A stretch of 64,000 nucleotides of DNA from Turneriella parva DSM 21527 (GTDB lineage: Bacteria; Spirochaetota; Leptospiria; Turneriellales; Turneriellaceae), in contig NC_018020.1 of the NCBI RefSeq assembly GCF_000266885.1, positions 4,216,001 to 4,280,000 on the forward strand, in the 5' to 3' direction. Below are positions 1 through 64,000 of this stretch, piece after piece (within the stretch, counting starts at the first letter, position 1; each line of letters opens with the position of its first letter). The translations under genes were made by a program, and so were the position numbers. The notes beneath the pieces were generated by a model that was not told the DNA's origin, did no database searches, and saw only the letters and a program-made list of their open reading frames with translations.

Positions 1-5
1 ATCGG

Positions 6-497
6 TCATTGCGGCAGATCTCCCGAGGGATTTTCTGTATCTTCAGCGGTCGTCGAGGTCTTCTGACCAATAAAACTGGCTGGCGTGAACACAGACACAT
101 GCGAGCCAACCCGCTCGAGCATCGCCGGGTCAAGACTCACCAGCACGCCACCGCTGAGGCGGGCAGTGACCGCGTAGATTGCGTCAGAAACGCGCAAGTC
201 GCCTTGGTCGGCCAGCTCGCACGCAGCGCGCGTGAACTGGCTGTCGGCATCGAGCCAACGCACGTTGTCGGCGATCGCCCATTGGCGCGCGAGCGTGCTG
301 TAGACCGACTTTACGTTGAGCATCGCACGCAGCGTCACGATCAATTCAAGCAAAAAGAGGCGCGGCAGATAGACCTCGTAGCCCTCTGACAGCACCTGGC
401 GCAGAAAAACACGCGCTTCGTTCACGCCGCCCTCGCCCTTCTCGAGCGCTGCCAGATAGACGCTGGCATCAATCGTGAGCTTGCGCGCGCCGATCAT
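6..497 (-). CDS. vapC: PIN-domain toxin, VapC-like
   Basis: This 163-residue protein looks like a PIN-domain ribonuclease, the toxin half of a VapBC pair. The acidic residues expected at the metal site are visible: D10 in TIDAS, E51 in LLELIV, D105 in SDAIYA and D123 in SLDPAM. The spacing and the GGVLVSLD ending of the fold match PIN proteins. The family cleaves RNA, often tRNA or rRNA; the target here cannot be read from sequence. The start ATG shares one base with the TGA of the upstream antitoxin gene (TGATG), which implies translational coupling. The last 20 residues (TSTTAEDTENPSGDLPQ) look like a disordered tail. A solitary PIN nuclease of other function is possible, but the coupled ribbon-helix-helix gene argues for toxin-antitoxin. 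Confidence 0.8.
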   Translation of the reverse strand: MIGARKLTIDASVYLAALEKGEGGVNEARVFLRQVLSEGYEVYLPRLFLLELIVTLRAMLNVKSVYSTLARQWAIADNVRWLDADSQFTRAACELADQGDLRVSDAIYAVTARLSGGVLVSLDPAMLERVGSHVSVFTPASFIGQKTSTTAEDTENPSGDLPQ

Positions 498-778
498 CAG
501 AACGCTCCAGCCCCCGAATCGGGCGAAGTATTTCTATTTGCCATGAGGCGGCCAAGGGGGCTTGCGGGGGCCTCGCCGACCTGACCGCTCAGTTCATCTA
601 AAGAAGCCATGAATTCGTCGATTCTTACCGCCCCGGCACGGCCGAGCTCACTGTCGGCCCGATTAAGTTCGCGCGAAAGGCTCGTGACGACCATGTCGCG
701 CAGCTTCACGCCACGTAGCGCCGCCTCGGCTTTCGCCTTACGATAGATATCCACCGGGAGGTCAATGGTGGTTCGCAT
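497..778 (-). CDS. vapB: ribbon-helix-helix antitoxin, VapB-like
   Basis: This 93-residue protein begins MRTTIDLPVDIYRKAKAEA, the typical strand-helix start of a ribbon-helix-helix DNA-binding domain, followed by ALRGVKLRDMVVTSL as the second helix. The C-terminal half is acidic and flexible and would wrap the PIN toxin encoded just downstream. The family binds operator DNA at its own promoter and neutralises the toxin. The upstream 300 bases are AT-rich and hold its likely promoter. No clear Shine-Dalgarno sequence precedes the ATG. Confidence 0.78.
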   Translation of the reverse strand: MRTTIDLPVDIYRKAKAEAALRGVKLRDMVVTSLSRELNRADSELGRAGAVRIDEFMASLDELSGQVGEAPASPLGRLMANRNTSPDSGAGAF

Positions 779-1073
779 ATAAGCATAAATATGTTTGTGT
801 GTTTATATGTAAAGCAATAAATGTGAATTTTTCGCATTTGTTGAAAATGTTCGTTGAGGTGGATTGAGGGGCGTTATGCGCCCGGGCGCTATTCGGGCCA
901 GCTACGAATTTCCATAGCTATGACCGCCATCTTGAGAGAGCTATGGAATTTCGCAGCTATGGTTTGTACGAAAAGGGGGCCAGAAGCGCGCAGCGTACAG
1001 CCGGCGCCTGCTATGAAGATACTAATGATGACGAAGAATTCAATCTTGCCAAGCTGCTGCGCAGCCCCAACCG
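779..1073. other. intergenic region upstream of vapBC
   Basis: This 295-base gap lies between the antitoxin start and the alpha-E gene end. The first 70 bases are markedly AT-rich. On the minus strand TTTACA, 17 bases, then ATTTAT could be a weak promoter for vapBC. The rest holds a 57-base inverted repeat, listed separately. A 78-codon open frame on the plus strand has no start signal, no recognisable domain and runs through the inverted repeat, so I do not call a gene. Confidence 0.5.
901..957. repeat. inverted pair of an 18-bp palindromic element
   Basis: The left arm GCTACGAATTTCCATAGCT (901-919) and the right arm AGCTATGGAATTTCGCAGC (939-957) are complementary at 17 of 19 positions, around a 19-base loop. 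Each arm is itself an imperfect palindrome around AATT. The same element with one difference lies upstream of pstS at 41570-41588. Confidence 0.75.
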
Positions 1074-2039
1074 TTATTCGCCGGGGGTGAAAAAAGTCGT
1101 GGCGATTGCGTCGCCGACGCCGTTGCAGTGCAGCTGCAGGTGATCCATGTACTCGTGCAGACCATAGGCGAGAATTTCGGGAAACTCTTTATAATCGAGT
1201 TCAGACAGCAGCACCCCCGTCCGCTTCTCGGCGATATTGTTGTACGAATAGGCCTGCGTACCGGTCAGCTCATGCAGCGAGTGGTTGATCCAAATGAGGC
1301 AATACCGCACCGCCCGGGGAAACTCGCGGTCGAGCACGAGAAATTCGGCGATCTTTTTGGGGTCGATAGAACCGTGCTGGCGGCGGTAAACCTGCAGCCC
1401 ACTTGTCGACTTTAAGAGCGCAGCCCACTGCAACTGGTCGAGCGAAGTGCCGACATCGGTCACTTTCGGCAGCAGTATAAAATACTTCATGTCGAGAATG
1501 CGGCAGGTTTTTTCGGCGCGCTCGAGAAACCGGCCCATGCGCCCGAAATGCCAGGCTTCGGCGTGCGCGATCGTATCTTCCATTGCGCCGGTGAAGAGCA
1601 TCATGTTGCGGCTGATCTCTTTGTAGAAGCGGATTAACTCTGTCGGCGAATGGTTTTTGCGCAGATCGCCGGCATGAGCCTGAAAGTTCTGAACCCAAAG
1701 ATAGAGAGTGTTTACTACCTCCCACATTTCGGTCGAAATATTCTCACGCACAATGCGGGCATTTTCCCTGGCAAGATTCAGGCATGACAATATCGAATTG
1801 GGGTTGCGCTTATCGGTCGACAAGAACCGCATGACGTTTTCAGCCGTTGCTTCGCCATAAAGTTCTTTGTACTGCTCGCTGTCGCCGGTTGTGTCAATGA
1901 GGGGCTGCCACTGCCCCGCATAACTCGGCGGCATTTCGAGATTGATGTTAAGATTGACGTCGATGAAGCGCGCATAGTTATCGGCCCGCTCAAGGTAGCG
2001 GTTGAGCCAGAAAATATTCTCCGCTACGCGGCTTAACAT
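1074..2039 (-). CDS. alpha-E domain protein (DUF403)
   Basis: This 321-residue all-helical protein opens with MLSRVAENIFWLNRYLERAD, the signature of the alpha-E family, and repeats similar charged helices throughout. The family is found beside circularly permuted ATP-grasp enzymes and is thought to take part in a peptide-ligation or modification pathway; its precise role is unsettled. Here the ATP-grasp gene lies 55 bases upstream on the same strand, so the pair is a likely operon. A strong Shine-Dalgarno sequence (GGAGG, 4 bases before the ATG) fixes the start. The usual third member, a transglutaminase-like protease, is not next to it in this window. Confidence 0.88.
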   Translation of the reverse strand: MLSRVAENIFWLNRYLERADNYARFIDVNLNINLEMPPSYAGQWQPLIDTTGDSEQYKELYGEATAENVMRFLSTDKRNPNSILSCLNLARENARIVRENISTEMWEVVNTLYLWVQNFQAHAGDLRKNHSPTELIRFYKEISRNMMLFTGAMEDTIAHAEAWHFGRMGRFLERAEKTCRILDMKYFILLPKVTDVGTSLDQLQWAALLKSTSGLQVYRRQHGSIDPKKIAEFLVLDREFPRAVRYCLIWINHSLHELTGTQAYSYNNIAEKRTGVLLSELDYKEFPEILAYGLHEYMDHLQLHCNGVGDAIATTFFTPGE

Positions 2040-2094
2040 ACCGCCTCCAAGAATATGAAAGTACTTGAAACGCTACGCGTCTCAAATGCTTTCA

Positions 2095-3519
2095 TTACCT
2101 TACCACCCATGTATCTTTGCTTCCCCCGCCCTGCGATGAATTGACGACCAGCGAACCTTTCTTAAGCGCTACGCGCGTAAGCCCGCCCGGCAGAATCGAA
2201 ATTGTCTCTCCATAAAGAATATATGGCCGCAAGTCGACGTGGCGGCCTTCGAGCTTATCGCCGACCAGCGTCGGGGTACGCGACAGCGAAATCGTCGGTT
2301 GCGCGATATAGTTGCGCGGGTTCGCTTCAATGCGCTTCTTGAAATCTTCTTGCTCAGCTTTGGTCGAATGGGGCCCGACAAGCATACCATAGCCGCCGGC
2401 TTCGTTGGCGGCTTTGACGACCAGCTTCTCAATGTTGGCGAGCACATACTTGCGGTCGTCGTCGCGCCAGCAGAGGTACGTCTCGACATTCTTGAGCCAC
2501 ATTTCTTCGCCGAGATAATATTTCACCATATCGGGTACATATGCATAGACGACCTTATCGTCGGCAACACCCGTGCCCGGCGCATTGACGAGCGCAAGGT
2601 TACCCGCGCGGTACGCCGCGAACATTCCCGCCGCCCCGAGCACAGAGTCAGGGTTAAAGACCGTCGGGTCGAGAAACGTGTCGTCGACGCGGCGGTACAT
2701 GACATCGATCTGCTGCAGACCTTTGGTCGTGCGCATCATCAGCCGGTTATTTTGTACCGTCAGATCGCGGCCTTCGACGAGTTCGATGCCCATCTGCCGG
2801 GCTAAAAATGAATGTTCAAAATAGGCGGAATTATAGATGCCAGGCGTCAAGAGCGCCATGCGGGGGTTATCCTTACCTGAAACAAATTGCATCAGCTGGC
2901 GCAAATGGTATGGGTAATCGGCGACCGGTCGAATCTGGCCTGTCGCAAACAGTTCGGGCATTATACCCTTCATGAGTTCGCGGTTCTCTAGCACATAGCT
3001 GACCCCCGAAGGGCAGCGCAGGTTGTCTTCGAGCACGAGCAGGCTGCCATGCCGGTCGCGAATAATGTCGGTGCCGGTGATATGGCACCAGATTTTTTTG
3101 GGCGGCGAAAACCCCATACACTCTTTGAGAAAACCCTTGCTCGAAAAAATCACGTCGGCCGGTATTATACCGTCTTTGATAATCTTCTGGTCGTGGTAGA
3201 TATCTTCGAGAAAAAGATTGAGCGCTGTTATGCGCTGCGTCAAACCCGCTTCGAGTTGCGCCCATTCTTCGCCGGCGAGAATGCGGGGTATCACATCAAA
3301 TGGCATAATGCGCTCTTCGGCGCCGTCTTCGCCATAGACGCTGAACGTGATGCCGAGACTACGCAGCGCTGTCTCAGCAGTCTGCCGACATTCTTGCAGT
3401 TCGGCCATCGTCATTTGGCTCAGTTTTTGAGACAGCGCCTGCGCGTGCGTGCGCGGTTTGCCGCCTACAACAAACATCTCGTCGTGAAAAGCATCGACCT
3501 GGTAAGATTTCAGATCCAT
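2095..3519 (-). CDS. circularly permuted ATP-grasp protein (DUF404/DUF407)
   Basis: This 474-residue protein matches the circularly permuted ATP-grasp family paired with alpha-E proteins. Visible marks are [40 protein letters not shown] (where ATP-grasp metal and substrate contacts lie), [11 protein letters not shown] and the C-terminal [17 protein letters not shown] and RPYILYGE. The predicted reaction is ATP-dependent formation of an amide or peptide bond by way of an acyl phosphate; the substrate is unknown. It is cytosolic, with no signal peptide. A GGTGA stretch 6 bases before the ATG can serve as ribosome-binding site. The downstream neighbour is the alpha-E partner. Confidence 0.88.
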
Positions 3520-3567
3520 TGAACGTCACCAGCATAACTCATGCCAAGACACGGACAAGATAATTTT

Positions 3568-3608
3568 GTAAACGATCGATTTTGCCTCCGGCAAAATCGA
3601 TCGTTTAC
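3568..3608. terminator. perfect 19-bp hairpin spanning a stop codon
   Basis: Arms GTAAACGATCGATTTTGCC and its exact complement surround a 3-base loop (TCC). The TAA stop of the upstream lipoprotein gene lies inside the stem. No U-tract follows on the minus strand, so this is either an unconventional terminator or an RNA-end stabiliser. Confidence 0.6.
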
Positions 3609-6600
3609 CAGTCGAGTGGGCCGGCGCCGCTCGCGGCAGTCGTTCCGTTCGTGTAGAGGCCGCAATCGAGGTTCGGATCTGCTGGGTTTGCGCCCGCGGG
3701 TGGGTTACCGCCAGCGGTACGCCCGTCAGCAGGCCCATTGATGTGAGTGCCGTTGCAGGTGAATAGGCCAACGTTTGTGAAAGTGATCGCATTTGTGCCG
3801 CTGCTCGTGGCGTTCGCCGTCAGCGTGATCGAGGTAGCATTGACAATAGTCGCGATCTTACCGCCCGCAGGCATTCCGGTGCCTGTGACGCCCATACCCA
3901 CAACGAGATCAGCAGTCGTTGCAAGCCCTGTAACGTTGACACTGCCATTCGTCCGCGTGCCATTACGCGCAACCTGCGAGACAGTCTGCACGCCATAAGT
4001 ATAGTTCGCATAACCGACCCCGGTTGTGTCGTCGATGGTCAGGGTGCCACCGGGTGGAAACGCATTATTCACGCCGGCAATTGTCATGCGAAATGGCCGC
4101 CAGCCGCGCAGTGCAGACGAGCCGGTGCTGAGTATCGTTCTGACGAGCCCCCCCGAACCGCCGTAGAAGTTACCGGCGTAGATATCGATCCTCGCCTTCG
4201 AAACATTCCAGTCGAGTGCAGTGGCGTCGTTATTAAATACCGAGAATTTATACGTGCCGTTCACATAACCATCGTAGAAGTTGATAATCTCAGGCCCGTA
4301 CTCGAAGCTGTCGTCGACAGCGAGACTTGTCGAGCCCGTCGGCGCAGCTGTTCCTGTTTCTGCACAATAACGCTGTTGAAACGATACGTGAAATTTACTG
4401 TTTGCTCCGTTCGCGTTCTGAATCGCAGCTTCATTGTAAGGCTGGCAATCGAACGCATTCGACGCAGGCCCGACAACATGCATATCGAGATCTTTCGTCT
4501 GGTTGCCCCAGGTTAAAATCACTTTGATTTGCTTCGAACCATTCGCAAACGTGCCCACCATCGGCAGGTAACCGAGGTTAGTCGTCGTCACGTCTTGAAT
4601 CGCGATGCCCGTTTCAGAAATGGTGTAATAACTGGGGATTGCGATTTGTAATGAATAGACACCTGCGTTAAGGCCTGCACCGGCGTGATCAAACGTCGGG
4701 CTGTTGTAGGGTGCTGCGCCCCAACTCGTTACGCAACCAGCGGGAAAGGCAAACTGCTTGCCGTCGGGGTCGAGGTTCGGCGTGCTCGCGAGCGTTGCGT
4801 TCTGAAAGTCTTTGAGCGTGAATGTCGCATTCGAGAGTAGCAGCTGAGAACCATTCGAGCCGTCGACGACCGCACCGATCATGCAGCCCTTACCCGTGGT
4901 GCTGACGGCATAGATATTGCCGGCGTTGGTCGTCGCGCCGGCATTTGCTTCGATGTAGGTTTTTGTGCCTTCGCGCACCGGCCCGGTGGTTGAGACCTTC
5001 ACGCAATAGCCATTGGTCGCAAGCCGAATCGGAATCGCATACGTACCGGCGAGGTTGAATGTGAAGGTACCGTCACCGGCCGATGTTGCATTCGCTCCAA
5101 TTTGGGTCGCAAGCGTGCCGCAGATAGGCCCGTCGGCGTGCCCGGTCGCTGAATAGAATAATTGAACCGTCGCACCGCTGATGGGGTTATTGTTGGTATC
5201 GCGCACCGTACCGGTGATCGCACCCACAATTCGCTTACCCGACGAAGATGCGCTGAAACCACTTTCAACCCCGACTGAGTCTTTAACCTTCAGCTGGGCA
5301 TAGTACGTTGATCCGTTCAGCTGTTTGATGCAACCAAGACCCGGGCAGGCGGTGTTCAGTGTGTACGACGATGTCGCGTTGCAAGTGCCGACGGTGTTGC
5401 ACACCACTACCCCGTTCTGCATGCCTGGCAAAGGTTCGGTACACGCCGCATCTTTGCAGACGCGTATGCGAATCTCTTGCGTGCCGGTCGGTATGCCCGC
5501 ACCCGTCACCCATGTAAAATTGAACGTGTTTGAGAATAGATTGTCGAGAACTGCGTCACCGTCGTTGGGTGCGGGCGGCGCAAATACCGTGTAGGTCACG
5601 CTCTGCGTGGCAGCTTCATAGTTACCCGCGGCGTCGCGGCCTATAAAGCAGATGCGCACGGTACCCACGGCGAGCCCCGTTGCCTGCAATGGCGTCTCTG
5701 GCGACCTTTCAGGGTAAGTTGAATTATCGCCGACCATCGTTGCAGAAGTCGGGCATGCACCGGTAACAATCGTGCCCTTATAGCCCACCAGATTCTCTGC
5801 GCCCAGTTTGCCGATCTGTACATTCACATCGGTATTGACTGTGCTCTGCCCTGCCAGATTCAATGCAGGCGAGATCCACGTCACAACCTGAGATGTGGGT
5901 GGCGTCGTGTCATAACGAAAAGTGTGCCGCGTCACCGCGCTTGCCGAAGTGCCTTGGTAAAGCGCGCCGTTATTCGAACCGATGACGCAGATGCTGTAGT
6001 CATTGCCGTCGACCCACGCAGTGGTGTCGGCTGCGATATATTCGCTCGCCGAAATTTTTTGGCCGTTCACATCATAGTCACCGGCGGCTGTCGGGCAGCT
6101 GTTGCCCGAGACAATCGTGTACTTATAGAACGTCACGTTATTGACGCGTATGTTGTGGCAATTGTAGCGGGTAGGATTTCTAGGTAACCCGTTGTCGGGC
6201 GCTGCGGTGACACCTGCCGCACCTGTACAATTGCCCTGGCTCGCGAGCGTCGCGGTCGGCGCCGTAGTATCGACCACAAAGTCATACCCGGTTGCAGAAG
6301 CAGTGGCCTGGTAGTTGCCCGCAGCATCTTTGCCGACAATCTCGATTCGATACGTGCCGTTAATCAGGCCCGCGGCTGAAATCAGATCACCACCCACACC
6401 CGGATTTTTGTCTGTTGACCAGGTGCCAGAAAACCCGGTACCGATGACGCGGTATTGGTATTTGCTGAGGCCAGCACTATCGACTGCCACAGCAAAGCTG
6501 GTGGCTGAAGTTGTCGCAACCGGCAAGGTATTCGTCACAAAGGCCGCAGTGGGTGCGGTGGTATCGAGCAGAAAACGTGTTTCTTGATACGTCTTGGTGG

Positions 6601-7774
6601 CAAAAAAGTCATCGATGCTGCCCGTACCAGGCCCCGCCGGATTCGTACATGCGCCCGCGGTCGCATCGGTCGCGATGGCAGTATTGCATTGCCAGTTGCC
6701 GACATTGTCGGCTGCGACAACCTGAAAGTTATAGCATTGGCTGGTAGATAAAACCTCGTTGATGGGCAGGTTGGTAGAACGTGACGCACTCCAGGCACCA
6801 TAAGTATAGCCTGTGCCTGCGCAGTCACCGGGAACTGAACCAGCTTTGGTGCCAATACGATAGCGGTACGACGCCGGTATCTGCGCCGACACCGGGCTGG
6901 CAGAAGAATAGCACGGTGCAGCATAACCATTCGGAAAACCGGCCTCGACGCAGTTGCGGTAGGCGACGCTGATATTCGTCACCGTGCTGCTCGTGAGCGC
7001 AGCCGGCACGTTTGCAAGGCCGACATCTGAAACAGAAGTGTTGTCGACCGAGAAGAATATCTGGGTGGTGTCGCTCGCAGGTTGCCACGCGCCTGCGTCA
7101 TCTTGAATCAACAAGTCGAGACGGTAGTCAGCGCTCGGTAACCCCGCGGCAATGGTGAACGTCGTCGCGATCGGCGTAACCGCACTCAGAGCCGAATGAT
7201 CGGTACTGGTTGTGACATTATAGAGCCGCCAACGGTAGTTCTGCCCGCGCGCATAGTCGCCGCGCACGGTAACCGTTACGGGAGCGGCAAGTGTCGTGCC
7301 CGAAGACGGACACGTAAATGTGCCTGCGTCGTCGAGACAGGTCGCGCGTAACCAGCGTGCACCCATGAACTGTTTACTGCGGTTTTCATCGCCTGGCAGC
7401 AGATCGTCAAGATAAAGGTTCTTTATGCCTGAAACTCGCAGCGTATAATACTGCCGCTGCATGCGCTCGTTGTCGGGAGCATTCGGGTCGAGAAACAGGT
7501 AAACCTGATTCGTCTCAGGGCCTTTGGTCACCGACACCGGGTTAAGGCCTGCAATCGAATAGTTACCAAGGGTCAGGGCGCCTTTCTCGTAATCGAGCGG
7601 CTTATTGAAACCCACGAGTATTTTCGTGTTGGCAACCGGCACCACTTCGAGCAGCTTGAACTGCGCATTTTCGGTCGAGAGCAGCGTCGAGAGAAACTTG
7701 CCCACGCAGGCCTGCGTTGAAAGCATGATGGCCAGAGAAAGCACCGCGGGTTTAATGAATCGTATCGCTTTCAT
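3605..7774 (-). CDS. giant Ig-like repeat lipoprotein
   Basis: This protein of 1389 residues is probably a surface-exposed lipoprotein. Counting from MKAIRF, the signal peptide ends in LSTQAC with C23 as lipidated cysteine. A GTG four codons earlier is in frame, but the ATG gives a cleaner signal peptide and begins one base after the stop of the upstream gene. The body has many beta-sandwich-like repeats of the pattern DTTAPTA...SYxVxxxDAAGNYQ. Near residue 860 a carboxypeptidase-regulatory-like domain is seen (GTVRDTNNNPISGATVQL). The C-terminal part (about 1080-1230) has ILTWGNQTKDLDMHVVGP, resembling YfaP/DUF2135-type domains. Adhesion or cell-surface binding is likely but not shown. The C-terminus is rich in G, N and T. 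The gene forms a tandem pair with the next gene. Confidence 0.8.
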   Translation of the reverse strand: MKAIRFIKPAVLSLAIMLSTQACVGKFLSTLLSTENAQFKLLEVVPVANTKILVGFNKPLDYEKGALTLGNYSIAGLNPVSVTKGPETNQVYLFLDPNAPDNERMQRQYYTLRVSGIKNLYLDDLLPGDENRSKQFMGARWLRATCLDDAGTFTCPSSGTTLAAPVTVTVRGDYARGQNYRWRLYNVTTSTDHSALSAVTPIATTFTIAAGLPSADYRLDLLIQDDAGAWQPASDTTQIFFSVDNTSVSDVGLANVPAALTSSTVTNISVAYRNCVEAGFPNGYAAPCYSSASPVSAQIPASYRYRIGTKAGSVPGDCAGTGYTYGAWSASRSTNLPINEVLSTSQCYNFQVVAADNVGNWQCNTAIATDATAGACTNPAGPGTGSIDDFFATKTYQETRFLLDTTAPTAAFVTNTLPVATTSATSFAVAVDSAGLSKYQYRVIGTGFSGTWSTDKNPGVGGDLISAAGLINGTYRIEIVGKDAAGNYQATASATGYDFVVDTTAPTATLASQGNCTGAAGVTAAPDNGLPRNPTRYNCHNIRVNNVTFYKYTIVSGNSCPTAAGDYDVNGQKISASEYIAADTTAWVDGNDYSICVIGSNNGALYQGTSASAVTRHTFRYDTTPPTSQVVTWISPALNLAGQSTVNTDVNVQIGKLGAENLVGYKGTIVTGACPTSATMVGDNSTYPERSPETPLQATGLAVGTVRICFIGRDAAGNYEAATQSVTYTVFAPPAPNDGDAVLDNLFSNTFNFTWVTGAGIPTGTQEIRIRVCKDAACTEPLPGMQNGVVVCNTVGTCNATSSYTLNTACPGLGCIKQLNGSTYYAQLKVKDSVGVESGFSASSSGKRIVGAITGTVRDTNNNPISGATVQLFYSATGHADGPICGTLATQIGANATSAGDGTFTFNLAGTYAIPIRLATNGYCVKVSTTGPVREGTKTYIEANAGATTNAGNIYAVSTTGKGCMIGAVVDGSNGSQLLLSNATFTLKDFQNATLASTPNLDPDGKQFAFPAGCVTSWGAAPYNSPTFDHAGAGLNAGVYSLQIAIPSYYTISETGIAIQDVTTTNLGYLPMVGTFANGSKQIKVILTWGNQTKDLDMHVVGPASNAFDCQPYNEAAIQNANGANSKFHVSFQQRYCAETGTAAPTGSTSLAVDDSFEYGPEIINFYDGYVNGTYKFSVFNNDATALDWNVSKARIDIYAGNFYGGSGGLVRTILSTGSSALRGWRPFRMTIAGVNNAFPPGGTLTIDDTTGVGYANYTYGVQTVSQVARNGTRTNGSVNVTGLATTADLVVGMGVTGTGMPAGGKIATIVNATSITLTANATSSGTNAITFTNVGLFTCNGTHINGPADGRTAGGNPPAGANPADPNLDCGLYTNGTTAASGAGPLDW

Positions 7775-7775
7775 T

Positions 7776-10700
7776 TCAGAACCCACTCAGATTGCACTTC
7801 GAACTGTCATAGCCGCCACCACCGTCGTTCCAATTGACATACCGGTTTACAGGGGTGAACGATCGGCCGGCCGATCCAGAACCAGAGACAGTCATGGCAA
7901 ATGCCTGCCAAAGTTCGCACTGTTGCCAATCGGTCACACCACCGAGGCCACAACCTGCAACGAGCCCTGCCGGGGCGAGCGCAGTCGGTGCCACCGAAGG
8001 TTCAGTTGCAGTCATTTCAAACGCCAGTCCATCGGCATCATATACCTTGAGTTGCACATTCGTGACGTCCCATTGCTGGTTTGCCTTGGTATCAGTAACC
8101 GCGGGAATCCACTGGCTATAGTTCACCACGGTAAACCAATAGGTTCCGTTTGTGTATCCCCCAATCAGGTTAATCGCTTCAGGTCCGAAGCCTGTCGTCG
8201 CATCTTGCACTAAGGCACTTGTCGTGTCGGGGTTCAGCGGAAAGAACTGCTGGCCCTGGTATGCAGGGTCGGGCTGAATGAAGCTTCGCGTTTTAGCACT
8301 GTACTGTTGCTGCCAGTTACCCGCATTTCTGATCCAGTTGACGTGAAATTTGGTATTGTCACAATTGTCAGAGGGGTTCGTATGCGTCTGGCCAGACGGC
8401 AACGTGCCGACCATGTGCATGTCAAGGTCGCGCGGATTTTCATTGCCCCACGCCAGTACAATCTTCAGATCTTGCCCGACGAGTGTGCGCACGAGTGGTA
8501 GGCGCCCGGCTGACACTGGTGCAACGGTAATCGCATAGCCTCCAGTGTTCACATTGCCCGTAAGTGCAGGCCCGGCGGAAAAGGCTGCGGAAATTGGTGC
8601 CGCTGTCGGGTCAAAAAAAGCTGTGCTCGTGCTGTTGTTGCCGAGAACAACAAAACGGCGCCCCGCATTTAAACCGCTATCGATCGCGAAGTTGTGGCTG
8701 CCATCACCAGCGTTGGCCGGCAAGCCGGGGCCGGCTGCAAAAAGTCCTGATGAAGCGTTGTATAATGATGAGGTATTTGTTCCCCCACCGTGAACAATGA
8801 CGGTATTGCCTGCTTCTGAGCCTGCTGTTAAAGTAAAAGCGTTTGCGCCAGCCCCGGCATTCGCTGAAAGCCCGGGCCCCGCCGCCATCGTGTCAGTAGC
8901 GAGATCATACAATGCAGTGTTCATGGTGCCGTTGCCCAGTACAATAAGTATTTTATCCGAATTCGCACCCGAGGTGATCAAAGTTGAGAACGCCCCCGCG
9001 CCAGCTGTTGCAGGTAACGTATAAACGGGTGTCGAGAAGCCATGGGTTGCGGGGTCATAGAGATAAACAGAAGTGGTGGCCCCGCCACGAATAATCAGGT
9101 ATTTACCCGATTGAATTCCCGAAGTAATCGCCACTCCGTGCGCACCGGCACCGAGCGCTGCAGGCAGCGTGATGCCACTCGCAGTCATGGTATTTGCTGC
9201 CGGGTCATATAGATCGCTCGTTGTCGCAGAGCCATGAAAAATAATGTATTTGCCGTTATGCACGCCTGCTGTCACAGTGAGAGACATTGAACCAGTGTTC
9301 GCGGCTGCGTTGAGGTTTGGCCCAGCAAACGTGCCATTATCAATAGGGTTATAAACACGCGTTGTGTTACTATTACCATCAATGAGCATGTACTTACTTG
9401 CGTAGAGTCCCGTCGCAATGCGAAAGCCATGTGAAGCTGTGTTGGGGCTACCGGTAATCGGCGGCCCGTTCCGTACCGCATTCGTGATTGGGTCGTAAAT
9501 ATTTGAGCCCGTTGTGTTACCCGCCCTGATGATGAGTGTGCGCGCTTCGGGCAGGCCCGGCACCACGACATTCTCTTGGCGCAGCAGGTTATAGACCTGC
9601 TGGTTTGCCGCCCAGCTGTTGCCGGTGACTTCGATAGAATAGTTGCCTGGCGTGACATTCGTGAACAGCACATCGCCGCAGATACCGCCCGACGAGAACT
9701 GCTGCTTGGGTATGTTCGAAGGTGGGTCGCCGATTGGTGCAACCGTCGTGCAGCCAGAATTATAGGTGCTGCGCACGGCAGTGCCGACGGTGAGGCCGAG
9801 AGCGTCGACAAGTTTAACCTCGGCGTATCCGAGCATCCAGCCGTCGTCTGCATCGACGACCTTAGCAACAACATCTTGCGCAGCAGTCGCCGATTGCGGC
9901 ACCAGCGTCATGGTACCGACATTCGTAACGGTATTCGCGCTCGCGCCTTCGGCCTGTACCGATACAGAACGCTTGGCGGCGGCGCGGTATGTCGCATCAC
10001 CGCGCGCAGCAATCACCCGATAGAGATTCTTGCCCGTGCGCACGTTGGTGAAGGTAAAGACTCCTGAGGCGTTGGTCGTCTGGTCGGCGTAAGTTGCGGC
10101 AAGCGAGCAGACGTTTGCATCGCCTGCATCGAGCACGCACGGCGAAGCCTGGTACAAGCGCACCGCAACTCCACTGAGCGCAGTGCCCGATGTTGACCGC
10201 AGGGTGCCAGTGATACGGCCTCGCACATAGTGCTCTGCTGAAACAGCCGAGAAATCAGAACGAAAGTTGCCGTAAGGGTCACCGGCCTGCACGCGCGCAT
10301 AGATTGACCCTGAAGTATAGGGGTCTACAGCGATGGTGAACTGCTTGGTGCCGAGCGCTGCCGGGCAATCGGGCAAGACGATATTCTTGCAACTCGGCAC
10401 ATTGGTGTCGCTGATAATTTGTGTGAAGCCGGTATCTTTCGCGACCTGAATGCGGTAGGTCTGCGTGTCGCTCGTCGCCGAACCATTGTCGATGAAGAAA
10501 TTGATGACGGGCGTGCCGAACGAAGCGACGCTTGACGAAGCCGCCGTGAAAGAAGGGTTATTCGCCGGCGGTTCGGCGTCAACCGTCCATTCGGCGGTCG
10601 AAGTTGCTGATGAAACAGGTTGCCAGTTGCCGGCAGCATCTTTGCCGATGACGCAGACTTTGTAAACCGTCACCCCGGTTGTCGCAACCGCGGGCGCACC

Positions 10701-12353
10701 GAGAGTAATCGCGGTATCGGCGGTGACCTCAGCGTTATACGTTGCCGAGGCGCAGCTCGCGCCCGCGCCGGTGACGAGCGCGTAACGGTAGCTGATTGCT
10801 GCGCCTGTCGAAGATATCTGCAGTTCGTAGCCCGAAGTTTTGGTCGTCGTAGTCGGCTGCGCGACGGGGTCTATCCAATTGATGATCGTCGTCGGCGGTG
10901 TCGTGTCGATTGTCCAGGTGTATTTGGTGATAATCGGCGCTGTTGCGGTGCCTGTCCAGCCGCCCTGCCAGTAGAGCCCGCTCACGCTCTTGCCGATCGC
11001 GCACACGGTTTTTTGCGGCACAGTGTCAGAGAGCCCCGTCGCGGTGATCGGGGTTGTGAGCGGCTGCTCGGGCAGTGCGTCCCATCCGGTGCCGGTGTTA
11101 CAATCGGTACCGTCGACGATTTTGCCTTTGTAGGCCGCGGCGCCGCTCGAGCCGAGCACGTTCACGGTCACCGAAGTCATTACTGGTGTAATTGCGGTCA
11201 GGTCAGATAGCTGAAAGACCGCTTCGACCGCGCCCGTGTCGATGGTGTACGAATACGTGCCGCCTGCAACCGGTGCAGATTGTACATTGCCAGAAGCATC
11301 GATGCCGATAACGCGCACGCGCACCGAACCAGGTACCAGGTTCGCGGTATAGACCGCATTCGGTATCGCGAGGCCAGCACTTGCGAGATCGGGCGAACCG
11401 CGCCAGGTGTTCGTGACGCAGTCGTTGATGGTTCCGTTGTCGAGGCAATATCTGAAATAGGATACATCCGCCCCAACTGCACGCACACTGAGGCTCAGCG
11501 ACGCCGTCACCGATGCAGGCAGCGTCAATGGATCAAGCTGCGCGGTCGGCGCGACAGTGTCTTGCACCCACGACTTGGTGTAGACGTCAGCGGCAGTTTC
11601 GCTCTGCCAGTAGCCGTTCGTATGGCGGCCAATGATGTAGATCGTATGGAATCCCTCTGAGAGGCCGGTCACAGTCAGCGGGGTCGCAAGGGGGATATCA
11701 CCCGACCATGCGCCCGCATCGATTTTGTAGCGGTACGCTGTGGCATTCGCGCCGGTCAATATACCGTAGAGGCTCGTGTGGTTGTAGAACGGCGCATTGG
11801 TGCAGTTAGAACCCGAGCCGCTTGTCAACTGGCAAAGATTGATTACGCCCAGCGTCGCGGGCAGCGTGTTTGCGGTGTCGGTCGGGTTGCGCCAATCGAT
11901 GCTGGTGATCGCTGGCGACGGCAGGCCGGTAAAAGAAATCTGCAGCACGCCGTTCAAAACGCCCCCGTCGGTAGCGACGAGGTTGAGCATCGTGAGGTTA
12001 TATGAAATCGCCTGCTGAATTGTCGTCGTAATCACCAGTGTACGCGCATCGCCCGACTTTTTCGCGATGCCCGTAATTTGCAGGCCATTACTCAAAATGA
12101 AGTTGGCGCTATTGAGCCCCGTCGCGTCGGTACACTCTTTGGTCAATGTCACTTCGAACTGTGTGCTGGTGAGTGTCGCATGCGAAACGTACGCAGGCGG
12201 TGACCCTGCGGCTGGCGCAGCGGGGTCGAGCGGGCTCACTACGCCCGAATTATTCGACTCTTTCGTCTGGTCTTCATTGCCCGAGACCTTACCGCACGAG
12301 GCGGTGGTCAGCAGCGCGAGAAGCGCAATCAGTGTAACGGTTGTCTTTTTCAT
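7776..12353 (-). CDS. giant lipoprotein with Ig-like, regulatory and propeller-like repeats
   Basis: This protein of 1525 residues starts with a lipoprotein signal peptide, MKKTTVTLIALLALLTTASC, with C20 as lipidation site. The N-terminal half carries Ig-like repeats (TVAPTAQLDPLTLPASV; DTTPPTTIINWIDP). Around residue 720 lies a carboxypeptidase-regulatory-like domain (GRITGTLRSTSGTALSGVAV). From about 960 to 1270 some seven to nine repeats of about 40 residues follow, each like SGKYLIIRGGATTSVYLYDP, suggesting a kelch-type beta propeller. The C-terminus repeats the VLAWGNENPRDLDMHMVG domain of the downstream protein. A GGAAGG ribosome-binding site precedes the ATG. It is probably translated together with the following lipoprotein and displayed on the cell surface; the ligand is unknown. 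Confidence 0.82.
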   Translation of the reverse strand: MKKTTVTLIALLALLTTASCGKVSGNEDQTKESNNSGVVSPLDPAAPAAGSPPAYVSHATLTSTQFEVTLTKECTDATGLNSANFILSNGLQITGIAKKSGDARTLVITTTIQQAISYNLTMLNLVATDGGVLNGVLQISFTGLPSPAITSIDWRNPTDTANTLPATLGVINLCQLTSGSGSNCTNAPFYNHTSLYGILTGANATAYRYKIDAGAWSGDIPLATPLTVTGLSEGFHTIYIIGRHTNGYWQSETAADVYTKSWVQDTVAPTAQLDPLTLPASVTASLSLSVRAVGADVSYFRYCLDNGTINDCVTNTWRGSPDLASAGLAIPNAVYTANLVPGSVRVRVIGIDASGNVQSAPVAGGTYSYTIDTGAVEAVFQLSDLTAITPVMTSVTVNVLGSSGAAAYKGKIVDGTDCNTGTGWDALPEQPLTTPITATGLSDTVPQKTVCAIGKSVSGLYWQGGWTGTATAPIITKYTWTIDTTPPTTIINWIDPVAQPTTTTKTSGYELQISSTGAAISYRYALVTGAGASCASATYNAEVTADTAITLGAPAVATTGVTVYKVCVIGKDAAGNWQPVSSATSTAEWTVDAEPPANNPSFTAASSSVASFGTPVINFFIDNGSATSDTQTYRIQVAKDTGFTQIISDTNVPSCKNIVLPDCPAALGTKQFTIAVDPYTSGSIYARVQAGDPYGNFRSDFSAVSAEHYVRGRITGTLRSTSGTALSGVAVRLYQASPCVLDAGDANVCSLAATYADQTTNASGVFTFTNVRTGKNLYRVIAARGDATYRAAAKRSVSVQAEGASANTVTNVGTMTLVPQSATAAQDVVAKVVDADDGWMLGYAEVKLVDALGLTVGTAVRSTYNSGCTTVAPIGDPPSNIPKQQFSSGGICGDVLFTNVTPGNYSIEVTGNSWAANQQVYNLLRQENVVVPGLPEARTLIIRAGNTTGSNIYDPITNAVRNGPPITGSPNTASHGFRIATGLYASKYMLIDGNSNTTRVYNPIDNGTFAGPNLNAAANTGSMSLTVTAGVHNGKYIIFHGSATTSDLYDPAANTMTASGITLPAALGAGAHGVAITSGIQSGKYLIIRGGATTSVYLYDPATHGFSTPVYTLPATAGAGAFSTLITSGANSDKILIVLGNGTMNTALYDLATDTMAAGPGLSANAGAGANAFTLTAGSEAGNTVIVHGGGTNTSSLYNASSGLFAAGPGLPANAGDGSHNFAIDSGLNAGRRFVVLGNNSTSTAFFDPTAAPISAAFSAGPALTGNVNTGGYAITVAPVSAGRLPLVRTLVGQDLKIVLAWGNENPRDLDMHMVGTLPSGQTHTNPSDNCDNTKFHVNWIRNAGNWQQQYSAKTRSFIQPDPAYQGQQFFPLNPDTTSALVQDATTGFGPEAINLIGGYTNGTYWFTVVNYSQWIPAVTDTKANQQWDVTNVQLKVYDADGLAFEMTATEPSVAPTALAPAGLVAGCGLGGVTDWQQCELWQAFAMTVSGSGSAGRSFTPVNRYVNWNDGGGGYDSSKCNLSGF

Positions 12354-12425
12354 GTTTTGCCTTCCGTTCTCTTACGTTCTCTTAGACGAATTGCCTCTCT
12401 TATGTACGACATTTGCACCCTGGCA

Positions 12426-12455
12426 ACTATAGCAAGCCCGCGGTGATTATGTCAC
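12426..12455 (-). promoter_or_regulatory. candidate sigma-70 promoter for the giant lipoprotein pair
   Basis: On the minus strand GTGACA (12450-12455) and TATAGT (12426-12431) are separated by 18 bases. The implied start leaves a leader of about 65 bases, which carries two tandem copies of TAAGAGAACG before the GGAAGG ribosome-binding site. Confidence 0.45.
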
Positions 12456-12475
12456 CTGCAACTTCGCCGCAAAAG

Positions 12476-13231
12476 TCAGAAGATCATCATGGTCGCGCCG
12501 AAGCCGATGCGCAGCGCCATGCCGATTTTTTCTTCAAAATACACAAAGTGGTCAATGACCATGATCGCCTGCCAACGCCTGTCGAAGTCGTAGGCTGTGA
12601 CAAACCCATATTTCATGATGATGTCGCCTGAAACTGCCCGAATGTTACCCACGGGGGTTTTCGTGTCAGACGTGATGTTGGTGAGACCGAAGCCGAGGTA
12701 TGGCACAAAGCGCAGCGTGAATTTGGGTGAAAACGGCACATCGTATGCTTTGCCGATAGCCCCGGCGTTGGTTACGAAATCCGCATCGGTATCCTGGCCG
12801 ACCTTGCTCAGCACCGAAGTGCCTTTAACCTTGTAGAAACTAAATTCGTAGATCAGCAGCGTATTTTCAAATATTTTGGATTTAGGCAGTTTAATAAAGC
12901 TTGTCTCTGCCGAAGCCCAGAAGCTGCCACCGAAACCCATATTGAGCACCTGAGCAGCCTGGCCTATCGGTATGGTCATCGGGCCATAAAGCCCCACGCG
13001 CAGGTCGAGCATGCTGCGCTTCCACGGGCGGCCGTAGTTGTTCGCGGCGCTGAGTTCACCCTCGGTTAATGCCTCGGCCGGTGGTTCTTCAGTTTTGCCC
13101 TTGGTTTTCGCGTCGGGTTTCTTGATCGCCACTTTTTTGGCAGGTGCGGGTGCAGGCAGCTTTGCCTGTGCCCAAAGGGGCAGCACAAGCTGCGCGAGGC
13201 AAAGCAAAAGCAGCTGATGTTTCAACGCCAT
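12476..13231 (-). CDS. predicted outer-membrane beta-barrel protein
   Basis: I do not recognise a named family. The 251-residue protein has a signal peptide (MALKHQLLLLCLAQLVLPLWAQA), then a 40-residue linker rich in K, P, A and E, then amphipathic strands typical of a small barrel (LDLRVGLYGPMTI, GFGGSFWASAETSF, FTLRFVPYLGFGL, MALRIGFGATMMIF). It ends in phenylalanine, as many outer-membrane barrels do for BAM recognition. Its start follows the groEL terminator by about 70 bases, so it is likely its own transcription unit. The linker could contact peptidoglycan or another periplasmic partner, which is only a guess. Confidence 0.65.
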   Translation of the reverse strand: MALKHQLLLLCLAQLVLPLWAQAKLPAPAPAKKVAIKKPDAKTKGKTEEPPAEALTEGELSAANNYGRPWKRSMLDLRVGLYGPMTIPIGQAAQVLNMGFGGSFWASAETSFIKLPKSKIFENTLLIYEFSFYKVKGTSVLSKVGQDTDADFVTNAGAIGKAYDVPFSPKFTLRFVPYLGFGLTNITSDTKTPVGNIRAVSGDIIMKYGFVTAYDFDRRWQAIMVIDHFVYFEEKIGMALRIGFGATMMIF

Positions 13232-13300
13232 CTGTTTCTCTTATCGGTACTCCCGTGTACTCAACTCTATGCGACGGAGAAAAAATTAGCCATACAACAA

Positions 13301-13326
13301 AAAAAGGCACCTTGCGGTGCCTTTTT
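13301..13326 (-). terminator. intrinsic terminator of groES-groEL
   Basis: GGCACC, loop TTGC, GGTGCC is flanked by A-runs and T-runs on both sides, so it reads as a U-tract terminator on either strand. It lies 40 bases past the groEL stop. Confidence 0.88.
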
Positions 13327-13332
13327 AGGGTT

Positions 13333-13359
13333 TTTGAGTGTTGCACAGCAACACTCAAA
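13333..13359. repeat. perfect 12-bp hairpin next to the groEL stop
   Basis: TTTGAGTGTTGC and its exact complement surround a 3-base loop. It sits between the groEL stop and the U-tract terminator, giving two tandem hairpins after groEL. Confidence 0.6.
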
Positions 13360-13366
13360 GAACGGA

Positions 13367-15019
<1,653 letters not shown>

Positions 15020-15027
15020 TTAAGTGA

Positions 15028-15315
15028 CTATTCAACGATTGCGAGAATGTCTGATTCGCGCACGATGAGGTATTCTTTGCCACCGTCTTTGATTTCGGTG
15101 CCGCTGTACTTACCGTAGAGCACCTTCTGGCCGGCTTTCACCTGCATCGGTACGGTTTTGCCGTCGTCTGCAACTTTGCCTGGGCCTGCTGCCACAACTA
15201 CACCAACGGTGGGTTTTTCTTTTGCCGTGTCGGGTATAAAAATGTTCCCGATTTTTTCTTCTTTTTCGGGCGCCGCTTCAATGAGAACACGGTCAGCCAA
15301 TGGTTTTATCGCCAT
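15028..15315 (-). CDS. groES: co-chaperonin GroES
   Basis: This 95-residue protein caps the GroEL ring. It begins [21 protein letters not shown] and contains the mobile loop and the [31 protein letters not shown] ending typical of GroES, cited here in parts. The frame is open for 39 codons upstream, but the conserved N-terminus and a GGAGG five to nine bases before this ATG set the start at 15315. It heads the groES-groEL operon. Confidence 0.97.
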
Positions 15316-15365
15316 ATAGATTCCTCCTAACAACCTCGCGCGTACCGAGCCCGGCAGAGTGGCAA

Positions 15366-15400
15366 TTTCAGATCGTGCGGCAATACCGCACGATCTGAAA
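15366..15400 (-). promoter_or_regulatory. 15-bp perfect hairpin in the groES leader
   Basis: TTTCAGATCGTGCGG and its exact complement surround a 5-base loop (CAATA). It lies between the CIRCE-like operator and the groES ribosome-binding site, so it would be transcribed as part of the leader. It may stabilise the mRNA or act in control; no U-tract follows. Confidence 0.6.
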
Positions 15401-15469
15401 CTGCGTCCCAACCTGAGCTGACGCACGAGCACTCGTAACGAGTTATGCTATCACTCCGAAATGGAATTG

Positions 15470-15503
15470 TTAGCACTCTCGCTACCTTAGTGCCAATTTA
15501 TTA
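15470..15503 (-). promoter_or_regulatory. degenerate CIRCE operator and -10 region of groESL
   Basis: The consensus CIRCE is TTAGCACTC-N9-GAGTGCTAA. Here one arm is perfect (TTAGCACTC, 15470-15478) and the other, TAGTGCCAA (15488-15496), matches at 7 of 9 positions, with the exact 9-base spacer. A TAATAA at 15498-15503 on the minus strand could be the -10 hexamer, placing the operator over the transcription start. HrcA repression is the known role of this element. Confidence 0.8.
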
Positions 15504-15592
15504 AATTCAGACAGGACGGCAAAAAAAATTGCAATCCTCCATTTTGGTGATACACACCCCTGCCGGTGAGCCTAGGGGAACTTTAAGTGATT

Positions 15593-16717
15593 CTAGCGCA
15601 GGTTCGCCTGGTAGTCACCTGTCACGGGCACCTCGTCGTCATAGCCAAAGGGAGCGATATTGTAAGTGACCTGAAACGAGGCAGATACCGTCGTGGCCGG
15701 CGCTGCTGAGGAGTCGCTATATTCGGTGTGCCGCAGAGATTGCCGATTCACGGTGAAAACAGCCCAAACGCCGCCGCGAAAGCGGTAGGTATAAGAGACG
15801 ACCGGTTCAAAGCTGAGCGTCCAAGAGGTTGTTGTTCTGGAGGCGAACACGTCTTGTGAAAAAACCGTCGGAGCCACACTGATAGAAAATAGAGAAGGCC
15901 CGTGCTCAAGCACGACCGCCGTGGGCCATTTCACCTCTCGTGCCAGCGAATAAGAACCGTATTTGCCGTATGCGAACGCGAGTCCCGTAAAGAGCTGCAA
16001 GTTATTTGCCCTGTAGCGCCAGGTGTGCGAAGCCCGGTAGCGCTCAACGTCTTGTGCAAGCTGGGCATTGAGCGCAAAAACGGCCCGCCAGGTATAAGAA
16101 ATGTCAAAGCGCACGCGGGCCGCATGGTACTGTTCAGGCCTGTCGGGTACACCAGGGCCGGCGCTTTGAAACTCACGTAACTGATTTTTCGCGGTACTGG
16201 CGCCCTGTTCGATCAACCGCGATGACAAGTCGAGCCCCCACGAGTTGAAGAAAAGACTCGTCGTGAAGGCACCCGTGCCAAGCGTGCCGGGCTCCCCCAC
16301 GTTCCACGAGCGCATACCGCCGGCCTCTAAGCCAAAGCTTATAAATCGGAAAAAATAACTGGCCATGATTTTAGTATAGTTCTGCGTTTGCCGCGATTCT
16401 TTCTCGCATGTGCCGCAGAGCGTGCGCGACAGAGCGCCGATGCGAAACGCCGAGATCTGGCCAAAGGCAAATAAATCACCACCGACGAAGTGCGACGATT
16501 CGTGGTAAATAGTATGGGATGCAGGCTTATACTGATAGCTGGGCGCGATAAAGCCACCGCCCCCTCTCAATTGGTGCGGCACAGAAAAGCTGAAGTTCGT
16601 CAGATCAGACTGAACATCTACCGCATCACCCGGGCGAAAACCGGTCGCGTCGTAAAAAGCGAAAATGCTGCCGAGAGGCAAACATGCCACTGCCACCGAC
16701 AACAGTGAGGTGCGCAT
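15593..16717 (-). CDS. predicted outer-membrane barrel protein
   Basis: I do not recognise this 374-residue protein. It has a signal peptide (MRTSLLSVAVACLPLGSIFAF) and then alternating hydrophobic/polar strands rich in aromatic residues (SYFFRFISFGLEAGGM, AFTTSLFFNSWGLDLSSRL, VRFDISYTWRAVFALNAQL, WTLSFEPVVSYTYRF, VSASFQVTYNIAPF), which suggests a beta barrel of about 14 to 16 strands. A loop with two cysteines (TLCGTCEKES) could form a disulfide. The C-terminus does not end in an aromatic residue. It is transcribed away from aroG and toward groES, 160 bases apart. A porin or a transport barrel is possible. Confidence 0.6.
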   Translation of the reverse strand: MRTSLLSVAVACLPLGSIFAFYDATGFRPGDAVDVQSDLTNFSFSVPHQLRGGGGFIAPSYQYKPASHTIYHESSHFVGGDLFAFGQISAFRIGALSRTLCGTCEKESRQTQNYTKIMASYFFRFISFGLEAGGMRSWNVGEPGTLGTGAFTTSLFFNSWGLDLSSRLIEQGASTAKNQLREFQSAGPGVPDRPEQYHAARVRFDISYTWRAVFALNAQLAQDVERYRASHTWRYRANNLQLFTGLAFAYGKYGSYSLAREVKWPTAVVLEHGPSLFSISVAPTVFSQDVFASRTTTSWTLSFEPVVSYTYRFRGGVWAVFTVNRQSLRHTEYSDSSAAPATTVSASFQVTYNIAPFGYDDEVPVTGDYQANLR

Positions 16718-16844
16718 ATTGGCGGGCAGTGCATCGCCTGCAGGCTGTCAAATTCTATCAGCGTACGCTGGGCGCAAACCCGCATATGAGGGGCAAAAGA
16801 AGAAAAACAGGGCAATCTTTGTTATATTTTGACGAGAATTGAGA

Positions 16845-17897
16845 ATGACCACAGACGATTTACGCATTCAGGGCCTGAAGCCTTTAATACCCCCTGCAAT
16901 CCTCATTGAAGAAATACCCCTGCCCTATGCCGGGCAGACCTTTGTGAACACGGCGCGCGAGCATGTGAATAAGATCGTGAAGGGTGAAGACGACCGCCTG
17001 TTGGTGGTTGTTGGCCCGTGCTCGATACACGATACCAAAGCGGCAATCGAATATGCCGAAAAGCTGCAGAAGTTGCGCGCGCAGCACGCGGCCGACCTCG
17101 AGGTGGTGATGCGCGTCTATTTCGAAAAGCCGCGCACCCGCTCGGGCTGGAAAGGGCTTATCAACGACCCGCACATCGACGGTTCGTTTAGCATTAACGA
17201 AGGCTTGAGAATCGCGCGTAAACTTCTGGTCGACCTGACCGCGATGGGTCTGCCCATCGGCTGCGAGTTTCTCGACACCATCAGCCCGCAGTTCATCGCC
17301 GACTGCGTCAGCTGGGGCGCAATCGGTGCGCGCACGACCGAAAGCCAGGTGCATCGCGAACTCGCTTCAGGCCTTTCGATGGCGGTCGGCTTCAAGAACG
17401 GCACCGACGGCAATACAAAAATTGCGATCGACGCAATTCACGCGGCGCAGGCCGCGCACCATTTCTTGTCGATTACCAAACAGGGAGTGGCGGCCATCGT
17501 GCACACTAAAGGTAACCCCGTAGGGCATCTGATTCTGCGCGGCTCGACGCAGGGCCCAAATTACGAAGCGGCGTTCATCAAAAAAACAGCGCAAGAGCTG
17601 AAAGCAGCCGAACTGCGCGAAGGTCTCATCGTCGACTGCAGCCATGGCAATTCTTCGAAAGACCATAACCGCCAGCCGATCGTGGCGCAGAATATCGCTG
17701 AGCAGCTTGCAGCCGGTGAAAGGGCCATCGTGGGTGTGATGCTCGAAAGCCATTTAAAAGCCGGCAACCAGAAAGAGGCTCCGCTGGCGAAGCTCGAATA
17801 TGGCAAGTCGATCACCGATGCCTGCATCGCGTTTGACGACACCGAAAAAGTTCTGCATGCGCTCGCAGCCGGCGTCAGATCGCGCAGAGGTAAATAA
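16845..17897 (+). CDS. aroG: 3-deoxy-7-phosphoheptulonate synthase, class I
   Basis: DAHP synthase joins phosphoenolpyruvate and erythrose 4-phosphate, the first step of the shikimate pathway. Class I marks are clear: DDLRIQGLKPLIPP at the N-terminus as in the E. coli enzymes, VVVGPCSIHD, MRVYFEKPRTRSGWKG, GARTTESQVHRELASGLS, VGFKNGTDG, GNPVGHLILRGS and VDCSHGNSSKDHNRQ. The start ATG at 16845 is preferred over a TTG two codons earlier because it gives the usual N-terminus. Length is 350 residues, standard for the family. Which aromatic amino acid inhibits it cannot be read with confidence. It stands alone, followed by a structured repeat. Confidence 0.95.
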   Translation: MTTDDLRIQGLKPLIPPAILIEEIPLPYAGQTFVNTAREHVNKIVKGEDDRLLVVVGPCSIHDTKAAIEYAEKLQKLRAQHAADLEVVMRVYFEKPRTRSGWKGLINDPHIDGSFSINEGLRIARKLLVDLTAMGLPIGCEFLDTISPQFIADCVSWGAIGARTTESQVHRELASGLSMAVGFKNGTDGNTKIAIDAIHAAQAAHHFLSITKQGVAAIVHTKGNPVGHLILRGSTQGPNYEAAFIKKTAQELKAAELREGLIVDCSHGNSSKDHNRQPIVAQNIAEQLAAGERAIVGVMLESHLKAGNQKEAPLAKLEYGKSITDACIAFDDTEKVLHALAAGVRSRRGK

Positions 17898-18058
17898 GGA
17901 GCTGCGCGGCAGGTCGCAAAACGACGAATTTCAGGAAAAGTTCCGCGATTTTCGAAGCGAAAATCGCTCTATGAACGGGCTGAGGCCCGCTTTTCCCGAA
18001 TTTCGTCGTTTTGCTATTGCTCTGAAATTTCGAATATGGCGACCCGCCGCGCAGCTCC
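17898..18058. repeat. structured repeat element, copy A (about 160 bp)
   Basis: The ends are inverted: GGAGCTGCGCGGCAGGTCGC at 17898-17917 pairs at 19 of 20 positions with 18039-18058. A second pair of arms (GCAAAACGACGAATTTC against GAATTTCGTCGTTTTGC) pairs at 16 of 17. Inside are two hairpins, GCGATTTTCG/CGAAAATCGC and CGGGC/GCCCG. A second copy lies in the opposite orientation at about 53055-53214, with a nearly identical core. Confidence 0.85.
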
Positions 18059-18103
18059 TAAATAATCGATTGCGGGGCTGCCCCGCGATCAAAGGTAATC
18101 CCC

Positions 18104-20257
18104 ATGCAAGTGACTGAGATTACCCACGGCGTCGTTGTCGGCCGCACTGACAAGCGCACCGTGCTGTTCGGCTGCCCGCCAGAAGTGATCAAGCACCTGA
18201 TGGTGAAGGGTATCGGTAGCCCCGATGTCATCGTTCTGCCAGATACGCCGTACCGCTTTAACGTGCTGCAAAATTGTACGGAGTTTCCTCTTTACTATTT
18301 CTTGTTCGTTGAGCGAAACTTTATGCAGGGCAAGAAACTCACGATCGTGGGCACGGCGCTGCATCTCAAGGCGAACCGAAAGCTTCTGCGCCTGACGCTT
18401 TTAGGCCCCACACGCAAAGAGTACGATGCGCTCGGGCAAAGCCCCTGGTTCGACGAACTCTACCGCGAGGCGCGGGCAATCTCGGTCAAAAACAGCGAAG
18501 GTAGAGAATTCTCCATCGACGATTTTGTGGATTTCGTACCTTTTCAAAACGGCGTCGCCCGCCTCGCCGACGGCACTGAAATTTTTCACAACGCCCGCGA
18601 CCAGTACAGGTTGAACGGTGAAAATATCGATATTCGCTTCGACACACCACAAGACCCGCCATACGACCTGCGCAGCGATTTCACGACGACGCTGCCTTCG
18701 CAGTTTGGCGTCACGGTTCTGGGGGGTGCCTCGGGTTTTATCGCCGATAAACCGTGCTCGGGCCTCGTGCTGCACTACAACTCAGAGCACATGCTGATCG
18801 ACTGCGTTCCCTACCTCGAACAGGCGCTGAATGCCCGGGGCATCTCGAGTACTGAAATCCGTTCGCTTTTTCTGACGCATATTCATGACGACCATTGCAA
18901 CATTTTTCCGCTGCTGAGGCTCTCAAACAAGGTGCGCCTCATTGCCACCAAAGAAATTTTCTGGATGGCGATGATGAAACTTTCGTTGCAGACGATGCTG
19001 CCGATCGATGATCTCAAACAGATGTTCCAGTTTGTCGAGGTGAAACCGTACGAAACGACTGAATTTTTCGGCCTGTCGATTGAGCCTCATTATACCGTGC
19101 ATTCGATACCGACGATCGGCGCTACGTTTAGAATGAAAGAAGGGAACAGCTCGCGCAGCATCGTCTTTATCGGCGACAACAAATCGTTCACAGACATCGA
19201 GCAGATGGTTGCGCAGGGTATCGTGCGGCACGAGAAATTCGATGTGCTGAAACAACTTTATACAGAACCGCATGACATTCTGTTCGCCGACGGCGGCATG
19301 GGAATTCTGCACGGAAACCCGCGCGATGCGCTGAAGTCGCAGGCTGACCGCATTGTCTTCATGCACCTTGAGAAGCTGCCGCCAGAATTCGACGCAACGT
19401 TCTCGCACGCAACTCATGGCAAACGCTATAACATCATTCAGGGCAGCTACGACTCGTACATGATTCGCACGATGCACATCTTGAGCGATTCTTTTCACAA
19501 TATTTCGCACGACTGGGCGACTGCGCTCATGAACAACTTCAGAATCGTCACGTTCAATTCGGGTGATATTATCTTTAAACAGAACGAAGCCTCAAAGGGG
19601 CTGATCTATATAATACTCACCGGCAGCTGCAGCGTCATGTACCATGACGGCAAGACACTGAGCGAGAAGGCTCGCAAAGAAGCCGGAGATTTCGTCGGCG
19701 AAATGGCGGTGCTCGACGACAACAAGGTGCGCTCGGCATCGATTGTTGCGGCGACCCCGGTGACGCTTTGCGCGATCGATGAAAAGCTGTTTCACGAATT
19801 TCTGATCGCAGAGAACCGCGTCGACGAAATGCGCCACCTGTGGAAAGTGCGGTCAGAGATCGAGCGGTTCTGGCCGTTTGCCCAGTTCGCCGATAACGTC
19901 AAAGACCGTATCGCGCGGGCGGCTGTGAGGCTGCGTGTCGCTTCGGGTGACACGCTCGTCGAACAGGGTAAAAGCGACGGCGAGTTCTTTATTATTCTTT
20001 CAGGCGAATACAGCGTGCGCCACAACGGCATCGAAATTAAGATTCTGCGCGCAGGCGATATGTTCGGTGAATACGGCTCGCTCGATTCAACTGCGCGCAA
20101 TGCCACCGTGACGGCGCTTGCAAACGGCGAAGTTATTGAAGTTGCGCGCGGTGAAATTCGCAAGATAATCGAATCGGCGCCGATATTTAATTTCAGCATG
20201 CGCGAGCTCATGATGCGGCGCTCGCGCGAACTGAAGCTGCTCGACCGTGGGGGCTAA
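18104..20257 (+). CDS. metallo-beta-lactamase-fold protein with two cyclic-nucleotide-binding domains
   Basis: This 717-residue protein joins three parts. Residues 1-210 form a domain I do not recognise. The metallo-beta-lactamase core follows, with the metal motif THIHDDHC near residues 258-265, a GDNKSF strand and DGGMGILHG. Residues about 475-590 and 600-710 are two cNMP-binding domains, each with a phosphate-binding cassette: GDFVGEMAVLDDNKVRSAS and GDMFGEYGSLDSTARNATV, both keeping the key glutamate and arginine. It is therefore a cAMP- or cGMP-sensing hydrolase-like enzyme of unknown substrate. It ends tail to tail with an adenylate cyclase gene, the two stop codons overlapping in CTAA. 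The start ATG is preceded by a weak AAAGG. Confidence 0.85.
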   Translation: MQVTEITHGVVVGRTDKRTVLFGCPPEVIKHLMVKGIGSPDVIVLPDTPYRFNVLQNCTEFPLYYFLFVERNFMQGKKLTIVGTALHLKANRKLLRLTLLGPTRKEYDALGQSPWFDELYREARAISVKNSEGREFSIDDFVDFVPFQNGVARLADGTEIFHNARDQYRLNGENIDIRFDTPQDPPYDLRSDFTTTLPSQFGVTVLGGASGFIADKPCSGLVLHYNSEHMLIDCVPYLEQALNARGISSTEIRSLFLTHIHDDHCNIFPLLRLSNKVRLIATKEIFWMAMMKLSLQTMLPIDDLKQMFQFVEVKPYETTEFFGLSIEPHYTVHSIPTIGATFRMKEGNSSRSIVFIGDNKSFTDIEQMVAQGIVRHEKFDVLKQLYTEPHDILFADGGMGILHGNPRDALKSQADRIVFMHLEKLPPEFDATFSHATHGKRYNIIQGSYDSYMIRTMHILSDSFHNISHDWATALMNNFRIVTFNSGDIIFKQNEASKGLIYIILTGSCSVMYHDGKTLSEKARKEAGDFVGEMAVLDDNKVRSASIVAATPVTLCAIDEKLFHEFLIAENRVDEMRHLWKVRSEIERFWPFAQFADNVKDRIARAAVRLRVASGDTLVEQGKSDGEFFIILSGEYSVRHNGIEIKILRAGDMFGEYGSLDSTARNATVTALANGEVIEVARGEIRKIIESAPIFNFSMRELMMRRSRELKLLDRGG

Positions 20258-20268
20258 GCCGCAGCCCC
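20250..20268. terminator. short hairpin over two overlapping stop codons
   Basis: GGGGCT and AGCCCC flank a 7-base loop. The first arm contains the start of both overlapping stops (TAA on plus, TAG on minus). It could work as a shared weak bidirectional terminator; there is no U-tract. Confidence 0.4.
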
Positions 20269-21699
20269 GCGCTGCGCAAAGCGAAAGACCAGGGTCTCTT
20301 GCCCGACTCCCTTGAGCCTCGCATTCTCAGCCTCGGCGGTAAGGCCCGCTTCGCTCGCGAGCGCTCTCGCACCGGGCGCCTCGGCCACCGTCGGGGTGAC
20401 GCAGATCTCACCCGCAGCGGCAAGGCCCTGAACGCGCGCCGCGATGTTGACCGTCTGGCCAAAGTAATCGAGCCGTTCGTCGCGCATCACAGCCAGCGCC
20501 GGCCCTTCGTGCAGACCAACCTTTAGGCCAATCTCAAAGCCGTCGGCCTTGATACTCTCGTTCAGGCGCTCGATTTCTTTCAGCATGTCGAGCGCGGCAA
20601 ACATGCCGTCGGCTGGGGTCGAAAACGTGGCCATGATCGCGTCACCCATTGTTTTGATGATCGCCCCTCTGAACTTGCGCGCTGAAGCCGTGAGAATTCT
20701 GAAATGCTCCTGCACGAGTGAATACGCGAATACATCACCTGCCCTGTCGTACATTTCGGTTGAGCCCCGCAGATCGGTAAACATGATCGTGAGGCTCTTG
20801 ATGTTCAGATTCAGATTTTTCGACAGGTGCTGAATTTTATAGAGTTCGCGAAAAGTCTGGTTGTTGAGCAGCATTTTGGCTGTCAAAAACGGCCGTATAC
20901 GAGTCGGATGCCGGGCCACAACTTCGAGAATTCGCGGTAGATCGGGGGTCGCGACCATTAGACCAACCCGGGCGCGCGTGTTGTTGTGCACTGTCAGTTC
21001 GAGAGCACTGGCAGTCGAAGCCAGTTCTTTTTGCGCAAAGCCAGTCGCAGAAAAGGGTATTGCGGCCGCGCTGCCCACAGACCCGTCTGCCTGACCCAGG
21101 TTGATGAGCAACGATGTATTGGTCTCAATCGAAATCAGCTGAAAGGTGGAGTGCTTTGCCTTCTTGAACACAATGCGTTTTGAAGCATCGGGCGTTAGTA
21201 CCACGAAATGGCGAATCAGCTGGCGGCGCAACTCGCGCAACTCATCGGATATGATATAATTCTGAGAGAAATGGAATCGGTTGTACGAAGCCAGATCGGC
21301 AAGAGGGTCTATATTCAGTTTTCGAACAGCCGGGTGAATCGCAAACGAGACCTCGACCTGATCGTCAAGTGTTGCGGGGCTCGACGATGTGCACACGGCG
21401 CAATAGAAGTCTGTTGACTCAACTTCGTCGAGTTCGTGGTGCGCATGCGCTACACCGCCGCAGCGCGGGCAGATCATATTATAGCTGAAGTCAACCAACC
21501 CGACACGCGCAGCATGAATGAACAGGTCGAGAGCCGCCTCTTCGGGATAGCCGTGCTCTTCGGCGAAAGCGAGCGGATTAATTCTGTACAGCTGCCAGTC
21601 GTCTGATGATTCGAGAATCTCTGCAAAGCGGTCGACAGATGCCGCCGGCAAAGCCGGATATTGTTTTAGCTGTGTTGCTTTGGTACGAAATGCATTCAT
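20254..21699 (-). CDS. class III adenylate cyclase with N-terminal zinc-ribbon region
   Basis: This 481-residue protein makes cAMP from ATP by its C-terminal class III cyclase domain (about 300-465). The two metal-binding aspartates are in MFTDLRGST and TMGDAIMATF; the lysine in IIKTMGD and aspartate in LDYFGQTVNIAARVQ fit adenine recognition, and the N and R of NIAAR the transition-state residues. The N-terminal 270 residues contain a CPRCGG...CAVC pair near 77-104, likely a zinc ribbon, as seen in cyclases with a DUF5939-like region. No membrane segment is seen, so it is cytosolic. It converges on the double-cNMP-binding protein gene, which suggests they act in one signalling path. Confidence 0.9.
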   Translation of the reverse strand: MNAFRTKATQLKQYPALPAASVDRFAEILESSDDWQLYRINPLAFAEEHGYPEEAALDLFIHAARVGLVDFSYNMICPRCGGVAHAHHELDEVESTDFYCAVCTSSSPATLDDQVEVSFAIHPAVRKLNIDPLADLASYNRFHFSQNYIISDELRELRRQLIRHFVVLTPDASKRIVFKKAKHSTFQLISIETNTSLLINLGQADGSVGSAAAIPFSATGFAQKELASTASALELTVHNNTRARVGLMVATPDLPRILEVVARHPTRIRPFLTAKMLLNNQTFRELYKIQHLSKNLNLNIKSLTIMFTDLRGSTEMYDRAGDVFAYSLVQEHFRILTASARKFRGAIIKTMGDAIMATFSTPADGMFAALDMLKEIERLNESIKADGFEIGLKVGLHEGPALAVMRDERLDYFGQTVNIAARVQGLAAAGEICVTPTVAEAPGARALASEAGLTAEAENARLKGVGQETLVFRFAQRGAAA

Positions 21700-21751
21700 C
21701 AGGGCACAGATAACAGGTTATGCCCGACAGGGCAACCAAGTTTAGTTTGGG

Positions 21752-21812
21752 GGCTGCCCAAAATGCCACAGACAGCGCCCGTTCGGCGCCGTCTGCAACT
21801 CATTGGGCAGCC
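21752..21812 (-). terminator. long nested hairpin after metY
   Basis: Outer arms GGCTGCCCAA (21752-21761) and TTGGGCAGCC (21803-21812) are perfectly complementary; inner arms CAGAC/GTCTG and GCGCC/GGCGC continue the stem. It lies 9 bases past the metY stop on the minus strand and is the only candidate end signal for metY; no long U-tract follows. Confidence 0.55.
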
Positions 21813-21820
21813 TTGAATTC

Positions 21821-23119
<1,299 letters not shown>

Positions 23120-23134
23120 TTACTCCTGTTTAAA

Positions 23135-23173
23135 ACAATAGCAGACACACAGCGTCTGTTATTGTGAATTATA
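23135..23173 (-). promoter_or_regulatory. metY -10 box and adjoining inverted repeat
   Basis: On the minus strand TATAAT (23168-23173) is followed two bases later by an inverted repeat with arms at 23154-23165 and 23135-23146 (ACAATAACAGAC against GTCTGCTATTGT, 11 of 12 pairs). The repeat covers the expected transcription start, as a repressor operator would. No good -35 hexamer is visible. It does not resemble a SAM riboswitch. Confidence 0.6.
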
Positions 23174-23224
23174 GGACAATATATGAAACACGGGCGCGGC
23201 GGCAAGTTTTTGTGTGCGCGAGGT

Positions 23225-24223
23225 TCATTCTCCGTCATGGGGGCCCGGTGCCGAATCGCTGAAACTCATAACTGCGCGCAGGTTGCCGGCGAGCTTCGCG
23301 AGGCCGCGCCGGTAAAAGCTTGAGAGTTTCAGCGACGAGCGCGTGGCTGGCAATTCGCCCGCGGCAATCGCCGCTGCGGCCGCATGCTCGTCGTTAAATC
23401 GGGGTTCGGCAAACGCGAGCGCCGTTTTGTTGTGCGGGCAGACCTGTTGGCATACGTCGCAGCCAAAAACCCAGTGGTGCCGCTTCTGGTTGAGAGATAC
23501 ATCCACTTCGTTTTCGCGCTTCTCAATCGTCTGGTACGAAATGCACCGGTCAGTTTTCATGAGGCCGTCGCCTGTGAGCGCAGCAGTCGGGCAAGCCTCG
23601 ACGCAGAGGTTGCATTCGCCGCAGATGTCGGCAATATCGTTTGGGCCTTTCGTCTGCGCCAAACTTTCGACAACTTCTGCAGCAAGCACCTCGTTTGTCA
23701 GCACAGCGGCGATGAGAAAATAACTGCCCGAACCGGCAGCGATCAGCATGCCGTTGCGGCCAATCTTGCCGAGGCCCGCGAGGCGCGCCCAATAGCGTTC
23801 GGCGAGCGGCGCTGAATCGGTGACGGCGCGACCCGCGAGCGAGCATGCCTGCATAACCTCGGCAAGCTTTGCCTTGAGTATCACGTGATAATCTTTTTGC
23901 CACGCATAGCGCGCAACTTTATACGGGGCAAGGCGCAGCTTTTCGTCAACCTCGCGAAAACGATAAGGATATCTAAAGAGCAGCAGACTTTGCGCCTCGG
24001 GCAAAACAGCGCGCAGATCGAAACGCTGCGGCCCCTCAAGGTAGGCCAGGTCGCTGTGCCCGCCACGCGCAAGAAACGCCAGCCACCAATTTCTGAATTC
24101 AGCTGAAGGTTCGGTGACGGGTACCGCTGCGACCGCACTGAAACCCACGCCGGCAGCAACGCGCGCGATTGCATCAAGGCGGGTGCGGCCAATCACTGCC
24201 AGCAAAACACGATGCGCAGCCAT
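23225..24223 (-). CDS. queG: epoxyqueuosine reductase QueG
   Basis: QueG reduces epoxyqueuosine to queuosine in tRNA, the last step of queuosine synthesis, using cobalamin and two 4Fe-4S clusters. The cluster motifs are CGECNLCVEACPTAAL and, after RCISYQTIE, CDVCQQVCPHNK. GLGKIGRNGMLI and the RYAWQKDYHVILKAKL helix are also family marks. At 332 residues it is of normal size. Gene start is the ATG at 24223; the first 12 residues are variable in the family. It diverges from an Rrf2-type regulator gene 94 bases away; both relate to Fe-S proteins, but a regulatory link is only an inference. Confidence 0.93.
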   Translation of the reverse strand: MAAHRVLLAVIGRTRLDAIARVAAGVGFSAVAAVPVTEPSAEFRNWWLAFLARGGHSDLAYLEGPQRFDLRAVLPEAQSLLLFRYPYRFREVDEKLRLAPYKVARYAWQKDYHVILKAKLAEVMQACSLAGRAVTDSAPLAERYWARLAGLGKIGRNGMLIAAGSGSYFLIAAVLTNEVLAAEVVESLAQTKGPNDIADICGECNLCVEACPTAALTGDGLMKTDRCISYQTIEKRENEVDVSLNQKRHHWVFGCDVCQQVCPHNKTALAFAEPRFNDEHAAAAAIAAGELPATRSSLKLSSFYRRGLAKLAGNLRAVMSFSDSAPGPHDGE

Positions 24224-24275
24224 GCCGTCAGCCGCAAAACGGGCCGCACGGGACGACCACGATTTTTTCTTTTGG

Positions 24276-24306
24276 TTGACAGCCCAAACAGATATGTAGA
24301 TACACT
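24276..24306 (+). promoter_or_regulatory. candidate promoter of the Rrf2-family gene
   Basis: A consensus -35 TTGACA at 24276-24281 is followed by GATACA 17 bases later or TACACT 19 bases later. The ATG lies 12 bases past the latter, so the leader is very short. The AT-rich GATATGTAGATACACTATTC between them is a possible autoregulatory site. Confidence 0.55.
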
Positions 24307-24317
24307 ATTCTTCAATT

Positions 24318-24782
24318 ATGCTCTACAGCAGTGCAAGTAAATACGCCGTGCGTGCCCTCGCGTACATGACTTCGCGCGACGACCAGAAGATCTTCACTGT
24401 AGAAGAACTGGCGACCGGGGCATCGGTACCCAAACCTTACCTTAGCAAGATACTCAAGCAGCTCGTCGCCGGCAAGATTCTCAAGTCAAACAAAGGGCCG
24501 GGGGGCGGCTACCAGTTCGCCAAGCCGGCGGCAGAGATCAGCCTGTACGACATCAAGATCACCATCGACGGCATTACCGAATTTGTCGAATGCGCACTCG
24601 GCCTTGATTCATGCAACGACCACGCGCCCTGCCCCGCACACTTCATCTGGAAAGACCTGCGGGCTGCGGCGACCAAGTCACTGCAGATCACGACGTTGCC
24701 GCTCGCCAATAAGATTATGGTCGAAAAGGCAGTGCATGCCGGCTCGAGCAAGAAGACTACCTTTCGCAAAGTGACAACCTGA
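24318..24782 (+). CDS. Rrf2-family transcriptional regulator
   Basis: This 154-residue protein has the Rrf2 winged-helix start (MLYSSASKYAVRALAYM), the recognition region VPKPYLSKILKQLVAGKIL and the wing KGPGGGYQFAKP. Three cysteines follow in ECALGLDSCNDHAPC (C-x6-C-x5-C), the place where NsrR and IscR relatives bind an Fe-S cluster, so it may sense iron-sulfur status, nitric oxide or redox state. Which regulon it controls is not visible; the cbb3 oxidase cluster begins shortly downstream on the other strand and queG lies upstream. No clear ribosome-binding site precedes the ATG. Confidence 0.88.
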   Translation: MLYSSASKYAVRALAYMTSRDDQKIFTVEELATGASVPKPYLSKILKQLVAGKILKSNKGPGGGYQFAKPAAEISLYDIKITIDGITEFVECALGLDSCNDHAPCPAHFIWKDLRAAATKSLQITTLPLANKIMVEKAVHAGSSKKTTFRKVTT

Positions 24783-24795
24783 GCGGCGGTTGGTC

Positions 24796-25938
24796 TCAGG
24801 CCAGCCAGCGCACGGCAAGCAGCAGGCGGGCAATCCACCCGGTGTTCAGGTCTGCTTCTGCCGCTCGCTGTGAATTCTGTAACATTTCTTCGTGAACCTT
24901 TTGCCAGGCGCCTTTGCTCTGCGGCGTAAAGACCAGGGTATCGAGGTTCAAGACCAGGCTGCGGTAATCGTAATTCGCCGACCCGGTACCCGAATAGCCA
25001 TCGATCATGTAGAATTTTGCATGCGAAAAGCGCGCATCGTCGCCGCCATAAAGATAGATATTGGCGCCTTTGCGCATGAGCCGGCGAGCAAGAAAAAAGG
25101 ACAATTGATCGACCCAGGCGACATCTGAACGCGCCGGCAAGATGATGTCGACGGTGACGCCCCGCTTGAGCTTACGCACGAGCACGCGCCAATAAAAGCC
25201 ATAGGGCACGAAATACGGTACCGCAATCACAATCTTCTTGTGAGCCTTGCGCAGGCGGCGCTTTAGCCAGCGCGACATCGAAAAAGAAATCGCCCGCCTG
25301 CCACTGAACAAAATAACCTTGTTCTGGCTGCGCAAAAGCAGGCGCGTTGCCCAGCGCCGATGGCTCGCCCTTCTGCAGGCATTTTGAAACTGCCTTCTGA
25401 GCTGCCAAACCGGCTGCTGCGCACGCGTCACAAAACCCACGTCTAACCAGCGACCGTGACCAAAGTGCCTCAGTGAGGCTTCGCGCATGAGATTGAATCC
25501 GCCGGTGAAAGCAACCTCATCGTCGACAACCAGAAGTTTGCGGTGGTTGCGGCGAATCAGGTAGCGCAGCCATTGCCAGCTGAGCAGCTGCCAGCGGTGG
25601 TGCATATAGACCGATGCTCCGAGCCGCTGCACAGGTGCGAAAAAATTGCGCGGCAAATCGAAACTGCCAATCGCATCGACCACAATTGTCACCTGCGTTC
25701 CCTGGCGGCATTTTCTTTCGAGCGCCTTCAGAAACAGCCGACCAATGCGGTCGTTCTGCCAGATATACATCATTATCTGCACATGCCGGCGCGCGCCGCG
25801 AATCGCGCGCAGCATGCGTGCATAGTAAACATCCCCTTCGGTCAGAAGTTCGTACGCAGGTTGCCGCACGGCGCATAGCATTTCGGCGACATGCAGCGGC
25901 AACCTGCCTTTCGGGTGAATTTCAACACCTAGCGGCAA
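24796..25938 (-). CDS. phospholipase D-family protein, cardiolipin-synthase-like
   Basis: This 380-residue protein has two HKD catalytic motifs: NHRKLLVVDDEVAFTGGFN with H132, K134 and D139, and SHAKFYMIDGYSGTGSANYD with H306, K308 and D313. Spacing and flanking sequence match ClsB-type cardiolipin synthases, which join two phosphatidylglycerol-like lipids. No N-terminal membrane helix is present, as in ClsB. It is very basic (many RR and KR). The assigned start is a TTG that overlaps the preceding gene by 10 bases; an internal ATG at residue 20 is possible but would cut into the conserved region less cleanly. It is the last gene of the oxidase cluster, possibly by read-through. Confidence 0.8.
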   Translation of the reverse strand: MPLGVEIHPKGRLPLHVAEMLCAVRQPAYELLTEGDVYYARMLRAIRGARRHVQIMMYIWQNDRIGRLFLKALERKCRQGTQVTIVVDAIGSFDLPRNFFAPVQRLGASVYMHHRWQLLSWQWLRYLIRRNHRKLLVVDDEVAFTGGFNLMREASLRHFGHGRWLDVGFVTRAQQPVWQLRRQFQNACRRASHRRWATRLLLRSQNKVILFSGRRAISFSMSRWLKRRLRKAHKKIVIAVPYFVPYGFYWRVLVRKLKRGVTVDIILPARSDVAWVDQLSFFLARRLMRKGANIYLYGGDDARFSHAKFYMIDGYSGTGSANYDYRSLVLNLDTLVFTPQSKGAWQKVHEEMLQNSQRAAEADLNTGWIARLLLAVRWLA

Positions 25939-26579
25939 TGCGGGGCGACAAGTTCAGGGCGCACGATGAGCAAAATGCCCAGCAGAATGCCATAGACGGG
26001 GCCGACAACCGAGAGCACCCGCCGCGTTCGGGCAGCGAGATAGAAACCCATGAGCGAAGCCGTCAGCATCATCGGCAGTGTTCCCAAACCATAGATCGCC
26101 ATGTAGAGCACACTGTCTGCGGGCGTCTCGGAGGCGACGCTCACCACGAGCGCCGCCGCAACCATGCCGCACGGCAAAAATCCGTTGAGGCTACCGAGAA
26201 TAAAAAATTTACCCGCACCCGTAGATTTAAGGCGCGGCGAAACGTACCTGCTCAGCGAAGAATAGAAGTGGGACATACCCCGAATCTGAAACCGCGGCAA
26301 CAGCTGCAAAGCTGCCACGAGAATCAGCGCCCCTCCGGCAATGCGGGCAACCTGTCCCTGCGCAACTTCGATCACCAGTATTGCGCCGAGAAGCCCTGCA
26401 ATCAGCCCCAAACCGGCGTAGGTGAAGACGCGGCCGATGTTGTATATGAGGCGATAAAATACCGCGCGCCCAAGGCGATCATCACCCTGCGGCAGCGCCA
26501 GCACCAGTGGTCCGCACATGCCGAGACAGTGCCCGCTGGCAAAGAGGCCCATGACAAAAGCCGAGAGGGCAAACGTCAT
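25929..26579 (-). CDS. TauE/SafE-like membrane protein of the cbb3 cluster
   Basis: This 216-residue protein has about six membrane helices and two mirror motifs, GHCLGMCGPLVLAL near the start and GFLPCGMVAAAL in the middle. Such proteins, annotated sulfite-exporter TauE/SafE type, regularly follow ccoH in oxidase clusters and are thought to move copper or thiol/reducing equivalents for oxidase assembly; the exact substrate is unsettled. The cysteines C18, C22 and the one in LPCG would suit metal or thiol chemistry. It overlaps ccoH by 4 bases (ATGA), showing translational coupling. Confidence 0.82.
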   Translation of the reverse strand: MTFALSAFVMGLFASGHCLGMCGPLVLALPQGDDRLGRAVFYRLIYNIGRVFTYAGLGLIAGLLGAILVIEVAQGQVARIAGGALILVAALQLLPRFQIRGMSHFYSSLSRYVSPRLKSTGAGKFFILGSLNGFLPCGMVAAALVVSVASETPADSVLYMAIYGLGTLPMMLTASLMGFYLAARTRRVLSVVGPVYGILLGILLIVRPELVAPHCR

Positions 26580-27019
26580 CGCACTGTGCGTTCAAAAAAG
26601 TAGGTTTCGCCGGCCGCTTCGAAATCGAGCGCAACCTTCCAGATCTGTTTCGGCTTGAGGGAAGCGACGATTCGCTGCTCAGGGCCAACAAAGCTGACAG
26701 GCAGCTGAAAATCATCAGCGGGGTTGAGCGGTGAATAAAAAACCAGTTTGCCGCCGATTTTTTTACCGGCAAACGCGGCGGGCAACTGTATGTGCACGCC
26801 ATTATCTGTGCGGGCGATTTCGGCCTGCCCTGTCGCATTCAGCCTGGTCTCTTTCTTGATACGTTCAGAGAAAGTCTTGTCGCGGTAATAATAATCGGGG
26901 GCCACAAGATCGACGCGTTCAGAGAATGCGGTTTTGACGAACCAGACGGTCATGCCCATAAAGAGGGCAAGCACGATGACAATGCCGAGCGGCCATGCCT
27001 TGTCGCCGGGGCCTTTCAT
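26576..27019 (-). CDS. ccoH: FixH/CcoH-family oxidase assembly protein
   Basis: This 147-residue protein has one N-terminal membrane helix (AWPLGIVIVLALFMGMTVWFV) followed by the characteristic DLVAPDYYYRDKTFSERI segment and a beta-sandwich periplasmic domain ending in GETYFFERTV. FixH is needed for stable assembly of cbb3 oxidase and works with the copper ATPase CcoI. It overlaps the ccoG gene before it and the SafE-like gene after it by 4 bases each, so the three are tightly coupled. Length fits the family. Confidence 0.9.
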   Translation of the reverse strand: MKGPGDKAWPLGIVIVLALFMGMTVWFVKTAFSERVDLVAPDYYYRDKTFSERIKKETRLNATGQAEIARTDNGVHIQLPAAFAGKKIGGKLVFYSPLNPADDFQLPVSFVGPEQRIVASLKPKQIWKVALDFEAAGETYFFERTVR

Positions 27020-28524
27020 GGCGTTGTCGCTCCACCTGAAATAAAGACGGTTTTCTTGCGAGCAATCACCTTGCCGTTCGAAATAACCTCTATTTCAACC
27101 GGAAAGTTCTGCCCTGTGATCGCTTCGGGCTTCAGAGCCACAAAGAACCGGGCTTCTGCGAAGTTCTGCGCGCCGATGGTGGCGAGGCTGTCGATGAGCC
27201 GCAGCTCACCCTGTATGCCGCTGGCGAGGCGCAGCTCGGCCTGTTGGCTATCGAATGTCTTGTTAAAGATTTTCGCGTTGTAAAGATTGCCGATTAAACC
27301 ATCGGGCAGTCTCTGTGCGAGCATGCCGGGTTGGCGCAGCAGCACCGTTTCAATTGGCTCGCGCGTGAGCAGCAGGCCCGCAAAAACCGAAAGCACGCCG
27401 AACCAGAGTGTCATATAACCGGCGGTGCGCCATTTCATGAGCGACCTGAAACCATTTGTGATGCTGTTAAATGAGGTATAACGAATAAGCCCGCGCGGTT
27501 TGCCTACAGAATCCATCATTTTATTGCAGGCATCGATGCAGGCGGTGCACTGGATGCATTCGAGCTGAATACCGTTTCGTATGTCGATGCCTGCGGGGCA
27601 GACCACAACACACGCACCACAATCGATACAATCGCCATAAGGGTTTGCTGCCGCCTGCCCGGCGCTCGCCTCGGCCTGCGTCACGCCGCCCGCTGCGGCA
27701 GCTGCGACAATCGAGAAACCCGCTTTTTTCCTGGTGCCGAGGGTGCCACGTTTTTCGCCGCGTTTAAAATCGTAGGTTACGCTGATCGTGTCATTATCAA
27801 CCAGCGCAGACTGAAAGCGGCCATAAGGGCAGGCAAAGTGGCAAACCTGCTCGCGAAAGCGTGCAAACACCAGAAAGAAGACGATGGTGAAAATATTGAT
27901 AGCGATGAAACCCGCAATATGCTGCGCCACGGGTTCGGTGATAATTTTCCATAATTCGTCGCTGCCGATGATATATGCCAGAAAGGTATTCGCAATCGCA
28001 AAAGAGAAACCGTAAAAAACGATAAATTTCAGCAACTTGCGTATTATCTTGTTCGCATTCCAAGGAGACAGTGCCAGCTGCTTCTGCGCCTGAAAGTCAC
28101 CTTCGATCGCATATTCGATTTTGCGAAACAGCATTTCCATAAAGACGGTCTGCGGGCATGTCCAGCCGCACCAGATGCGGCCAAAGACCGATGTGAAGAG
28201 TACAATCGTGAGAATCATGGTCAAGAGCCCAAGCACGACGAGATAGAAATCCTGTGGCCAGAAAACAAAACCAAACAGAATAAATTTGCGTTCGAGAATA
28301 TTGAGAAGCAGCAGCGGCTGCCCGTGAATTCGCACGTAAGGCCCGGCGAACATCAGCGCGAGCAGTACGTAACTCACCAGAGAACGCCATTGAAAGAACC
28401 TGCCTTTAGGTTTTTTGGCATAGACCCACGCCCTTTTGCCCTGCGCGTTGATGGTGCCAATGTGGTCACGAAACTCTTCGCTGTCTTTTTCGACTTTGGC
28501 AAGGGGGTCAGCTGCTGTGTACAT
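27016..28524 (-). CDS. ccoG: cytochrome c oxidase accessory protein CcoG
   Basis: CcoG is a membrane ferredoxin-like protein that reduces copper during cbb3 oxidase assembly. The 502-residue protein shows several membrane helices, the conserved FGRIWCGWTCPQTVFMEMLF (about 115-135), a dicluster region with CIDCGACVVVCPAGI and CIQCTACIDACN (about 300-345), the following KPRGLIRYTS, and a C-terminal Ig-like domain beginning near residue 390. A GAGGAGACAAAATG start region gives a good ribosome-binding site. It follows ccoP after 61 bases. Confidence 0.95.
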   Translation of the reverse strand: MYTAADPLAKVEKDSEEFRDHIGTINAQGKRAWVYAKKPKGRFFQWRSLVSYVLLALMFAGPYVRIHGQPLLLLNILERKFILFGFVFWPQDFYLVVLGLLTMILTIVLFTSVFGRIWCGWTCPQTVFMEMLFRKIEYAIEGDFQAQKQLALSPWNANKIIRKLLKFIVFYGFSFAIANTFLAYIIGSDELWKIITEPVAQHIAGFIAINIFTIVFFLVFARFREQVCHFACPYGRFQSALVDNDTISVTYDFKRGEKRGTLGTRKKAGFSIVAAAAAGGVTQAEASAGQAAANPYGDCIDCGACVVVCPAGIDIRNGIQLECIQCTACIDACNKMMDSVGKPRGLIRYTSFNSITNGFRSLMKWRTAGYMTLWFGVLSVFAGLLLTREPIETVLLRQPGMLAQRLPDGLIGNLYNAKIFNKTFDSQQAELRLASGIQGELRLIDSLATIGAQNFAEARFFVALKPEAITGQNFPVEIEVISNGKVIARKKTVFISGGATTP

Positions 28525-28585
28525 TTTGTCTCCTCAGGTGAGAAATTTCCCCGCCCCGTTCGGGACAGGGAAATAATTCTTCACG

Positions 28586-29167
28586 CTATTTCGCGGCGCA
28601 CTTCTTTTCGCGTTCAGGGTCGATCGCTTTTGCCCCTGCTGGGTTTGAACCCTTCTTCGAAAAGATATAGCTCACGAGCTGCTGCAGACCCGTCTCGTCG
28701 ACAGGTTTGCCGTTACCATAGGGCATCATGCCTTTTTGCTGAAAACCCTTCTTCACGTTTGCCATGACTGTTGTGTAGTCACATCCGTGAATCCAGAATT
28801 CATCGGTAAGGTTTGGGCCGACGAGTCCGCCGAGGTTGGCGTTGTGGCACGCAGAACATGTCTGCGCGACATAGAGCTTTTCACCAGCGGCAAGCGCCGC
28901 AGCATCCGTCAGGGGTTTAAGCCCTGCATCGGCGACTGGCGTAACGGCCGCACCGGCCTTTTTCGGCAGAGCAGCCATTTCGGCCTCGTATTCTTGCTGC
29001 GATGACGGCCCACCTGCCAAATGGTAATAGACCAGATAGCCGATCGCGAAAACGATCGTGAAATAAAAGCCCAGAACCCACCAGCGGGGCATGTGGTTGT
29101 CGAGCTCACGAATACCGTCGTATTCGTGGTCGAGCAGCTTGTCTTTTTCTTCTCTATTGTCGCTCAT
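28586..29167 (-). CDS. ccoP: cbb3 oxidase subunit III, single-haem CcoP
   Basis: This 193-residue subunit passes electrons to the oxidase core. An N-terminal cytosolic stretch with HEYDGIRELDNHMPRWWVLGFYFTI leads into one membrane helix, a pattern typical of CcoP. It then has a single c-type haem site, CSACH, with the distal methionine probably in KGMMPYGNGKPV. Most proteobacterial CcoP proteins are about 290 residues and carry two haems, so this one is a short, single-haem form, similar to those seen with fused CcoNO. The mature C-terminus has a cysteine (EKKCAAK) of unknown role. Confidence 0.92.
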   Translation of the reverse strand: MSDNREEKDKLLDHEYDGIRELDNHMPRWWVLGFYFTIVFAIGYLVYYHLAGGPSSQQEYEAEMAALPKKAGAAVTPVADAGLKPLTDAAALAAGEKLYVAQTCSACHNANLGGLVGPNLTDEFWIHGCDYTTVMANVKKGFQQKGMMPYGNGKPVDETGLQQLVSYIFSKKGSNPAGAKAIDPEREKKCAAK

Positions 29168-29170
29168 AAA

Positions 29171-29356
29171 TCACCTTCCGTTGAATTCGCCCGGCGCAGA
29201 ATCATTCAATGGCAACTGCGCCAGAGCATCGTATTTCGATTTTTTACCGCGCAGCACGATGACGAGCATCACGGTAAACACGCTGAAGAATATGATCAAT
29301 GTCGCAATCGGATAAATCGAGACATTGCCAATGTCGCTAAGTGCTTTCGAAATCAT
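29171..29356 (-). CDS. ccoQ: cbb3 oxidase small subunit CcoQ-like
   Basis: This 61-residue protein has one membrane helix (YPIATLIIFFSVFTVMLVIVL) followed by RGKKSKYDALAQLPLND, resembling CcoQ/FixQ, which stabilises the oxidase complex. It overlaps the end of ccoNO by 4 bases and is followed by ccoP after 3 bases. Identification leans on position as much as sequence. Confidence 0.8.
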   Translation of the reverse strand: MISKALSDIGNVSIYPIATLIIFFSVFTVMLVIVLRGKKSKYDALAQLPLNDSAPGEFNGR

Positions 29357-31506
29357 TTGCCCTCTTTAGCCTGCGGAGCGGCTGCTTTGATGTCGGTGCC
29401 GAGGCGTTGCAGGTATGCAATCACCGCCACGATCTCTTTTTCAGGTGCAACCGGCATGCCGTCTTTTTTCAGCACTTCGGCGATTGCGGCAGACTGAACG
29501 TTGAGATCGGTCAGTGCCTTCTTGTCATAGAACTGTGGGTAATCCACACCGATCTTCTGCAGCGCACGAATTTTTTTGGTGGTGAGGTCGGTGTCGAGGT
29601 TGTTCTCGAACAGCCACGGGTATGCCGGCATAATTGAGCCCGGCGAAGTCACACGCGGATTTTTCATGTGCTGGTAATGCCATGCGTGGTTATACTTGCC
29701 GCCTACCCTGTGCAGGTCTGGCCCTTTGCGAATCGAACCCCAGAGAAACGGGTGATCGTACACAAATTCGCCGGCCTTCGAGTATTCGCCATAACGCTCA
29801 GTCTCTGACCTGAATGGACGAATCATCTGCGAATGGCAGGTATTGCAGCCTTCGCGAATGTAGATGTCGCGGCCTTCGAGTTCAAGCGGCGTATAAGGCT
29901 TCACGCTCGAAATCGTAGGTATATTCGTGCGCACCATTGCGACGGGCACAAATTCGATGATGCCACCGACCAGCACCGCAACCAAAGTGAGCCCTGTGAA
30001 CACGAGCGGCTTGCGCTCAAGAATGCGGTGGCGAAAGCCTGCATGGCTTTCTTCTTTGTGTTCTTTCGGCAACGCCGGTGCACGCGATTCTTCGCCGGGA
30101 ATAAACTTGCCCGAGCGCATTGTCTTCACCAGGTTATACGCCATGACGAGAAAGCCGGTCAAGAAGAGCGTACCGCCGACTGAACGCAGCACATACATAG
30201 GAATAATCTGCGTCACCGTATCGAGAAAGTTGGGGTACATGAGCGCGCCTTCGGCTGTGAACTGTTTCCACATGAGGCTCTGCGTAATGCCGCCCCAGTA
30301 CATGGGTATCGCGTAGAAGACGATGCCAATCGTGCTGATCCAGAAATGGAAGTTCGCGAGTTTGAGGCTAAAGATCGGGCGACCGTAAAGGCGCGGAATC
30401 ACATAGTAGAGCACCGCTGCCGCGAGGCCGCCGTTCCAGCCAAGAGCGCCGAGGTGCACGTGACCAATAATGTAATCGGTGTAGTGCGTGAGCGCGTTGA
30501 CGTTCTTGAGTGACATCATCGGGCCTTCGAAAGTCGACATGCCATAGGCTGTGATACCGACGACCATGAACTTCAAAACCGGATCTTGACGTACTCTATC
30601 CCATGCGCCGCGCATCGTCAGCAGACCGTTGATCATGCCGCCCCATGACGGCGCAATGAGCATTACCGAGAAAGCAGTGCCAAGAGACTGTGCCCAGTCG
30701 GGCAACGACGTATAAAGCAAATGGTGCGGGCCTGCCCAGATGTAGATAAAAACGAGCGCCCAGAAGTGCACGATTGAAAGTTTGTAAGAATATACCGGCC
30801 GGTTCGCCGCTTTCGGCACGAAATAATACATGATGCCGAGAAACGGCGTAGTGAGAAAAAATGCCACAGCATTGTGGCCATACCACCACTGCACGAGGGC
30901 ATCTTGCACGCCTGCATAGACCGAATAACTCTTCAGAAAAGAGACGGGAATCGCGAGCGAGTTACCGATGTGCAGCATCGCCACTGTAACGAATGTAGCT
31001 ATGTAGAACCAGATCGCAACATAGAGGTGTTTCTCGCGGCGATTTAAGATCGTCATGAGCATATTGAGGCCGAACACGACCCAAACGACTGCGATCGCAA
31101 TGTCTATCGGCCATTCGAGTTCAGCGTATTCTTTGCTGCTCGTATAACCGAACGGCAGCGTCAGCGCGGCCGAAACAATAATGAGCTGCCAACCCCAGAA
31201 GTTGATGTTCGACATCAGGTCAGAGTACATGCGTGCTTTTAAGAGGCGTTGCAACGAATAGTAGACGCCCATAAAAATCGCATTACCGGCAAACGCGAAG
31301 ATCACCGCATTGGTGTGCAGCGGCCGCAAACGCCCGTAAGAGAGAAAAGAAAAATGCCCAAGATAATCGGGCAAATAGAGCATCACCGCTACGATGATAC
31401 CCACCAACATTCCGACGACACCCCAGACGATCGTCGCAATCGCAAAATTGCGAACGATTCGGTTGTCGTACTCAAAGGTCTCTAAGACCCCGGTTTCAGC
31501 CGCCAT
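29353..31506 (-). CDS. ccoNO: cbb3 oxidase fused subunits I and II (CcoN-CcoO)
   Basis: This 717-residue protein fuses the haem-copper core CcoN (about 1-480) with the monohaem cytochrome CcoO (about 510-717). Core signs are WWYGHNAVAFFLT and AGPHHLLYTSLP, the copper and haem histidines, and YIIGHVHLGALGWNG. The CcoO part has its own membrane helix and the haem site GCNTCHSQM (near 552), then FRSETERYGEYS and GGKYNHAWHYQHMKNP. The start is the ATG at 31506, with AGGAG seven bases upstream; the open frame runs 51 codons further but lacks family sequence. The fusion is known from Bacteroidetes and Leptospira-like bacteria. The enzyme reduces oxygen at low concentration and pumps protons. Confidence 0.95.
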   Translation of the reverse strand: MAAETGVLETFEYDNRIVRNFAIATIVWGVVGMLVGIIVAVMLYLPDYLGHFSFLSYGRLRPLHTNAVIFAFAGNAIFMGVYYSLQRLLKARMYSDLMSNINFWGWQLIIVSAALTLPFGYTSSKEYAELEWPIDIAIAVVWVVFGLNMLMTILNRREKHLYVAIWFYIATFVTVAMLHIGNSLAIPVSFLKSYSVYAGVQDALVQWWYGHNAVAFFLTTPFLGIMYYFVPKAANRPVYSYKLSIVHFWALVFIYIWAGPHHLLYTSLPDWAQSLGTAFSVMLIAPSWGGMINGLLTMRGAWDRVRQDPVLKFMVVGITAYGMSTFEGPMMSLKNVNALTHYTDYIIGHVHLGALGWNGGLAAAVLYYVIPRLYGRPIFSLKLANFHFWISTIGIVFYAIPMYWGGITQSLMWKQFTAEGALMYPNFLDTVTQIIPMYVLRSVGGTLFLTGFLVMAYNLVKTMRSGKFIPGEESRAPALPKEHKEESHAGFRHRILERKPLVFTGLTLVAVLVGGIIEFVPVAMVRTNIPTISSVKPYTPLELEGRDIYIREGCNTCHSQMIRPFRSETERYGEYSKAGEFVYDHPFLWGSIRKGPDLHRVGGKYNHAWHYQHMKNPRVTSPGSIMPAYPWLFENNLDTDLTTKKIRALQKIGVDYPQFYDKKALTDLNVQSAAIAEVLKKDGMPVAPEKEIVAVIAYLQRLGTDIKAAAPQAKEGK

Positions 31507-31717
31507 ATTGTACTCCTTCGGTTTTTTTACTGACAGTATTTTTATCAGAACATTGTGTTGTATCTTGCCGCTTTGCCGGCGCATCTTCAAACAGCATGCG
31601 GATTGCCGGGGTTTCTGTGTCTTCGTACTGGCCTGCATTATGCGCCCAGAAGAAAGCAACCAGAAAGCCGATGCCCAGAATGAGGCTAAAAATAAGTAAA
31701 ACGAAAAGGGCTTCCAT
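31496..31717 (-). CDS. ccoS: cbb3 oxidase maturation protein CcoS
   Basis: This small protein of 73 residues starts MEALFVLLIFSLILGIGFLV and continues AFFWAHNAGQYEDTETPAIRMLFED, which is the CcoS signature: one membrane helix, then a cytosolic segment with the D-D-x-x-x-P-x-x-R-x-L pattern. It is needed to insert cofactors into cbb3 oxidase. The start overlaps the ccoI stop (TGATG), and its end overlaps the ccoNO start by 11 bases. The C-terminal 28 residues (KRQDTTQCSDKNTVSKK) extend past the usual family end. Confidence 0.92.
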   Translation of the reverse strand: MEALFVLLIFSLILGIGFLVAFFWAHNAGQYEDTETPAIRMLFEDAPAKRQDTTQCSDKNTVSKKTEGVQYGG

Positions 31718-34167
31718 CAGTTTTTTCCCCTTAGCCTTGCTGTGATCGCCGCAGAGGCAAATGCCAGAGCAATGACACTCAGCGAACTCAATGGCATAAG
31801 TACAGCGCAAAAGAGCGGCGTCAGTTTACCGGCAACAGCGACGCTGATGCCCACGGCATTGTAGGCAAACGAAACCCCGTAAGCGGTGATGGCCGTCTTG
31901 CGCGACTGCCGTGCCTGCGCCATGAGACCCGGTAATTGTGGCAATGCCGCCGCAGACAATACCGCATCGCTCGCGGGTGAGAAATGGCTGTTATCTTCAG
32001 TGAGCGCGACGCCCAAGTCGGCGGCTGCGAGCGCCGCAGCATCATTTAAGCCGTCGCCCACCATCATCACCGGGCCGCTCTTTTTCAGTTCACCGATAAG
32101 GCGCGCCTTCTCTTCGGGGCGCGCATGAAAGCTGAGGTGGGCACCGCTGCCGAAGATTGCGGCGAACCGGTCGTGCTCCACCGCGCTGTCACCCGATATT
32201 AAAGAAAGATTGTATTCGCCTTTCAGACGTTCTACTGTCTCAGAGAGATTTTCCCGCAATTGGTTGCGCACCTGAAAGCGGCCGAGGCAGGTCTTACCGC
32301 GAGCGCACCAGACGACACTGCTGAATTCAGCAGAGGGCAGGTCGGCAACTATAACGCCCTCAGCAGCCAGCCATGCCGCTGAACCGAGCAAATAGCGGTC
32401 ATTACCGATTACCGCAGCAACACCCAAGCCCGGATTTTCGGTAAAATCTTCGGGTACTTCGTGAAACGCCTCGCCGAGCCATTTTGCCACCGCCCTACTG
32501 AGGGGATGCGTCGATTCGCCCGCAAGCGTTGCAATCGCACGGCGGTCGGGGTCGCTGAGGTCTGCCGAAACGGCATCGAAGCGAATATCAAACGCACCAG
32601 GCTGCGTCAGCGTGCCCGTCTTGTCGAAAACGACACTCGTGATGTTGAAAAACTTTTCAATCGTCTGCGCTGATTTAAGAAAGAGACCCTGGCGTGCGAG
32701 CGCGCTCTGTGCGGTGAAGAATGAAAAGGGTTTTGCCATCGCGAGTGCGCACGGGCAGGTAATAACCAGCACTGCCGAGAACGCATTAAAAGCGATCGCG
32801 GGGTCACGCGGCAGCCAATAGAGTAAAGCGCCAGTCGCGATCGCGACCACTGCGAATGTGAACCATGGCAGAATGCGCTCCGCAAAACCACCTGCAGGCT
32901 TTGAAAGAATGTCTTCGTTTTCGCGGGGGGCGTTCTCCCATATACGATTCAGCTGCGCCTGGTCGACAGCCTCGGTTACGGTGAGCTTTACCGATTGGCC
33001 CACCACCTTGCCACCGGGTTCAAACATGTCGCCTTTCACGAGTGACACCGGCACAGATTCGCCGGTGATGAAAGCATAGTCTGCTGCAGCGGTTTCTGAT
33101 AGCACACGGCAGCGCGCCGGGGCAATTTCACCCGCCAAAAGGCGCAGCGCATCGCCGGGTTTTAGTTCTTTTACAGGGGTAAAAATCTCGCCGCCATTGC
33201 TCTGAACGCGCACAGCCAATGGCAAGAATAAAAGATTATCGCGCTCAAAGTTGAGCCATGCATATGAGCGGCTTTGTACGTAACGGCCAATCAGTAGAAA
33301 GAAGATAAGCCCGGCAAAAGTGTCAAAGTAACCAGCGCTCGTGCCTGTCGCGATGTCAACTGCGCTGCGCACAAACATCGCGGCGATACCGATAGAAATC
33401 GGCAGGTCGATAACGACCTGTTTTTTCTTAAGGGCGCGCCAGGCGCTCTTAAAGAATTCGCCCGCTGAATAAAAGAGCACGAAGGTTGCGAGCGCAGCAT
33501 TCAGCACAATAAAGGTTTTGGCAAAAGCCGACTCGACATGGTTCGAAAAATACTCCGGCAGACTGAACAGCATCGCATTGCCGAACGCGAACGCCGCGAC
33601 GGCCATGCGCCTGAGCAGCGACTTGTCATAGGCCGACAGTTTCTGTGTGGCTGCGCTTTCGCGGCTGAAATCGGGCGCATACCCCAGATCGGCTACAAGC
33701 TGAATGGCCTGCGCGGGTGTTATGTCGGCCGTTGCTGAAACCGTCAGATGTTTGCGCAGGTAATTAATGCGCGCGCCGGTAAGGCCCGGTAGCATCTCAG
33801 GCAGCTTTTCGAGCAGCCAGACGCAGGCAGCGCAGTGAATTTCGGGTAACTTGAGTGAAAGCGACCAGGCCCCATTCGGCGAAGCCTTCACGAACATGTC
33901 TCTGAACCACGGGCTGTCGCAATAGCTGTAATCGCTTGCAGGCTTTTCTTTCAGCGAAACTACGCTGTTATCAGCGACTTCATAAAAGCCAAGCAGGTCA
34001 CGGTCGCGCAGAATGGAATAAACCGTTTTGCAGCCAGTGCAGCAAAAGACTTTCGTGCCTTCGTCGCGGGGTTGGTGCCGGGCCAAGTGCGTGACGGCAG
34101 CACCGCAGTGCGCGCACACCTGCAGGTCAGTCTGCAAAGTCCCTACCCGTTTGACCGTGGCGATCAT
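31717..34167 (-). CDS. ccoI: copper-transporting P-type ATPase CcoI/FixI
   Basis: This 816-residue P1B-type ATPase exports copper for insertion into cbb3 oxidase. In order: an N-terminal zinc-ribbon-like region (CAHCG and FCCTGC, residues 18-46), a heavy-metal domain with CAAC (112-115), eight membrane helices, the ion-channel motif CPC in VITCPCALAMAKP (about 470), the phosphorylated aspartate in DKTGTLTQ (about 514) and the hinge GDGLNDAAALAAAD. The N-terminal ribbon plus HMA is typical of FixI rather than of general CopA. No Shine-Dalgarno sequence precedes the ATG, and a 39-codon leader frame overlaps it, so coupled translation is possible. Confidence 0.95.
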   Translation of the reverse strand: MIATVKRVGTLQTDLQVCAHCGAAVTHLARHQPRDEGTKVFCCTGCKTVYSILRDRDLLGFYEVADNSVVSLKEKPASDYSYCDSPWFRDMFVKASPNGAWSLSLKLPEIHCAACVWLLEKLPEMLPGLTGARINYLRKHLTVSATADITPAQAIQLVADLGYAPDFSRESAATQKLSAYDKSLLRRMAVAAFAFGNAMLFSLPEYFSNHVESAFAKTFIVLNAALATFVLFYSAGEFFKSAWRALKKKQVVIDLPISIGIAAMFVRSAVDIATGTSAGYFDTFAGLIFFLLIGRYVQSRSYAWLNFERDNLLFLPLAVRVQSNGGEIFTPVKELKPGDALRLLAGEIAPARCRVLSETAAADYAFITGESVPVSLVKGDMFEPGGKVVGQSVKLTVTEAVDQAQLNRIWENAPRENEDILSKPAGGFAERILPWFTFAVVAIATGALLYWLPRDPAIAFNAFSAVLVITCPCALAMAKPFSFFTAQSALARQGLFLKSAQTIEKFFNITSVVFDKTGTLTQPGAFDIRFDAVSADLSDPDRRAIATLAGESTHPLSRAVAKWLGEAFHEVPEDFTENPGLGVAAVIGNDRYLLGSAAWLAAEGVIVADLPSAEFSSVVWCARGKTCLGRFQVRNQLRENLSETVERLKGEYNLSLISGDSAVEHDRFAAIFGSGAHLSFHARPEEKARLIGELKKSGPVMMVGDGLNDAAALAAADLGVALTEDNSHFSPASDAVLSAAALPQLPGLMAQARQSRKTAITAYGVSFAYNAVGISVAVAGKLTPLFCAVLMPLSSLSVIALAFASAAITARLRGKN

Positions 34168-34246
34168 GCTGATGCGCCATGACCAGACGCCGGGCCTCGC
34201 CGTAAAGGATAAAAAGGTCTTCTTTTATTAATACCTCAGAGTCCAT
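34127..34246 (-). CDS. possible 39-residue leader peptide before ccoI
   Basis: An ATG at 34246 opens a frame of 39 codons (MDSEVLIKEDLFILYGEARR, continuing to GRDFAD and TGA) that overlaps the first 41 bases of ccoI in another frame. Its composition looks protein-like, and ccoI has no ribosome-binding site of its own. However, this frame has no clear ribosome-binding site either (CGAAAAAA before the ATG). It could be a leader that couples translation, or chance. Confidence 0.3.
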   Translation of the reverse strand: MDSEVLIKEDLFILYGEARRLVMAHQHDRHGQTGRDFAD

Positions 34247-34265
34247 TTTTTTCGGGCGCGTGCAC

Positions 34266-34286
34266 AAAAAAGGGGGCCGAGGCCCC
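34266..34286 (-). terminator. intrinsic terminator of spoVG
   Basis: On the minus strand GGGGCC, loop TC, GGCCCC is followed by CTTTTTT. It lies 33 bases past the spoVG stop and separates spoVG from the oxidase cluster. Confidence 0.85.
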
Positions 34287-34318
34287 ATACCAGATTCTTT
34301 CGCTCTGTATGCCTTAAT

Positions 34319-34654
34319 TCAGGCAGGTAGTGCGGTCTGCATCGCCGCTTCAGCGTCGGCATCGTAAATTTCCATGCCAACCATCAGCTCGGGGTGCTCT
34401 TGCCGAAAAGCGTTCACAACTGCTTCAGTGAGAAGCGCGCGCGCCTCGCGCGAGACGGGAAAGAACACGTCGGCGTATTCGCCGTTACGCAGGCGAAACG
34501 AGGGCATTCCCAAAAATACCCCCTTTCGGCCCTTAACGAGCCGCAGATTTTTCACGACGAATGCGTCAGAAAGTGTGACATGGGCATAGCCCAGAGTATT
34601 GCGGCCATCGGCCTGCGGAAAAACCTGTATACGCGTAATGCGAACGTGCTCCAT
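34319..34654 (-). CDS. spoVG: SpoVG-family protein
   Basis: This 111-residue protein matches SpoVG: RITRIQVFPQADGRNTLGYAHVTLSDAFVVKNLRLVKGRKGVFLGMPS is spread over residues 5-52, followed by YADVFFPVSREARALL. SpoVG proteins bind nucleic acid and affect cell division, virulence or surface genes; in spirochaetes such as Borrelia they bind DNA and RNA as regulators. A GGGAG ribosome-binding site precedes the ATG by 8 bases. It stands alone with its own terminator. The C-terminal DADAEAAMQTALPA is a variable tail. Confidence 0.95.
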   Translation of the reverse strand: MEHVRITRIQVFPQADGRNTLGYAHVTLSDAFVVKNLRLVKGRKGVFLGMPSFRLRNGEYADVFFPVSREARALLTEAVVNAFRQEHPELMVGMEIYDADAEAAMQTALPA

Positions 34655-34699
34655 TTTTTATCTCCCTTAGCATAGCAGGCACCTGCCTGCGGCAACTGC

Positions 34700-35314
34700 T
34701 CAGAACCCGACAAAGTGCCGGGCCAGAAGCCACTGCGCCGCAAAGTAGGTCAGCGATACCGCCGCCTGCGCATACCAACTTGGACGCACAAACTTGTTAA
34801 ACGCCAACAAAAAATCGGAGAGACCGAACAAAACCGTACCCGGTACTGCAAAAGACAGTATAGGATATTTAAGCGATATAGCGATCAGAATTCCGGTGAC
34901 GCCGATGTACGCAAATACCGGCACAATGTATTTCTTGCGCCGCGTTTGCACGAGATGCCGCGTGAGGTAGACAAACGCCGCAACGCACACTGCCCCGACA
35001 CCGAGCGCCGCCGCAACCGAAACGCCCCCGGTTCCCGTTCGGTAGAAAGCGAAGATGAAATAGATGTGCCCGAGAAGAAAGCTTAAAAGTCCCGGTAAAA
35101 AACCCTTATCGCTGAGCAGCAACAGATCACCGGCGAGCCCAAAGCCGATCGCAGCCAGCCACAGCCCGGGTGGCGCATGAGGATTAATAAACGCCAGAAA
35201 GATGATGAACACAATGGGAAGCGGCTTCGCAAACACGTACAACCGCCTCGAGCCAAGTTTGGCGGCAACTGCCATCACCACAAGTACCGCGAAAATCAAC
35301 AGCCGATAGTCCAT
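34700..35314 (-). CDS. YhhN/TMEM86-family membrane protein
   Basis: This 204-residue protein has seven or eight membrane helices. Family marks are FAKPLPIVFIIFLAF, GFGLAGDLLLLSDKGFLPGLLSFLLGHIYFIFAF with the conserved GD and H, and FGLSDFLLAFNKF. Animal TMEM86 proteins are lysoplasmalogenases, which cleave the vinyl ether of lysoplasmalogens; bacterial members may act on related lipids. Its start lies one base after the stop of the lipoprotein gene upstream, so the two are probably co-transcribed. Confidence 0.88.
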   Translation of the reverse strand: MDYRLLIFAVLVVMAVAAKLGSRRLYVFAKPLPIVFIIFLAFINPHAPPGLWLAAIGFGLAGDLLLLSDKGFLPGLLSFLLGHIYFIFAFYRTGTGGVSVAAALGVGAVCVAAFVYLTRHLVQTRRKKYIVPVFAYIGVTGILIAISLKYPILSFAVPGTVLFGLSDFLLAFNKFVRPSWYAQAAVSLTYFAAQWLLARHFVGF

Positions 35315-35315
35315 A

Positions 35316-35975
35316 TTATTTACCTCGCTCGGTGACGAGCGCCACCGGAATCTGCTTCAGCGTATTTTCATCCACGGGAAATTCAAGCACCAGGCGCCCC
35401 ACACCGGCACCCATAAATTCAAATGGTAACACCTGAAAGCCGGCTTCGTTCTGCCTGAGTTCAACGGCTTCGCCCGGTGGCCGTTTATCAAACCAGAAAT
35501 CGCCTCTGGGCTTTTCATTGCCGCGCACCGTGATATAACAAGCGTACATCGCCTCATACGAAAAATGCTCATAGGCGACAGATGTGAAGCGATTGCGGTA
35601 GTCTTTCGCCGGCACGACCTTAAAAACCCGTTCGCCGCCCACTTCTCGAAACTGCGCCCGGCTGAGGTTAAACTTCCACGGCAGGGCAGTCTTGTTCTCA
35701 AAATCGAAACGCAGCAGGGTCAGCGGTGGCAGCCGGTGATATTTCGAAGCGCTGGTGAGCCTGAGGTCTTCGGCGAGGTTGTCGAGATCATCGGCGTCAG
35801 GCGCCGTGAGCGTCAGCTTCAGGGGTGAGGCATGCAGCTCGATTCCCTGACCGCGGGTGCCTGAATTCGAAGCTGCTTCGGCCACAATGTAGGTATGCAG
35901 ACGATTCTCGGCGCAAGCCGAAAATGCCGCCAAACCCACGAATACGGGAAAAATCCTCACTACTCGTACTCTCAT
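35316..35975 (-). CDS. predicted lipoprotein of unknown function
   Basis: I do not recognise the family. From MRVRVVRIFP the signal peptide runs to GLAAFSAC, with C21 as lipidation site, giving about 219 residues. The body looks like an all-beta domain with RFDFENKTALPWKFNLSRAQFREV and YITVRGNEKPRGDFWFDKRPPGE, reminiscent of extracellular accessory domains. A TTG six codons upstream is the alternative start; neither has a convincing ribosome-binding site. It is transcribed away from the HEAT-repeat gene, across a region with two inverted repeats. Confidence 0.65.
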   Translation of the reverse strand: MRVRVVRIFPVFVGLAAFSACAENRLHTYIVAEAASNSGTRGQGIELHASPLKLTLTAPDADDLDNLAEDLRLTSASKYHRLPPLTLLRFDFENKTALPWKFNLSRAQFREVGGERVFKVVPAKDYRNRFTSVAYEHFSYEAMYACYITVRGNEKPRGDFWFDKRPPGEAVELRQNEAGFQVLPFEFMGAGVGRLVLEFPVDENTLKQIPVALVTERGK

Positions 35976-36007
35976 TAAAGACGCGGCTGACAACTCATTT
36001 CAATCGA

Positions 36008-36052
36008 GTCAAGCCTGTGACAGTCTGCGCAGCAAACTCTCACAGGCTTGAC
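36008..36052. promoter_or_regulatory. 13-bp inverted repeat between divergent genes
   Basis: GTCAAGCCTGTGA (36008-36020) and TCACAGGCTTGAC (36040-36052) are exact complements 19 bases apart, in the 106-base gap between the lipoprotein and the HEAT-repeat gene. Position suggests an operator for both. A second hairpin, CCACAG-ATATGC-CTGTGG (about 36062-36079), ends just before the HEAT-gene ATG, where a ribosome-binding site would be expected, and none is seen. Confidence 0.55.
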
Positions 36053-36081
36053 ACCTCACCGCCCACAGATATGCCTGTGGC

Positions 36082-36828
36082 ATGAAATTCGTTCTGCTGT
36101 TTATTGTCGCATCGCTCGCCGCTTCACTTTCGGCGCGCAGCCGGCATACCTACCACGCGAATAAGGCGTTTGAAGCCGGGCAAGACTCTGAAGAACGCCA
36201 GGTGCACGCGATTCGTGAATGCGCCGTGAGCCGCATTCACTCATGCGTTTACCCGATTATCGAACACCTGAAAAAAGAAGGCCCTGAATACACGCAGCTG
36301 CGCCGTGAAAGCGCCAATGCGCTGGGGCTCTTGCGCGCGCCCGAAGCGCGTGAGCCACTGATTGCCCTGCTGGCAAAAGACAAAGACGTGCTGACGAAAA
36401 ATGCAATCATTCGCTCACTCGGCCTTATCGGCAATAAAGCAGATATCAAGCTGATCTCGGGGTACCTGGGCGACAGCGAGGCAATGCTGCGTCGGCAGGC
36501 CGCACGCGCGCTTTTTGAAATTAACGACAAAGCCGCGTCGGCTGAAACGGCGGCTAAAATCGCTGGCGAAAAAGACGACTACACGCGGGTTGAGATGATC
36601 AACACAGCGCTGCAGCATGAGAACGGCAAGGTTGAGCACGCGATCGCACTCAGCAAAATTCTGTTGAGTCAAGACAGGGCAGCCCGGCTGCGCGCCGCCG
36701 AGGTGATGGGGCATTATGCCAACAAAGAGACGCTCACCGACCTCGAACGCGCGTTCGACGTTGAGACCGATGCGCAGGTGCGGCAGGCGCTGCACACGGC
36801 GATACAGCAGACTGTGTACCACAACTAA
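36082..36828 (+). CDS. exported HEAT-repeat protein
   Basis: This 248-residue protein has a signal peptide (MKFVLLFIVASLAASLSARS) and then five or six helical repeats of the HEAT type, for example RRESANALGLLRAPEAREPLIALLAKD, NAIIRSLGLIGNKADIKLI and RRQAARALFEINDK. HEAT repeats are protein-binding scaffolds, so it is probably a periplasmic adaptor of unknown partner. No lipobox is seen. The ATG lies directly behind a 6-bp hairpin and lacks a clear ribosome-binding site. Confidence 0.75.
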   Translation: MKFVLLFIVASLAASLSARSRHTYHANKAFEAGQDSEERQVHAIRECAVSRIHSCVYPIIEHLKKEGPEYTQLRRESANALGLLRAPEAREPLIALLAKDKDVLTKNAIIRSLGLIGNKADIKLISGYLGDSEAMLRRQAARALFEINDKAASAETAAKIAGEKDDYTRVEMINTALQHENGKVEHAIALSKILLSQDRAARLRAAEVMGHYANKETLTDLERAFDVETDAQVRQALHTAIQQTVYHN

Positions 36829-36867
36829 CTGCCTTACAATTTATTGACGACCTGTCTGATAAATGAA

Positions 36868-36914
36868 GAAAGCTGCTGGCACGAAATGCGGAGCATTTCG
36901 TGCCAGCAGCTTTC
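36868..36914. repeat. perfect 22-bp hairpin in front of tRNA-Leu
   Basis: Arms at 36868-36889 and 36893-36914 are exact complements around a 3-base loop (GGA); the stem begins GAAAGCTGCTGG. It ends 4 bases before the tRNA. No U-tract follows. It may end HEAT-gene transcription or form part of the tRNA precursor. Confidence 0.65.
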
Positions 36915-36918
36915 CATC

Positions 36919-37002
36919 GCCCAGATGGCGGAATTGGTATACGCGCTAGTTTCAGGTACTAGTGAGGGCAACCTCGTGGGGGTTCAAGTCCCCCTTTGGG
37001 CA
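36919..37002 (+). tRNA. tRNA-Leu (anticodon CAG)
   Basis: The 84-base sequence folds into a class II tRNA: acceptor arms GCCCAGA and TTTGGGC with discriminator A, D-arm with TGGCGGAATTGGTA, anticodon stem CTAGT/ACTAG with loop TTCAGGT giving anticodon CAG, a long variable arm (GAGGGCAACCTC), and T-arm GGGGGTTCAAGTCCCCC. The 3' CCA is not encoded. It reads leucine codon CUG. Confidence 0.95.
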
Positions 37003-37010
37003 CAATGACA

Positions 37011-37042
37011 AAAAAGCAGCACCCGGCGGTGCTGCTTTTTTT
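37011..37042 (+). terminator. intrinsic terminator of tRNA-Leu
   Basis: AAAAAGCAGCACC and GGTGCTGCTTTTT form a perfect 13-bp stem with loop CGGC, ending in seven Ts. It lies 8 bases after the tRNA. Confidence 0.9.
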
Positions 37043-37058
37043 ATGACCTTATCAGGTT

Positions 37059-38132
37059 ATGCCACATTCACTCTTCGAAAGGTTTTCGCTTGAGCTCGAA
37101 GATGGTGAGCGGCCCGTGCTCAAAAGCCATGCGTGCAGAAAGTCGGGCCCTCTGCCGCAGATTTGTGCGCATGCTCCGGTGAATAATCTGCAGATTCTAT
37201 ACACCGGCATTCAAGATATCGAAGTCGGTCTCGCGGGTGAAACTTTTCGCGGTGAAGCAACCGGGCAAAACTGCGTATCGGTCACATTTCGCCCAAACCT
37301 GCGCATAACACTCAAAGATGGCACGTTGTTGCTGCCGCAAAAGGCCGGCGAGGCAGCCCTCAGCCGTGTCACCTATTTCAATCTGCATAAAGAGGATCTC
37401 ACAACCTTACGCTTCTTGCGCACGACAGCAGACCGCCGGCTCTTCATCGAGGCCGTTGGGCAACCTGATCTGCTGCTGCAGATTGCCGCAGAAAATGCCG
37501 ACTCAGACCCTAATCTTTCTGCTGCAGCGTATGCGTGCGCGATAAACACGATCGCCGCTGCGCAGAACATGTCTGCCAAAGATGCGATCGCGTTTGTGAG
37601 CTTTATCAAGGCATGCCACCACCGCAGCGACACTCAGGCATTTGCCCGCGCGCTGGAAAATTTTCGCAGGCTCGACCAGACCGGCGTTGGCGCCCTCGAG
37701 CTCGCATTTCTATTGCGTGACCAGCGGGCAGACAAAAAGCTTATCGAAGCAATTATCACTGAATCATCGGCACGCCTTCTGCAGCGCAAACCACGCGATG
37801 CCTCATTGCGGCTGCTGGCGACCCTCGAATTCATAATCGAAAACGACATGCCGACACCGCAGCCTTCAAAGTTGCTGTGGCAGACCTACCTTGCCGCGTC
37901 GGCTGAGCGCGCAGTCAGTGTACTCAGAAGAGTTTTTCTGAAAGCCAGGGAACTGAACGCTGACCGGGACACGCTTGAAATGATCTACAAGACCTGGAGA
38001 GGTTTTGCAGAATCTGACCGCCGCAGCGGTATCAAGAGATTGCCGACAGTACGCCAGCTGCCCGGCAATTCGAACGCCGCAGACTTACCGGTTAAAGAGG
38101 CTCTTGACGAACGCGGCGGCGATGCCGGGTGA
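37059..38132 (+). CDS. hypothetical protein, unrecognised
   Basis: I do not recognise this 357-residue protein. It has no signal peptide or membrane helix. The first 120 residues are beta-rich (NNLQILYTGIQDIEVGLAGETF, SVTFRPNLRITLKDGTLLLPQ), the rest is helical and rich in A, L and R, with some TPR- or solenoid-like character. The ATG follows the tRNA terminator by 16 bases, with AGG in front of it. Its last 48 bases overlap the 3' end of the epoxide-hydrolase-like gene on the other strand, an unusually long convergent overlap. Coding looks real from length and codon composition, but the function is open. Confidence 0.6.
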   Translation: MPHSLFERFSLELEDGERPVLKSHACRKSGPLPQICAHAPVNNLQILYTGIQDIEVGLAGETFRGEATGQNCVSVTFRPNLRITLKDGTLLLPQKAGEAALSRVTYFNLHKEDLTTLRFLRTTADRRLFIEAVGQPDLLLQIAAENADSDPNLSAAAYACAINTIAAAQNMSAKDAIAFVSFIKACHHRSDTQAFARALENFRRLDQTGVGALELAFLLRDQRADKKLIEAIITESSARLLQRKPRDASLRLLATLEFIIENDMPTPQPSKLLWQTYLAASAERAVSVLRRVFLKARELNADRDTLEMIYKTWRGFAESDRRSGIKRLPTVRQLPGNSNAADLPVKEALDERGGDAG

Positions 38133-38516
38133 GCTTTTTGCGATCTGGCCCATCACGGTCAGAATATCGAAGTAATCTTTCCACTCGGTGATCTTGCCGT
38201 TCTTGACGGTAAAGGTGCCGCAAACCCAGAATTCAAGATGTACGCCCGGCCCCGAGAGAATGTCGGTGCGCTCGGTGAGCACGACGCCGTCACGCTCGGC
38301 AATGGAGTGCATGCGCACTTCGAAGGCGGTGGCGATGCGCATAAAATTCTTGAGCGTCGCTATTGCCGCCGTCTTACCGCGGTCGGCGGGCAGCGGTACG
38401 TTCTGGTATACCACGTTGTCATCGAGCAACGCTTCGGCTGTGGCCATGTCGAGAGTTTCAAGTGCGTGCAGAAACTCTTCGACGACAGTTGTTGCACTGG
38501 TTTCTACTTTAATCAT
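38085..38516 (-). CDS. limonene-1,2-epoxide-hydrolase/SnoaL-like protein
   Basis: This 143-residue protein has the small cone-shaped fold of the NTF2/SnoaL group. VVEEFLHALETLDMATAEALL, VVYQNVPLPADRGKTA, TERTDIL and WVCGTFTVKNGKITEWKDYFD match limonene-1,2-epoxide hydrolases, and the catalytic Asp-Arg-Asp triad appears as R83, D85 and D114. The predicted reaction is hydrolysis of a small epoxide; the substrate is unknown. A GGGAG ribosome-binding site precedes the ATG. Its 3' end overlaps the neighbouring unknown gene on the other strand. Confidence 0.8.
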   Translation of the reverse strand: MIKVETSATTVVEEFLHALETLDMATAEALLDDNVVYQNVPLPADRGKTAAIATLKNFMRIATAFEVRMHSIAERDGVVLTERTDILSGPGVHLEFWVCGTFTVKNGKITEWKDYFDILTVMGQIAKSSPGIAAAFVKSLFNR

Positions 38517-38557
38517 GATGTTCTCCCGTGGTCACACTCTGTTCTTAGGTCATCAAC

Positions 38558-38682
38558 GCTGCCGCCTGAATTCGGGAAAAAGCCAAAGCCTCGCAGTTTC
38601 TTGCAGAAACTGCTGCTAAAGCGCGTCGTCGCTTGGTTACCAAGCGACTTTGCTGCTTTGCATTTTTCCCGAAGCTGCAGCG
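38558..38682. repeat. branched hairpin element (architecture like copies A and B)
   Basis: Outer arms CGCTGC/GCAGCG and TTCGGGAAAAA (38571-38581)/TTTTTCCCGAA (38663-38673) enclose two perfect 9-bp hairpins with 3-base loops: GCAGTTTCT/AGAAACTGC (38593-38613) and GTCGCTTGG/CCAAGCGAC (38628-38648). The GGGAAAA/TTTTCCC outer stem recalls the 160-bp repeats, but the inner sequences differ. Confidence 0.65.
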
Positions 38683-38689
38683 TAGCTCC

Positions 38690-38711
38690 GCACGATTTCA
38701 GAAAATCGTGC
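38690..38711 (-). terminator. hairpin touching the prpB stop
   Basis: GCACGATTT and AAATCGTGC (9 bp, loop CAGA) begin at the last base of the prpB stop codon. It could end prpB transcription, though no U-tract follows. Confidence 0.5.
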
Positions 38712-39604
38712 TAGAGGTATTTGCTCTTCGCTACTCCTTCGTCAAACTCACCGTAGCCGGCGTAGTCGATAAGGTCGTAGAGTTCTTGGCGGGTCTGCAT
38801 ATTCTTCACTTCGGCTTCTTGCGAGCCGTCGTTCTTGATTGCGGTGAACACACGCTCAACCGCCTTCATCTGCGAACGCAGCGACGTCACTGGATAGATA
38901 ACAAGTTTGTAGCCCCATGATTCCAGGTCTTTGGCTTTGAAATAGGGAGTCTTGCCGAATTCAGTCATGTTCGCGAGCAGAGGCACTTTCACCTCTGCGG
39001 CAAACTGTTTAAACTCGGCTTCGGTTTTAAGCGCTTCTGGAAAAATTGCGTCGGCGCCGGCGTTGACATACATCTTCGCGCGCTTGATCGCTTCTTCAAT
39101 GCCATACATCGCATGCGCATCGGTGCGTGCGAGCAGCATCAGCTTGTTGCGGGTTTTGGCGAATGCCTCGATCTTGCGGCACATTTCATCACCCGTCACG
39201 AGTTCTTTGCCTTCAAGGTGGCCGCACTTCTTTGGCAGCTTCTGGTCTTCCATTTGCACCATCGCAGCGCCGGCGCCTTCCATTTCGAGCACCATTCGCG
39301 GAATATGCACGACTTCACCGAAACCCGTATCCACATCGACCAGAATCGGCAGGTTTGTCGCCTGGTATAGGCCGCGCACGTATTCGGCGAGTTCTGTCAC
39401 TGTAAAATAACCGATGTCGGGCATGCCGCGCGAGGCAGAAAATGCCGCCCCCGAGATGTAGAGCGCTTTAAAACCCAGCTTCTTTGCCATAAGGCCCGTC
39501 AGCACATCGTGTGCACCGGGGGTCTGAATGATTTCTTTACCTGCGAGCAGGGCTTTCATTCGCTGCGGGGCGTCGTATTCGCGTTTGTCAAACATCCATG
39601 GCAT
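38711..39604 (-). CDS. prpB: isocitrate lyase/PEP mutase superfamily, probable methylisocitrate lyase
   Basis: This 297-residue protein has the core of the isocitrate lyase superfamily: ALYISGAAFSASRGMPDIGYFTVTE, ILVDVDTGFGE, MEDQKLPKKCGHLEGKELV with the catalytic C127 in KKCGH, and LLARTDAHAMYGIEEAIKRA. The KKCGH motif and the length fit PrpB, which splits 2-methylisocitrate into pyruvate and succinate in propionate use. No prpC or prpD lies nearby, so a related lyase on another 2,3-dicarboxylate is possible. It diverges from the aminopeptidase gene; a 44-base perfect hairpin fills almost the whole gap between the two start codons. Confidence 0.85.
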   Translation of the reverse strand: MPWMFDKREYDAPQRMKALLAGKEIIQTPGAHDVLTGLMAKKLGFKALYISGAAFSASRGMPDIGYFTVTELAEYVRGLYQATNLPILVDVDTGFGEVVHIPRMVLEMEGAGAAMVQMEDQKLPKKCGHLEGKELVTGDEMCRKIEAFAKTRNKLMLLARTDAHAMYGIEEAIKRAKMYVNAGADAIFPEALKTEAEFKQFAAEVKVPLLANMTEFGKTPYFKAKDLESWGYKLVIYPVTSLRSQMKAVERVFTAIKNDGSQEAEVKNMQTRQELYDLIDYAGYGEFDEGVAKSKYL

Positions 39605-39606
39605 GG

Positions 39607-39650
39607 GGCATAATCGTGATTTGCGACACCTCGCAAATCACGATTATGCC
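39607..39650. repeat. perfect 20-bp hairpin between divergent start codons
   Basis: GGCATAATCGTGATTTGCGA and its exact complement surround a 4-base loop (CACC). It takes 44 of the 52 bases between the prpB and aminopeptidase start codons, leaving no room for usual promoters there. Confidence 0.8.
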
Positions 39651-39656
39651 TTTGCT

Positions 39657-40913
39657 ATGACACTGCCCGAATTTCTCGACAGCTCGCCCTCGCCCGCCTG
39701 GGCGGCAGAGACCGCGGCGCAAATGCTCGCCGCTGCGGGCTTTGTTTCTGTTGTCGACGCTGCTGCAACCGAGGCGCGGCGCTATTACCTGCGACCGCAG
39801 CCCGGCATGCTGTTCGCCGTTTCGCTGCCTGAAAATAAAAAAGGCGTGCAGCTGGCGTTTCGCATTATCGGCGCGCACACCGACTCACCGCATCTGCGGT
39901 TAAAGCCCAATGCAGATTTTACCCGCGAGGGCATGCGGCTAATCGCGACCGAAGTTTATGGGGGTGCGCTGCTCTATACCTGGTTCGACCGCGATCTGGG
40001 CCTTGCAGGCGAGGTCTACTTTCAGCACGGCGACAGCATCGCGCAGAAGCTCTTACGCATTGATCGGGCGATTGCGAGCGTACCCTCGCTCGCAATTCAT
40101 CTGCAGCGGGCGGTAACCGAAGAAGGTTTCGCGCCCAATAAACAGAACGAAACGAATGCGATCTTTTCGGGCGAAATCAACTCGAAAACGCTGCGCGAGT
40201 TCATTGCAGCAGAAGCTGGCGTCGCCGAGGCAGAAATATTGAGCTACGATCTCTCATTATTCGACACGCAAAAAGCGCAGCAGACCGGATTGCAAAAAGA
40301 ATACCTGGCTTCTGCCCGGCTCGATAACCTCGTGAGCTGCTATGCCGCGCTGACGGCTCTGCTGGGTAGTGGAGCAGAAGATACGATCCAGATCGTTGCG
40401 CTCTACGACCACGAAGAAATCGGCAGCAATTCAGAAAGCGGCGCCGAATCGGCGCTGACTGAAAAGCTGCTGCGCTCCATTCAGGTAAGGCTTCACCTCA
40501 GCGACGCCGAATACGATGCGTCATTGGCGAAGAGTATCTTTTTGTCTGCAGATATGGCGCACGGGGTACATCCTAATTATGCCGACAAACACGACGCACA
40601 GAACCGGCCGCGTTTGGGCGGCGGCGTCACGCTGAAGGTGAACCAAAACCGGCGTTACGCAAGTTCAGCGGCGACGCAGGCGGCGTTTTATGACATCTGC
40701 AAACGGCATCATTTGCCGCACCAGACGTACACGCACCGCAATGATCTGCCTTGCGGCAGCACGATCGGCCCGACGGTCAGCGCCAGGCTCGGCGTGCCAA
40801 CGATGGATGCCGGCATTGCGATGCTCGCGATGCACTCGATTCGTGAAACCTGCGCTTACGCAGACGTTGAAGTGTACAAGAAATTCATGGAATCGTTCCT
40901 AAGGGTTTCCTGA
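39657..40913 (+). CDS. apeB: M18-family aminopeptidase
   Basis: This 418-residue metallopeptidase removes N-terminal residues from peptides. Marks of family M18 are IIGAHTDSPHLRLKPN with the first metal ligands, EVYGGALLYTWFDRDLGLAG, ALYDHEEIGSNSESGAES with the catalytic glutamate pair, SADMAHGVHPNYADKHD and the C-terminal DLPCGSTIGPTVSARLGVPTMDAGIAMLAMHSIRE, quoted in part. The ATG at 39657 is chosen because the sequence further upstream reads back through the palindrome and into prpB; MTLPEFLDSSPSP is a normal M18 start. Its last codons form one arm of a terminator shared with the ArsR gene. Confidence 0.92.
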   Translation: MTLPEFLDSSPSPAWAAETAAQMLAAAGFVSVVDAAATEARRYYLRPQPGMLFAVSLPENKKGVQLAFRIIGAHTDSPHLRLKPNADFTREGMRLIATEVYGGALLYTWFDRDLGLAGEVYFQHGDSIAQKLLRIDRAIASVPSLAIHLQRAVTEEGFAPNKQNETNAIFSGEINSKTLREFIAAEAGVAEAEILSYDLSLFDTQKAQQTGLQKEYLASARLDNLVSCYAALTALLGSGAEDTIQIVALYDHEEIGSNSESGAESALTEKLLRSIQVRLHLSDAEYDASLAKSIFLSADMAHGVHPNYADKHDAQNRPRLGGGVTLKVNQNRRYASSAATQAAFYDICKRHHLPHQTYTHRNDLPCGSTIGPTVSARLGVPTMDAGIAMLAMHSIRETCAYADVEVYKKFMESFLRVS

Positions 40914-40929
40914 CAAGGAAACCCTTAGG
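40898..40929. terminator. shared bidirectional hairpin of apeB and arsR-like gene
   Basis: CCTAAGGGTTTCCT and AGGAAACCCTTAGG form a perfect 14-bp stem with loop GACA. The apeB stop lies at the loop and the ArsR-gene stop in the other arm, so both coding ends are part of the hairpin. There is no U-tract. Confidence 0.75.
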
Positions 40930-41284
40930 AACCAACCTGTCCGGTTCGGCTATTGATAGTATCCAAAAAATCAAAATCTAAATTAAGTGTCTCGTCGCCG
41001 TCGAAGAAATCTTTGAGTTCTTTATAGATGACCGAGGGCAGCGATTTGCCATCCATCAGTTGAGGATGTATCGAGTACTCAACCCACCTGCCCTGCTTGT
41101 TATCGAGCACGAGGTCGGCGTCACGCAAGATCGAAAGGTGTTGCGAGATCGTGGGCATCGAAAGGCGCAGCATCAATTTGATGTCGTTGACCACGAGCGG
41201 CCGCCTCGAAAGTAGCGCCAGAATACGCAGGCGCTGCTTATCAGAGAGCGCTTTGAACATGCGTTCGTATTCGCGCAATTGCAC
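40925..41284 (-). CDS. ArsR-family transcriptional regulator
   Basis: This 119-residue protein carries the ArsR winged helix: MFKALSDKQRLRILALLSRRPLVVNDIKLMLRLSMPTISQHLSILRDADLVLDNKQGRWVEYSIHP covers residues 9-74, quoted here only as location, with SMPTISQHLSILRDADLV as recognition part. No CVC metal site is present, so it is not an arsenic/cadmium sensor of the usual type; the signal is unknown. It converges on apeB with a shared hairpin and diverges from the pst genes with a 325-base gap. Confidence 0.88.
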   Translation of the reverse strand: MQLREYERMFKALSDKQRLRILALLSRRPLVVNDIKLMLRLSMPTISQHLSILRDADLVLDNKQGRWVEYSIHPQLMDGKSLPSVIYKELKDFFDGDETLNLDFDFLDTINSRTGQVGS

Positions 41285-41609
41285 ACTTAACGAAGCAGCT
41301 AAATGAGGTGGGGTGTCAAGTATGTGCGAGTTTGAGCGATCTATGAAAGCCGACGGCAGGCCGCCCCGGCCGCTTTAGCAGTCGTTTGCGACCGCAAACG
41401 ACGAGGCCGGTGGCTTTCTCGCCCAAACGCGCACTCATGCTGTCGCATTTGGCGTCACGCTTGACTTCAAATATCAATCTCCTAACTTGTTTATACTTCG
41501 CTATTTATCAAAATACGGATTTACATGAGGTCTCGCATGGTAGACGTGACGGCACTGATGCAACCCGATAGCTATGGAATTTCGTAGCAGGTAGCTCACA
41601 GGAGATGCA
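41285..41609. other. intergenic region between the ArsR gene and pstS
   Basis: This 325-base gap holds a nested hairpin at 41366-41410 (outer CCGGCC/GGCCGG, inner GTCGTTTGCG/CGCAAACGAC), a TATACT box at 41492-41497 that may be the pstS -10, and the palindromic element at 41570-41588. A TTGACT at 41461 is 25 bases from the TATACT, too far for a simple promoter. No clear PHO box was recognised. A 61-codon open frame here has no support as a gene. Confidence 0.5.
41570..41588 (+). promoter_or_regulatory. palindromic element upstream of pstS
   Basis: AGCTATGGAATTTCGTAGC matches the right arm of the inverted repeat at 901-957 with one difference. Bases 41571-41588 form an imperfect palindrome (14 of 18 positions symmetric) centred on AATT. 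It ends 21 bases before the pstS ATG. Confidence 0.6.
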
Positions 41610-42485
41610 ATGAAAAAGACAACTTTAAAAATCATGCTCGCAGCAACACTGCTGGCAGCCGCTTGCGGCAAGAAAGACGGCAGTCTAAAAATCGCCGGTT
41701 CAGACACGATGGTGCAGCTGGGCCAGAACCTCGCGCGCACCTACATGGAAAAAAATCCGGGCAAGTCGGCTTCGGTACAGGGCGGCGGCAGCGGCACTGG
41801 CATTGCGGCGCTGCTGAACGGCTCAGCCGACATCGCGAGCGCTTCGCGTGAAATGAAACCCAAAGAATGGGATCTCGCCAAGTCAAAAGGCCTGCAAATC
41901 AAAGAGTATATCGTTGCGCTCGATGCTCTGGCGGTTGTGGTGCATCCCTCGAACAGTGTGGCGAAGCTGACGATCGCGCAGCTGAGCGACATTTACGCCG
42001 GCAAAATCACGAACTGGAAGCAGGTTGGCGGCGCTGATAAAGAAATACTCGTGATTTCGCGCGAAAACAACTCAGGCACGCACGTCTACTTTAAAGAGCA
42101 TGTGCTGCGCCAGGGCAAAGAGGCGAAAGCCGGTGACGCGAACCCAGACCCACTCGCGAAACTCGAATTCGGCTCAAAGGTCACGTTCGGCGTCTCATCG
42201 CAGGCAATCGTCGACCAGGTCAAGACCAACCCGGCGGCAATTGGCTATTTCGGCATGGGGTGGATTACGAAAGATGTGAAGACCATTGCTGTGAGCAAAG
42301 ACGGCAAAGAGTTCTTTGCGCCGACCGCCGACAACACAGCAAAGAAGAAATACCCTATCGCGCGGGGTCTGCAGATGTACCTGAACCTCGCTTCGGGCGA
42401 AAAAGGTCAGGCATTTATTGACTTTGTCATGAGCGCCGAAGGCCAGAAAGTCGTCAGAGATCAGGACTTTGTTCCCGTAAAATAA
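41610..42485 (+). CDS. pstS: phosphate-binding lipoprotein PstS
   Basis: PstS captures phosphate for the Pst ABC importer. The signal peptide MKKTTLKIMLAATLLAAACGKK ends in a lipobox with C19. Phosphate-contact regions are IAGSDTMVQLGQNLA, GGGSGTGIAALLNGSADIASASREMK and SRENNSGTHVYFKEHVL; the ending FIDFVMSAEGQKVV is typical. Length is 291 residues. AGGAG precedes the ATG by 6 bases. It heads pstSCAB-phoU, and a hairpin after its stop may raise its mRNA level over that of pstC. Confidence 0.95.
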   Translation: MKKTTLKIMLAATLLAAACGKKDGSLKIAGSDTMVQLGQNLARTYMEKNPGKSASVQGGGSGTGIAALLNGSADIASASREMKPKEWDLAKSKGLQIKEYIVALDALAVVVHPSNSVAKLTIAQLSDIYAGKITNWKQVGGADKEILVISRENNSGTHVYFKEHVLRQGKEAKAGDANPDPLAKLEFGSKVTFGVSSQAIVDQVKTNPAAIGYFGMGWITKDVKTIAVSKDGKEFFAPTADNTAKKKYPIARGLQMYLNLASGEKGQAFIDFVMSAEGQKVVRDQDFVPVK

Positions 42486-42494
42486 GGTTTTTTT

Positions 42495-42516
42495 GGGGTG
42501 GTCGAACGGCCACCCC
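42495..42516 (+). promoter_or_regulatory. intercistronic hairpin between pstS and pstC
   Basis: GGGGTGG and CCACCCC form a 7-bp stem with an 8-base loop just after the pstS stop. The T-run comes before the stem, so it is not a normal terminator on the plus strand. Such hairpins often protect the upstream mRNA and let the binding protein be made in excess. Confidence 0.55.
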
Positions 42517-42597
42517 GAATTCAGCCAGACAAACATTTCGTTAAAGAACGAATAACGATATACGCAAAGTCTTATGACGGGTTTTTGGTAACAAGCT

Positions 42598-43482
42598 ATG
42601 GAATCGCGCAATCGAATCGCCGAGTTCCTTGTCGAAAAGGGCCTGATCAGGCTATCGGGCTATGCCGCAGTCGTCGTGCTGCTGCTGATACTCTCGTTCA
42701 TGCTGCGCGAGGGCCTGCCATTTTTAGGCATCTACAGCGCTTCAGATTTTCTCTTTAAAACAGACTGGTACCCGCTATCATCGCGTTATGGCATGTTACC
42801 GCTGCTGACCGGCAGCCTCATGGTGACACTGATCGCGCTCGTTCTGGCGATGCCGCTGGCAATTGGCACCGCGATATTCATGTCAGAGGTCGCTCCCCCT
42901 GCTATTCGCAATACATTCAAGATTCTGCTCGAAATTCTCGCGTCGATACCCTCAGTCGTTTTCGGATTTCTGGGCATCATCATTCTTGGGCCCTGGGTGC
43001 AGAAAGCTTTCGGTGTACCCACGGGCCTCAATGCCTTTTCGGCGGGCATTCTGCTCGCTTTCATGGCGCTGCCGACGATTGCGAGCGTCGCCGACGAGGC
43101 GATGCAGGCAGTGCCGCGCAGCCTCAGAGAGGCTTCGCTTGCGCTCGGCGCAAGCCGCATCGAGACCATCTTCAAGATTACTTTTCCCGCTGCGTCGTCG
43201 GGCGTTATCGCGGGCGTTATGCTCGGCGTTGGCCGGGCAATCGGCGAAACGATGACGGTGATGATGGTCGCCGGCGGCTCGGCGCAGATTGCGTTAAACC
43301 CGCTCGCGCCGGTACGAACCATGACCGGCACGATCGCCGCCGAAATGGGTGAGGTCGTCATGGGAGACGACCACTACCGCGCACTCTTCATGATTGGCCT
43401 CTTGCTCTTTGCGATCACGCTCGGCATCAATACAATCAGCGGCGTGATTATCGAACGTATCAGAAGGCGGCAGGGCTCATGA
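42598..43482 (+). CDS. pstC: phosphate ABC transporter permease PstC
   Basis: This 294-residue inner-membrane protein has six predicted helices, SDFLFKTDWYPLSSRYGMLPLLTGSLMVTLIAL near the start, the PstC-like YLS-equivalent region FMSEVAPPAIRNTFKILLEILASIPSVVFGFLG and the permease EAA loop AVPRSLREASLALGASRIETIFKITFPAASSGV. It forms the channel with PstA. It overlaps the pstA start by 4 bases (ATGA). Confidence 0.94.
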   Translation: MESRNRIAEFLVEKGLIRLSGYAAVVVLLLILSFMLREGLPFLGIYSASDFLFKTDWYPLSSRYGMLPLLTGSLMVTLIALVLAMPLAIGTAIFMSEVAPPAIRNTFKILLEILASIPSVVFGFLGIIILGPWVQKAFGVPTGLNAFSAGILLAFMALPTIASVADEAMQAVPRSLREASLALGASRIETIFKITFPAASSGVIAGVMLGVGRAIGETMTVMMVAGGSAQIALNPLAPVRTMTGTIAAEMGEVVMGDDHYRALFMIGLLLFAITLGINTISGVIIERIRRRQGS

Positions 43483-44336
43483 TGACGCGCAGCCGCAAGT
43501 TTAGCGATGTCGCGGGTTACGCGGTCATCTATGCATTCACTGCGATGGCGTTTATTCCGCTGGTCGCGTTTATACTCTACGTGATTGCCAAGGGTATCGG
43601 GCGCATCAACTTTGAATTTCTTTTTACAGCATCGGCTTCGATGGAAAGTGGCGGAATCTTCGCGCCATTATTCGGCACGATCGTGCTGACGCTGGCCTCG
43701 CTTTTGTTTGCGGTACCGATTTCGCTGATGGCGGCGGTCTATCTGTCTGAATATGCGCGCAAAGACCGCTGGTTCAACCTGATTGAACTCACGATTGTGA
43801 ACCTGGCGGGTGTGCCCTCGGTGGTTTACGGGCTTTTTGGTTTAGGGCTCTTCGTGATTTTTCTGGGCCTTGGCAAATCGATCATCGCGGGTGCGCTCAC
43901 CATGGCATGCATGTCGATGCCCCTGCTCATCACCGTCTTTTATCAGGCGCTGAAGGCGGTTCCGCTGACGCTGCGCGAGGCTTCTCTCGCGGTCGGCGCG
44001 AGCAAACTGTCGACGACTTTCCGTATTGTGATACCGACTGCTTTGCCGGGCATATTTACGGGAGTGATTCTCGCGACCGCGCGCATCGCCGGCGAAACCG
44101 CCCCGGTACTCTTTACCGTTGCGGCGTATTACATGCCCAATCTGCCGCAAAGCCTGTCAGACCAGTCGATGCTTTTGTCATACCATTTATACGTGATCAG
44201 CACGCAGAATACAGGCGTGCAAGAAGAACAGAAATATGCTGTCACGCTGGTGCTGGTTGTGCTGGTGCTGGTGGTCAACCTCATCGCCATCTGGGCGAGA
44301 GCACGCGCGCGCAAGAAAATTGGTAACTTAGGGTAA
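43479..44336 (+). CDS. pstA: phosphate ABC transporter permease PstA
   Basis: This 285-residue permease shows six helices, [41 protein letters not shown] (in part) and the EAA loop [34 protein letters not shown], which contacts PstB. It pairs with PstC. The start overlaps the end of pstC and pstB starts 2 bases after its stop, so the three are translated together. Confidence 0.94.
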
Positions 44337-44338
44337 AT

Positions 44339-45121
44339 ATGGAAGCAAATTCTGAATCCGCATCAAAGGCGATACTCAAGCTCGAGAACCTGAATCTGCA
44401 CTATGCAGATAAGCACGTGCTGAAGGGTATCACGATGGATATTCAGCCGCATTCGATCACGGCGCTCATCGGCCCATCGGGCTGCGGTAAATCGACGCTG
44501 CTCAGATGCCTCAACCGCATGAACGACCTGATCGAGACCACGGTCATCGATGGCAAAATTATCTATTCTGGAACGATCGACATCAACAGCCGCAAACTCG
44601 ACGTCACGCAGCTGCGCCGCAAGATTGGTATGGTCTTTCAGAAGCCGAACCCTTTTCCCAAAACTATTTACGAGAACATCGCCTACGGTGTGCGCATCGC
44701 GAGCAAAGTCTCAAAATCTGAACTCGATGACCGTGTCGAAGAGGCACTGAAAAAAGTAGGACTCTGGAAAGAAGTCGCCGACCGTCTGAAAGATTCGGGC
44801 ATGGCGCTCTCGGGTGGCCAGGCGCAGCGCCTCTGCATTGCGCGCACGATCGCGACCAAGCCCGACATCATACTTATGGATGAACCGACGAGCGCGCTTG
44901 ACCCGATCAGCACGCAGACGATTGAAGAGCTGACGCTCGAGCTCAAAGAGAATTATACGGTTGTGATCGTGACGCACAACATGCAACAGGCCGCGCGTAT
45001 TTCTGACAACACAGCGTTCTTTTACTTGGGCGAACTGATTGAATACAGCCCGACAAAACTCATGTTCACGCGCCCCACCCAGAAGCGCACCGAAGATTAT
45101 ATAACCGGAAGGTTTGGCTAG
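44339..45121 (+). CDS. pstB: phosphate ABC transporter ATPase PstB
   Basis: This 260-residue ATPase drives phosphate uptake. Walker A is GPSGCGKST, followed by [13 protein letters not shown], which is specific to PstB; the signature is LSGGQAQRL and Walker [13 protein letters not shown], with [21 protein letters not shown] near the end. The last codons lie in a GGAAGGTTTGGCT motif that is repeated 60 bases downstream. Confidence 0.96.
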
Positions 45122-45179
45122 ATGAAAATGTCATTGTCGCCAAACCTGAAGGTACACCCTTGTACAGGAAGGTTTGGCT
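45107..45179 (+). repeat. direct repeat with complementary centre between pstB and phoU
   Basis: GGAAGGTTTGGCT occurs at 45107-45119 (end of pstB) and again at 45167-45179. Between them GCCAAACCT (45139-45147) can pair with either copy over 9 bases, so two alternative hairpins are possible. Confidence 0.6.
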
Positions 45180-45205
45180 GATCGCCACACTATCAGGAGA
45201 ATCAG

Positions 45206-45832
45206 ATGCTCATCATTGAAAAATCACTGCGCGAACTCAGAGATAACCTGCAGTCGATGACTGAGGTCGTCGCCGACATGCTTGAACTCGTCAAAAATTC
45301 GCTCGAGCAAGAGAAGATCAACGAACTCGAGGTGGTCTTCAAGCAAGATAAACACTTAGACCAGCTCGAAAAATCTCTCGACCGGCAGTGCATGGAACTG
45401 CTCGCGCTGATTAATCCGCATGCATCTGACCTGCGATTTGTGTTTTCAGTCATTAAAGTTAACGTCGACCTCGAGCGCATGGGCGACGAATGCAAAAACG
45501 TCGCGCGCGAGATGAAAGGCCACAGCGACAAGGTGCCGCCCGAAATGAAAGAGCTCGCGAGACTGGTTTATGAAACCGGGCAGAATACCTTCAAGGCACT
45601 CGCCACGATGGATTCAAAATGGGCGAAAAATCTGATTCTCGACGATGACAATATCGATAAGCTCGAATACGAAATTTTGCAGAAATATCCGCAGATCGGC
45701 ATCTCGTTTACGGCGAAGGCGCTCGAACGCATCGCCGACCACGCGACCAACATCTGCGAAAGTATCATCTACGCGGTCGAAGGTATCGACGTTCGCCACG
45801 AAAACACGATTCGCCAGCGCATGACGAAGTGA
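45206..45832 (+). CDS. phoU: phosphate-signalling protein PhoU
   Basis: This 208-residue helical protein has two PhoU repeats: LRDNLQSMTEVVADMLELVKNSLEQ and TFKALATMDSKWAKNLILDDDNIDKLE, with the metal-binding motif regions KVNVDLERMGDECKNVA and ALERIADHATNICES. PhoU restrains phosphate uptake and signals through the Pst complex to the PhoR kinase. It follows pstB after 84 bases with AGGAG in front of the ATG. No phoR or phoB is in the window. Confidence 0.93.
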   Translation: MLIIEKSLRELRDNLQSMTEVVADMLELVKNSLEQEKINELEVVFKQDKHLDQLEKSLDRQCMELLALINPHASDLRFVFSVIKVNVDLERMGDECKNVAREMKGHSDKVPPEMKELARLVYETGQNTFKALATMDSKWAKNLILDDDNIDKLEYEILQKYPQIGISFTAKALERIADHATNICESIIYAVEGIDVRHENTIRQRMTK

Positions 45833-45901
45833 TGGCATGGTGCACCACAAAAAGTGGGCGCCGCCTCAATATTTCGTTATTTTCCGAAATAAGGATATAT
45901 A

Positions 45902-47251
45902 ATGACACGAGAACTGCGACGCCGCGAAAAAGCTGACCGCCACAAGGCTGAGGCACAGGGGGTTCTCGACGACGCCTTTAACCAGCAGGTCGAGAGAGCG
46001 CTCGCCCGCGCAAAAAACATTCTGCAGCAGCGCGACTGGCGCAGATCGGTTAAACAGAATACGATCTTCTCGGCATTCGAAGTCGGTAAACTCGCACAGA
46101 TCAATATCGACTGGATCTCGCATGAGACGACGCTGCGACTCGTCGATTCGCTGATTCAAGATTTTCAGACCGAGTTTTTTCCCGTCAAACGCCACGGCGC
46201 ATTTATTGGTTATGTCAAAGGCGAGAAGTTTCGCGCGCTGCTCGGGCAGAATCAATACAGCCGCCACGTGTTTTTGCGCGAAGAAAATACGGTAGAAGAA
46301 ATTCTCGAAACGGGCCTCATCAGCGTCGATGCGCGCACCACGTTGCCCGAAGTCTCGCGTCTGTTGATGGCCAGGTCTGCACACCAGCTCTACGACCCTT
46401 TTGTGATCACCTACCACGGCGAATATTACGGTGTCGCGACGGTCAAAGCGGTGATGGATGGTATCGCGTTCTACGAACAGAAAGATATTGCGGCGGCGCG
46501 CGAGGCCCAGCAGGCGATGAACTCGCCGAAAAAGAACAACCGCGGCATTTTCGTCGATTACGACTTTGCGCTTGAACAGCACGGCGAGGTCGGGGGGGAT
46601 TTCATCTATGCACAAGGCCTGCAGCCGCACCTGAGCCTCTTTGCCATCATGGATGTCTGCGGCAAGGGGCTCAAGGCTTCGCAGACTGCGATGGCTCTGG
46701 GTGCGTACTTTCGTTCGCTCTTCAGGTACCTCTGCAAAACTTCGCCCGATACCGATTACCGCACGCTGAAGCTCTCGGCACGCCTCAAGATGCTGAACAC
46801 TATGCTCGTGAAGTCGACCCCGACCGACATGTACGCGGCGGGATCAGTGTTTCTGCTCGATACACGTAATAGTGTCTTGCTTTACTATGACTTTGGCCAC
46901 ACTCCGGTTTATGTGCTGCGCCGGGGGCGCGCAATCGAAATGCCGCGCGCCCCGCACAACGAAGCCGATGGCTTTCCATTTCTGGGCGTCGAAAAAGAGA
47001 TGATCATTCGGGCGGCTCCCGTTAAACTCAAATCGGGCGATATCATCGTAGCGACGACCGACGGCGTGGGCGAGACTCGAAATGAGCTGCGCGAAGAGTT
47101 TGGTGAAGATGGAATTGTTCGCCTGCTCAGCAGCCGGCAGTTTGAACACCCAGGTGAAGTCGTCGAAACACTCACCCATGAGCTAAAACAATTTCGGGGC
47201 AACTACCGAAGGCTCGACGACATGACGGTGCTGGCGTTCATGGTGCCTTAG
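45902..47251 (+). CDS. PP2C/SpoIIE-type phosphatase with N-terminal CBS-like region
   Basis: This 449-residue protein ends in a PP2C-like domain of the RsbU/SpoIIE type: EVGGDFIYA, MDVCGKGLKASQTAMALGAY, LLYYDFGHTPVYVLRRG, DIIVATTDGVGETRNE and DDMTVLAF, with the metal-binding aspartates in GGDF, MDVCGKG and TTDG. It should remove phosphate from serine or threonine of a partner, often an anti-sigma-factor antagonist. The N-terminal 200 residues look like a pair of CBS domains (FFPVKRHGAFIGYVKGEKF; ISVDARTTLPEVSRLLMARS), which could sense a nucleotide. A GGAT stretch precedes the ATG. It follows phoU on the same strand, so phosphate control of a partner-switch pathway is possible. Confidence 0.85.
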   Translation: MTRELRRREKADRHKAEAQGVLDDAFNQQVERALARAKNILQQRDWRRSVKQNTIFSAFEVGKLAQINIDWISHETTLRLVDSLIQDFQTEFFPVKRHGAFIGYVKGEKFRALLGQNQYSRHVFLREENTVEEILETGLISVDARTTLPEVSRLLMARSAHQLYDPFVITYHGEYYGVATVKAVMDGIAFYEQKDIAAAREAQQAMNSPKKNNRGIFVDYDFALEQHGEVGGDFIYAQGLQPHLSLFAIMDVCGKGLKASQTAMALGAYFRSLFRYLCKTSPDTDYRTLKLSARLKMLNTMLVKSTPTDMYAAGSVFLLDTRNSVLLYYDFGHTPVYVLRRGRAIEMPRAPHNEADGFPFLGVEKEMIIRAAPVKLKSGDIIVATTDGVGETRNELREEFGEDGIVRLLSSRQFEHPGEVVETLTHELKQFRGNYRRLDDMTVLAFMVP

Positions 47252-47255
47252 TTAC

Positions 47256-48074
47256 ATGGCAAAAGACGGCAAACTCTTCAAGTTCAAACCCGACACCGTC
47301 TACGACGCCCTTTATTTCTCTGACATACACTATCTGCTGCGCAAGAAAGTACGCAGCCATATGCACAAAGATCTGTTTAAACTGCTCGACCACCTGCGCC
47401 GCCGCGGAGTGCGTTTTCGCAAGATATTTCTGGTCGGTGACATTATCGAAAACTGGTATTTCAGCTCGCAGCGCAAACTCGTGCGCAAGTTCGGGCGAAA
47501 GCGCTTCAACCGGCTGTTCGACCGCATCGATGCGCTAGCCACCCCGGTGTCGCTGAAGGTTTACCTGATCGGTAACCACGATTCATTCAGCTACGTCGCG
47601 AGCCTGCCGCCCAAGATTGAGCAATACTTGCGTGAACGCGATTACGTCATCGACGACAAGTACGAAACTGATCGCCTCGTCGTGCTGCACGGCCACCAGG
47701 GGCAATATGGCAAAATCAGCTGGTTCTTGAATATTCTTGGCGTACGCATACTGCACCTGATCACACACATTTACCCGCCTATATTCACGGTGATGGAGAA
47801 CTTCTACCGCAAACACTTCAATTTTGACCGCAACAAAACTGAGGCCGAGGTGCACGAATATTACGGCCTGCTGCGCGAGCGGGCGAACCAGGCGGGCAGG
47901 CTGCTCATCTGCGGGCATACGCACCAGGCAATGGCCGATGCATCGCTGCGGGTCATCAACACCGGCGATTGGATAGAATCGGGTACTTTCGTTGTTGAAA
48001 ATAACGATGAATTCTTCGGACTCGAATTCAAGACTAAGAAGAAGATTTACGAACGCTTCAAGCTGCGAATCTAA
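47256..48074 (+). CDS. metallophosphoesterase, LpxH-like
   Basis: This 272-residue calcineurin-type hydrolase has all five metal motifs: FSDIH, VGDIIENW, GNHD, LHGHQ and CGHTHQ. The layout resembles UDP-2,3-diacylglucosamine hydrolases (LpxH family), a step of lipid A synthesis, and a related group found in many Gram-negative bacteria. The middle insertion ILGVRILHLITHIYPPIFTVMENFYRKHF (in part) forms an amphipathic cap typical of that group. It starts 4 bases after the phosphatase gene. LpxH proper is usually about 240 residues, so a related lipid phosphatase remains possible. Confidence 0.85.
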   Translation: MAKDGKLFKFKPDTVYDALYFSDIHYLLRKKVRSHMHKDLFKLLDHLRRRGVRFRKIFLVGDIIENWYFSSQRKLVRKFGRKRFNRLFDRIDALATPVSLKVYLIGNHDSFSYVASLPPKIEQYLRERDYVIDDKYETDRLVVLHGHQGQYGKISWFLNILGVRILHLITHIYPPIFTVMENFYRKHFNFDRNKTEAEVHEYYGLLRERANQAGRLLICGHTHQAMADASLRVINTGDWIESGTFVVENNDEFFGLEFKTKKKIYERFKLRI

Positions 48075-48107
48075 CAGGTTGCTGAATAAAGAACCTGTTA
48101 GTTCTTT
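48071..48107. terminator. two alternative hairpins between convergent genes
   Basis: CTAACAGGTT (48071-48080) pairs with AACCTGTTAG (48092-48101); AAAGAAC (48088-48094) pairs with GTTCTTT (48101-48107). The first contains the phosphoesterase stop and the second the stop of the glycosyltransferase. They share bases, so they exclude each other, one suited to each transcript. Confidence 0.65.
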
Positions 48108-49329
48108 AGCGGGTTATCGCCTTGCGGTAGATTTTTTCAAGCCGGTCAACCGAACGTTCGTGGCTGTGCTCGGCTGCAATCGCGATGCTCGCTGCCGATG
48201 CCGATTCATAAAATGCGCGGTCTTTAAGCATTTTCACGATTGCCGCAGCGATGCCCGGCACATCGTGCGCAGGGGGCACGTAGCCGTTTTGCCCATGGTG
48301 TATCAGCTCGGGCAAAGCAAACGCATCGACGCCGACTGCAGGTAACCCGGTCGCGATCGCTTCGAGGGCCACGAGCCCCTGCGTCTCCATCGCCGAGGCG
48401 GTGACAAAGAGGTCGTGTTCGTGGTAGATCTGCGGCAGATCTTTGCGCGACCGGTAACCCATGAAGTTGATGCTGTCGGCGATGTTTAGCTCAGATGCCT
48501 CGCGCTTCAGGTCGAGCAGCACCGGGCCATCGCCTACGACTGTGAGCAGCGCATCGGGAATCTCTCGCTTCACCAGCGCAAACGCCCTGATCACCTCTTC
48601 GGTATTTTTTTCAGGCGCAATGCGGCCGACGTGCAGAATACGTGGCTGGCTCGCGGGGTAAGCGCGTTTAGCCGCGTAAAAATGTTTGAGATCGATGCCG
48701 TTCGAGATGACCGTAACCGGGGCTTTGAGTTTCTTTTCGATCAGGTCGCGCTTAATGAGCTCGCTCGGCGAAACCACCACCGCGCACTTTTCATAGAGGC
48801 GGTTCGCGAGTTGATAGAGCAGCTTGCCGCCGAGCGACGGGGGCTTCTTGCGTGTGAGTTTCGCCAGCTTGCTGGCAATTTTCTTTTTTCGCCTGAATCG
48901 CGAGAGCAACTTGTCAACTTTCATGAGCCTCAGCGGGTTGATGTACATACCCACTTCGCTCATCATGGTGTGGTATGTGCCGACGACGGGTATCGAATAG
49001 AGTTTACCGGCGGCGACACCGTACTGCCCCATAAACCCCGGCGTCTGAATGTGAATCAGGTCGGGCTTGAAATTTCGTATCACCCGGTGCAGGCGCTTAC
49101 GCCCCGGTACGATGATGCGCATCTCAGGGTATGAAGGCAGCGCGACTGAATTGAAACGTTCAACGGCAATATTTTCACCGAGTGTCTCGCTGTCGTGATC
49201 GCCGTAACGGGGACAGCAGATGATAAACTTATGGCCACGTGCCTCGAGTTTTTCGCAAAAGCCCTGTACCGAAACGGCGATGCCGTCGATCTTGGGAAAA
49301 AATGAATCCGTAAAAATAGCAATCCTCAT
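48106..49329 (-). CDS. glycosyltransferase family 4
   Basis: This 407-residue protein has the GT-B fold of family GT4: N-terminal IAIFTDSFFPKIDGIAVSV, IHIQTPGFMGQYGVAAGK, VVGTYHTMMSEVGMY, VISNGIDLKHF, ILHVGRIAPEKNTEEVI and the donor-binding SAMETQGLVALEAIATGLPAVG. The close similarity to diacylglycerol glucosyltransferases and mannosyl-lipid synthases suggests a membrane glycolipid product; sugar and acceptor are uncertain. A basic helix region (RFRRKKKIASKLAKLTRKKP, about 145-165) could bind anionic membranes. A good promoter precedes it. Confidence 0.9.
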   Translation of the reverse strand: MRIAIFTDSFFPKIDGIAVSVQGFCEKLEARGHKFIICCPRYGDHDSETLGENIAVERFNSVALPSYPEMRIIVPGRKRLHRVIRNFKPDLIHIQTPGFMGQYGVAAGKLYSIPVVGTYHTMMSEVGMYINPLRLMKVDKLLSRFRRKKKIASKLAKLTRKKPPSLGGKLLYQLANRLYEKCAVVVSPSELIKRDLIEKKLKAPVTVISNGIDLKHFYAAKRAYPASQPRILHVGRIAPEKNTEEVIRAFALVKREIPDALLTVVGDGPVLLDLKREASELNIADSINFMGYRSRKDLPQIYHEHDLFVTASAMETQGLVALEAIATGLPAVGVDAFALPELIHHGQNGYVPPAHDVPGIAAAIVKMLKDRAFYESASAASIAIAAEHSHERSVDRLEKIYRKAITR

Positions 49330-49343
49330 AATCTATATTTTGC

Positions 49344-49374
49344 TAATTAACGAATTATTGACAATACGTCAATA
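49344..49374 (-). promoter_or_regulatory. promoter with operator-like inverted repeat, glycosyltransferase
   Basis: On the minus strand TTGACG (49367-49372) and TAATTA (49344-49349) are 17 bases apart. The inverted repeat TATTGAC-AATAC-GTCAATA (49356-49374) covers the -35 hexamer, as a repressor site would. Confidence 0.65.
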
Positions 49375-49422
49375 GGTTTCTGATCGCAGCACGTTACAGG
49401 CGCCGCGATCGTGTGCTGAAAT

Positions 49423-50430
49423 CTAATCTACGGCGCGAATGCGGGTGATGAGGTCGGGCACCATCGTCTCTGCAGCGAGTTTGTAATGCTTCATGAGCGA
49501 CGGCGCATCACCCGACTGGCCAAACTCATCGTTCAGCCCCACGCGGTGCAACCTGCGCGGCTGCTCGGCAGACAAAAGTTCTGCCACGGCCGAGCCAAGG
49601 CCCGCCATCACATTGTGCTCTTCAAAGGTAACAACGAGTTTCGCATCTTTGGTTTCATTGAGGATAGTCTTCGTATCGAGCGGTTTTACCGAGTACGCAT
49701 CTATCACCGTGATCTTCTGCCCGATTTCTTTTTCGATCAGCGCCGCGGCTTTGAACGCCTCATAAACCATGACGCCAGCCGCAATGAATGTTACCTTATC
49801 CCCACGCTGCAGCACGGTCGAGCCGCCAATTGTGAACGCATCGCCGGCGCCGTAGATCGAAGGCACATTCGGGCGGCCGAGGCGTAAATAAACGGGGCCA
49901 TTATAGGCAACGGCTGCCTTAATTGCTGCGGCAGCGTGGTAATAGTCCGCCGGCACCAGCACTGTCAGGCCCGGTATCACGCGGGTGAGCGCGATGTCTT
50001 CGATAATCTGGTGGCTCGCACCGTCTTCGCCGAGCGTAATGCCCGCGTGCGTCGCCGCAACCTTCACGTTCAAATGAGGATAACAGACCGAATTGCGCAG
50101 AATTTCCCACGCGCGGCCAGAAGCAAACATCGCAAAACTCGAGGCCACGGGTATTAAGCCCGAAAGCGCGAGGCCTGCGGCGTGGCCGATGAGGTTCTGC
50201 TCCGCCACACCGAAGTTAAAAAACCGATCGGGATACTTTTCGCTGAATTTCTTGGTCTTGGTCGAACCGCTGAGGTCGGCATCGAGTACCACGACCTTCG
50301 GGTTTTCGGCGCCAATTTCGACGAGAGCTGCCCCGTAACCGTCGCGGGTCGCTTTTTTTTCGAGGTTGGGTGAAAGTATATCTGTAATTGGCACACGCCC
50401 AAACAGGGTAATTTGACCGGGCGTCAGCAA
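49423..50430 (-). CDS. transketolase C-terminal subunit
   Basis: This 335-residue protein matches the second half of transketolase: RDGYGAALVEIGAENPKVVVLDADL, RFFNFGVAEQNLIGHAAGLALSG with the catalytic glutamate region, ATHAGITLGEDGASHQIIEDIALTRVIPGLTVLVPAD (in part) and FEEHNVMAGLGSAVAELL. It lacks the thiamine-diphosphate-binding N-terminal half, which must be encoded elsewhere, since the gene upstream is unrelated. Together they would move two-carbon units in the pentose phosphate pathway. The assigned start is a TTG; a GTG 12 codons on (VPITDIL) is an alternative, and neither has a clear ribosome-binding site. Confidence 0.9.
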   Translation of the reverse strand: MLTPGQITLFGRVPITDILSPNLEKKATRDGYGAALVEIGAENPKVVVLDADLSGSTKTKKFSEKYPDRFFNFGVAEQNLIGHAAGLALSGLIPVASSFAMFASGRAWEILRNSVCYPHLNVKVAATHAGITLGEDGASHQIIEDIALTRVIPGLTVLVPADYYHAAAAIKAAVAYNGPVYLRLGRPNVPSIYGAGDAFTIGGSTVLQRGDKVTFIAAGVMVYEAFKAAALIEKEIGQKITVIDAYSVKPLDTKTILNETKDAKLVVTFEEHNVMAGLGSAVAELLSAEQPRRLHRVGLNDEFGQSGDAPSLMKHYKLAAETMVPDLITRIRAVD

Positions 50431-50435
50431 AGATT

Positions 50436-50474
50436 TAACTCATGGATGGGTGCAAAGCACCCATCCATGAGTTA
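50436..50474. terminator. perfect 18-bp hairpin spanning a stop codon
   Basis: TAACTCATGGATGGGTGC and its exact complement flank loop AAA. The last arm includes the TAA of the AsmA-like gene, and the hairpin ends 5 bases before the transketolase start. No U-tract follows on the minus strand. Confidence 0.6.
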
Positions 50475-52679
50475 TCTTATCTGCACTTTGTATTTAAGCA
50501 GCGTGTCGATCGAGCGGTTGAAGAGTTTGTATTCCCCGTAGCCCGAAAGCATCGTATTCTCGTTTTCGGCCCTGATCGCTGAGATGGCACCAAAGCCGTT
50601 GCTGCGGTTGGTTTTGATGTCGATGGTCTCCCACTGCAGCGGCAGTGTCTGCGCGCGCGCCCACGGGCCGAGACGCACCCGTTTGAGGCGAATATCGGTC
50701 GCCGAATTTGATTTGAGGTAGTGGTCGGCCGGTCGTTCGCCGTTGAAATTGTTGATGTGTACAATCTGCGCACTCGAAAAATATTCGAAATAATCGTCGC
50801 CCAACCACGGACTCAAAAGGTCGTACGCATTTTCCAGGTTCAGCTTCAGGTCATGCGTCAGGTAGGGCGCGTTGGTATCGGTCTGCCCATAAGAGACCGT
50901 CAGCGACGACGAATTCTGCCCGTCTGCCGACTCAATGCGAAACCCGCCACCGGAATATAACGGCGAAAAGAACAGCAGTCCCTTCAGAGGTACCTGCGGG
51001 CCCCAGTCGAAGCGCTTCACCTCAATCGGCATCGAAAAGTCAAGGTACTGTATCAGACGCACGAAATATTCGCGCCGCCGCAAATGCGAAGGCAGCCATG
51101 AATACTGAATACCATCTTGCACCTCGTTCCAGAAATCGTCGAGCCAGGCGTTGACAAACGGTTTCAGATCGCTCCAGTAGAGAGTATCCATCGTGAGCGG
51201 GCAGGCCACCCTGCCCCGCAGCGTGAATATTTTGCGGTCAACTGCAGAACCAGAATCGCGCATCAGTGCACTTGCGAGCGGCGTGAAGGTCACCGGGTAG
51301 AGTTCAAGCGCGCCCGAGAGTACCGCAGAAAGAGGCGAAGTACCGGCAGCGGCTTTGATTTCGCCCTGCAGCTTCTCGTTGACCAGAGAAATATTCACTG
51401 ACTGCAGAGTCAGCGGCGGCACGCCGGGCCCCGCAATATAAGCCCCTTGCGAAATGTCGAGCGCCATCTCGGTCTTGCCGTATTTGCCGCCTTTTTTTTC
51501 GGAGAGATTAATCGAAAACCGGTTCAAACCCGTGAGTTGCCGCTTTGCAGGCAGATTCAACGTCTTGTTGGCGAACGCGCGCGGCTCGACGCTGAAAAGA
51601 TATTTGTCTGGCAGCGCATCGGGGCTCAGGTTTTCAAAATCTGCCTGAAGGTTGTAGTCTTCGAGCCCAGCCCTTACATAACCCGTCGCGCTCTGGCCGA
51701 CGAGCTGCACGCGTGTGTCGACAGAGATTTTCTGCGCTTCGTACCATGCCGCCCTTTTCTTGCGGATTGCAAAATTACGCATGTCGAGCGCCATACGAAA
51801 ATTTGAACGCGCTTCGTTCTGCGTCACCTGCCGGCCGCGCTCAATCTTTTGTACTGCCACAAGGCGCCGGTCAAATGCGACTTCTCCAGAGGCAATGCCC
51901 GATGAAATATCCAGATCTTTCTGAAAATTGTTGAGAATTGCAATCTGCAGCTTTGATGGTTTAAAGAACCAATAGCCTTCGAGGTCGTCGCACTGCAGAG
52001 TCTTGCAGGCGGCGAATTTTCCGAAGAAGTCACCGTTACCGATCGCAGAGCTTTCATAGCGCACGAGCGCCTGCACTTCACTGCCCGCGTGGCGAAGCGT
52101 GAAGTGCAATGTCTGCACGGGAGTCACTTCTTTGAAGTAACTGTTGTCTTTGACGTTCAGGTTAAACCTGCAGCTCTCGCATTCGACATGGTAGTTGCGG
52201 TTCTGCTGCAACAGTAGCCGTGCCTGCTGCAGCGTTTCGCGATCGGCATCGTCGGCGGTTATCCAATAGCCGAGCTTCGCATCTTCGATGATTATGCGCG
52301 ATTCGGCGAGCAGGTCTCCCTGCTTTCCCGTAAAGAATGCCAGCGGCTGGCGAATATAAACTGAAGGCGCTTCAATCAGATACCGCCCACGGGAAAAATC
52401 GCGATCGAACGACACCCTGAGACCAATGATGCGAATACCCTTAAAAAAACTGACGTCGATGCCCTGGTAAGAAATCGCCAGCCGACCTGAATCGAGAAAT
52501 TCGTCGAGCCGAGCCTGAAACGCACGCGAATCGAAAAAGAAACGCGGCATAAAATCGACAACCTGCCACAGGCCGGCAAATACCAAAGCGATCATCGCAT
52601 ATCTGAGGCGCGCCGTCTTGATGAGCCGCAGCACCGAATCGCGGTAGGTGATGAGAAGGTCTTTAAGGTCAGACCGCAT
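50472..52679 (-). CDS. large envelope protein, AsmA-like
   Basis: This 735-residue protein has one membrane helix near the N-terminus (YAMIALVFAGLWQVVDFM, about 27-44) and a long beta-rich periplasmic part. ISYQGIDVSFFKGIRIIGLRVSFDRD and the later DFSRGRYLIEAPSVYI resemble the start of AsmA-like proteins, which act in outer-membrane lipid transport or protein assembly. The C-terminal region is less conserved. Assignment to the AsmA group is tentative. The start overlaps the DUF971 gene by 11 bases, and transketolase follows. Confidence 0.6.
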   Translation of the reverse strand: MRSDLKDLLITYRDSVLRLIKTARLRYAMIALVFAGLWQVVDFMPRFFFDSRAFQARLDEFLDSGRLAISYQGIDVSFFKGIRIIGLRVSFDRDFSRGRYLIEAPSVYIRQPLAFFTGKQGDLLAESRIIIEDAKLGYWITADDADRETLQQARLLLQQNRNYHVECESCRFNLNVKDNSYFKEVTPVQTLHFTLRHAGSEVQALVRYESSAIGNGDFFGKFAACKTLQCDDLEGYWFFKPSKLQIAILNNFQKDLDISSGIASGEVAFDRRLVAVQKIERGRQVTQNEARSNFRMALDMRNFAIRKKRAAWYEAQKISVDTRVQLVGQSATGYVRAGLEDYNLQADFENLSPDALPDKYLFSVEPRAFANKTLNLPAKRQLTGLNRFSINLSEKKGGKYGKTEMALDISQGAYIAGPGVPPLTLQSVNISLVNEKLQGEIKAAAGTSPLSAVLSGALELYPVTFTPLASALMRDSGSAVDRKIFTLRGRVACPLTMDTLYWSDLKPFVNAWLDDFWNEVQDGIQYSWLPSHLRRREYFVRLIQYLDFSMPIEVKRFDWGPQVPLKGLLFFSPLYSGGGFRIESADGQNSSSLTVSYGQTDTNAPYLTHDLKLNLENAYDLLSPWLGDDYFEYFSSAQIVHINNFNGERPADHYLKSNSATDIRLKRVRLGPWARAQTLPLQWETIDIKTNRSNGFGAISAIRAENENTMLSGYGEYKLFNRSIDTLLKYKVQIR

Positions 52680-53001
52680 TGGGCGCTTCGTCTAGTTCGA
52701 GCAAATATTTGAAGGTATAAATACCCGTATTGTGCCCGTCGTTAAAGACAAAGTTGACCGCGTAATTGCCGACCCAGTCGAATGAGGTGAGCTCGACCAT
52801 CGGCGGCACACCTTTGGGGCCGCGAATCGCTTTCGGGTCTGGGTTATGCGAATCTCTGCAGGTTGCGCACGGGCAACGCATGCGCAGGTTAAACGAGGTA
52901 TGCGCCGTGGTTCTGCCATCAGACCATTTAACCTCGGCGACGTTACCGGCCAAAGCCTTCTTGGGCAAGCGAATTTCAATACTGTCGGGAAGCACAGGCA
53001 T
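52669..53001 (-). CDS. DUF971 / GBBH-like N-terminal domain protein
   Basis: This 110-residue protein matches the domain also found at the N-terminus of gamma-butyrobetaine hydroxylase: IEIRLPKKALAGNVAEVKWSDGR, then a zinc-binding CPCATCRD, and FDWVGNYAVNFVFNDGHNTGIYTFKYL. Stand-alone bacterial members are linked to Fe-S cluster or metal metabolism, but the function is unsettled. It is cytosolic. The next gene overlaps its end by 11 bases. Confidence 0.88.
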   Translation of the reverse strand: MPVLPDSIEIRLPKKALAGNVAEVKWSDGRTTAHTSFNLRMRCPCATCRDSHNPDPKAIRGPKGVPPMVELTSFDWVGNYAVNFVFNDGHNTGIYTFKYLLELDEAPNAV

Positions 53002-53054
53002 ATTATGCCGGGTAGCGCGGCATTCTATTTCTGCGCGTCAAGAAGAAGCCCAAC

Positions 53055-53214
53055 GGGGCGGCACTGAAGGTCGCAAAATTACAAACAATAGTCGAGCTGC
53101 GAAATGACGAAATTCCGGAAAAGCGGGCGTCAGCCCGTTCATAGAGCGATTTTCTTCTGAAAATCGCGGAACTTTTCCGGAATTTGGTCATGGCGCGTCA
53201 TTCTGTGCCGCCCG
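53055..53214. repeat. structured repeat element, copy B (about 160 bp)
   Basis: This copy is inverted relative to copy A. Terminal arms GGGCGGCAC (53056-53064) and GTGCCGCCC (53205-53213) pair perfectly. The core from about 53105 to 53190 is nearly identical to copy A: GGAAAAGCGGGC, CAGCCCGTTCATAGAGCGAT and GAAAATCGCGGAACTTTTCC. Its inner hairpins are GCGGGC/GCCCG and GCGATTTTC/GAAAATCGC. Confidence 0.85.
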
Positions 53215-53229
53215 CTCTAACATTAGACC

Positions 53230-54138
53230 CTATTTCACGACCGGCTTCGCCGCCCGCCAGAACAAACCCCGAAACCACGCCCGCCCCGCAATAACCAACA
53301 ACCGCCACGGCCGCGGCTCGGCAAACAGCAGCAGCACATCGCGCGCCAGTGACGCGAATTCGAAAAACACAAAAGCACGGTTCTTAAAGCAGTATTCTCT
53401 GAGCATGCGGGCACGGTTACGAAAGATGAAGCCATACCGAAACACAGAATAACCAGGCGGATACACCACGAACCGAAATACGCGGCGCCCTGTGCGCACA
53501 CCGCGCGCATGTTCAAGCACAGCATCCCCTGTGATGTAAGTCTGAAATCCCCCCTGCTCTTTTGCCCGCAGACAGAATTCCCAGTCGACGTAGTCGATAA
53601 AAAAATCTTCACGCATGCCGCCAACACGTTCGTAAATTTCACGGCTGACATAAGAACCCGAAGCGATGACCATGAGCGCTGGCCCGAGAATCTTGCCTGG
53701 CCCGACGGTGCGGCGTGAAAAACCAAACCGCGTGTAAACGGGGTGCCGCGCAAACTCGCGCTTGTTGACGTCGAACACGCGCCCCCCGAGAATCACCGGC
53801 GACCCCAACCTTGCACGCAGACCAGTGTAGGCCGATCGCATCGCCTGCGCATACCCCGCAGTCGGCACCGAATCGTGATCAAAGAGCAAGACACCCTCCG
53901 CACCCGCCGTGAACGCCCGTTCGAGCCCCACGTTCTGTGCATGCGCGATGCCGGTATTTTCACCGAGTTCGACGAGCTGCACGCGCGCCTTTTTCGCTGC
54001 TTGCCGCAGCGCTTTTAGCGATGCCGGCTCTGAGCCATTGTCGATGACATAGACCTTGCCGCACTCGCGGCGAATCGCCATGAGGCGCCCCACAATCTCG
54101 CGGTCGGGGTTATAGGTGATGACAACGGCGGCTGACAA
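53230..54138 (-). CDS. glycosyltransferase family 2, rhamnosyltransferase-like
   Basis: This 302-residue protein has the GT-A fold of family GT2: AAVVITYNPDREIVGRL, VYVIDNGSEP, LGENTGIAHAQNVGLERAF and FDHDSVPTAGYAQ with the DxD-like metal site, and DFFIDYVDWEFCLRAKEQG near the acceptor. It resembles O-antigen rhamnosyltransferases. The C-terminus is basic and rich in F and R. The start is a TTG directly after a 9-bp perfect hairpin (54141-54161); no ATG lies nearby in frame. It may contribute to surface polysaccharide. Confidence 0.87.
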   Translation of the reverse strand: MSAAVVITYNPDREIVGRLMAIRRECGKVYVIDNGSEPASLKALRQAAKKARVQLVELGENTGIAHAQNVGLERAFTAGAEGVLLFDHDSVPTAGYAQAMRSAYTGLRARLGSPVILGGRVFDVNKREFARHPVYTRFGFSRRTVGPGKILGPALMVIASGSYVSREIYERVGGMREDFFIDYVDWEFCLRAKEQGGFQTYITGDAVLEHARGVRTGRRVFRFVVYPPGYSVFRYGFIFRNRARMLREYCFKNRAFVFFEFASLARDVLLLFAEPRPWRLLVIAGRAWFRGLFWRAAKPVVK

Positions 54139-54140
54139 CA

Positions 54141-54161
54141 GGCATTCGCGTCGCGAATGCC
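54141..54161. repeat. perfect hairpin next to the GT2 start
   Basis: GGCATTCGC and GCGAATGCC surround the 3-base loop GTC. It lies 2 bases upstream of the TTG start on the minus strand, in the place of a ribosome-binding site. The rest of the 191-base gap holds nothing else I can support. Confidence 0.55.
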
Positions 54162-54329
54162 CAACGCAGCGGCAAGTCTGAATGCATTTTCTGCGGGCGG
54201 TTGGCCTTCGATTGAATGCCTGTTATTTAAACCCAATCCTGACCCGCTGGTAAATACAAACCATTTGCGCTCCCGGTAGGTCTCGCAAAGTGCTTGCCTG
54301 AGCATCAAAGCCTTCTATTCAAAATCATT

Positions 54330-54737
54330 ATGAAGTATAAATTTTGGCAAATCGCTGTTGCCCTCTTAGTTGCATCTTGTGGTCAGGCACCTACAACAGA
54401 AACACCGGCGCCGCCACCCAAATACCATACCCCAACAAACCCAGGTGCATGGGAAAGCAAAGCAAAGGAACACAATGTGAGTGTGCGCTACCTCAGCTCT
54501 GATGCTATCGAAGTCACCCTGCCGCTGCAATCCTCAATTCAGCCAAGGCATTTTATCGAGGCAATTTTGCTGCAAGACGATAGAGAGAAAGAAATCGCCG
54601 TGCAGCTATTTAAACCTTCTTATGTTTCTGCCAAGGCTGAATTTAAACTACCAGATTCAACGAAGCCATATTACATTGTCATCAAATGCAACTTGCATGA
54701 CATGTGGATGTTTCCCGTGCCTGCAAGGCAGCAGTGA
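54330..54737 (+). CDS. lipoprotein resembling superoxide reductase (desulfoferrodoxin domain)
   Basis: This 135-residue protein begins MKYKFWQIAVALLVASC with a lipobox at C17, then a P- and T-rich linker. The rest aligns by eye with the iron-binding domain of superoxide reductases: KEHNVSV (H48), RHFIEAILLQDD (H74) and KCNLHDMWMFPV (C120, H123), the last close to the family's CNLHGLW. One usual histidine (from an HP motif six residues before H74) is replaced by serine (S68). It could still be a surface metal or redox protein, or a member that has lost activity. The start at 54330 is chosen for the lipoprotein signal. Confidence 0.6.
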   Translation: MKYKFWQIAVALLVASCGQAPTTETPAPPPKYHTPTNPGAWESKAKEHNVSVRYLSSDAIEVTLPLQSSIQPRHFIEAILLQDDREKEIAVQLFKPSYVSAKAEFKLPDSTKPYYIVIKCNLHDMWMFPVPARQQ

Positions 54738-54748
54738 TTCTACCAACA

Positions 54749-55642
54749 ATGGTTAGTCGTATTTCCGCCTTGGCTGTTTGTATTGCTCTGCTTCTGGGCT
54801 GTGGGGGGCGAAATCTGGGCGACCAGACTACAACAATTCGTTGGAAAAAGAATATTAGCGCAGCAGAAATGGCGGCGCTGTGGCCGGCAGACATGTCCAG
54901 CAAGATTCACGGGTTTGGGCCAAAATACGGAAAGATCGACGTCTATGACTATGAAGGTATCAATATCGTGATCACTGATGCCCGGTTTGCGACGCGTGAT
55001 CTCGCCTTTGGGTTTCATTCTCTCTTGGCAGCTGAGCCGCGCAACACCTTCGAATCGGGCATCTGGTACCGACCGCCCTACCTATCTGGCCTCAACAGCG
55101 AGCGTGTGGTATTTGCCTTCTCGCCAAATCAGATGAGCTTTTTCTCCCCTTTTGTGCGCGACGAATTGGCGAGGCGTCTGGGAAAAAGTTCTCTAGATGA
55201 GACAATGCTTTCATGGCACAAGCAGGTATTACCAAAATCGAATATCTATCGTGATTCAGAATTCTACCTGCCAGAGATTAGAGTATTTGATATCCCACTA
55301 CTGAATATTTACGGGGCAAAATACCAAAGCAAGAATTCTATTGCTCATCTTTACATAGCTCGCTACAACAACGAAGGCCTGGCCGAAGAAACAAGAGCTT
55401 CAGTAATCATGAAAGCAAGACGGTCTCAGAAAAAACTCACCGAATATCCCAGTCGCCTGGGTAGCCGCGACCGCGGAACCTGGTGGAAAAACCCCGACGG
55501 CTCAGTCAGCGCTATCTTGGCATACCGCTGGCTGGTTTTGTATTTTGCCGACTACGCCGACGAATGGCATCTCGATCAGGTGATACAGGACTGCTTCACA
55601 CAAATGCACCGAGTGCGCGACAGGGCTCTCACCGAGCCCTGA
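54749..55642 (+). CDS. predicted lipoprotein, unrecognised
   Basis: I do not recognise this protein of about 297 residues. It starts MVSRISALAVCIALLLGC with a lipobox at C18. Notable stretches are KYGKIDVYDYEGINIVITDARFATRDLAFGF and SGIWYRPPYLSGLNSERVVFAFS. It begins 12 bases after the superoxide-reductase-like gene on the same strand, so both may form an operon of two surface or periplasmic lipoproteins. No ribosome-binding site is clear. A start 15 codons earlier is possible but would bury the signal peptide. Confidence 0.65.
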   Translation: MVSRISALAVCIALLLGCGGRNLGDQTTTIRWKKNISAAEMAALWPADMSSKIHGFGPKYGKIDVYDYEGINIVITDARFATRDLAFGFHSLLAAEPRNTFESGIWYRPPYLSGLNSERVVFAFSPNQMSFFSPFVRDELARRLGKSSLDETMLSWHKQVLPKSNIYRDSEFYLPEIRVFDIPLLNIYGAKYQSKNSIAHLYIARYNNEGLAEETRASVIMKARRSQKKLTEYPSRLGSRDRGTWWKNPDGSVSAILAYRWLVLYFADYADEWHLDQVIQDCFTQMHRVRDRALTEP

Positions 55643-55651
55643 GTCTCCCGA

Positions 55652-58600
55652 TCAGTTCTTCTGGCGATACACAGCCAGCGGCTGGCCGCTCTTGCCAGCG
55701 GAGACATAGATGTAATAATCTGCCCCCTGCTGTACGCTGGTCGCCGAATAGATATTCAGCATATTCGTCGTATCGCCCAGACCATTGCCGCCAATCTGCG
55801 ACCACGATGCGCTTGCGGCCCCCGGGTTGGCAGTATTGGTGCGCCAGATCTGGATGCCACCGCCATTGTCGTAACCAATATACAAGTAGCTGCCGTTCGC
55901 AACCACCATGGTCATACTGCGATTACCCGCAACACCCATGTTGGTTACGCCCGTACTGTCATCAGCAACAATCGACCAATCAGCCGCATCACATTCTGTC
56001 GCATTACCCGTGGATGCGGGATCACACTTCCACAACTGTGCCCGGCGGTTCGTATCAGTGCCGTCGGTGCAGCCTGGATCCGCCGCGGGCGCGGCGGTCT
56101 GTGCTGCAACGAGCGCGCCGTTAGCGATGTTACAGACTGTCCTGGTAACAAACAACCTATTGTTGTAGATCGCAAACTGTGCAAAAGCCTTATCATATGG
56201 AAAGATATTGGCAATTTTAGTCAGCTGTAGCGAAAACCGGTTGTTGGTCGGGCTATTGAACCACGCCGCATTGCTGCGCGGTCCAATTTCTGTCCAGTCA
56301 GCGCAGGTGTTTACCGCGCTGCAGGCAATCGGGTTCGTATTGTTTGAACGGATAATGGTCCCGTTACGATCCACCTGATGATATCCTCCGTTTGCCGCGT
56401 AGAGGCGATTATTGAACACGATCATTGAATCAACACCGACAATGAAAGCATAATTCATACCCGTAGTTGTACCACCGGCAGAAGCACCGCCAAAATAGGG
56501 CATAAAGTCTATGCGAAAGCGGTTGCCATTTGTTCCGTCAGTCGCATCACAAGTGGAACCGGGTACGCAATCACCCCCTGGGCTACTACTTGAGAAATTA
56601 ACTTTACCAAAATCCGGCAGGTTATTTGGGCCCCCGCTATTATTCTTCGCCATGCCTGCATAGACACGATCATTCATCACTGCCATACTTTGCAGGCCTT
56701 GCGTTGCAGTACCCGTAATTGTACCGAGATCAATATAACTCCAATTCAAGGTAGAGTCGGTATCAGCCGTGTAGTAAATGTAGTCAAAATTAGCAGTACT
56801 ACGGGAACCACCAACAAACAAATAGTTAGATGCCCCCAGAGTTCCTACGGCAAATGTTCCCCTACCATCCTCATTATCTGGCCCACAACCGCCATTCTGG
56901 TTTGCGTTAAGGCTGGTGCAACCGGAATATCCCAGGGTCACATATGGCGGTACCGCTATACCACCATCCCGCGTCGTCGCGGTATTCGCATGTGTGCCAC
57001 CAGTGACATCTTTAGTAAACTCAAACTGCGCCAGCGTTGGGTTTGATCCGTCTGGGTTAAACCTAGCCACCGAATTGCCGTTGTTGTTGGTACCTACGTA
57101 TATCTTACCGTCGTACGAAACGACATTTCCGGCATCGGTACCGTCGCCAAATGGGTTTGAAGTAATCGGCCCCTGATTGAAGTTGTCGATTGCAGTGCCG
57201 CAGCCGCTAAAGCCGGCACGGTCGCGTGGCGACTGCTGCAAGCTTTCGCTCAGGTCAGAATTCTGGATAGTGCCCGCTGCCACATCGTCAAAGCCATCGC
57301 CATTCACGGCATTCGCCCCGATGGCCGTGAAGGCCGACCCGGTCTGCTCTACAACATGAACTATGGTCACTTCATTGTCATTGGGCGAGGTACCACGCGT
57401 TGCCGAAGAAAATGCGCCTAAACTGATCGGCCCGGTAACTTTGTACCGGGTAGTCGTCTCTGCACCACCTGCCCCTGAGCCACTCCTCACTGCCTTGTTG
57501 AAAACCACTTTGAATGAAGTCGTGCTCAAGCAAGTGGCGCTCGAGACTTTGAGGCGTTCATTGCCCAAGAAAGTACCGAATGCCGGCGTAGCAATTCCAA
57601 GACTTTCATTGACGTCTGTAATGCTTGATGAAGCGGTCAGGCGATAGGTCGTAGTTGAACACTGGTCTGCGTTCGTATCCAGCTCATAGATTGAAGCAGA
57701 TATAGCCGTCACAGTGCCCGTCAGGCTCACCGTATCTGAGCCAGAACCAGCGCAGCCAGTTTCGGTCGGATTTTCAATCAGCGTATAGTTACCCAAGACC
57801 GTTGCCTGGGCATTAACCACTGCTTCAGAGAATGTGATACGTATCTTACGAGCACCGGTTGCGCTCACGCTCACCACATACGGAGCGACGGCGCCTGTGA
57901 CCACCCGCGTCGGCGTCGTCAGCGAGACGTTGCCGCCAATATCATATATCCGACCCGAAGCCGGGTTGACCGTATCTGAGTTGATAGAACCTGCATCGAG
58001 GTTTGCACCCACACCCCCATCCATGAGACGGGCCGCCACGGCGTTGTCATCGCAGGCATTGGTATTGGTCCAGTTACCGGCGTTAGAATCCAAAGCATCG
58101 ACCCCCGCTGCCGAGGTGTCTGTGTATTGAATATCAAGGTGTGATAGAGTTCCTGAACAGCTGCCATCATTGCTTGCGTCGACGGGCTCGCTGAACGTGA
58201 TCGTCAGGTATTGCGAGGTGGTGACTCCCGTCGCACCGATAATGATCGCCGGGGCCTTATCTGCTTCGACGACACTGGCTGTGAGTATGTCTGCCGAGGT
58301 CTGGGTCGAACAATTCGCAGAATCGGTCTGTACAAAGCAACCGCCGGCTCCCACTGTTGATTTCAGGCTACTATCAGTCGCTAACAGGTTGGGTTTGGCA
58401 CCGGTGTCATAGGTTGCTCCGCCCACTTCGTCAAATGCCAACCAGATCGCCGTATCATTTGTACCGTTATCTGCCGGGTTCACGTTATTGATCGTGTCAC
58501 GTGTATCGAGCCGTACATTCGAATACCCTGCAACTGACCAAACCGTCGTCACATTGTGCAACTGATTGGTCGGACTGCCTGAGCTATTGTAACCATCCAT

Positions 58601-61600
58601 GGTAGCGTCATCGATATTCTTATCAAAGGTGAGTTTGACGTGATCGATTTTACCGTTGCCATCGGTGTCATAGTATTCTGCAGTCTGAATTTGAGGGCCG
58701 TTTGGAGTCGCAATGACGATTGCCTTGTTCGCGCCAAGAGAATTGGGCTGTCCCGGGTCGGGCAAAGTGAGCGTTGCCGAGTTTCCGGCTGCGTCAACAA
58801 TGGTGCCACCATTAAATTGCAGCGAACTATTCGCAACGTAATCAAGGTCGCCGCTCGAATGGCCAGCTGCTACAGTATAGTTGAAGGTGAGCGTTGCCCC
58901 GGGGCTACCCGAGCTGTAATTAACCACCGCATCAATTGCACCGGTTTCCAGTGTCAGCTGCGGATTTCCAGAAACCGTGACACTTTCATTAAATACGACC
59001 TGAACAGCAATCACCTGGCTCAGTCCATAGGTACCATCGCCTGTAGACGATGTGACACTGCTGACGGTTGGGCCTGTTATATCTATCGTGATCGACAGAT
59101 TACCCGATGCTGCGCTTTCATTACCCGCGGCATCTGTTTGCTTTGCATTCATTGTGCTGTGGGTTCCGGCGCTCAGAGTACCTGCCGTCACCGTAGCTGA
59201 CCCGCCAGCACAGGTAACGGCAGTACCGGTAGATGTAGTATTGTCATACAGCTGAACACTCGAACCATTTACGCATGAAACTGTGAATGATGGGGTCTGG
59301 TTGCTGGTCAGATTATCAGAGTTTGAAGAACCCGAATCTGTGCCGGCAGTCATATCTGGAGTTCCCGGTGCGGCATCGGCAGTCGCATCTACCGTGATCG
59401 AGAGACCAGTTGAATCGGTGCTCGTGTTGCCACCGGCATCGGTTGCAGTCGCAACCACTGAATTTACTCCCTCTGAAAGCGTAATGTCTCCAGACCAGAC
59501 GCCTGAACCATTCGCAGTCACTGTCTGCAGCAGCGTCCCGGCGCTGCTCGTCAGGTAAATCCTCACGGTTGCGTTCGCCTCTGAAGTGCCGTCGATCGTC
59601 AGAGCAGTCGTGTTGCGCGTGATATTGTCGCTGTTTGATGTTCCCGTATCATCGGCGTCGGCAAGATTCAGGGCAGCAGGCGCCGCCGGATTTCCCGTAT
59701 CAATCGTCACCGAAAGAGCCGAAGAAGCCACGCTCGCATTGCCCGCAGGGTCGGTCTGAACTGCAGTAATCGAACGTGCGCCCGCGGTAAGCGCTGCCGT
59801 TGTCAGGGTCACTGTGCCGCCAGCACAAACTGCAGATGAACCCGTTGCCACTGCATCGGAATAGAGCTGAACGGTTGAACCCGTGACGCATGAAATATCA
59901 AAAGTCGGAGTCGTATCATTCGTGATATTGTCAGAATTTGATGAACCCGTGTCACTTGCTGCCTGAAGGTCAGGTGTGCCCGTCGCTGCATCTGCCGTCG
60001 TATCGAGCGTGATCGCAAGCGCACCAGAGGCAACGCTGGCATTACCCGCAGCGTCGGTCTGAACCGCAGTAATGCTGCGGCTGCCAGCCGACAGGGCCCC
60101 TGTTGTCAGAGTCACCGTGCTGCCGGCGCAAACCGCTGACGTACCCGTTGCAACCGCATCAGAATAAAGCTGAACAGTTGAGCCCGTGACGCATGAAATA
60201 TCAAATGTCGGCGTCGTGTCATTCGTGATGTTGTCAGAATTCGATGAACCCGTGTCGCTCGCTGCCTGCAAATCAGGAGTGCCCGTCGCTGCGTCGGCAG
60301 TTGTGTCGATCGTGACGCTAAGACCAGCAGACGCAACGCTCGCATTGCCTGCAGGGTCAGTCTGTACCGCAGTGATCGTGCGGCTGCCAGCACCAAGGCT
60401 GCCAGATGTCAGGGTCACCGTACCCGAAGCGCAGGTACCAGAAGTGCCCGTCGCAACCGCGTCAGAATAGAGCTGAACCGTTGTACCCGTGACGCAGCTG
60501 ATATCAAAAGTCGGTGTTGTATCGTTCGTAATATTGTCGGTCGTAGATGAACCAAGGTCACTTGCTGCCTGAAGATCCGGCGTACCTGTCGCAGCCGGCG
60601 CACTCGTATCAATGGTGATGCTAAGCGCAGTCGAATCAGAACTCACATTCAGCGCCGCGTCGCGCGCCGTTGCAACTATGGAGTTGACTCCCGCTGAAAG
60701 AGTAATGTCTCCAGACCAGTTACCAGAACCGTCGGCGGTTACTGTCTGCAATAGTGTGCCCGCGCTGCTGGTCAGGTAGATGCGAACCGTTGAATTCGCC
60801 TCTGCTGTACCCGATATCGTCAGGTTTGCTGTCTGCGAAGTGATGTTGTCGCTGTTTGATGAACCACTGTCATCTGCTAATGCAAGGTCAAGACCAGCTG
60901 GCGCTGAAGGGGCAAGACGATCGGGAAAAGTTAACGTACCCGTATTCACCGTGTTCGGTGTTACGCCGTTCGTGCCGCTGTGAATCTCTCCCGTAGCAGC
61001 GCTTACCTGAATAGTCTCTACCCCACTCGTTGCGCCAGTATTCGTCAGATGAATGCGCATCGTCGTCGCACCCGCTGCAGGCGCTGTGCCTGGGCAGCTC
61101 GCGCTTGCCGTATCGGTAACACAAGTCACCGTAGCATCGGTCGAATTGCCGCTGTTCTGCGTAAAAGCACGTGTGAAGTCTGCAGCAACAACGCTGCCCG
61201 ATGGACCGTTGCTCGTATAAACACCTTCGCTCCACGTTACAGTAATATAACCCGTCGTCGTGCCCGTTGAAGTATAGGTAGGAGTGCCCGTAATACTCGC
61301 TACGCCGATCGCTGAAAGTGTCTTCGCGCCTGTAGTCACTGATGCCGCATTGCCTGCAGCATCGACAACCGCACCCGCAACCGAGGTAACTGTGATTGTC
61401 TCTGTGCCCGAAATAGTACCTGTATAAGAAAGCGTCAGAACGACCGTACCCGAGGGTGCTGTGTGCGTGATGCCCGTAATGCTCGCGCCAGTCGCCGTGC
61501 CACCATTGGCCGCGAAGGCGATCGCGAAGTCTGTTGTCGCGAGGCTACCACCAGCCGGCTTGTAGACGTTCTCTGAAAAGGTAAGTGTTAAGGTTGTGTT

Positions 61601-64000
61601 GCCAGTCAAAGGGCTCGTATTCAAAACTGGTGCCGTCGCATCAACTGTCAGGTTCAAAGCAGGCGAAGCAGCAGCGGATTCATTACCAGCTGTATCCCCT
61701 ACTTTATACGTAATCGTGTGAGCGCCTGCACTTAAGCCAGTGCCCGCTGCTGCATACGTGATCTGGTCGGCAGGTGCGCCAGCCATCGTCGTGTCGCCCG
61801 ATGTCAGGGTCCATGTCCAGTTGCCTGAACCATCAACAAGTGCTGCGCCAATCAGCGTCGCGCCGTCATAGATATAGACATAGTCACCCGCGGTCAGCCC
61901 TGAACCTGAAAGCGTCGGGGTCGTATCGCTCGTGATGTTATCGGTCGACGAAATACCCGTGTCTGAACCCGCCACAAGATCAGCCGCGGCAGCAGGGTTA
62001 CCCGGCGCACTCGCATCGTAATTTACAGTCAGCCCAGGCGAAAGGTCGCTCACAAGGCCAGTCGGGCCGACCGTTGCGACGTTAAAAACATTGTTACCGT
62101 TGGTCACCGTCGTGCCCGCGCTCGTCAACGTGATCGAATAGTTACCGCTGCTGTCTGAAACTGCGACACCCACGATCACGCCGTCATCGAAAAGATAAAC
62201 CGTCGTGTTCGCAGTAGTCGTGCCGGTGAACACAAGACCGGGAGCCACTGCGGCGCATGGACTTACTGTAGAAAAAACGCAAGGGTTCGTCGCATTGTCT
62301 GAATTCGAAACACCCAAATCTGAACTGTCGCCCAGATTTGTCGTCGCAGGCGCGGTCGCTGAACCACTGAACGTTGCAGAATTAGGAGTGCCAATTGTAT
62401 TGCCGGCTGTATCCGTTAAACCAGTCGCTGTCACCGTATAGCTGTTTGAAGAACCATATGCGCCCGGGGTAATTGTCAGGCGTACTTTCGTCGTATCTGC
62501 CTGCCTGACGGCTGCAGAAACAGAATTGCCGCCCGTAACTGTATACTTCGTCGCGCAGGTGCCCGTTGAAGTGCATTCAACAGAAGTCAGGCCCATCGAC
62601 TCTGTAAATGAAAGCTCGACAGTCATCGAATTGATCAACACCGCCTGGTAGAGCGTCGGTGCCGTCACCGACGAACCGATGCCAGAGAAATTCACTGTCT
62701 GCGAGGACATGATACGCGGCGTGGGAGAAGCTCTGTCCTCAATGTTTCGCACCGTCAGGGCATACTGGACGGCACTTGTGCCAGGAGCACTCAGCGTCAA
62801 CGTACAATATGTATAGGGCGATGGACAATCAGCACCTGTGATACTACCTGAAAGTGCAGGCGAAAACAAGTAGTTGTCAGCAAAATTTTCACCGCCGTTC
62901 ACGCCATTAGAATCATCCACCGGTTCGCTGAAATAAATGCGAACCTGCGTATTTGAAAGAGCAGAAACAGACACCACCGTAGGTGATGTCTCATCTGTAG
63001 CGTCGGTACCAGAATAGCTGAAGTTGGCACTGTTGTTCGTACCGCCAATCGCATTGCCAGCAAGATCAGAAACCGTGTTCACAGTTACCGTACACGTCGT
63101 TGGGCCAGCCTGTGATACCGTCGTCACTACAAGCTGCACAACGCCTGCGCTTACCTGTATCGGAGTTCCTGTTACAACTGTGGGGCAGCCAACAGGGCCT
63201 GAAAGGACAAAATCACCATTATCAATCGTTGCATTGTTGAGTGGTTCATTAAAATTCACAATAACTGTCGTCGCTGCATTCGACGAAGCACTCGTCACCC
63301 GGGGTGCCTGCGTCGAAGTTGGGCCCGTAAATGTACCGCCGTTCGGTACGGTCGTCAGAAGGCCATTGCCTGTGGCATCCTGGCCACCCGTCGGGGCAAC
63401 ATCGCTGTATGCCAGCGTGTAGGTCGTACCAGACGCCATTGCCGTAGCCAGGCTAATCCTGACATATGGAGAATAATCGCCCGCAGCGCCACCTGTCGGA
63501 GAAAGTCTTACTTCAGATATGTCCGTTGCAACCAATGGTGATAGGGTATAATCAAAACCATCGCCCGCAGTTGTATCGTCAATCGATGACCTTGGCCCGA
63601 TCGGCTCTGACCACTCTACCATCACTGTGCTGCTATCAACAGGGTAGATCGCCACAATATAAGGTTTGCCGTCGCCAGTGAAAGTCGTCGTCGAAGTTGT
63701 CAGGCTATTACCAGCAACATCCTGAATGCCAGAGATTGTCGCCGAATAATTCTGCGTCGTCTGGTCGGTAGATGTCGTCACATCGCAGTACGTATAGTTG
63801 CCTGCACCCGTGTAGCAGGTTACACCTGTCACCGTGAGCGAAGGAGAAAAAGAAAAATCACCCGTGCCCACGGTCGAATCGTTGATCGGTTCTGTAAAAG
63901 TCACACGCACCGTGTTCGAATTCGTCGCCTGAACCGAGGCTACCGCTGGTGCTGTCGTATCCGTCGCGGCAGAATAGCTGAAAATGGCTGACTGCGTCGC
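55652..64000 (-). CDS. giant Ig-like repeat protein, 5' end outside the window
   Basis: The frame is open from 55652 to the window edge, so at least 2782 residues are encoded and the true start is missing. The first visible part (about 800 residues) has bacterial Ig-like repeats of the form NTVRVTFTEPINDSTVGTGDF...SGIQDVAGNSL. The middle has tandem repeats with SDNITNDTTPTFDISC and TVRIYLTSSAGTLLQTV. The last 600 residues (GKIYVGTNNNGNSVARFN; NRLYAANGGYHQVDRNGTI) look like a beta-propeller-type domain. Cysteines are paired in many repeats, suggesting disulfides outside the cytosol. It is probably a surface adhesin or matrix protein. It converges on the two-lipoprotein unit, 9 bases apart. Confidence 0.82.
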   Translation of the reverse strand, partial: ATQSAIFSYSAATDTTAPAVASVQATNSNTVRVTFTEPINDSTVGTGDFSFSPSLTVTGVTCYTGAGNYTYCDVTTSTDQTTQNYSATISGIQDVAGNSLTTSTTTFTGDGKPYIVAIYPVDSSTVMVEWSEPIGPRSSIDDTTAGDGFDYTLSPLVATDISEVRLSPTGGAAGDYSPYVRISLATAMASGTTYTLAYSDVAPTGGQDATGNGLLTTVPNGGTFTGPTSTQAPRVTSASSNAATTVIVNFNEPLNNATIDNGDFVLSGPVGCPTVVTGTPIQVSAGVVQLVVTTVSQAGPTTCTVTVNTVSDLAGNAIGGTNNSANFSYSGTDATDETSPTVVSVSALSNTQVRIYFSEPVDDSNGVNGGENFADNYLFSPALSGSITGADCPSPYTYCTLTLSAPGTSAVQYALTVRNIEDRASPTPRIMSSQTVNFSGIGSSVTAPTLYQAVLINSMTVELSFTESMGLTSVECTSTGTCATKYTVTGGNSVSAAVRQADTTKVRLTITPGAYGSSNSYTVTATGLTDTAGNTIGTPNSATFSGSATAPATTNLGDSSDLGVSNSDNATNPCVFSTVSPCAAVAPGLVFTGTTTANTTVYLFDDGVIVGVAVSDSSGNYSITLTSAGTTVTNGNNVFNVATVGPTGLVSDLSPGLTVNYDASAPGNPAAAADLVAGSDTGISSTDNITSDTTPTLSGSGLTAGDYVYIYDGATLIGAALVDGSGNWTWTLTSGDTTMAGAPADQITYAAAGTGLSAGAHTITYKVGDTAGNESAAASPALNLTVDATAPVLNTSPLTGNTTLTLTFSENVYKPAGGSLATTDFAIAFAANGGTATGASITGITHTAPSGTVVLTLSYTGTISGTETITVTSVAGAVVDAAGNAASVTTGAKTLSAIGVASITGTPTYTSTGTTTGYITVTWSEGVYTSNGPSGSVVAADFTRAFTQNSGNSTDATVTCVTDTASASCPGTAPAAGATTMRIHLTNTGATSGVETIQVSAATGEIHSGTNGVTPNTVNTGTLTFPDRLAPSAPAGLDLALADDSGSSNSDNITSQTANLTISGTAEANSTVRIYLTSSAGTLLQTVTADGSGNWSGDITLSAGVNSIVATARDAALNVSSDSTALSITIDTSAPAATGTPDLQAASDLGSSTTDNITNDTTPTFDISCVTGTTVQLYSDAVATGTSGTCASGTVTLTSGSLGAGSRTITAVQTDPAGNASVASAGLSVTIDTTADAATGTPDLQAASDTGSSNSDNITNDTTPTFDISCVTGSTVQLYSDAVATGTSAVCAGSTVTLTTGALSAGSRSITAVQTDAAGNASVASGALAITLDTTADAATGTPDLQAASDTGSSNSDNITNDTTPTFDISCVTGSTVQLYSDAVATGSSAVCAGGTVTLTTAALTAGARSITAVQTDPAGNASVASSALSVTIDTGNPAAPAALNLADADDTGTSNSDNITRNTTALTIDGTSEANATVRIYLTSSAGTLLQTVTANGSGVWSGDITLSEGVNSVVATATDAGGNTSTDSTGLSITVDATADAAPGTPDMTAGTDSGSSNSDNLTSNQTPSFTVSCVNGSSVQLYDNTTSTGTAVTCAGGSATVTAGTLSAGTHSTMNAKQTDAAGNESAASGNLSITIDITGPTVSSVTSSTGDGTYGLSQVIAVQVVFNESVTVSGNPQLTLETGAIDAVVNYSSGSPGATLTFNYTVAAGHSSGDLDYVANSSLQFNGGTIVDAAGNSATLTLPDPGQPNSLGANKAIVIATPNGPQIQTAEYYDTDGNGKIDHVKLTFDKNIDDATMDGYNSSGSPTNQLHNVTTVWSVAGYSNVRLDTRDTINNVNPADNGTNDTAIWLAFDEVGGATYDTGAKPNLLATDSSLKSTVGAGGCFVQTDSANCSTQTSADILTASVVEADKAPAIIIGATGVTTSQYLTITFSEPVDASNDGSCSGTLSHLDIQYTDTSAAGVDALDSNAGNWTNTNACDDNAVAARLMDGGVGANLDAGSINSDTVNPASGRIYDIGGNVSLTTPTRVVTGAVAPYVVSVSATGARKIRITFSEAVVNAQATVLGNYTLIENPTETGCAGSGSDTVSLTGTVTAISASIYELDTNADQCSTTTYRLTASSSITDVNESLGIATPAFGTFLGNERLKVSSATCLSTTSFKVVFNKAVRSGSGAGGAETTTRYKVTGPISLGAFSSATRGTSPNDNEVTIVHVVEQTGSAFTAIGANAVNGDGFDDVAAGTIQNSDLSESLQQSPRDRAGFSGCGTAIDNFNQGPITSNPFGDGTDAGNVVSYDGKIYVGTNNNGNSVARFNPDGSNPTLAQFEFTKDVTGGTHANTATTRDGGIAVPPYVTLGYSGCTSLNANQNGGCGPDNEDGRGTFAVGTLGASNYLFVGGSRSTANFDYIYYTADTDSTLNWSYIDLGTITGTATQGLQSMAVMNDRVYAGMAKNNSGGPNNLPDFGKVNFSSSSPGGDCVPGSTCDATDGTNGNRFRIDFMPYFGGASAGGTTTGMNYAFIVGVDSMIVFNNRLYAANGGYHQVDRNGTIIRSNNTNPIACSAVNTCADWTEIGPRSNAAWFNSPTNNRFSLQLTKIANIFPYDKAFAQFAIYNNRLFVTRTVCNIANGALVAAQTAAPAADPGCTDGTDTNRRAQLWKCDPASTGNATECDAADWSIVADDSTGVTNMGVAGNRSMTMVVANGSYLYIGYDNGGGIQIWRTNTANPGAASASWSQIGGNGLGDTTNMLNIYSATSVQQGADYYIYVSAGKSGQPLAVYRQKN
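59690..60600 (-). repeat. three tandem 303-bp coding repeats
   Basis: Within the giant protein gene the motif GCATGAAATATCA and its surroundings recur with a period of 303 bases (for example 59891, 60194 and, slightly changed, 60497). Each unit encodes 101 residues with ATGTPDLQAASD and NDTTPTFDISCVTG. A second repeat type (TVRIYLTSSAGTLL) flanks them at about 59400-59690 and 60610-60900. Confidence 0.85.

Follow-up and report, generated by a model that had tools for sequence, protein, structure and literature searches.

Copies A and B of Turneriella parva DSM 21527 are very probably two members of a family of non-autonomous transposable elements (MITEs) that is dispersed through Turneriella. 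Apart from a parent IS, the features by which a MITE is recognized were found: a length of 161 bp (below 500 bp), terminal inverted repeats of 20 bp, no transposase gene, multiple dispersed copies, a target duplication of fixed length (4 bp) and, for copy A, an empty site in a relative, the congener G003. The source genome, that of a free-living spirochaete (PMC3746428), comprises 4,409,302 bp, and the window (the whole stretch of 64,000 nucleotides that was analysed) lies within its contig of 4,384,015 bp. A term search of the main text of the T. parva genome paper finds no mention of transposons (PMC3746428).

A dispersed family in Turneriella

A preliminary description of this DNA reported two elements in opposite orientation, and the covariance model places them at exactly the same positions, 17898-18058 (+) and 53055-53214 (-); these are its only significant matches within the window. 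Their parts are listed in Table 1. A and B are 89% identical over their central 92-93 bp, and their pairing arms measure 38 nt (outer) and 25 nt (inner) in A, and 30 nt and 25 nt in B. Copy A follows immediately on the stop codon that ends a DAHP synthase gene, with a gene of metallo-beta-lactamase fold and cyclic-nucleotide-binding type 46 bp downstream, and copy B is flanked by a glycosyltransferase-2 gene and a GBBH-like gene. Each is oriented in the same way as its neighbouring genes. The earlier statement that the elements have no coding capacity is right in substance, apart from a chance reading frame (17800-18117, +) that crosses A. A further palindromic repeat-like stretch (CCATAGCTATG ... 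AGCTATGGAATTTCGCAGCTATGG) is present at positions 900-970 of the window, and a similar sequence occurs upstream of the G003 copy in L072.

Table 1. Positions of copies A and B, of the parts of copy A and of a third remnant in the window
Feature	Position	Strand	Remark
Copy A, 161 bp	17898..18058	+	Full-length match to ~20 other genomic copies; model score 183.8 bits
Copy B, 160 bp, older and more diverged	53055..53214	-	Orthologous copy in congener G003, contig C142
Left target duplication TAAATAA	17891..17897	.	Includes the stop codon (TAA) of the DAHP synthase gene upstream
Right target duplication TAAATAA	18059..18065	.	G003 has one unbroken AAATAA here
Left terminal inverted repeat (outer stem, 5' strand)	17898..17917	+	Consensus 20-mer identical in G002 elements
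Right terminal inverted repeat (outer stem, 3' strand)	18039..18058	+	
Inner stem, 5' strand	17918..17940	+	Changes on both sides in 13/23 pairs
Inner stem, 3' strand	17990..18012	+	Same helix 2 (13/23 pairs)
Hairpin 1, GCGATTTTC...GAAAATCGC	17945..17967	+	Helix 3, 95.9% of cells paired
Conserved junction TCTATGAA between hairpins 1 and 2	17968..17975	+	Mean column identity 94%, 30 copies
Hairpin 2, CGGGC, 4-nt loop, GCCCG	17976..17989	+	Stem 97%, loop 54% conserved
Asymmetric single strand between inner and outer stem	18013..18038	+	Fastest-evolving long part
Third-copy remnant, right end only	~1028..1068	+	Complete copy at the orthologous place in G003, contig C273

The preliminary description counted two copies and would have given up its reading had no others existed. 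A whole-genome search with copy A and the covariance model brought the number to about 21 near-full-length copies across the T. parva genome; most of these show 80-98% identity, and a few are more divergent, although the covariance model recovers them over their whole length. Both A and B are real, but they are not typical partners, B being among the most diverged copies (76% identity to the consensus). The genome also harbors internally deleted forms of 62 bp, fragments and a small tandem array of the element. At 3851400-3851730 (L020, L025, L026), a partial copy stands in tandem with a period of ~116 bp.

Among 40 relatives scanned with the covariance model, only three congeneric draft genomes gave matches, G001 (7), G003 (7) and G002 (16). 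The consensus terminal inverted repeat is the 20-mer GGGGCTGCGCGGCAGGTCGC. Many elements of G002 carry identical 20-bp ends around an interior of another type (type II; most of these elements measure 170 or 192 bp), two elements of 213 bp carry a third interior type, and forms of 27-29 bp are scarcely more than the ends. Near-identical solo hairpins of 29 bp (GGGGCTGCGCGGCAGGTCGCGACAGCCCC) adjoin T-runs at three places in G002 (L142, L144, L145); they represent the element end sequence, the second end being absent. An exact 20-mer scan of ~85,000 species returned repeated matches only in a Leptospiraceae MAG (JAEUSA01) that matches G002, and isolated single matches elsewhere. Viral contigs, plasmids and phages gave no match to the element, and an Rfam search of the window retrieved only a tRNA above the gathering threshold, the element belonging to no Rfam family.

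Target duplications, empty sites and candidate transposases

Target duplications at the ends, which the preliminary description proposed to look for, are present, and a length of 4 bp stands out over 47 aligned insertions. An exact 4-bp direct repeat flanks 9 of the 47 (0.43 expected), and the identity of the 4-bp flanks is 0.49 against an expected 0.26, a value reached by none of 2000 shuffles. The signal is strongest in the youngest elements (7 of 16 in G002), and an excess is also seen on average when T. parva is considered separately. Old copies mostly lack a recognizable duplication, as expected from decay. The duplication at copy A is of 7 bp instead of 4.

The empty site of A was found in G003, where the target is single (GGCAAATAATCG, against GGTAAATAA-[161 bp]-TAAATAATCG in T. 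parva). Likewise, G003 lacks a counterpart of the T. parva copy at 1825964 in the orthologous position, and one G003 insertion could not be found in T. parva. G003 shares copy B with T. parva at the orthologous locus, another repeat interrupting it there. In G002 the distance between the flanks of the B site is shorter by ~180 bp, as though no element stood between them. The empty site of A, the old shared copy B and the species-specific copies together indicate that the family is mobile, that it is older than the split of these species and that it has moved again since.

A DDE-type transposase acting in trans would recognize the terminal repeats and insert the element, mostly into intergenic sites, by a cut with a 4-bp stagger; it is to such a staggered cut that the precise 4-bp target duplication points. 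The same duplication speaks against a REPIN, that is, two inverted REP hairpins mobilized by a RAYT tyrosine transposase, in spite of a short palindrome (CTGC-GCG-GCAG) in the terminal repeat, the solo 29-bp hairpins of G002 and the presence of Y1/RAYT-like genes in T. parva. REPs adjoin every RAYT examined in the REPIN paper (PMC3116915), but no Y1 gene neighbourhood here has the terminal repeat within 5 mismatches, and we consider a REPIN origin very unlikely. The initial reading as a REP/MITE-like element is therefore retained for its MITE half, on account of the terminal repeats, the 4-bp duplication and the empty site, and dropped for its REP half, the RAYT-like genes having no adjacent repeats.

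The search for an autonomous element carrying these ends was negative in T. parva and G002. When whole genomes were scanned for the terminal repeats (allowing 3/20 or 2/15 mismatches) and the unpaired ends inspected, only short or truncated elements came to light, and the inverted repeats around the sole DDE_Tnp_1 gene of T. parva have no such ends. The parent transposase may have been lost, or may be missing from the draft genomes. The insert that interrupts B in G003 was considered as a helper IS and rejected, as it belongs to a second, 140-bp MITE-like family for which no target duplication was detected. Members of this second family (L251-L258, L273-L291) are mostly 140 bp long, have the ends GGGGTTGTCTAAAAAGTC and are strongly folded. 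They give ~13 matches in T. parva (at 451800, 2449775, 4364775 and others) and are also present in G003 (including a copy at C142:4246), G005, G006 and G016. Several of them sit in the middle of a palindrome (AATCC/GGATT, CATC/GATG, the slash marking the place).

Fold, covariation and constraint on the core

The structure model, based on 30 aligned copies from three genomes, consists of a 20-bp outer stem, a 23-bp inner stem, hairpin 1, hairpin 2 and an asymmetric strand. The suggestion that pairing is conserved while sequence drifts is borne out: 91% of the cells are paired, 29 of the 57 base pairs show changes on both sides (none of 500 shuffles was as high), and the covariance test proposed for it shows that base changes preserve the pairing. 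Compensatory cells number 76, against 14.9 in shuffles and 11-23 in slid controls, and RNAalifold reports 25 compensated pairs on the same alignment. The interiors of A and B have folding z values of about -7.3 and -7.2 relative to dinucleotide shuffles, none of 200 being as good. The left arm can also be paired with the asymmetric strand, but this alternative is conserved only in part (62% of cells); the strand may be what is left of a former second partner of that arm.

The type I model matches type II elements over their full length with 47-73 bits in the best cases, of which ~43 are due to the terminal repeats alone (an internally deleted element of 86 bp scores 42.8). The correct strand of type II outscores the other by up to ~38 bits, and one type II interior, folded alone, adopts the same layout (z -9.6). 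In a joint alignment of both types, changes on both sides occur in 38 of 57 pairs, a figure that leans towards the model since the alignment was fitted to it.

Structure that is kept while sequence varies is also typical of the attC recombination sites of integrons. At 3.47-3.66 Mb of T. parva contig C1 (L244-L248), at least 10 same-strand copies starting ACAACAAAATTTACCCGCTGCGC...GGTCTGCGCGGCA look like the attC sites of a large chromosomal integron cassette array. These attC-like sites differ in sequence from the element and stand as same-strand arrays, whereas the element is dispersed, occurs in both orientations and is associated with a 4-bp duplication; the chance that it is itself an attC-like site appears negligible.

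Covariation might also arise by mutation and not by selection, if template switching during replication copies one arm of a long palindrome onto the other, a known mechanism for quasi-palindromes. The terminal arms do co-vary within single copies (GGAATTGC/GCAATTCC in L239 and GGGCCAGCGC/GCGCTGGCCC in L021). However, this process leaves unexplained the invariant unpaired junctions, the slow core within the youngest clade, and the asymmetry and two-hairpin layout preserved in type II, and as a general account it seems unlikely.

The core is constrained. Over the 30 copies, conservation reaches 93-97% in the junctions and hairpin stems, as compared to 54% in the hairpin-2 loop and 64% in the asymmetric strand. 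In the youngest T. parva clade, private changes are rarer in the core (0.0105 per site) than in the asymmetric strand (0.063; p about 3e-5), and the terminal repeats take 0.043; compensation among these changes (0 observed, ~0.1 expected) involves too few cases to tell. Between B and its G003 ortholog, none of 32 core bases has changed against 11 of 56 elsewhere (p 0.006), and the hairpin-2 loop has changed at all four of its bases. These sequence comparisons suggest that the core does something in place, beyond serving transposition. The unchanged core could also reflect gene conversion between copies, but its being unchanged at the fixed B locus makes us lean towards some role in situ.

Non-standard pairs are more often A-C than G-T (31 vs 15 distinct events, p 0.026; 6 vs 3 in type II), a weak hint that the folded strand is the complement of the one drawn. 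An excess of this kind would be expected from selection on one of the two strands, acting as RNA or as single-stranded DNA. Together with the constraint on the core, in recent private changes and at B since the split from G003, and with several copies that begin 1-4 bp from a stop codon, it could be read as the mark of a dispersed regulatory RNA or 3'-UTR element of the host, whose fold would be under selection for a host function, its mobility being incidental. We regard this as improbable: the strand indicated by the A-C excess runs against the direction of transcription at A and B, orientation relative to adjacent genes is mixed across the family, with many copies between divergent genes, no Rfam family is matched, and copy positions differ between congeners.

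For the mobile element that we favor, the interior fold would be kept as an aid to its persistence, a step less certain than the action of a transposase. The fold may act in single-stranded DNA during transposition. Alternatively it may act in read-through transcripts, where, by analogy with NEMIS and ERIC, an RNA hairpin would be processed or would insulate the insertion. We tentatively propose, as a possibility that falls short of an even chance, that the interior is a functional three-way-junction nucleic acid (a single-stranded DNA substrate of transposition, or RNA) under selection of its own, the interior sequence changing from species to species between constant 20-bp ends without loss of the fold. 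Such a MITE would be defined by structure and not by sequence.

Comparison with known systems

ERIC/IRU and NEMIS/Correia are similar in form, being palindromic, intergenic mobile repeats of ~105-160 bp with long hairpins, whose read-through RNA can affect mRNA (PMC2229807). The likeness is one of form; searches of Rfam, plasmids and phages gave no match that would show a sequence relation. The Turneriella element has a three-way junction in place of one long hairpin, and a 4-bp target duplication. It shares with REPINs (PMC3116915) two inverted short palindromic ends and a variable interior, but has no RAYT association and does have a target duplication. MITEAba12 (PMC6382973) is likewise a small non-autonomous element with a defined target duplication; unlike the Turneriella element, it has an identified parent IS and duplicates 9 bp.

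With the prokaryotic MITEs (PMC10969869) the element shares a length below 500 bp, terminal inverted repeats within the range of 4-30 bp, an intergenic location, direct repeats that are present in younger copies and fade with age, a stable stem-loop and internally deleted variants. It differs from them in that it is GC-rich where they are AT-rich, that the search for a co-resident IS with matching ends was negative, and that compensatory change has conserved its interior fold in two interiors of unlike sequence. No earlier account of repeat elements for Turneriella or Leptospira was found in the open-access papers searched. With its unusually well conserved interior fold, the element forms a new family within a known kind. 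The usual description of bacterial MITEs is that of IS remnants whose fold is a by-product of their inverted ends, whereas in the Turneriella family compensatory change has maintained the interior fold, junction residues included, in several species and in two interiors of unlike sequence. Whether and why the folds of MITEs are selected thus becomes directly testable in a cultivable spirochaete.
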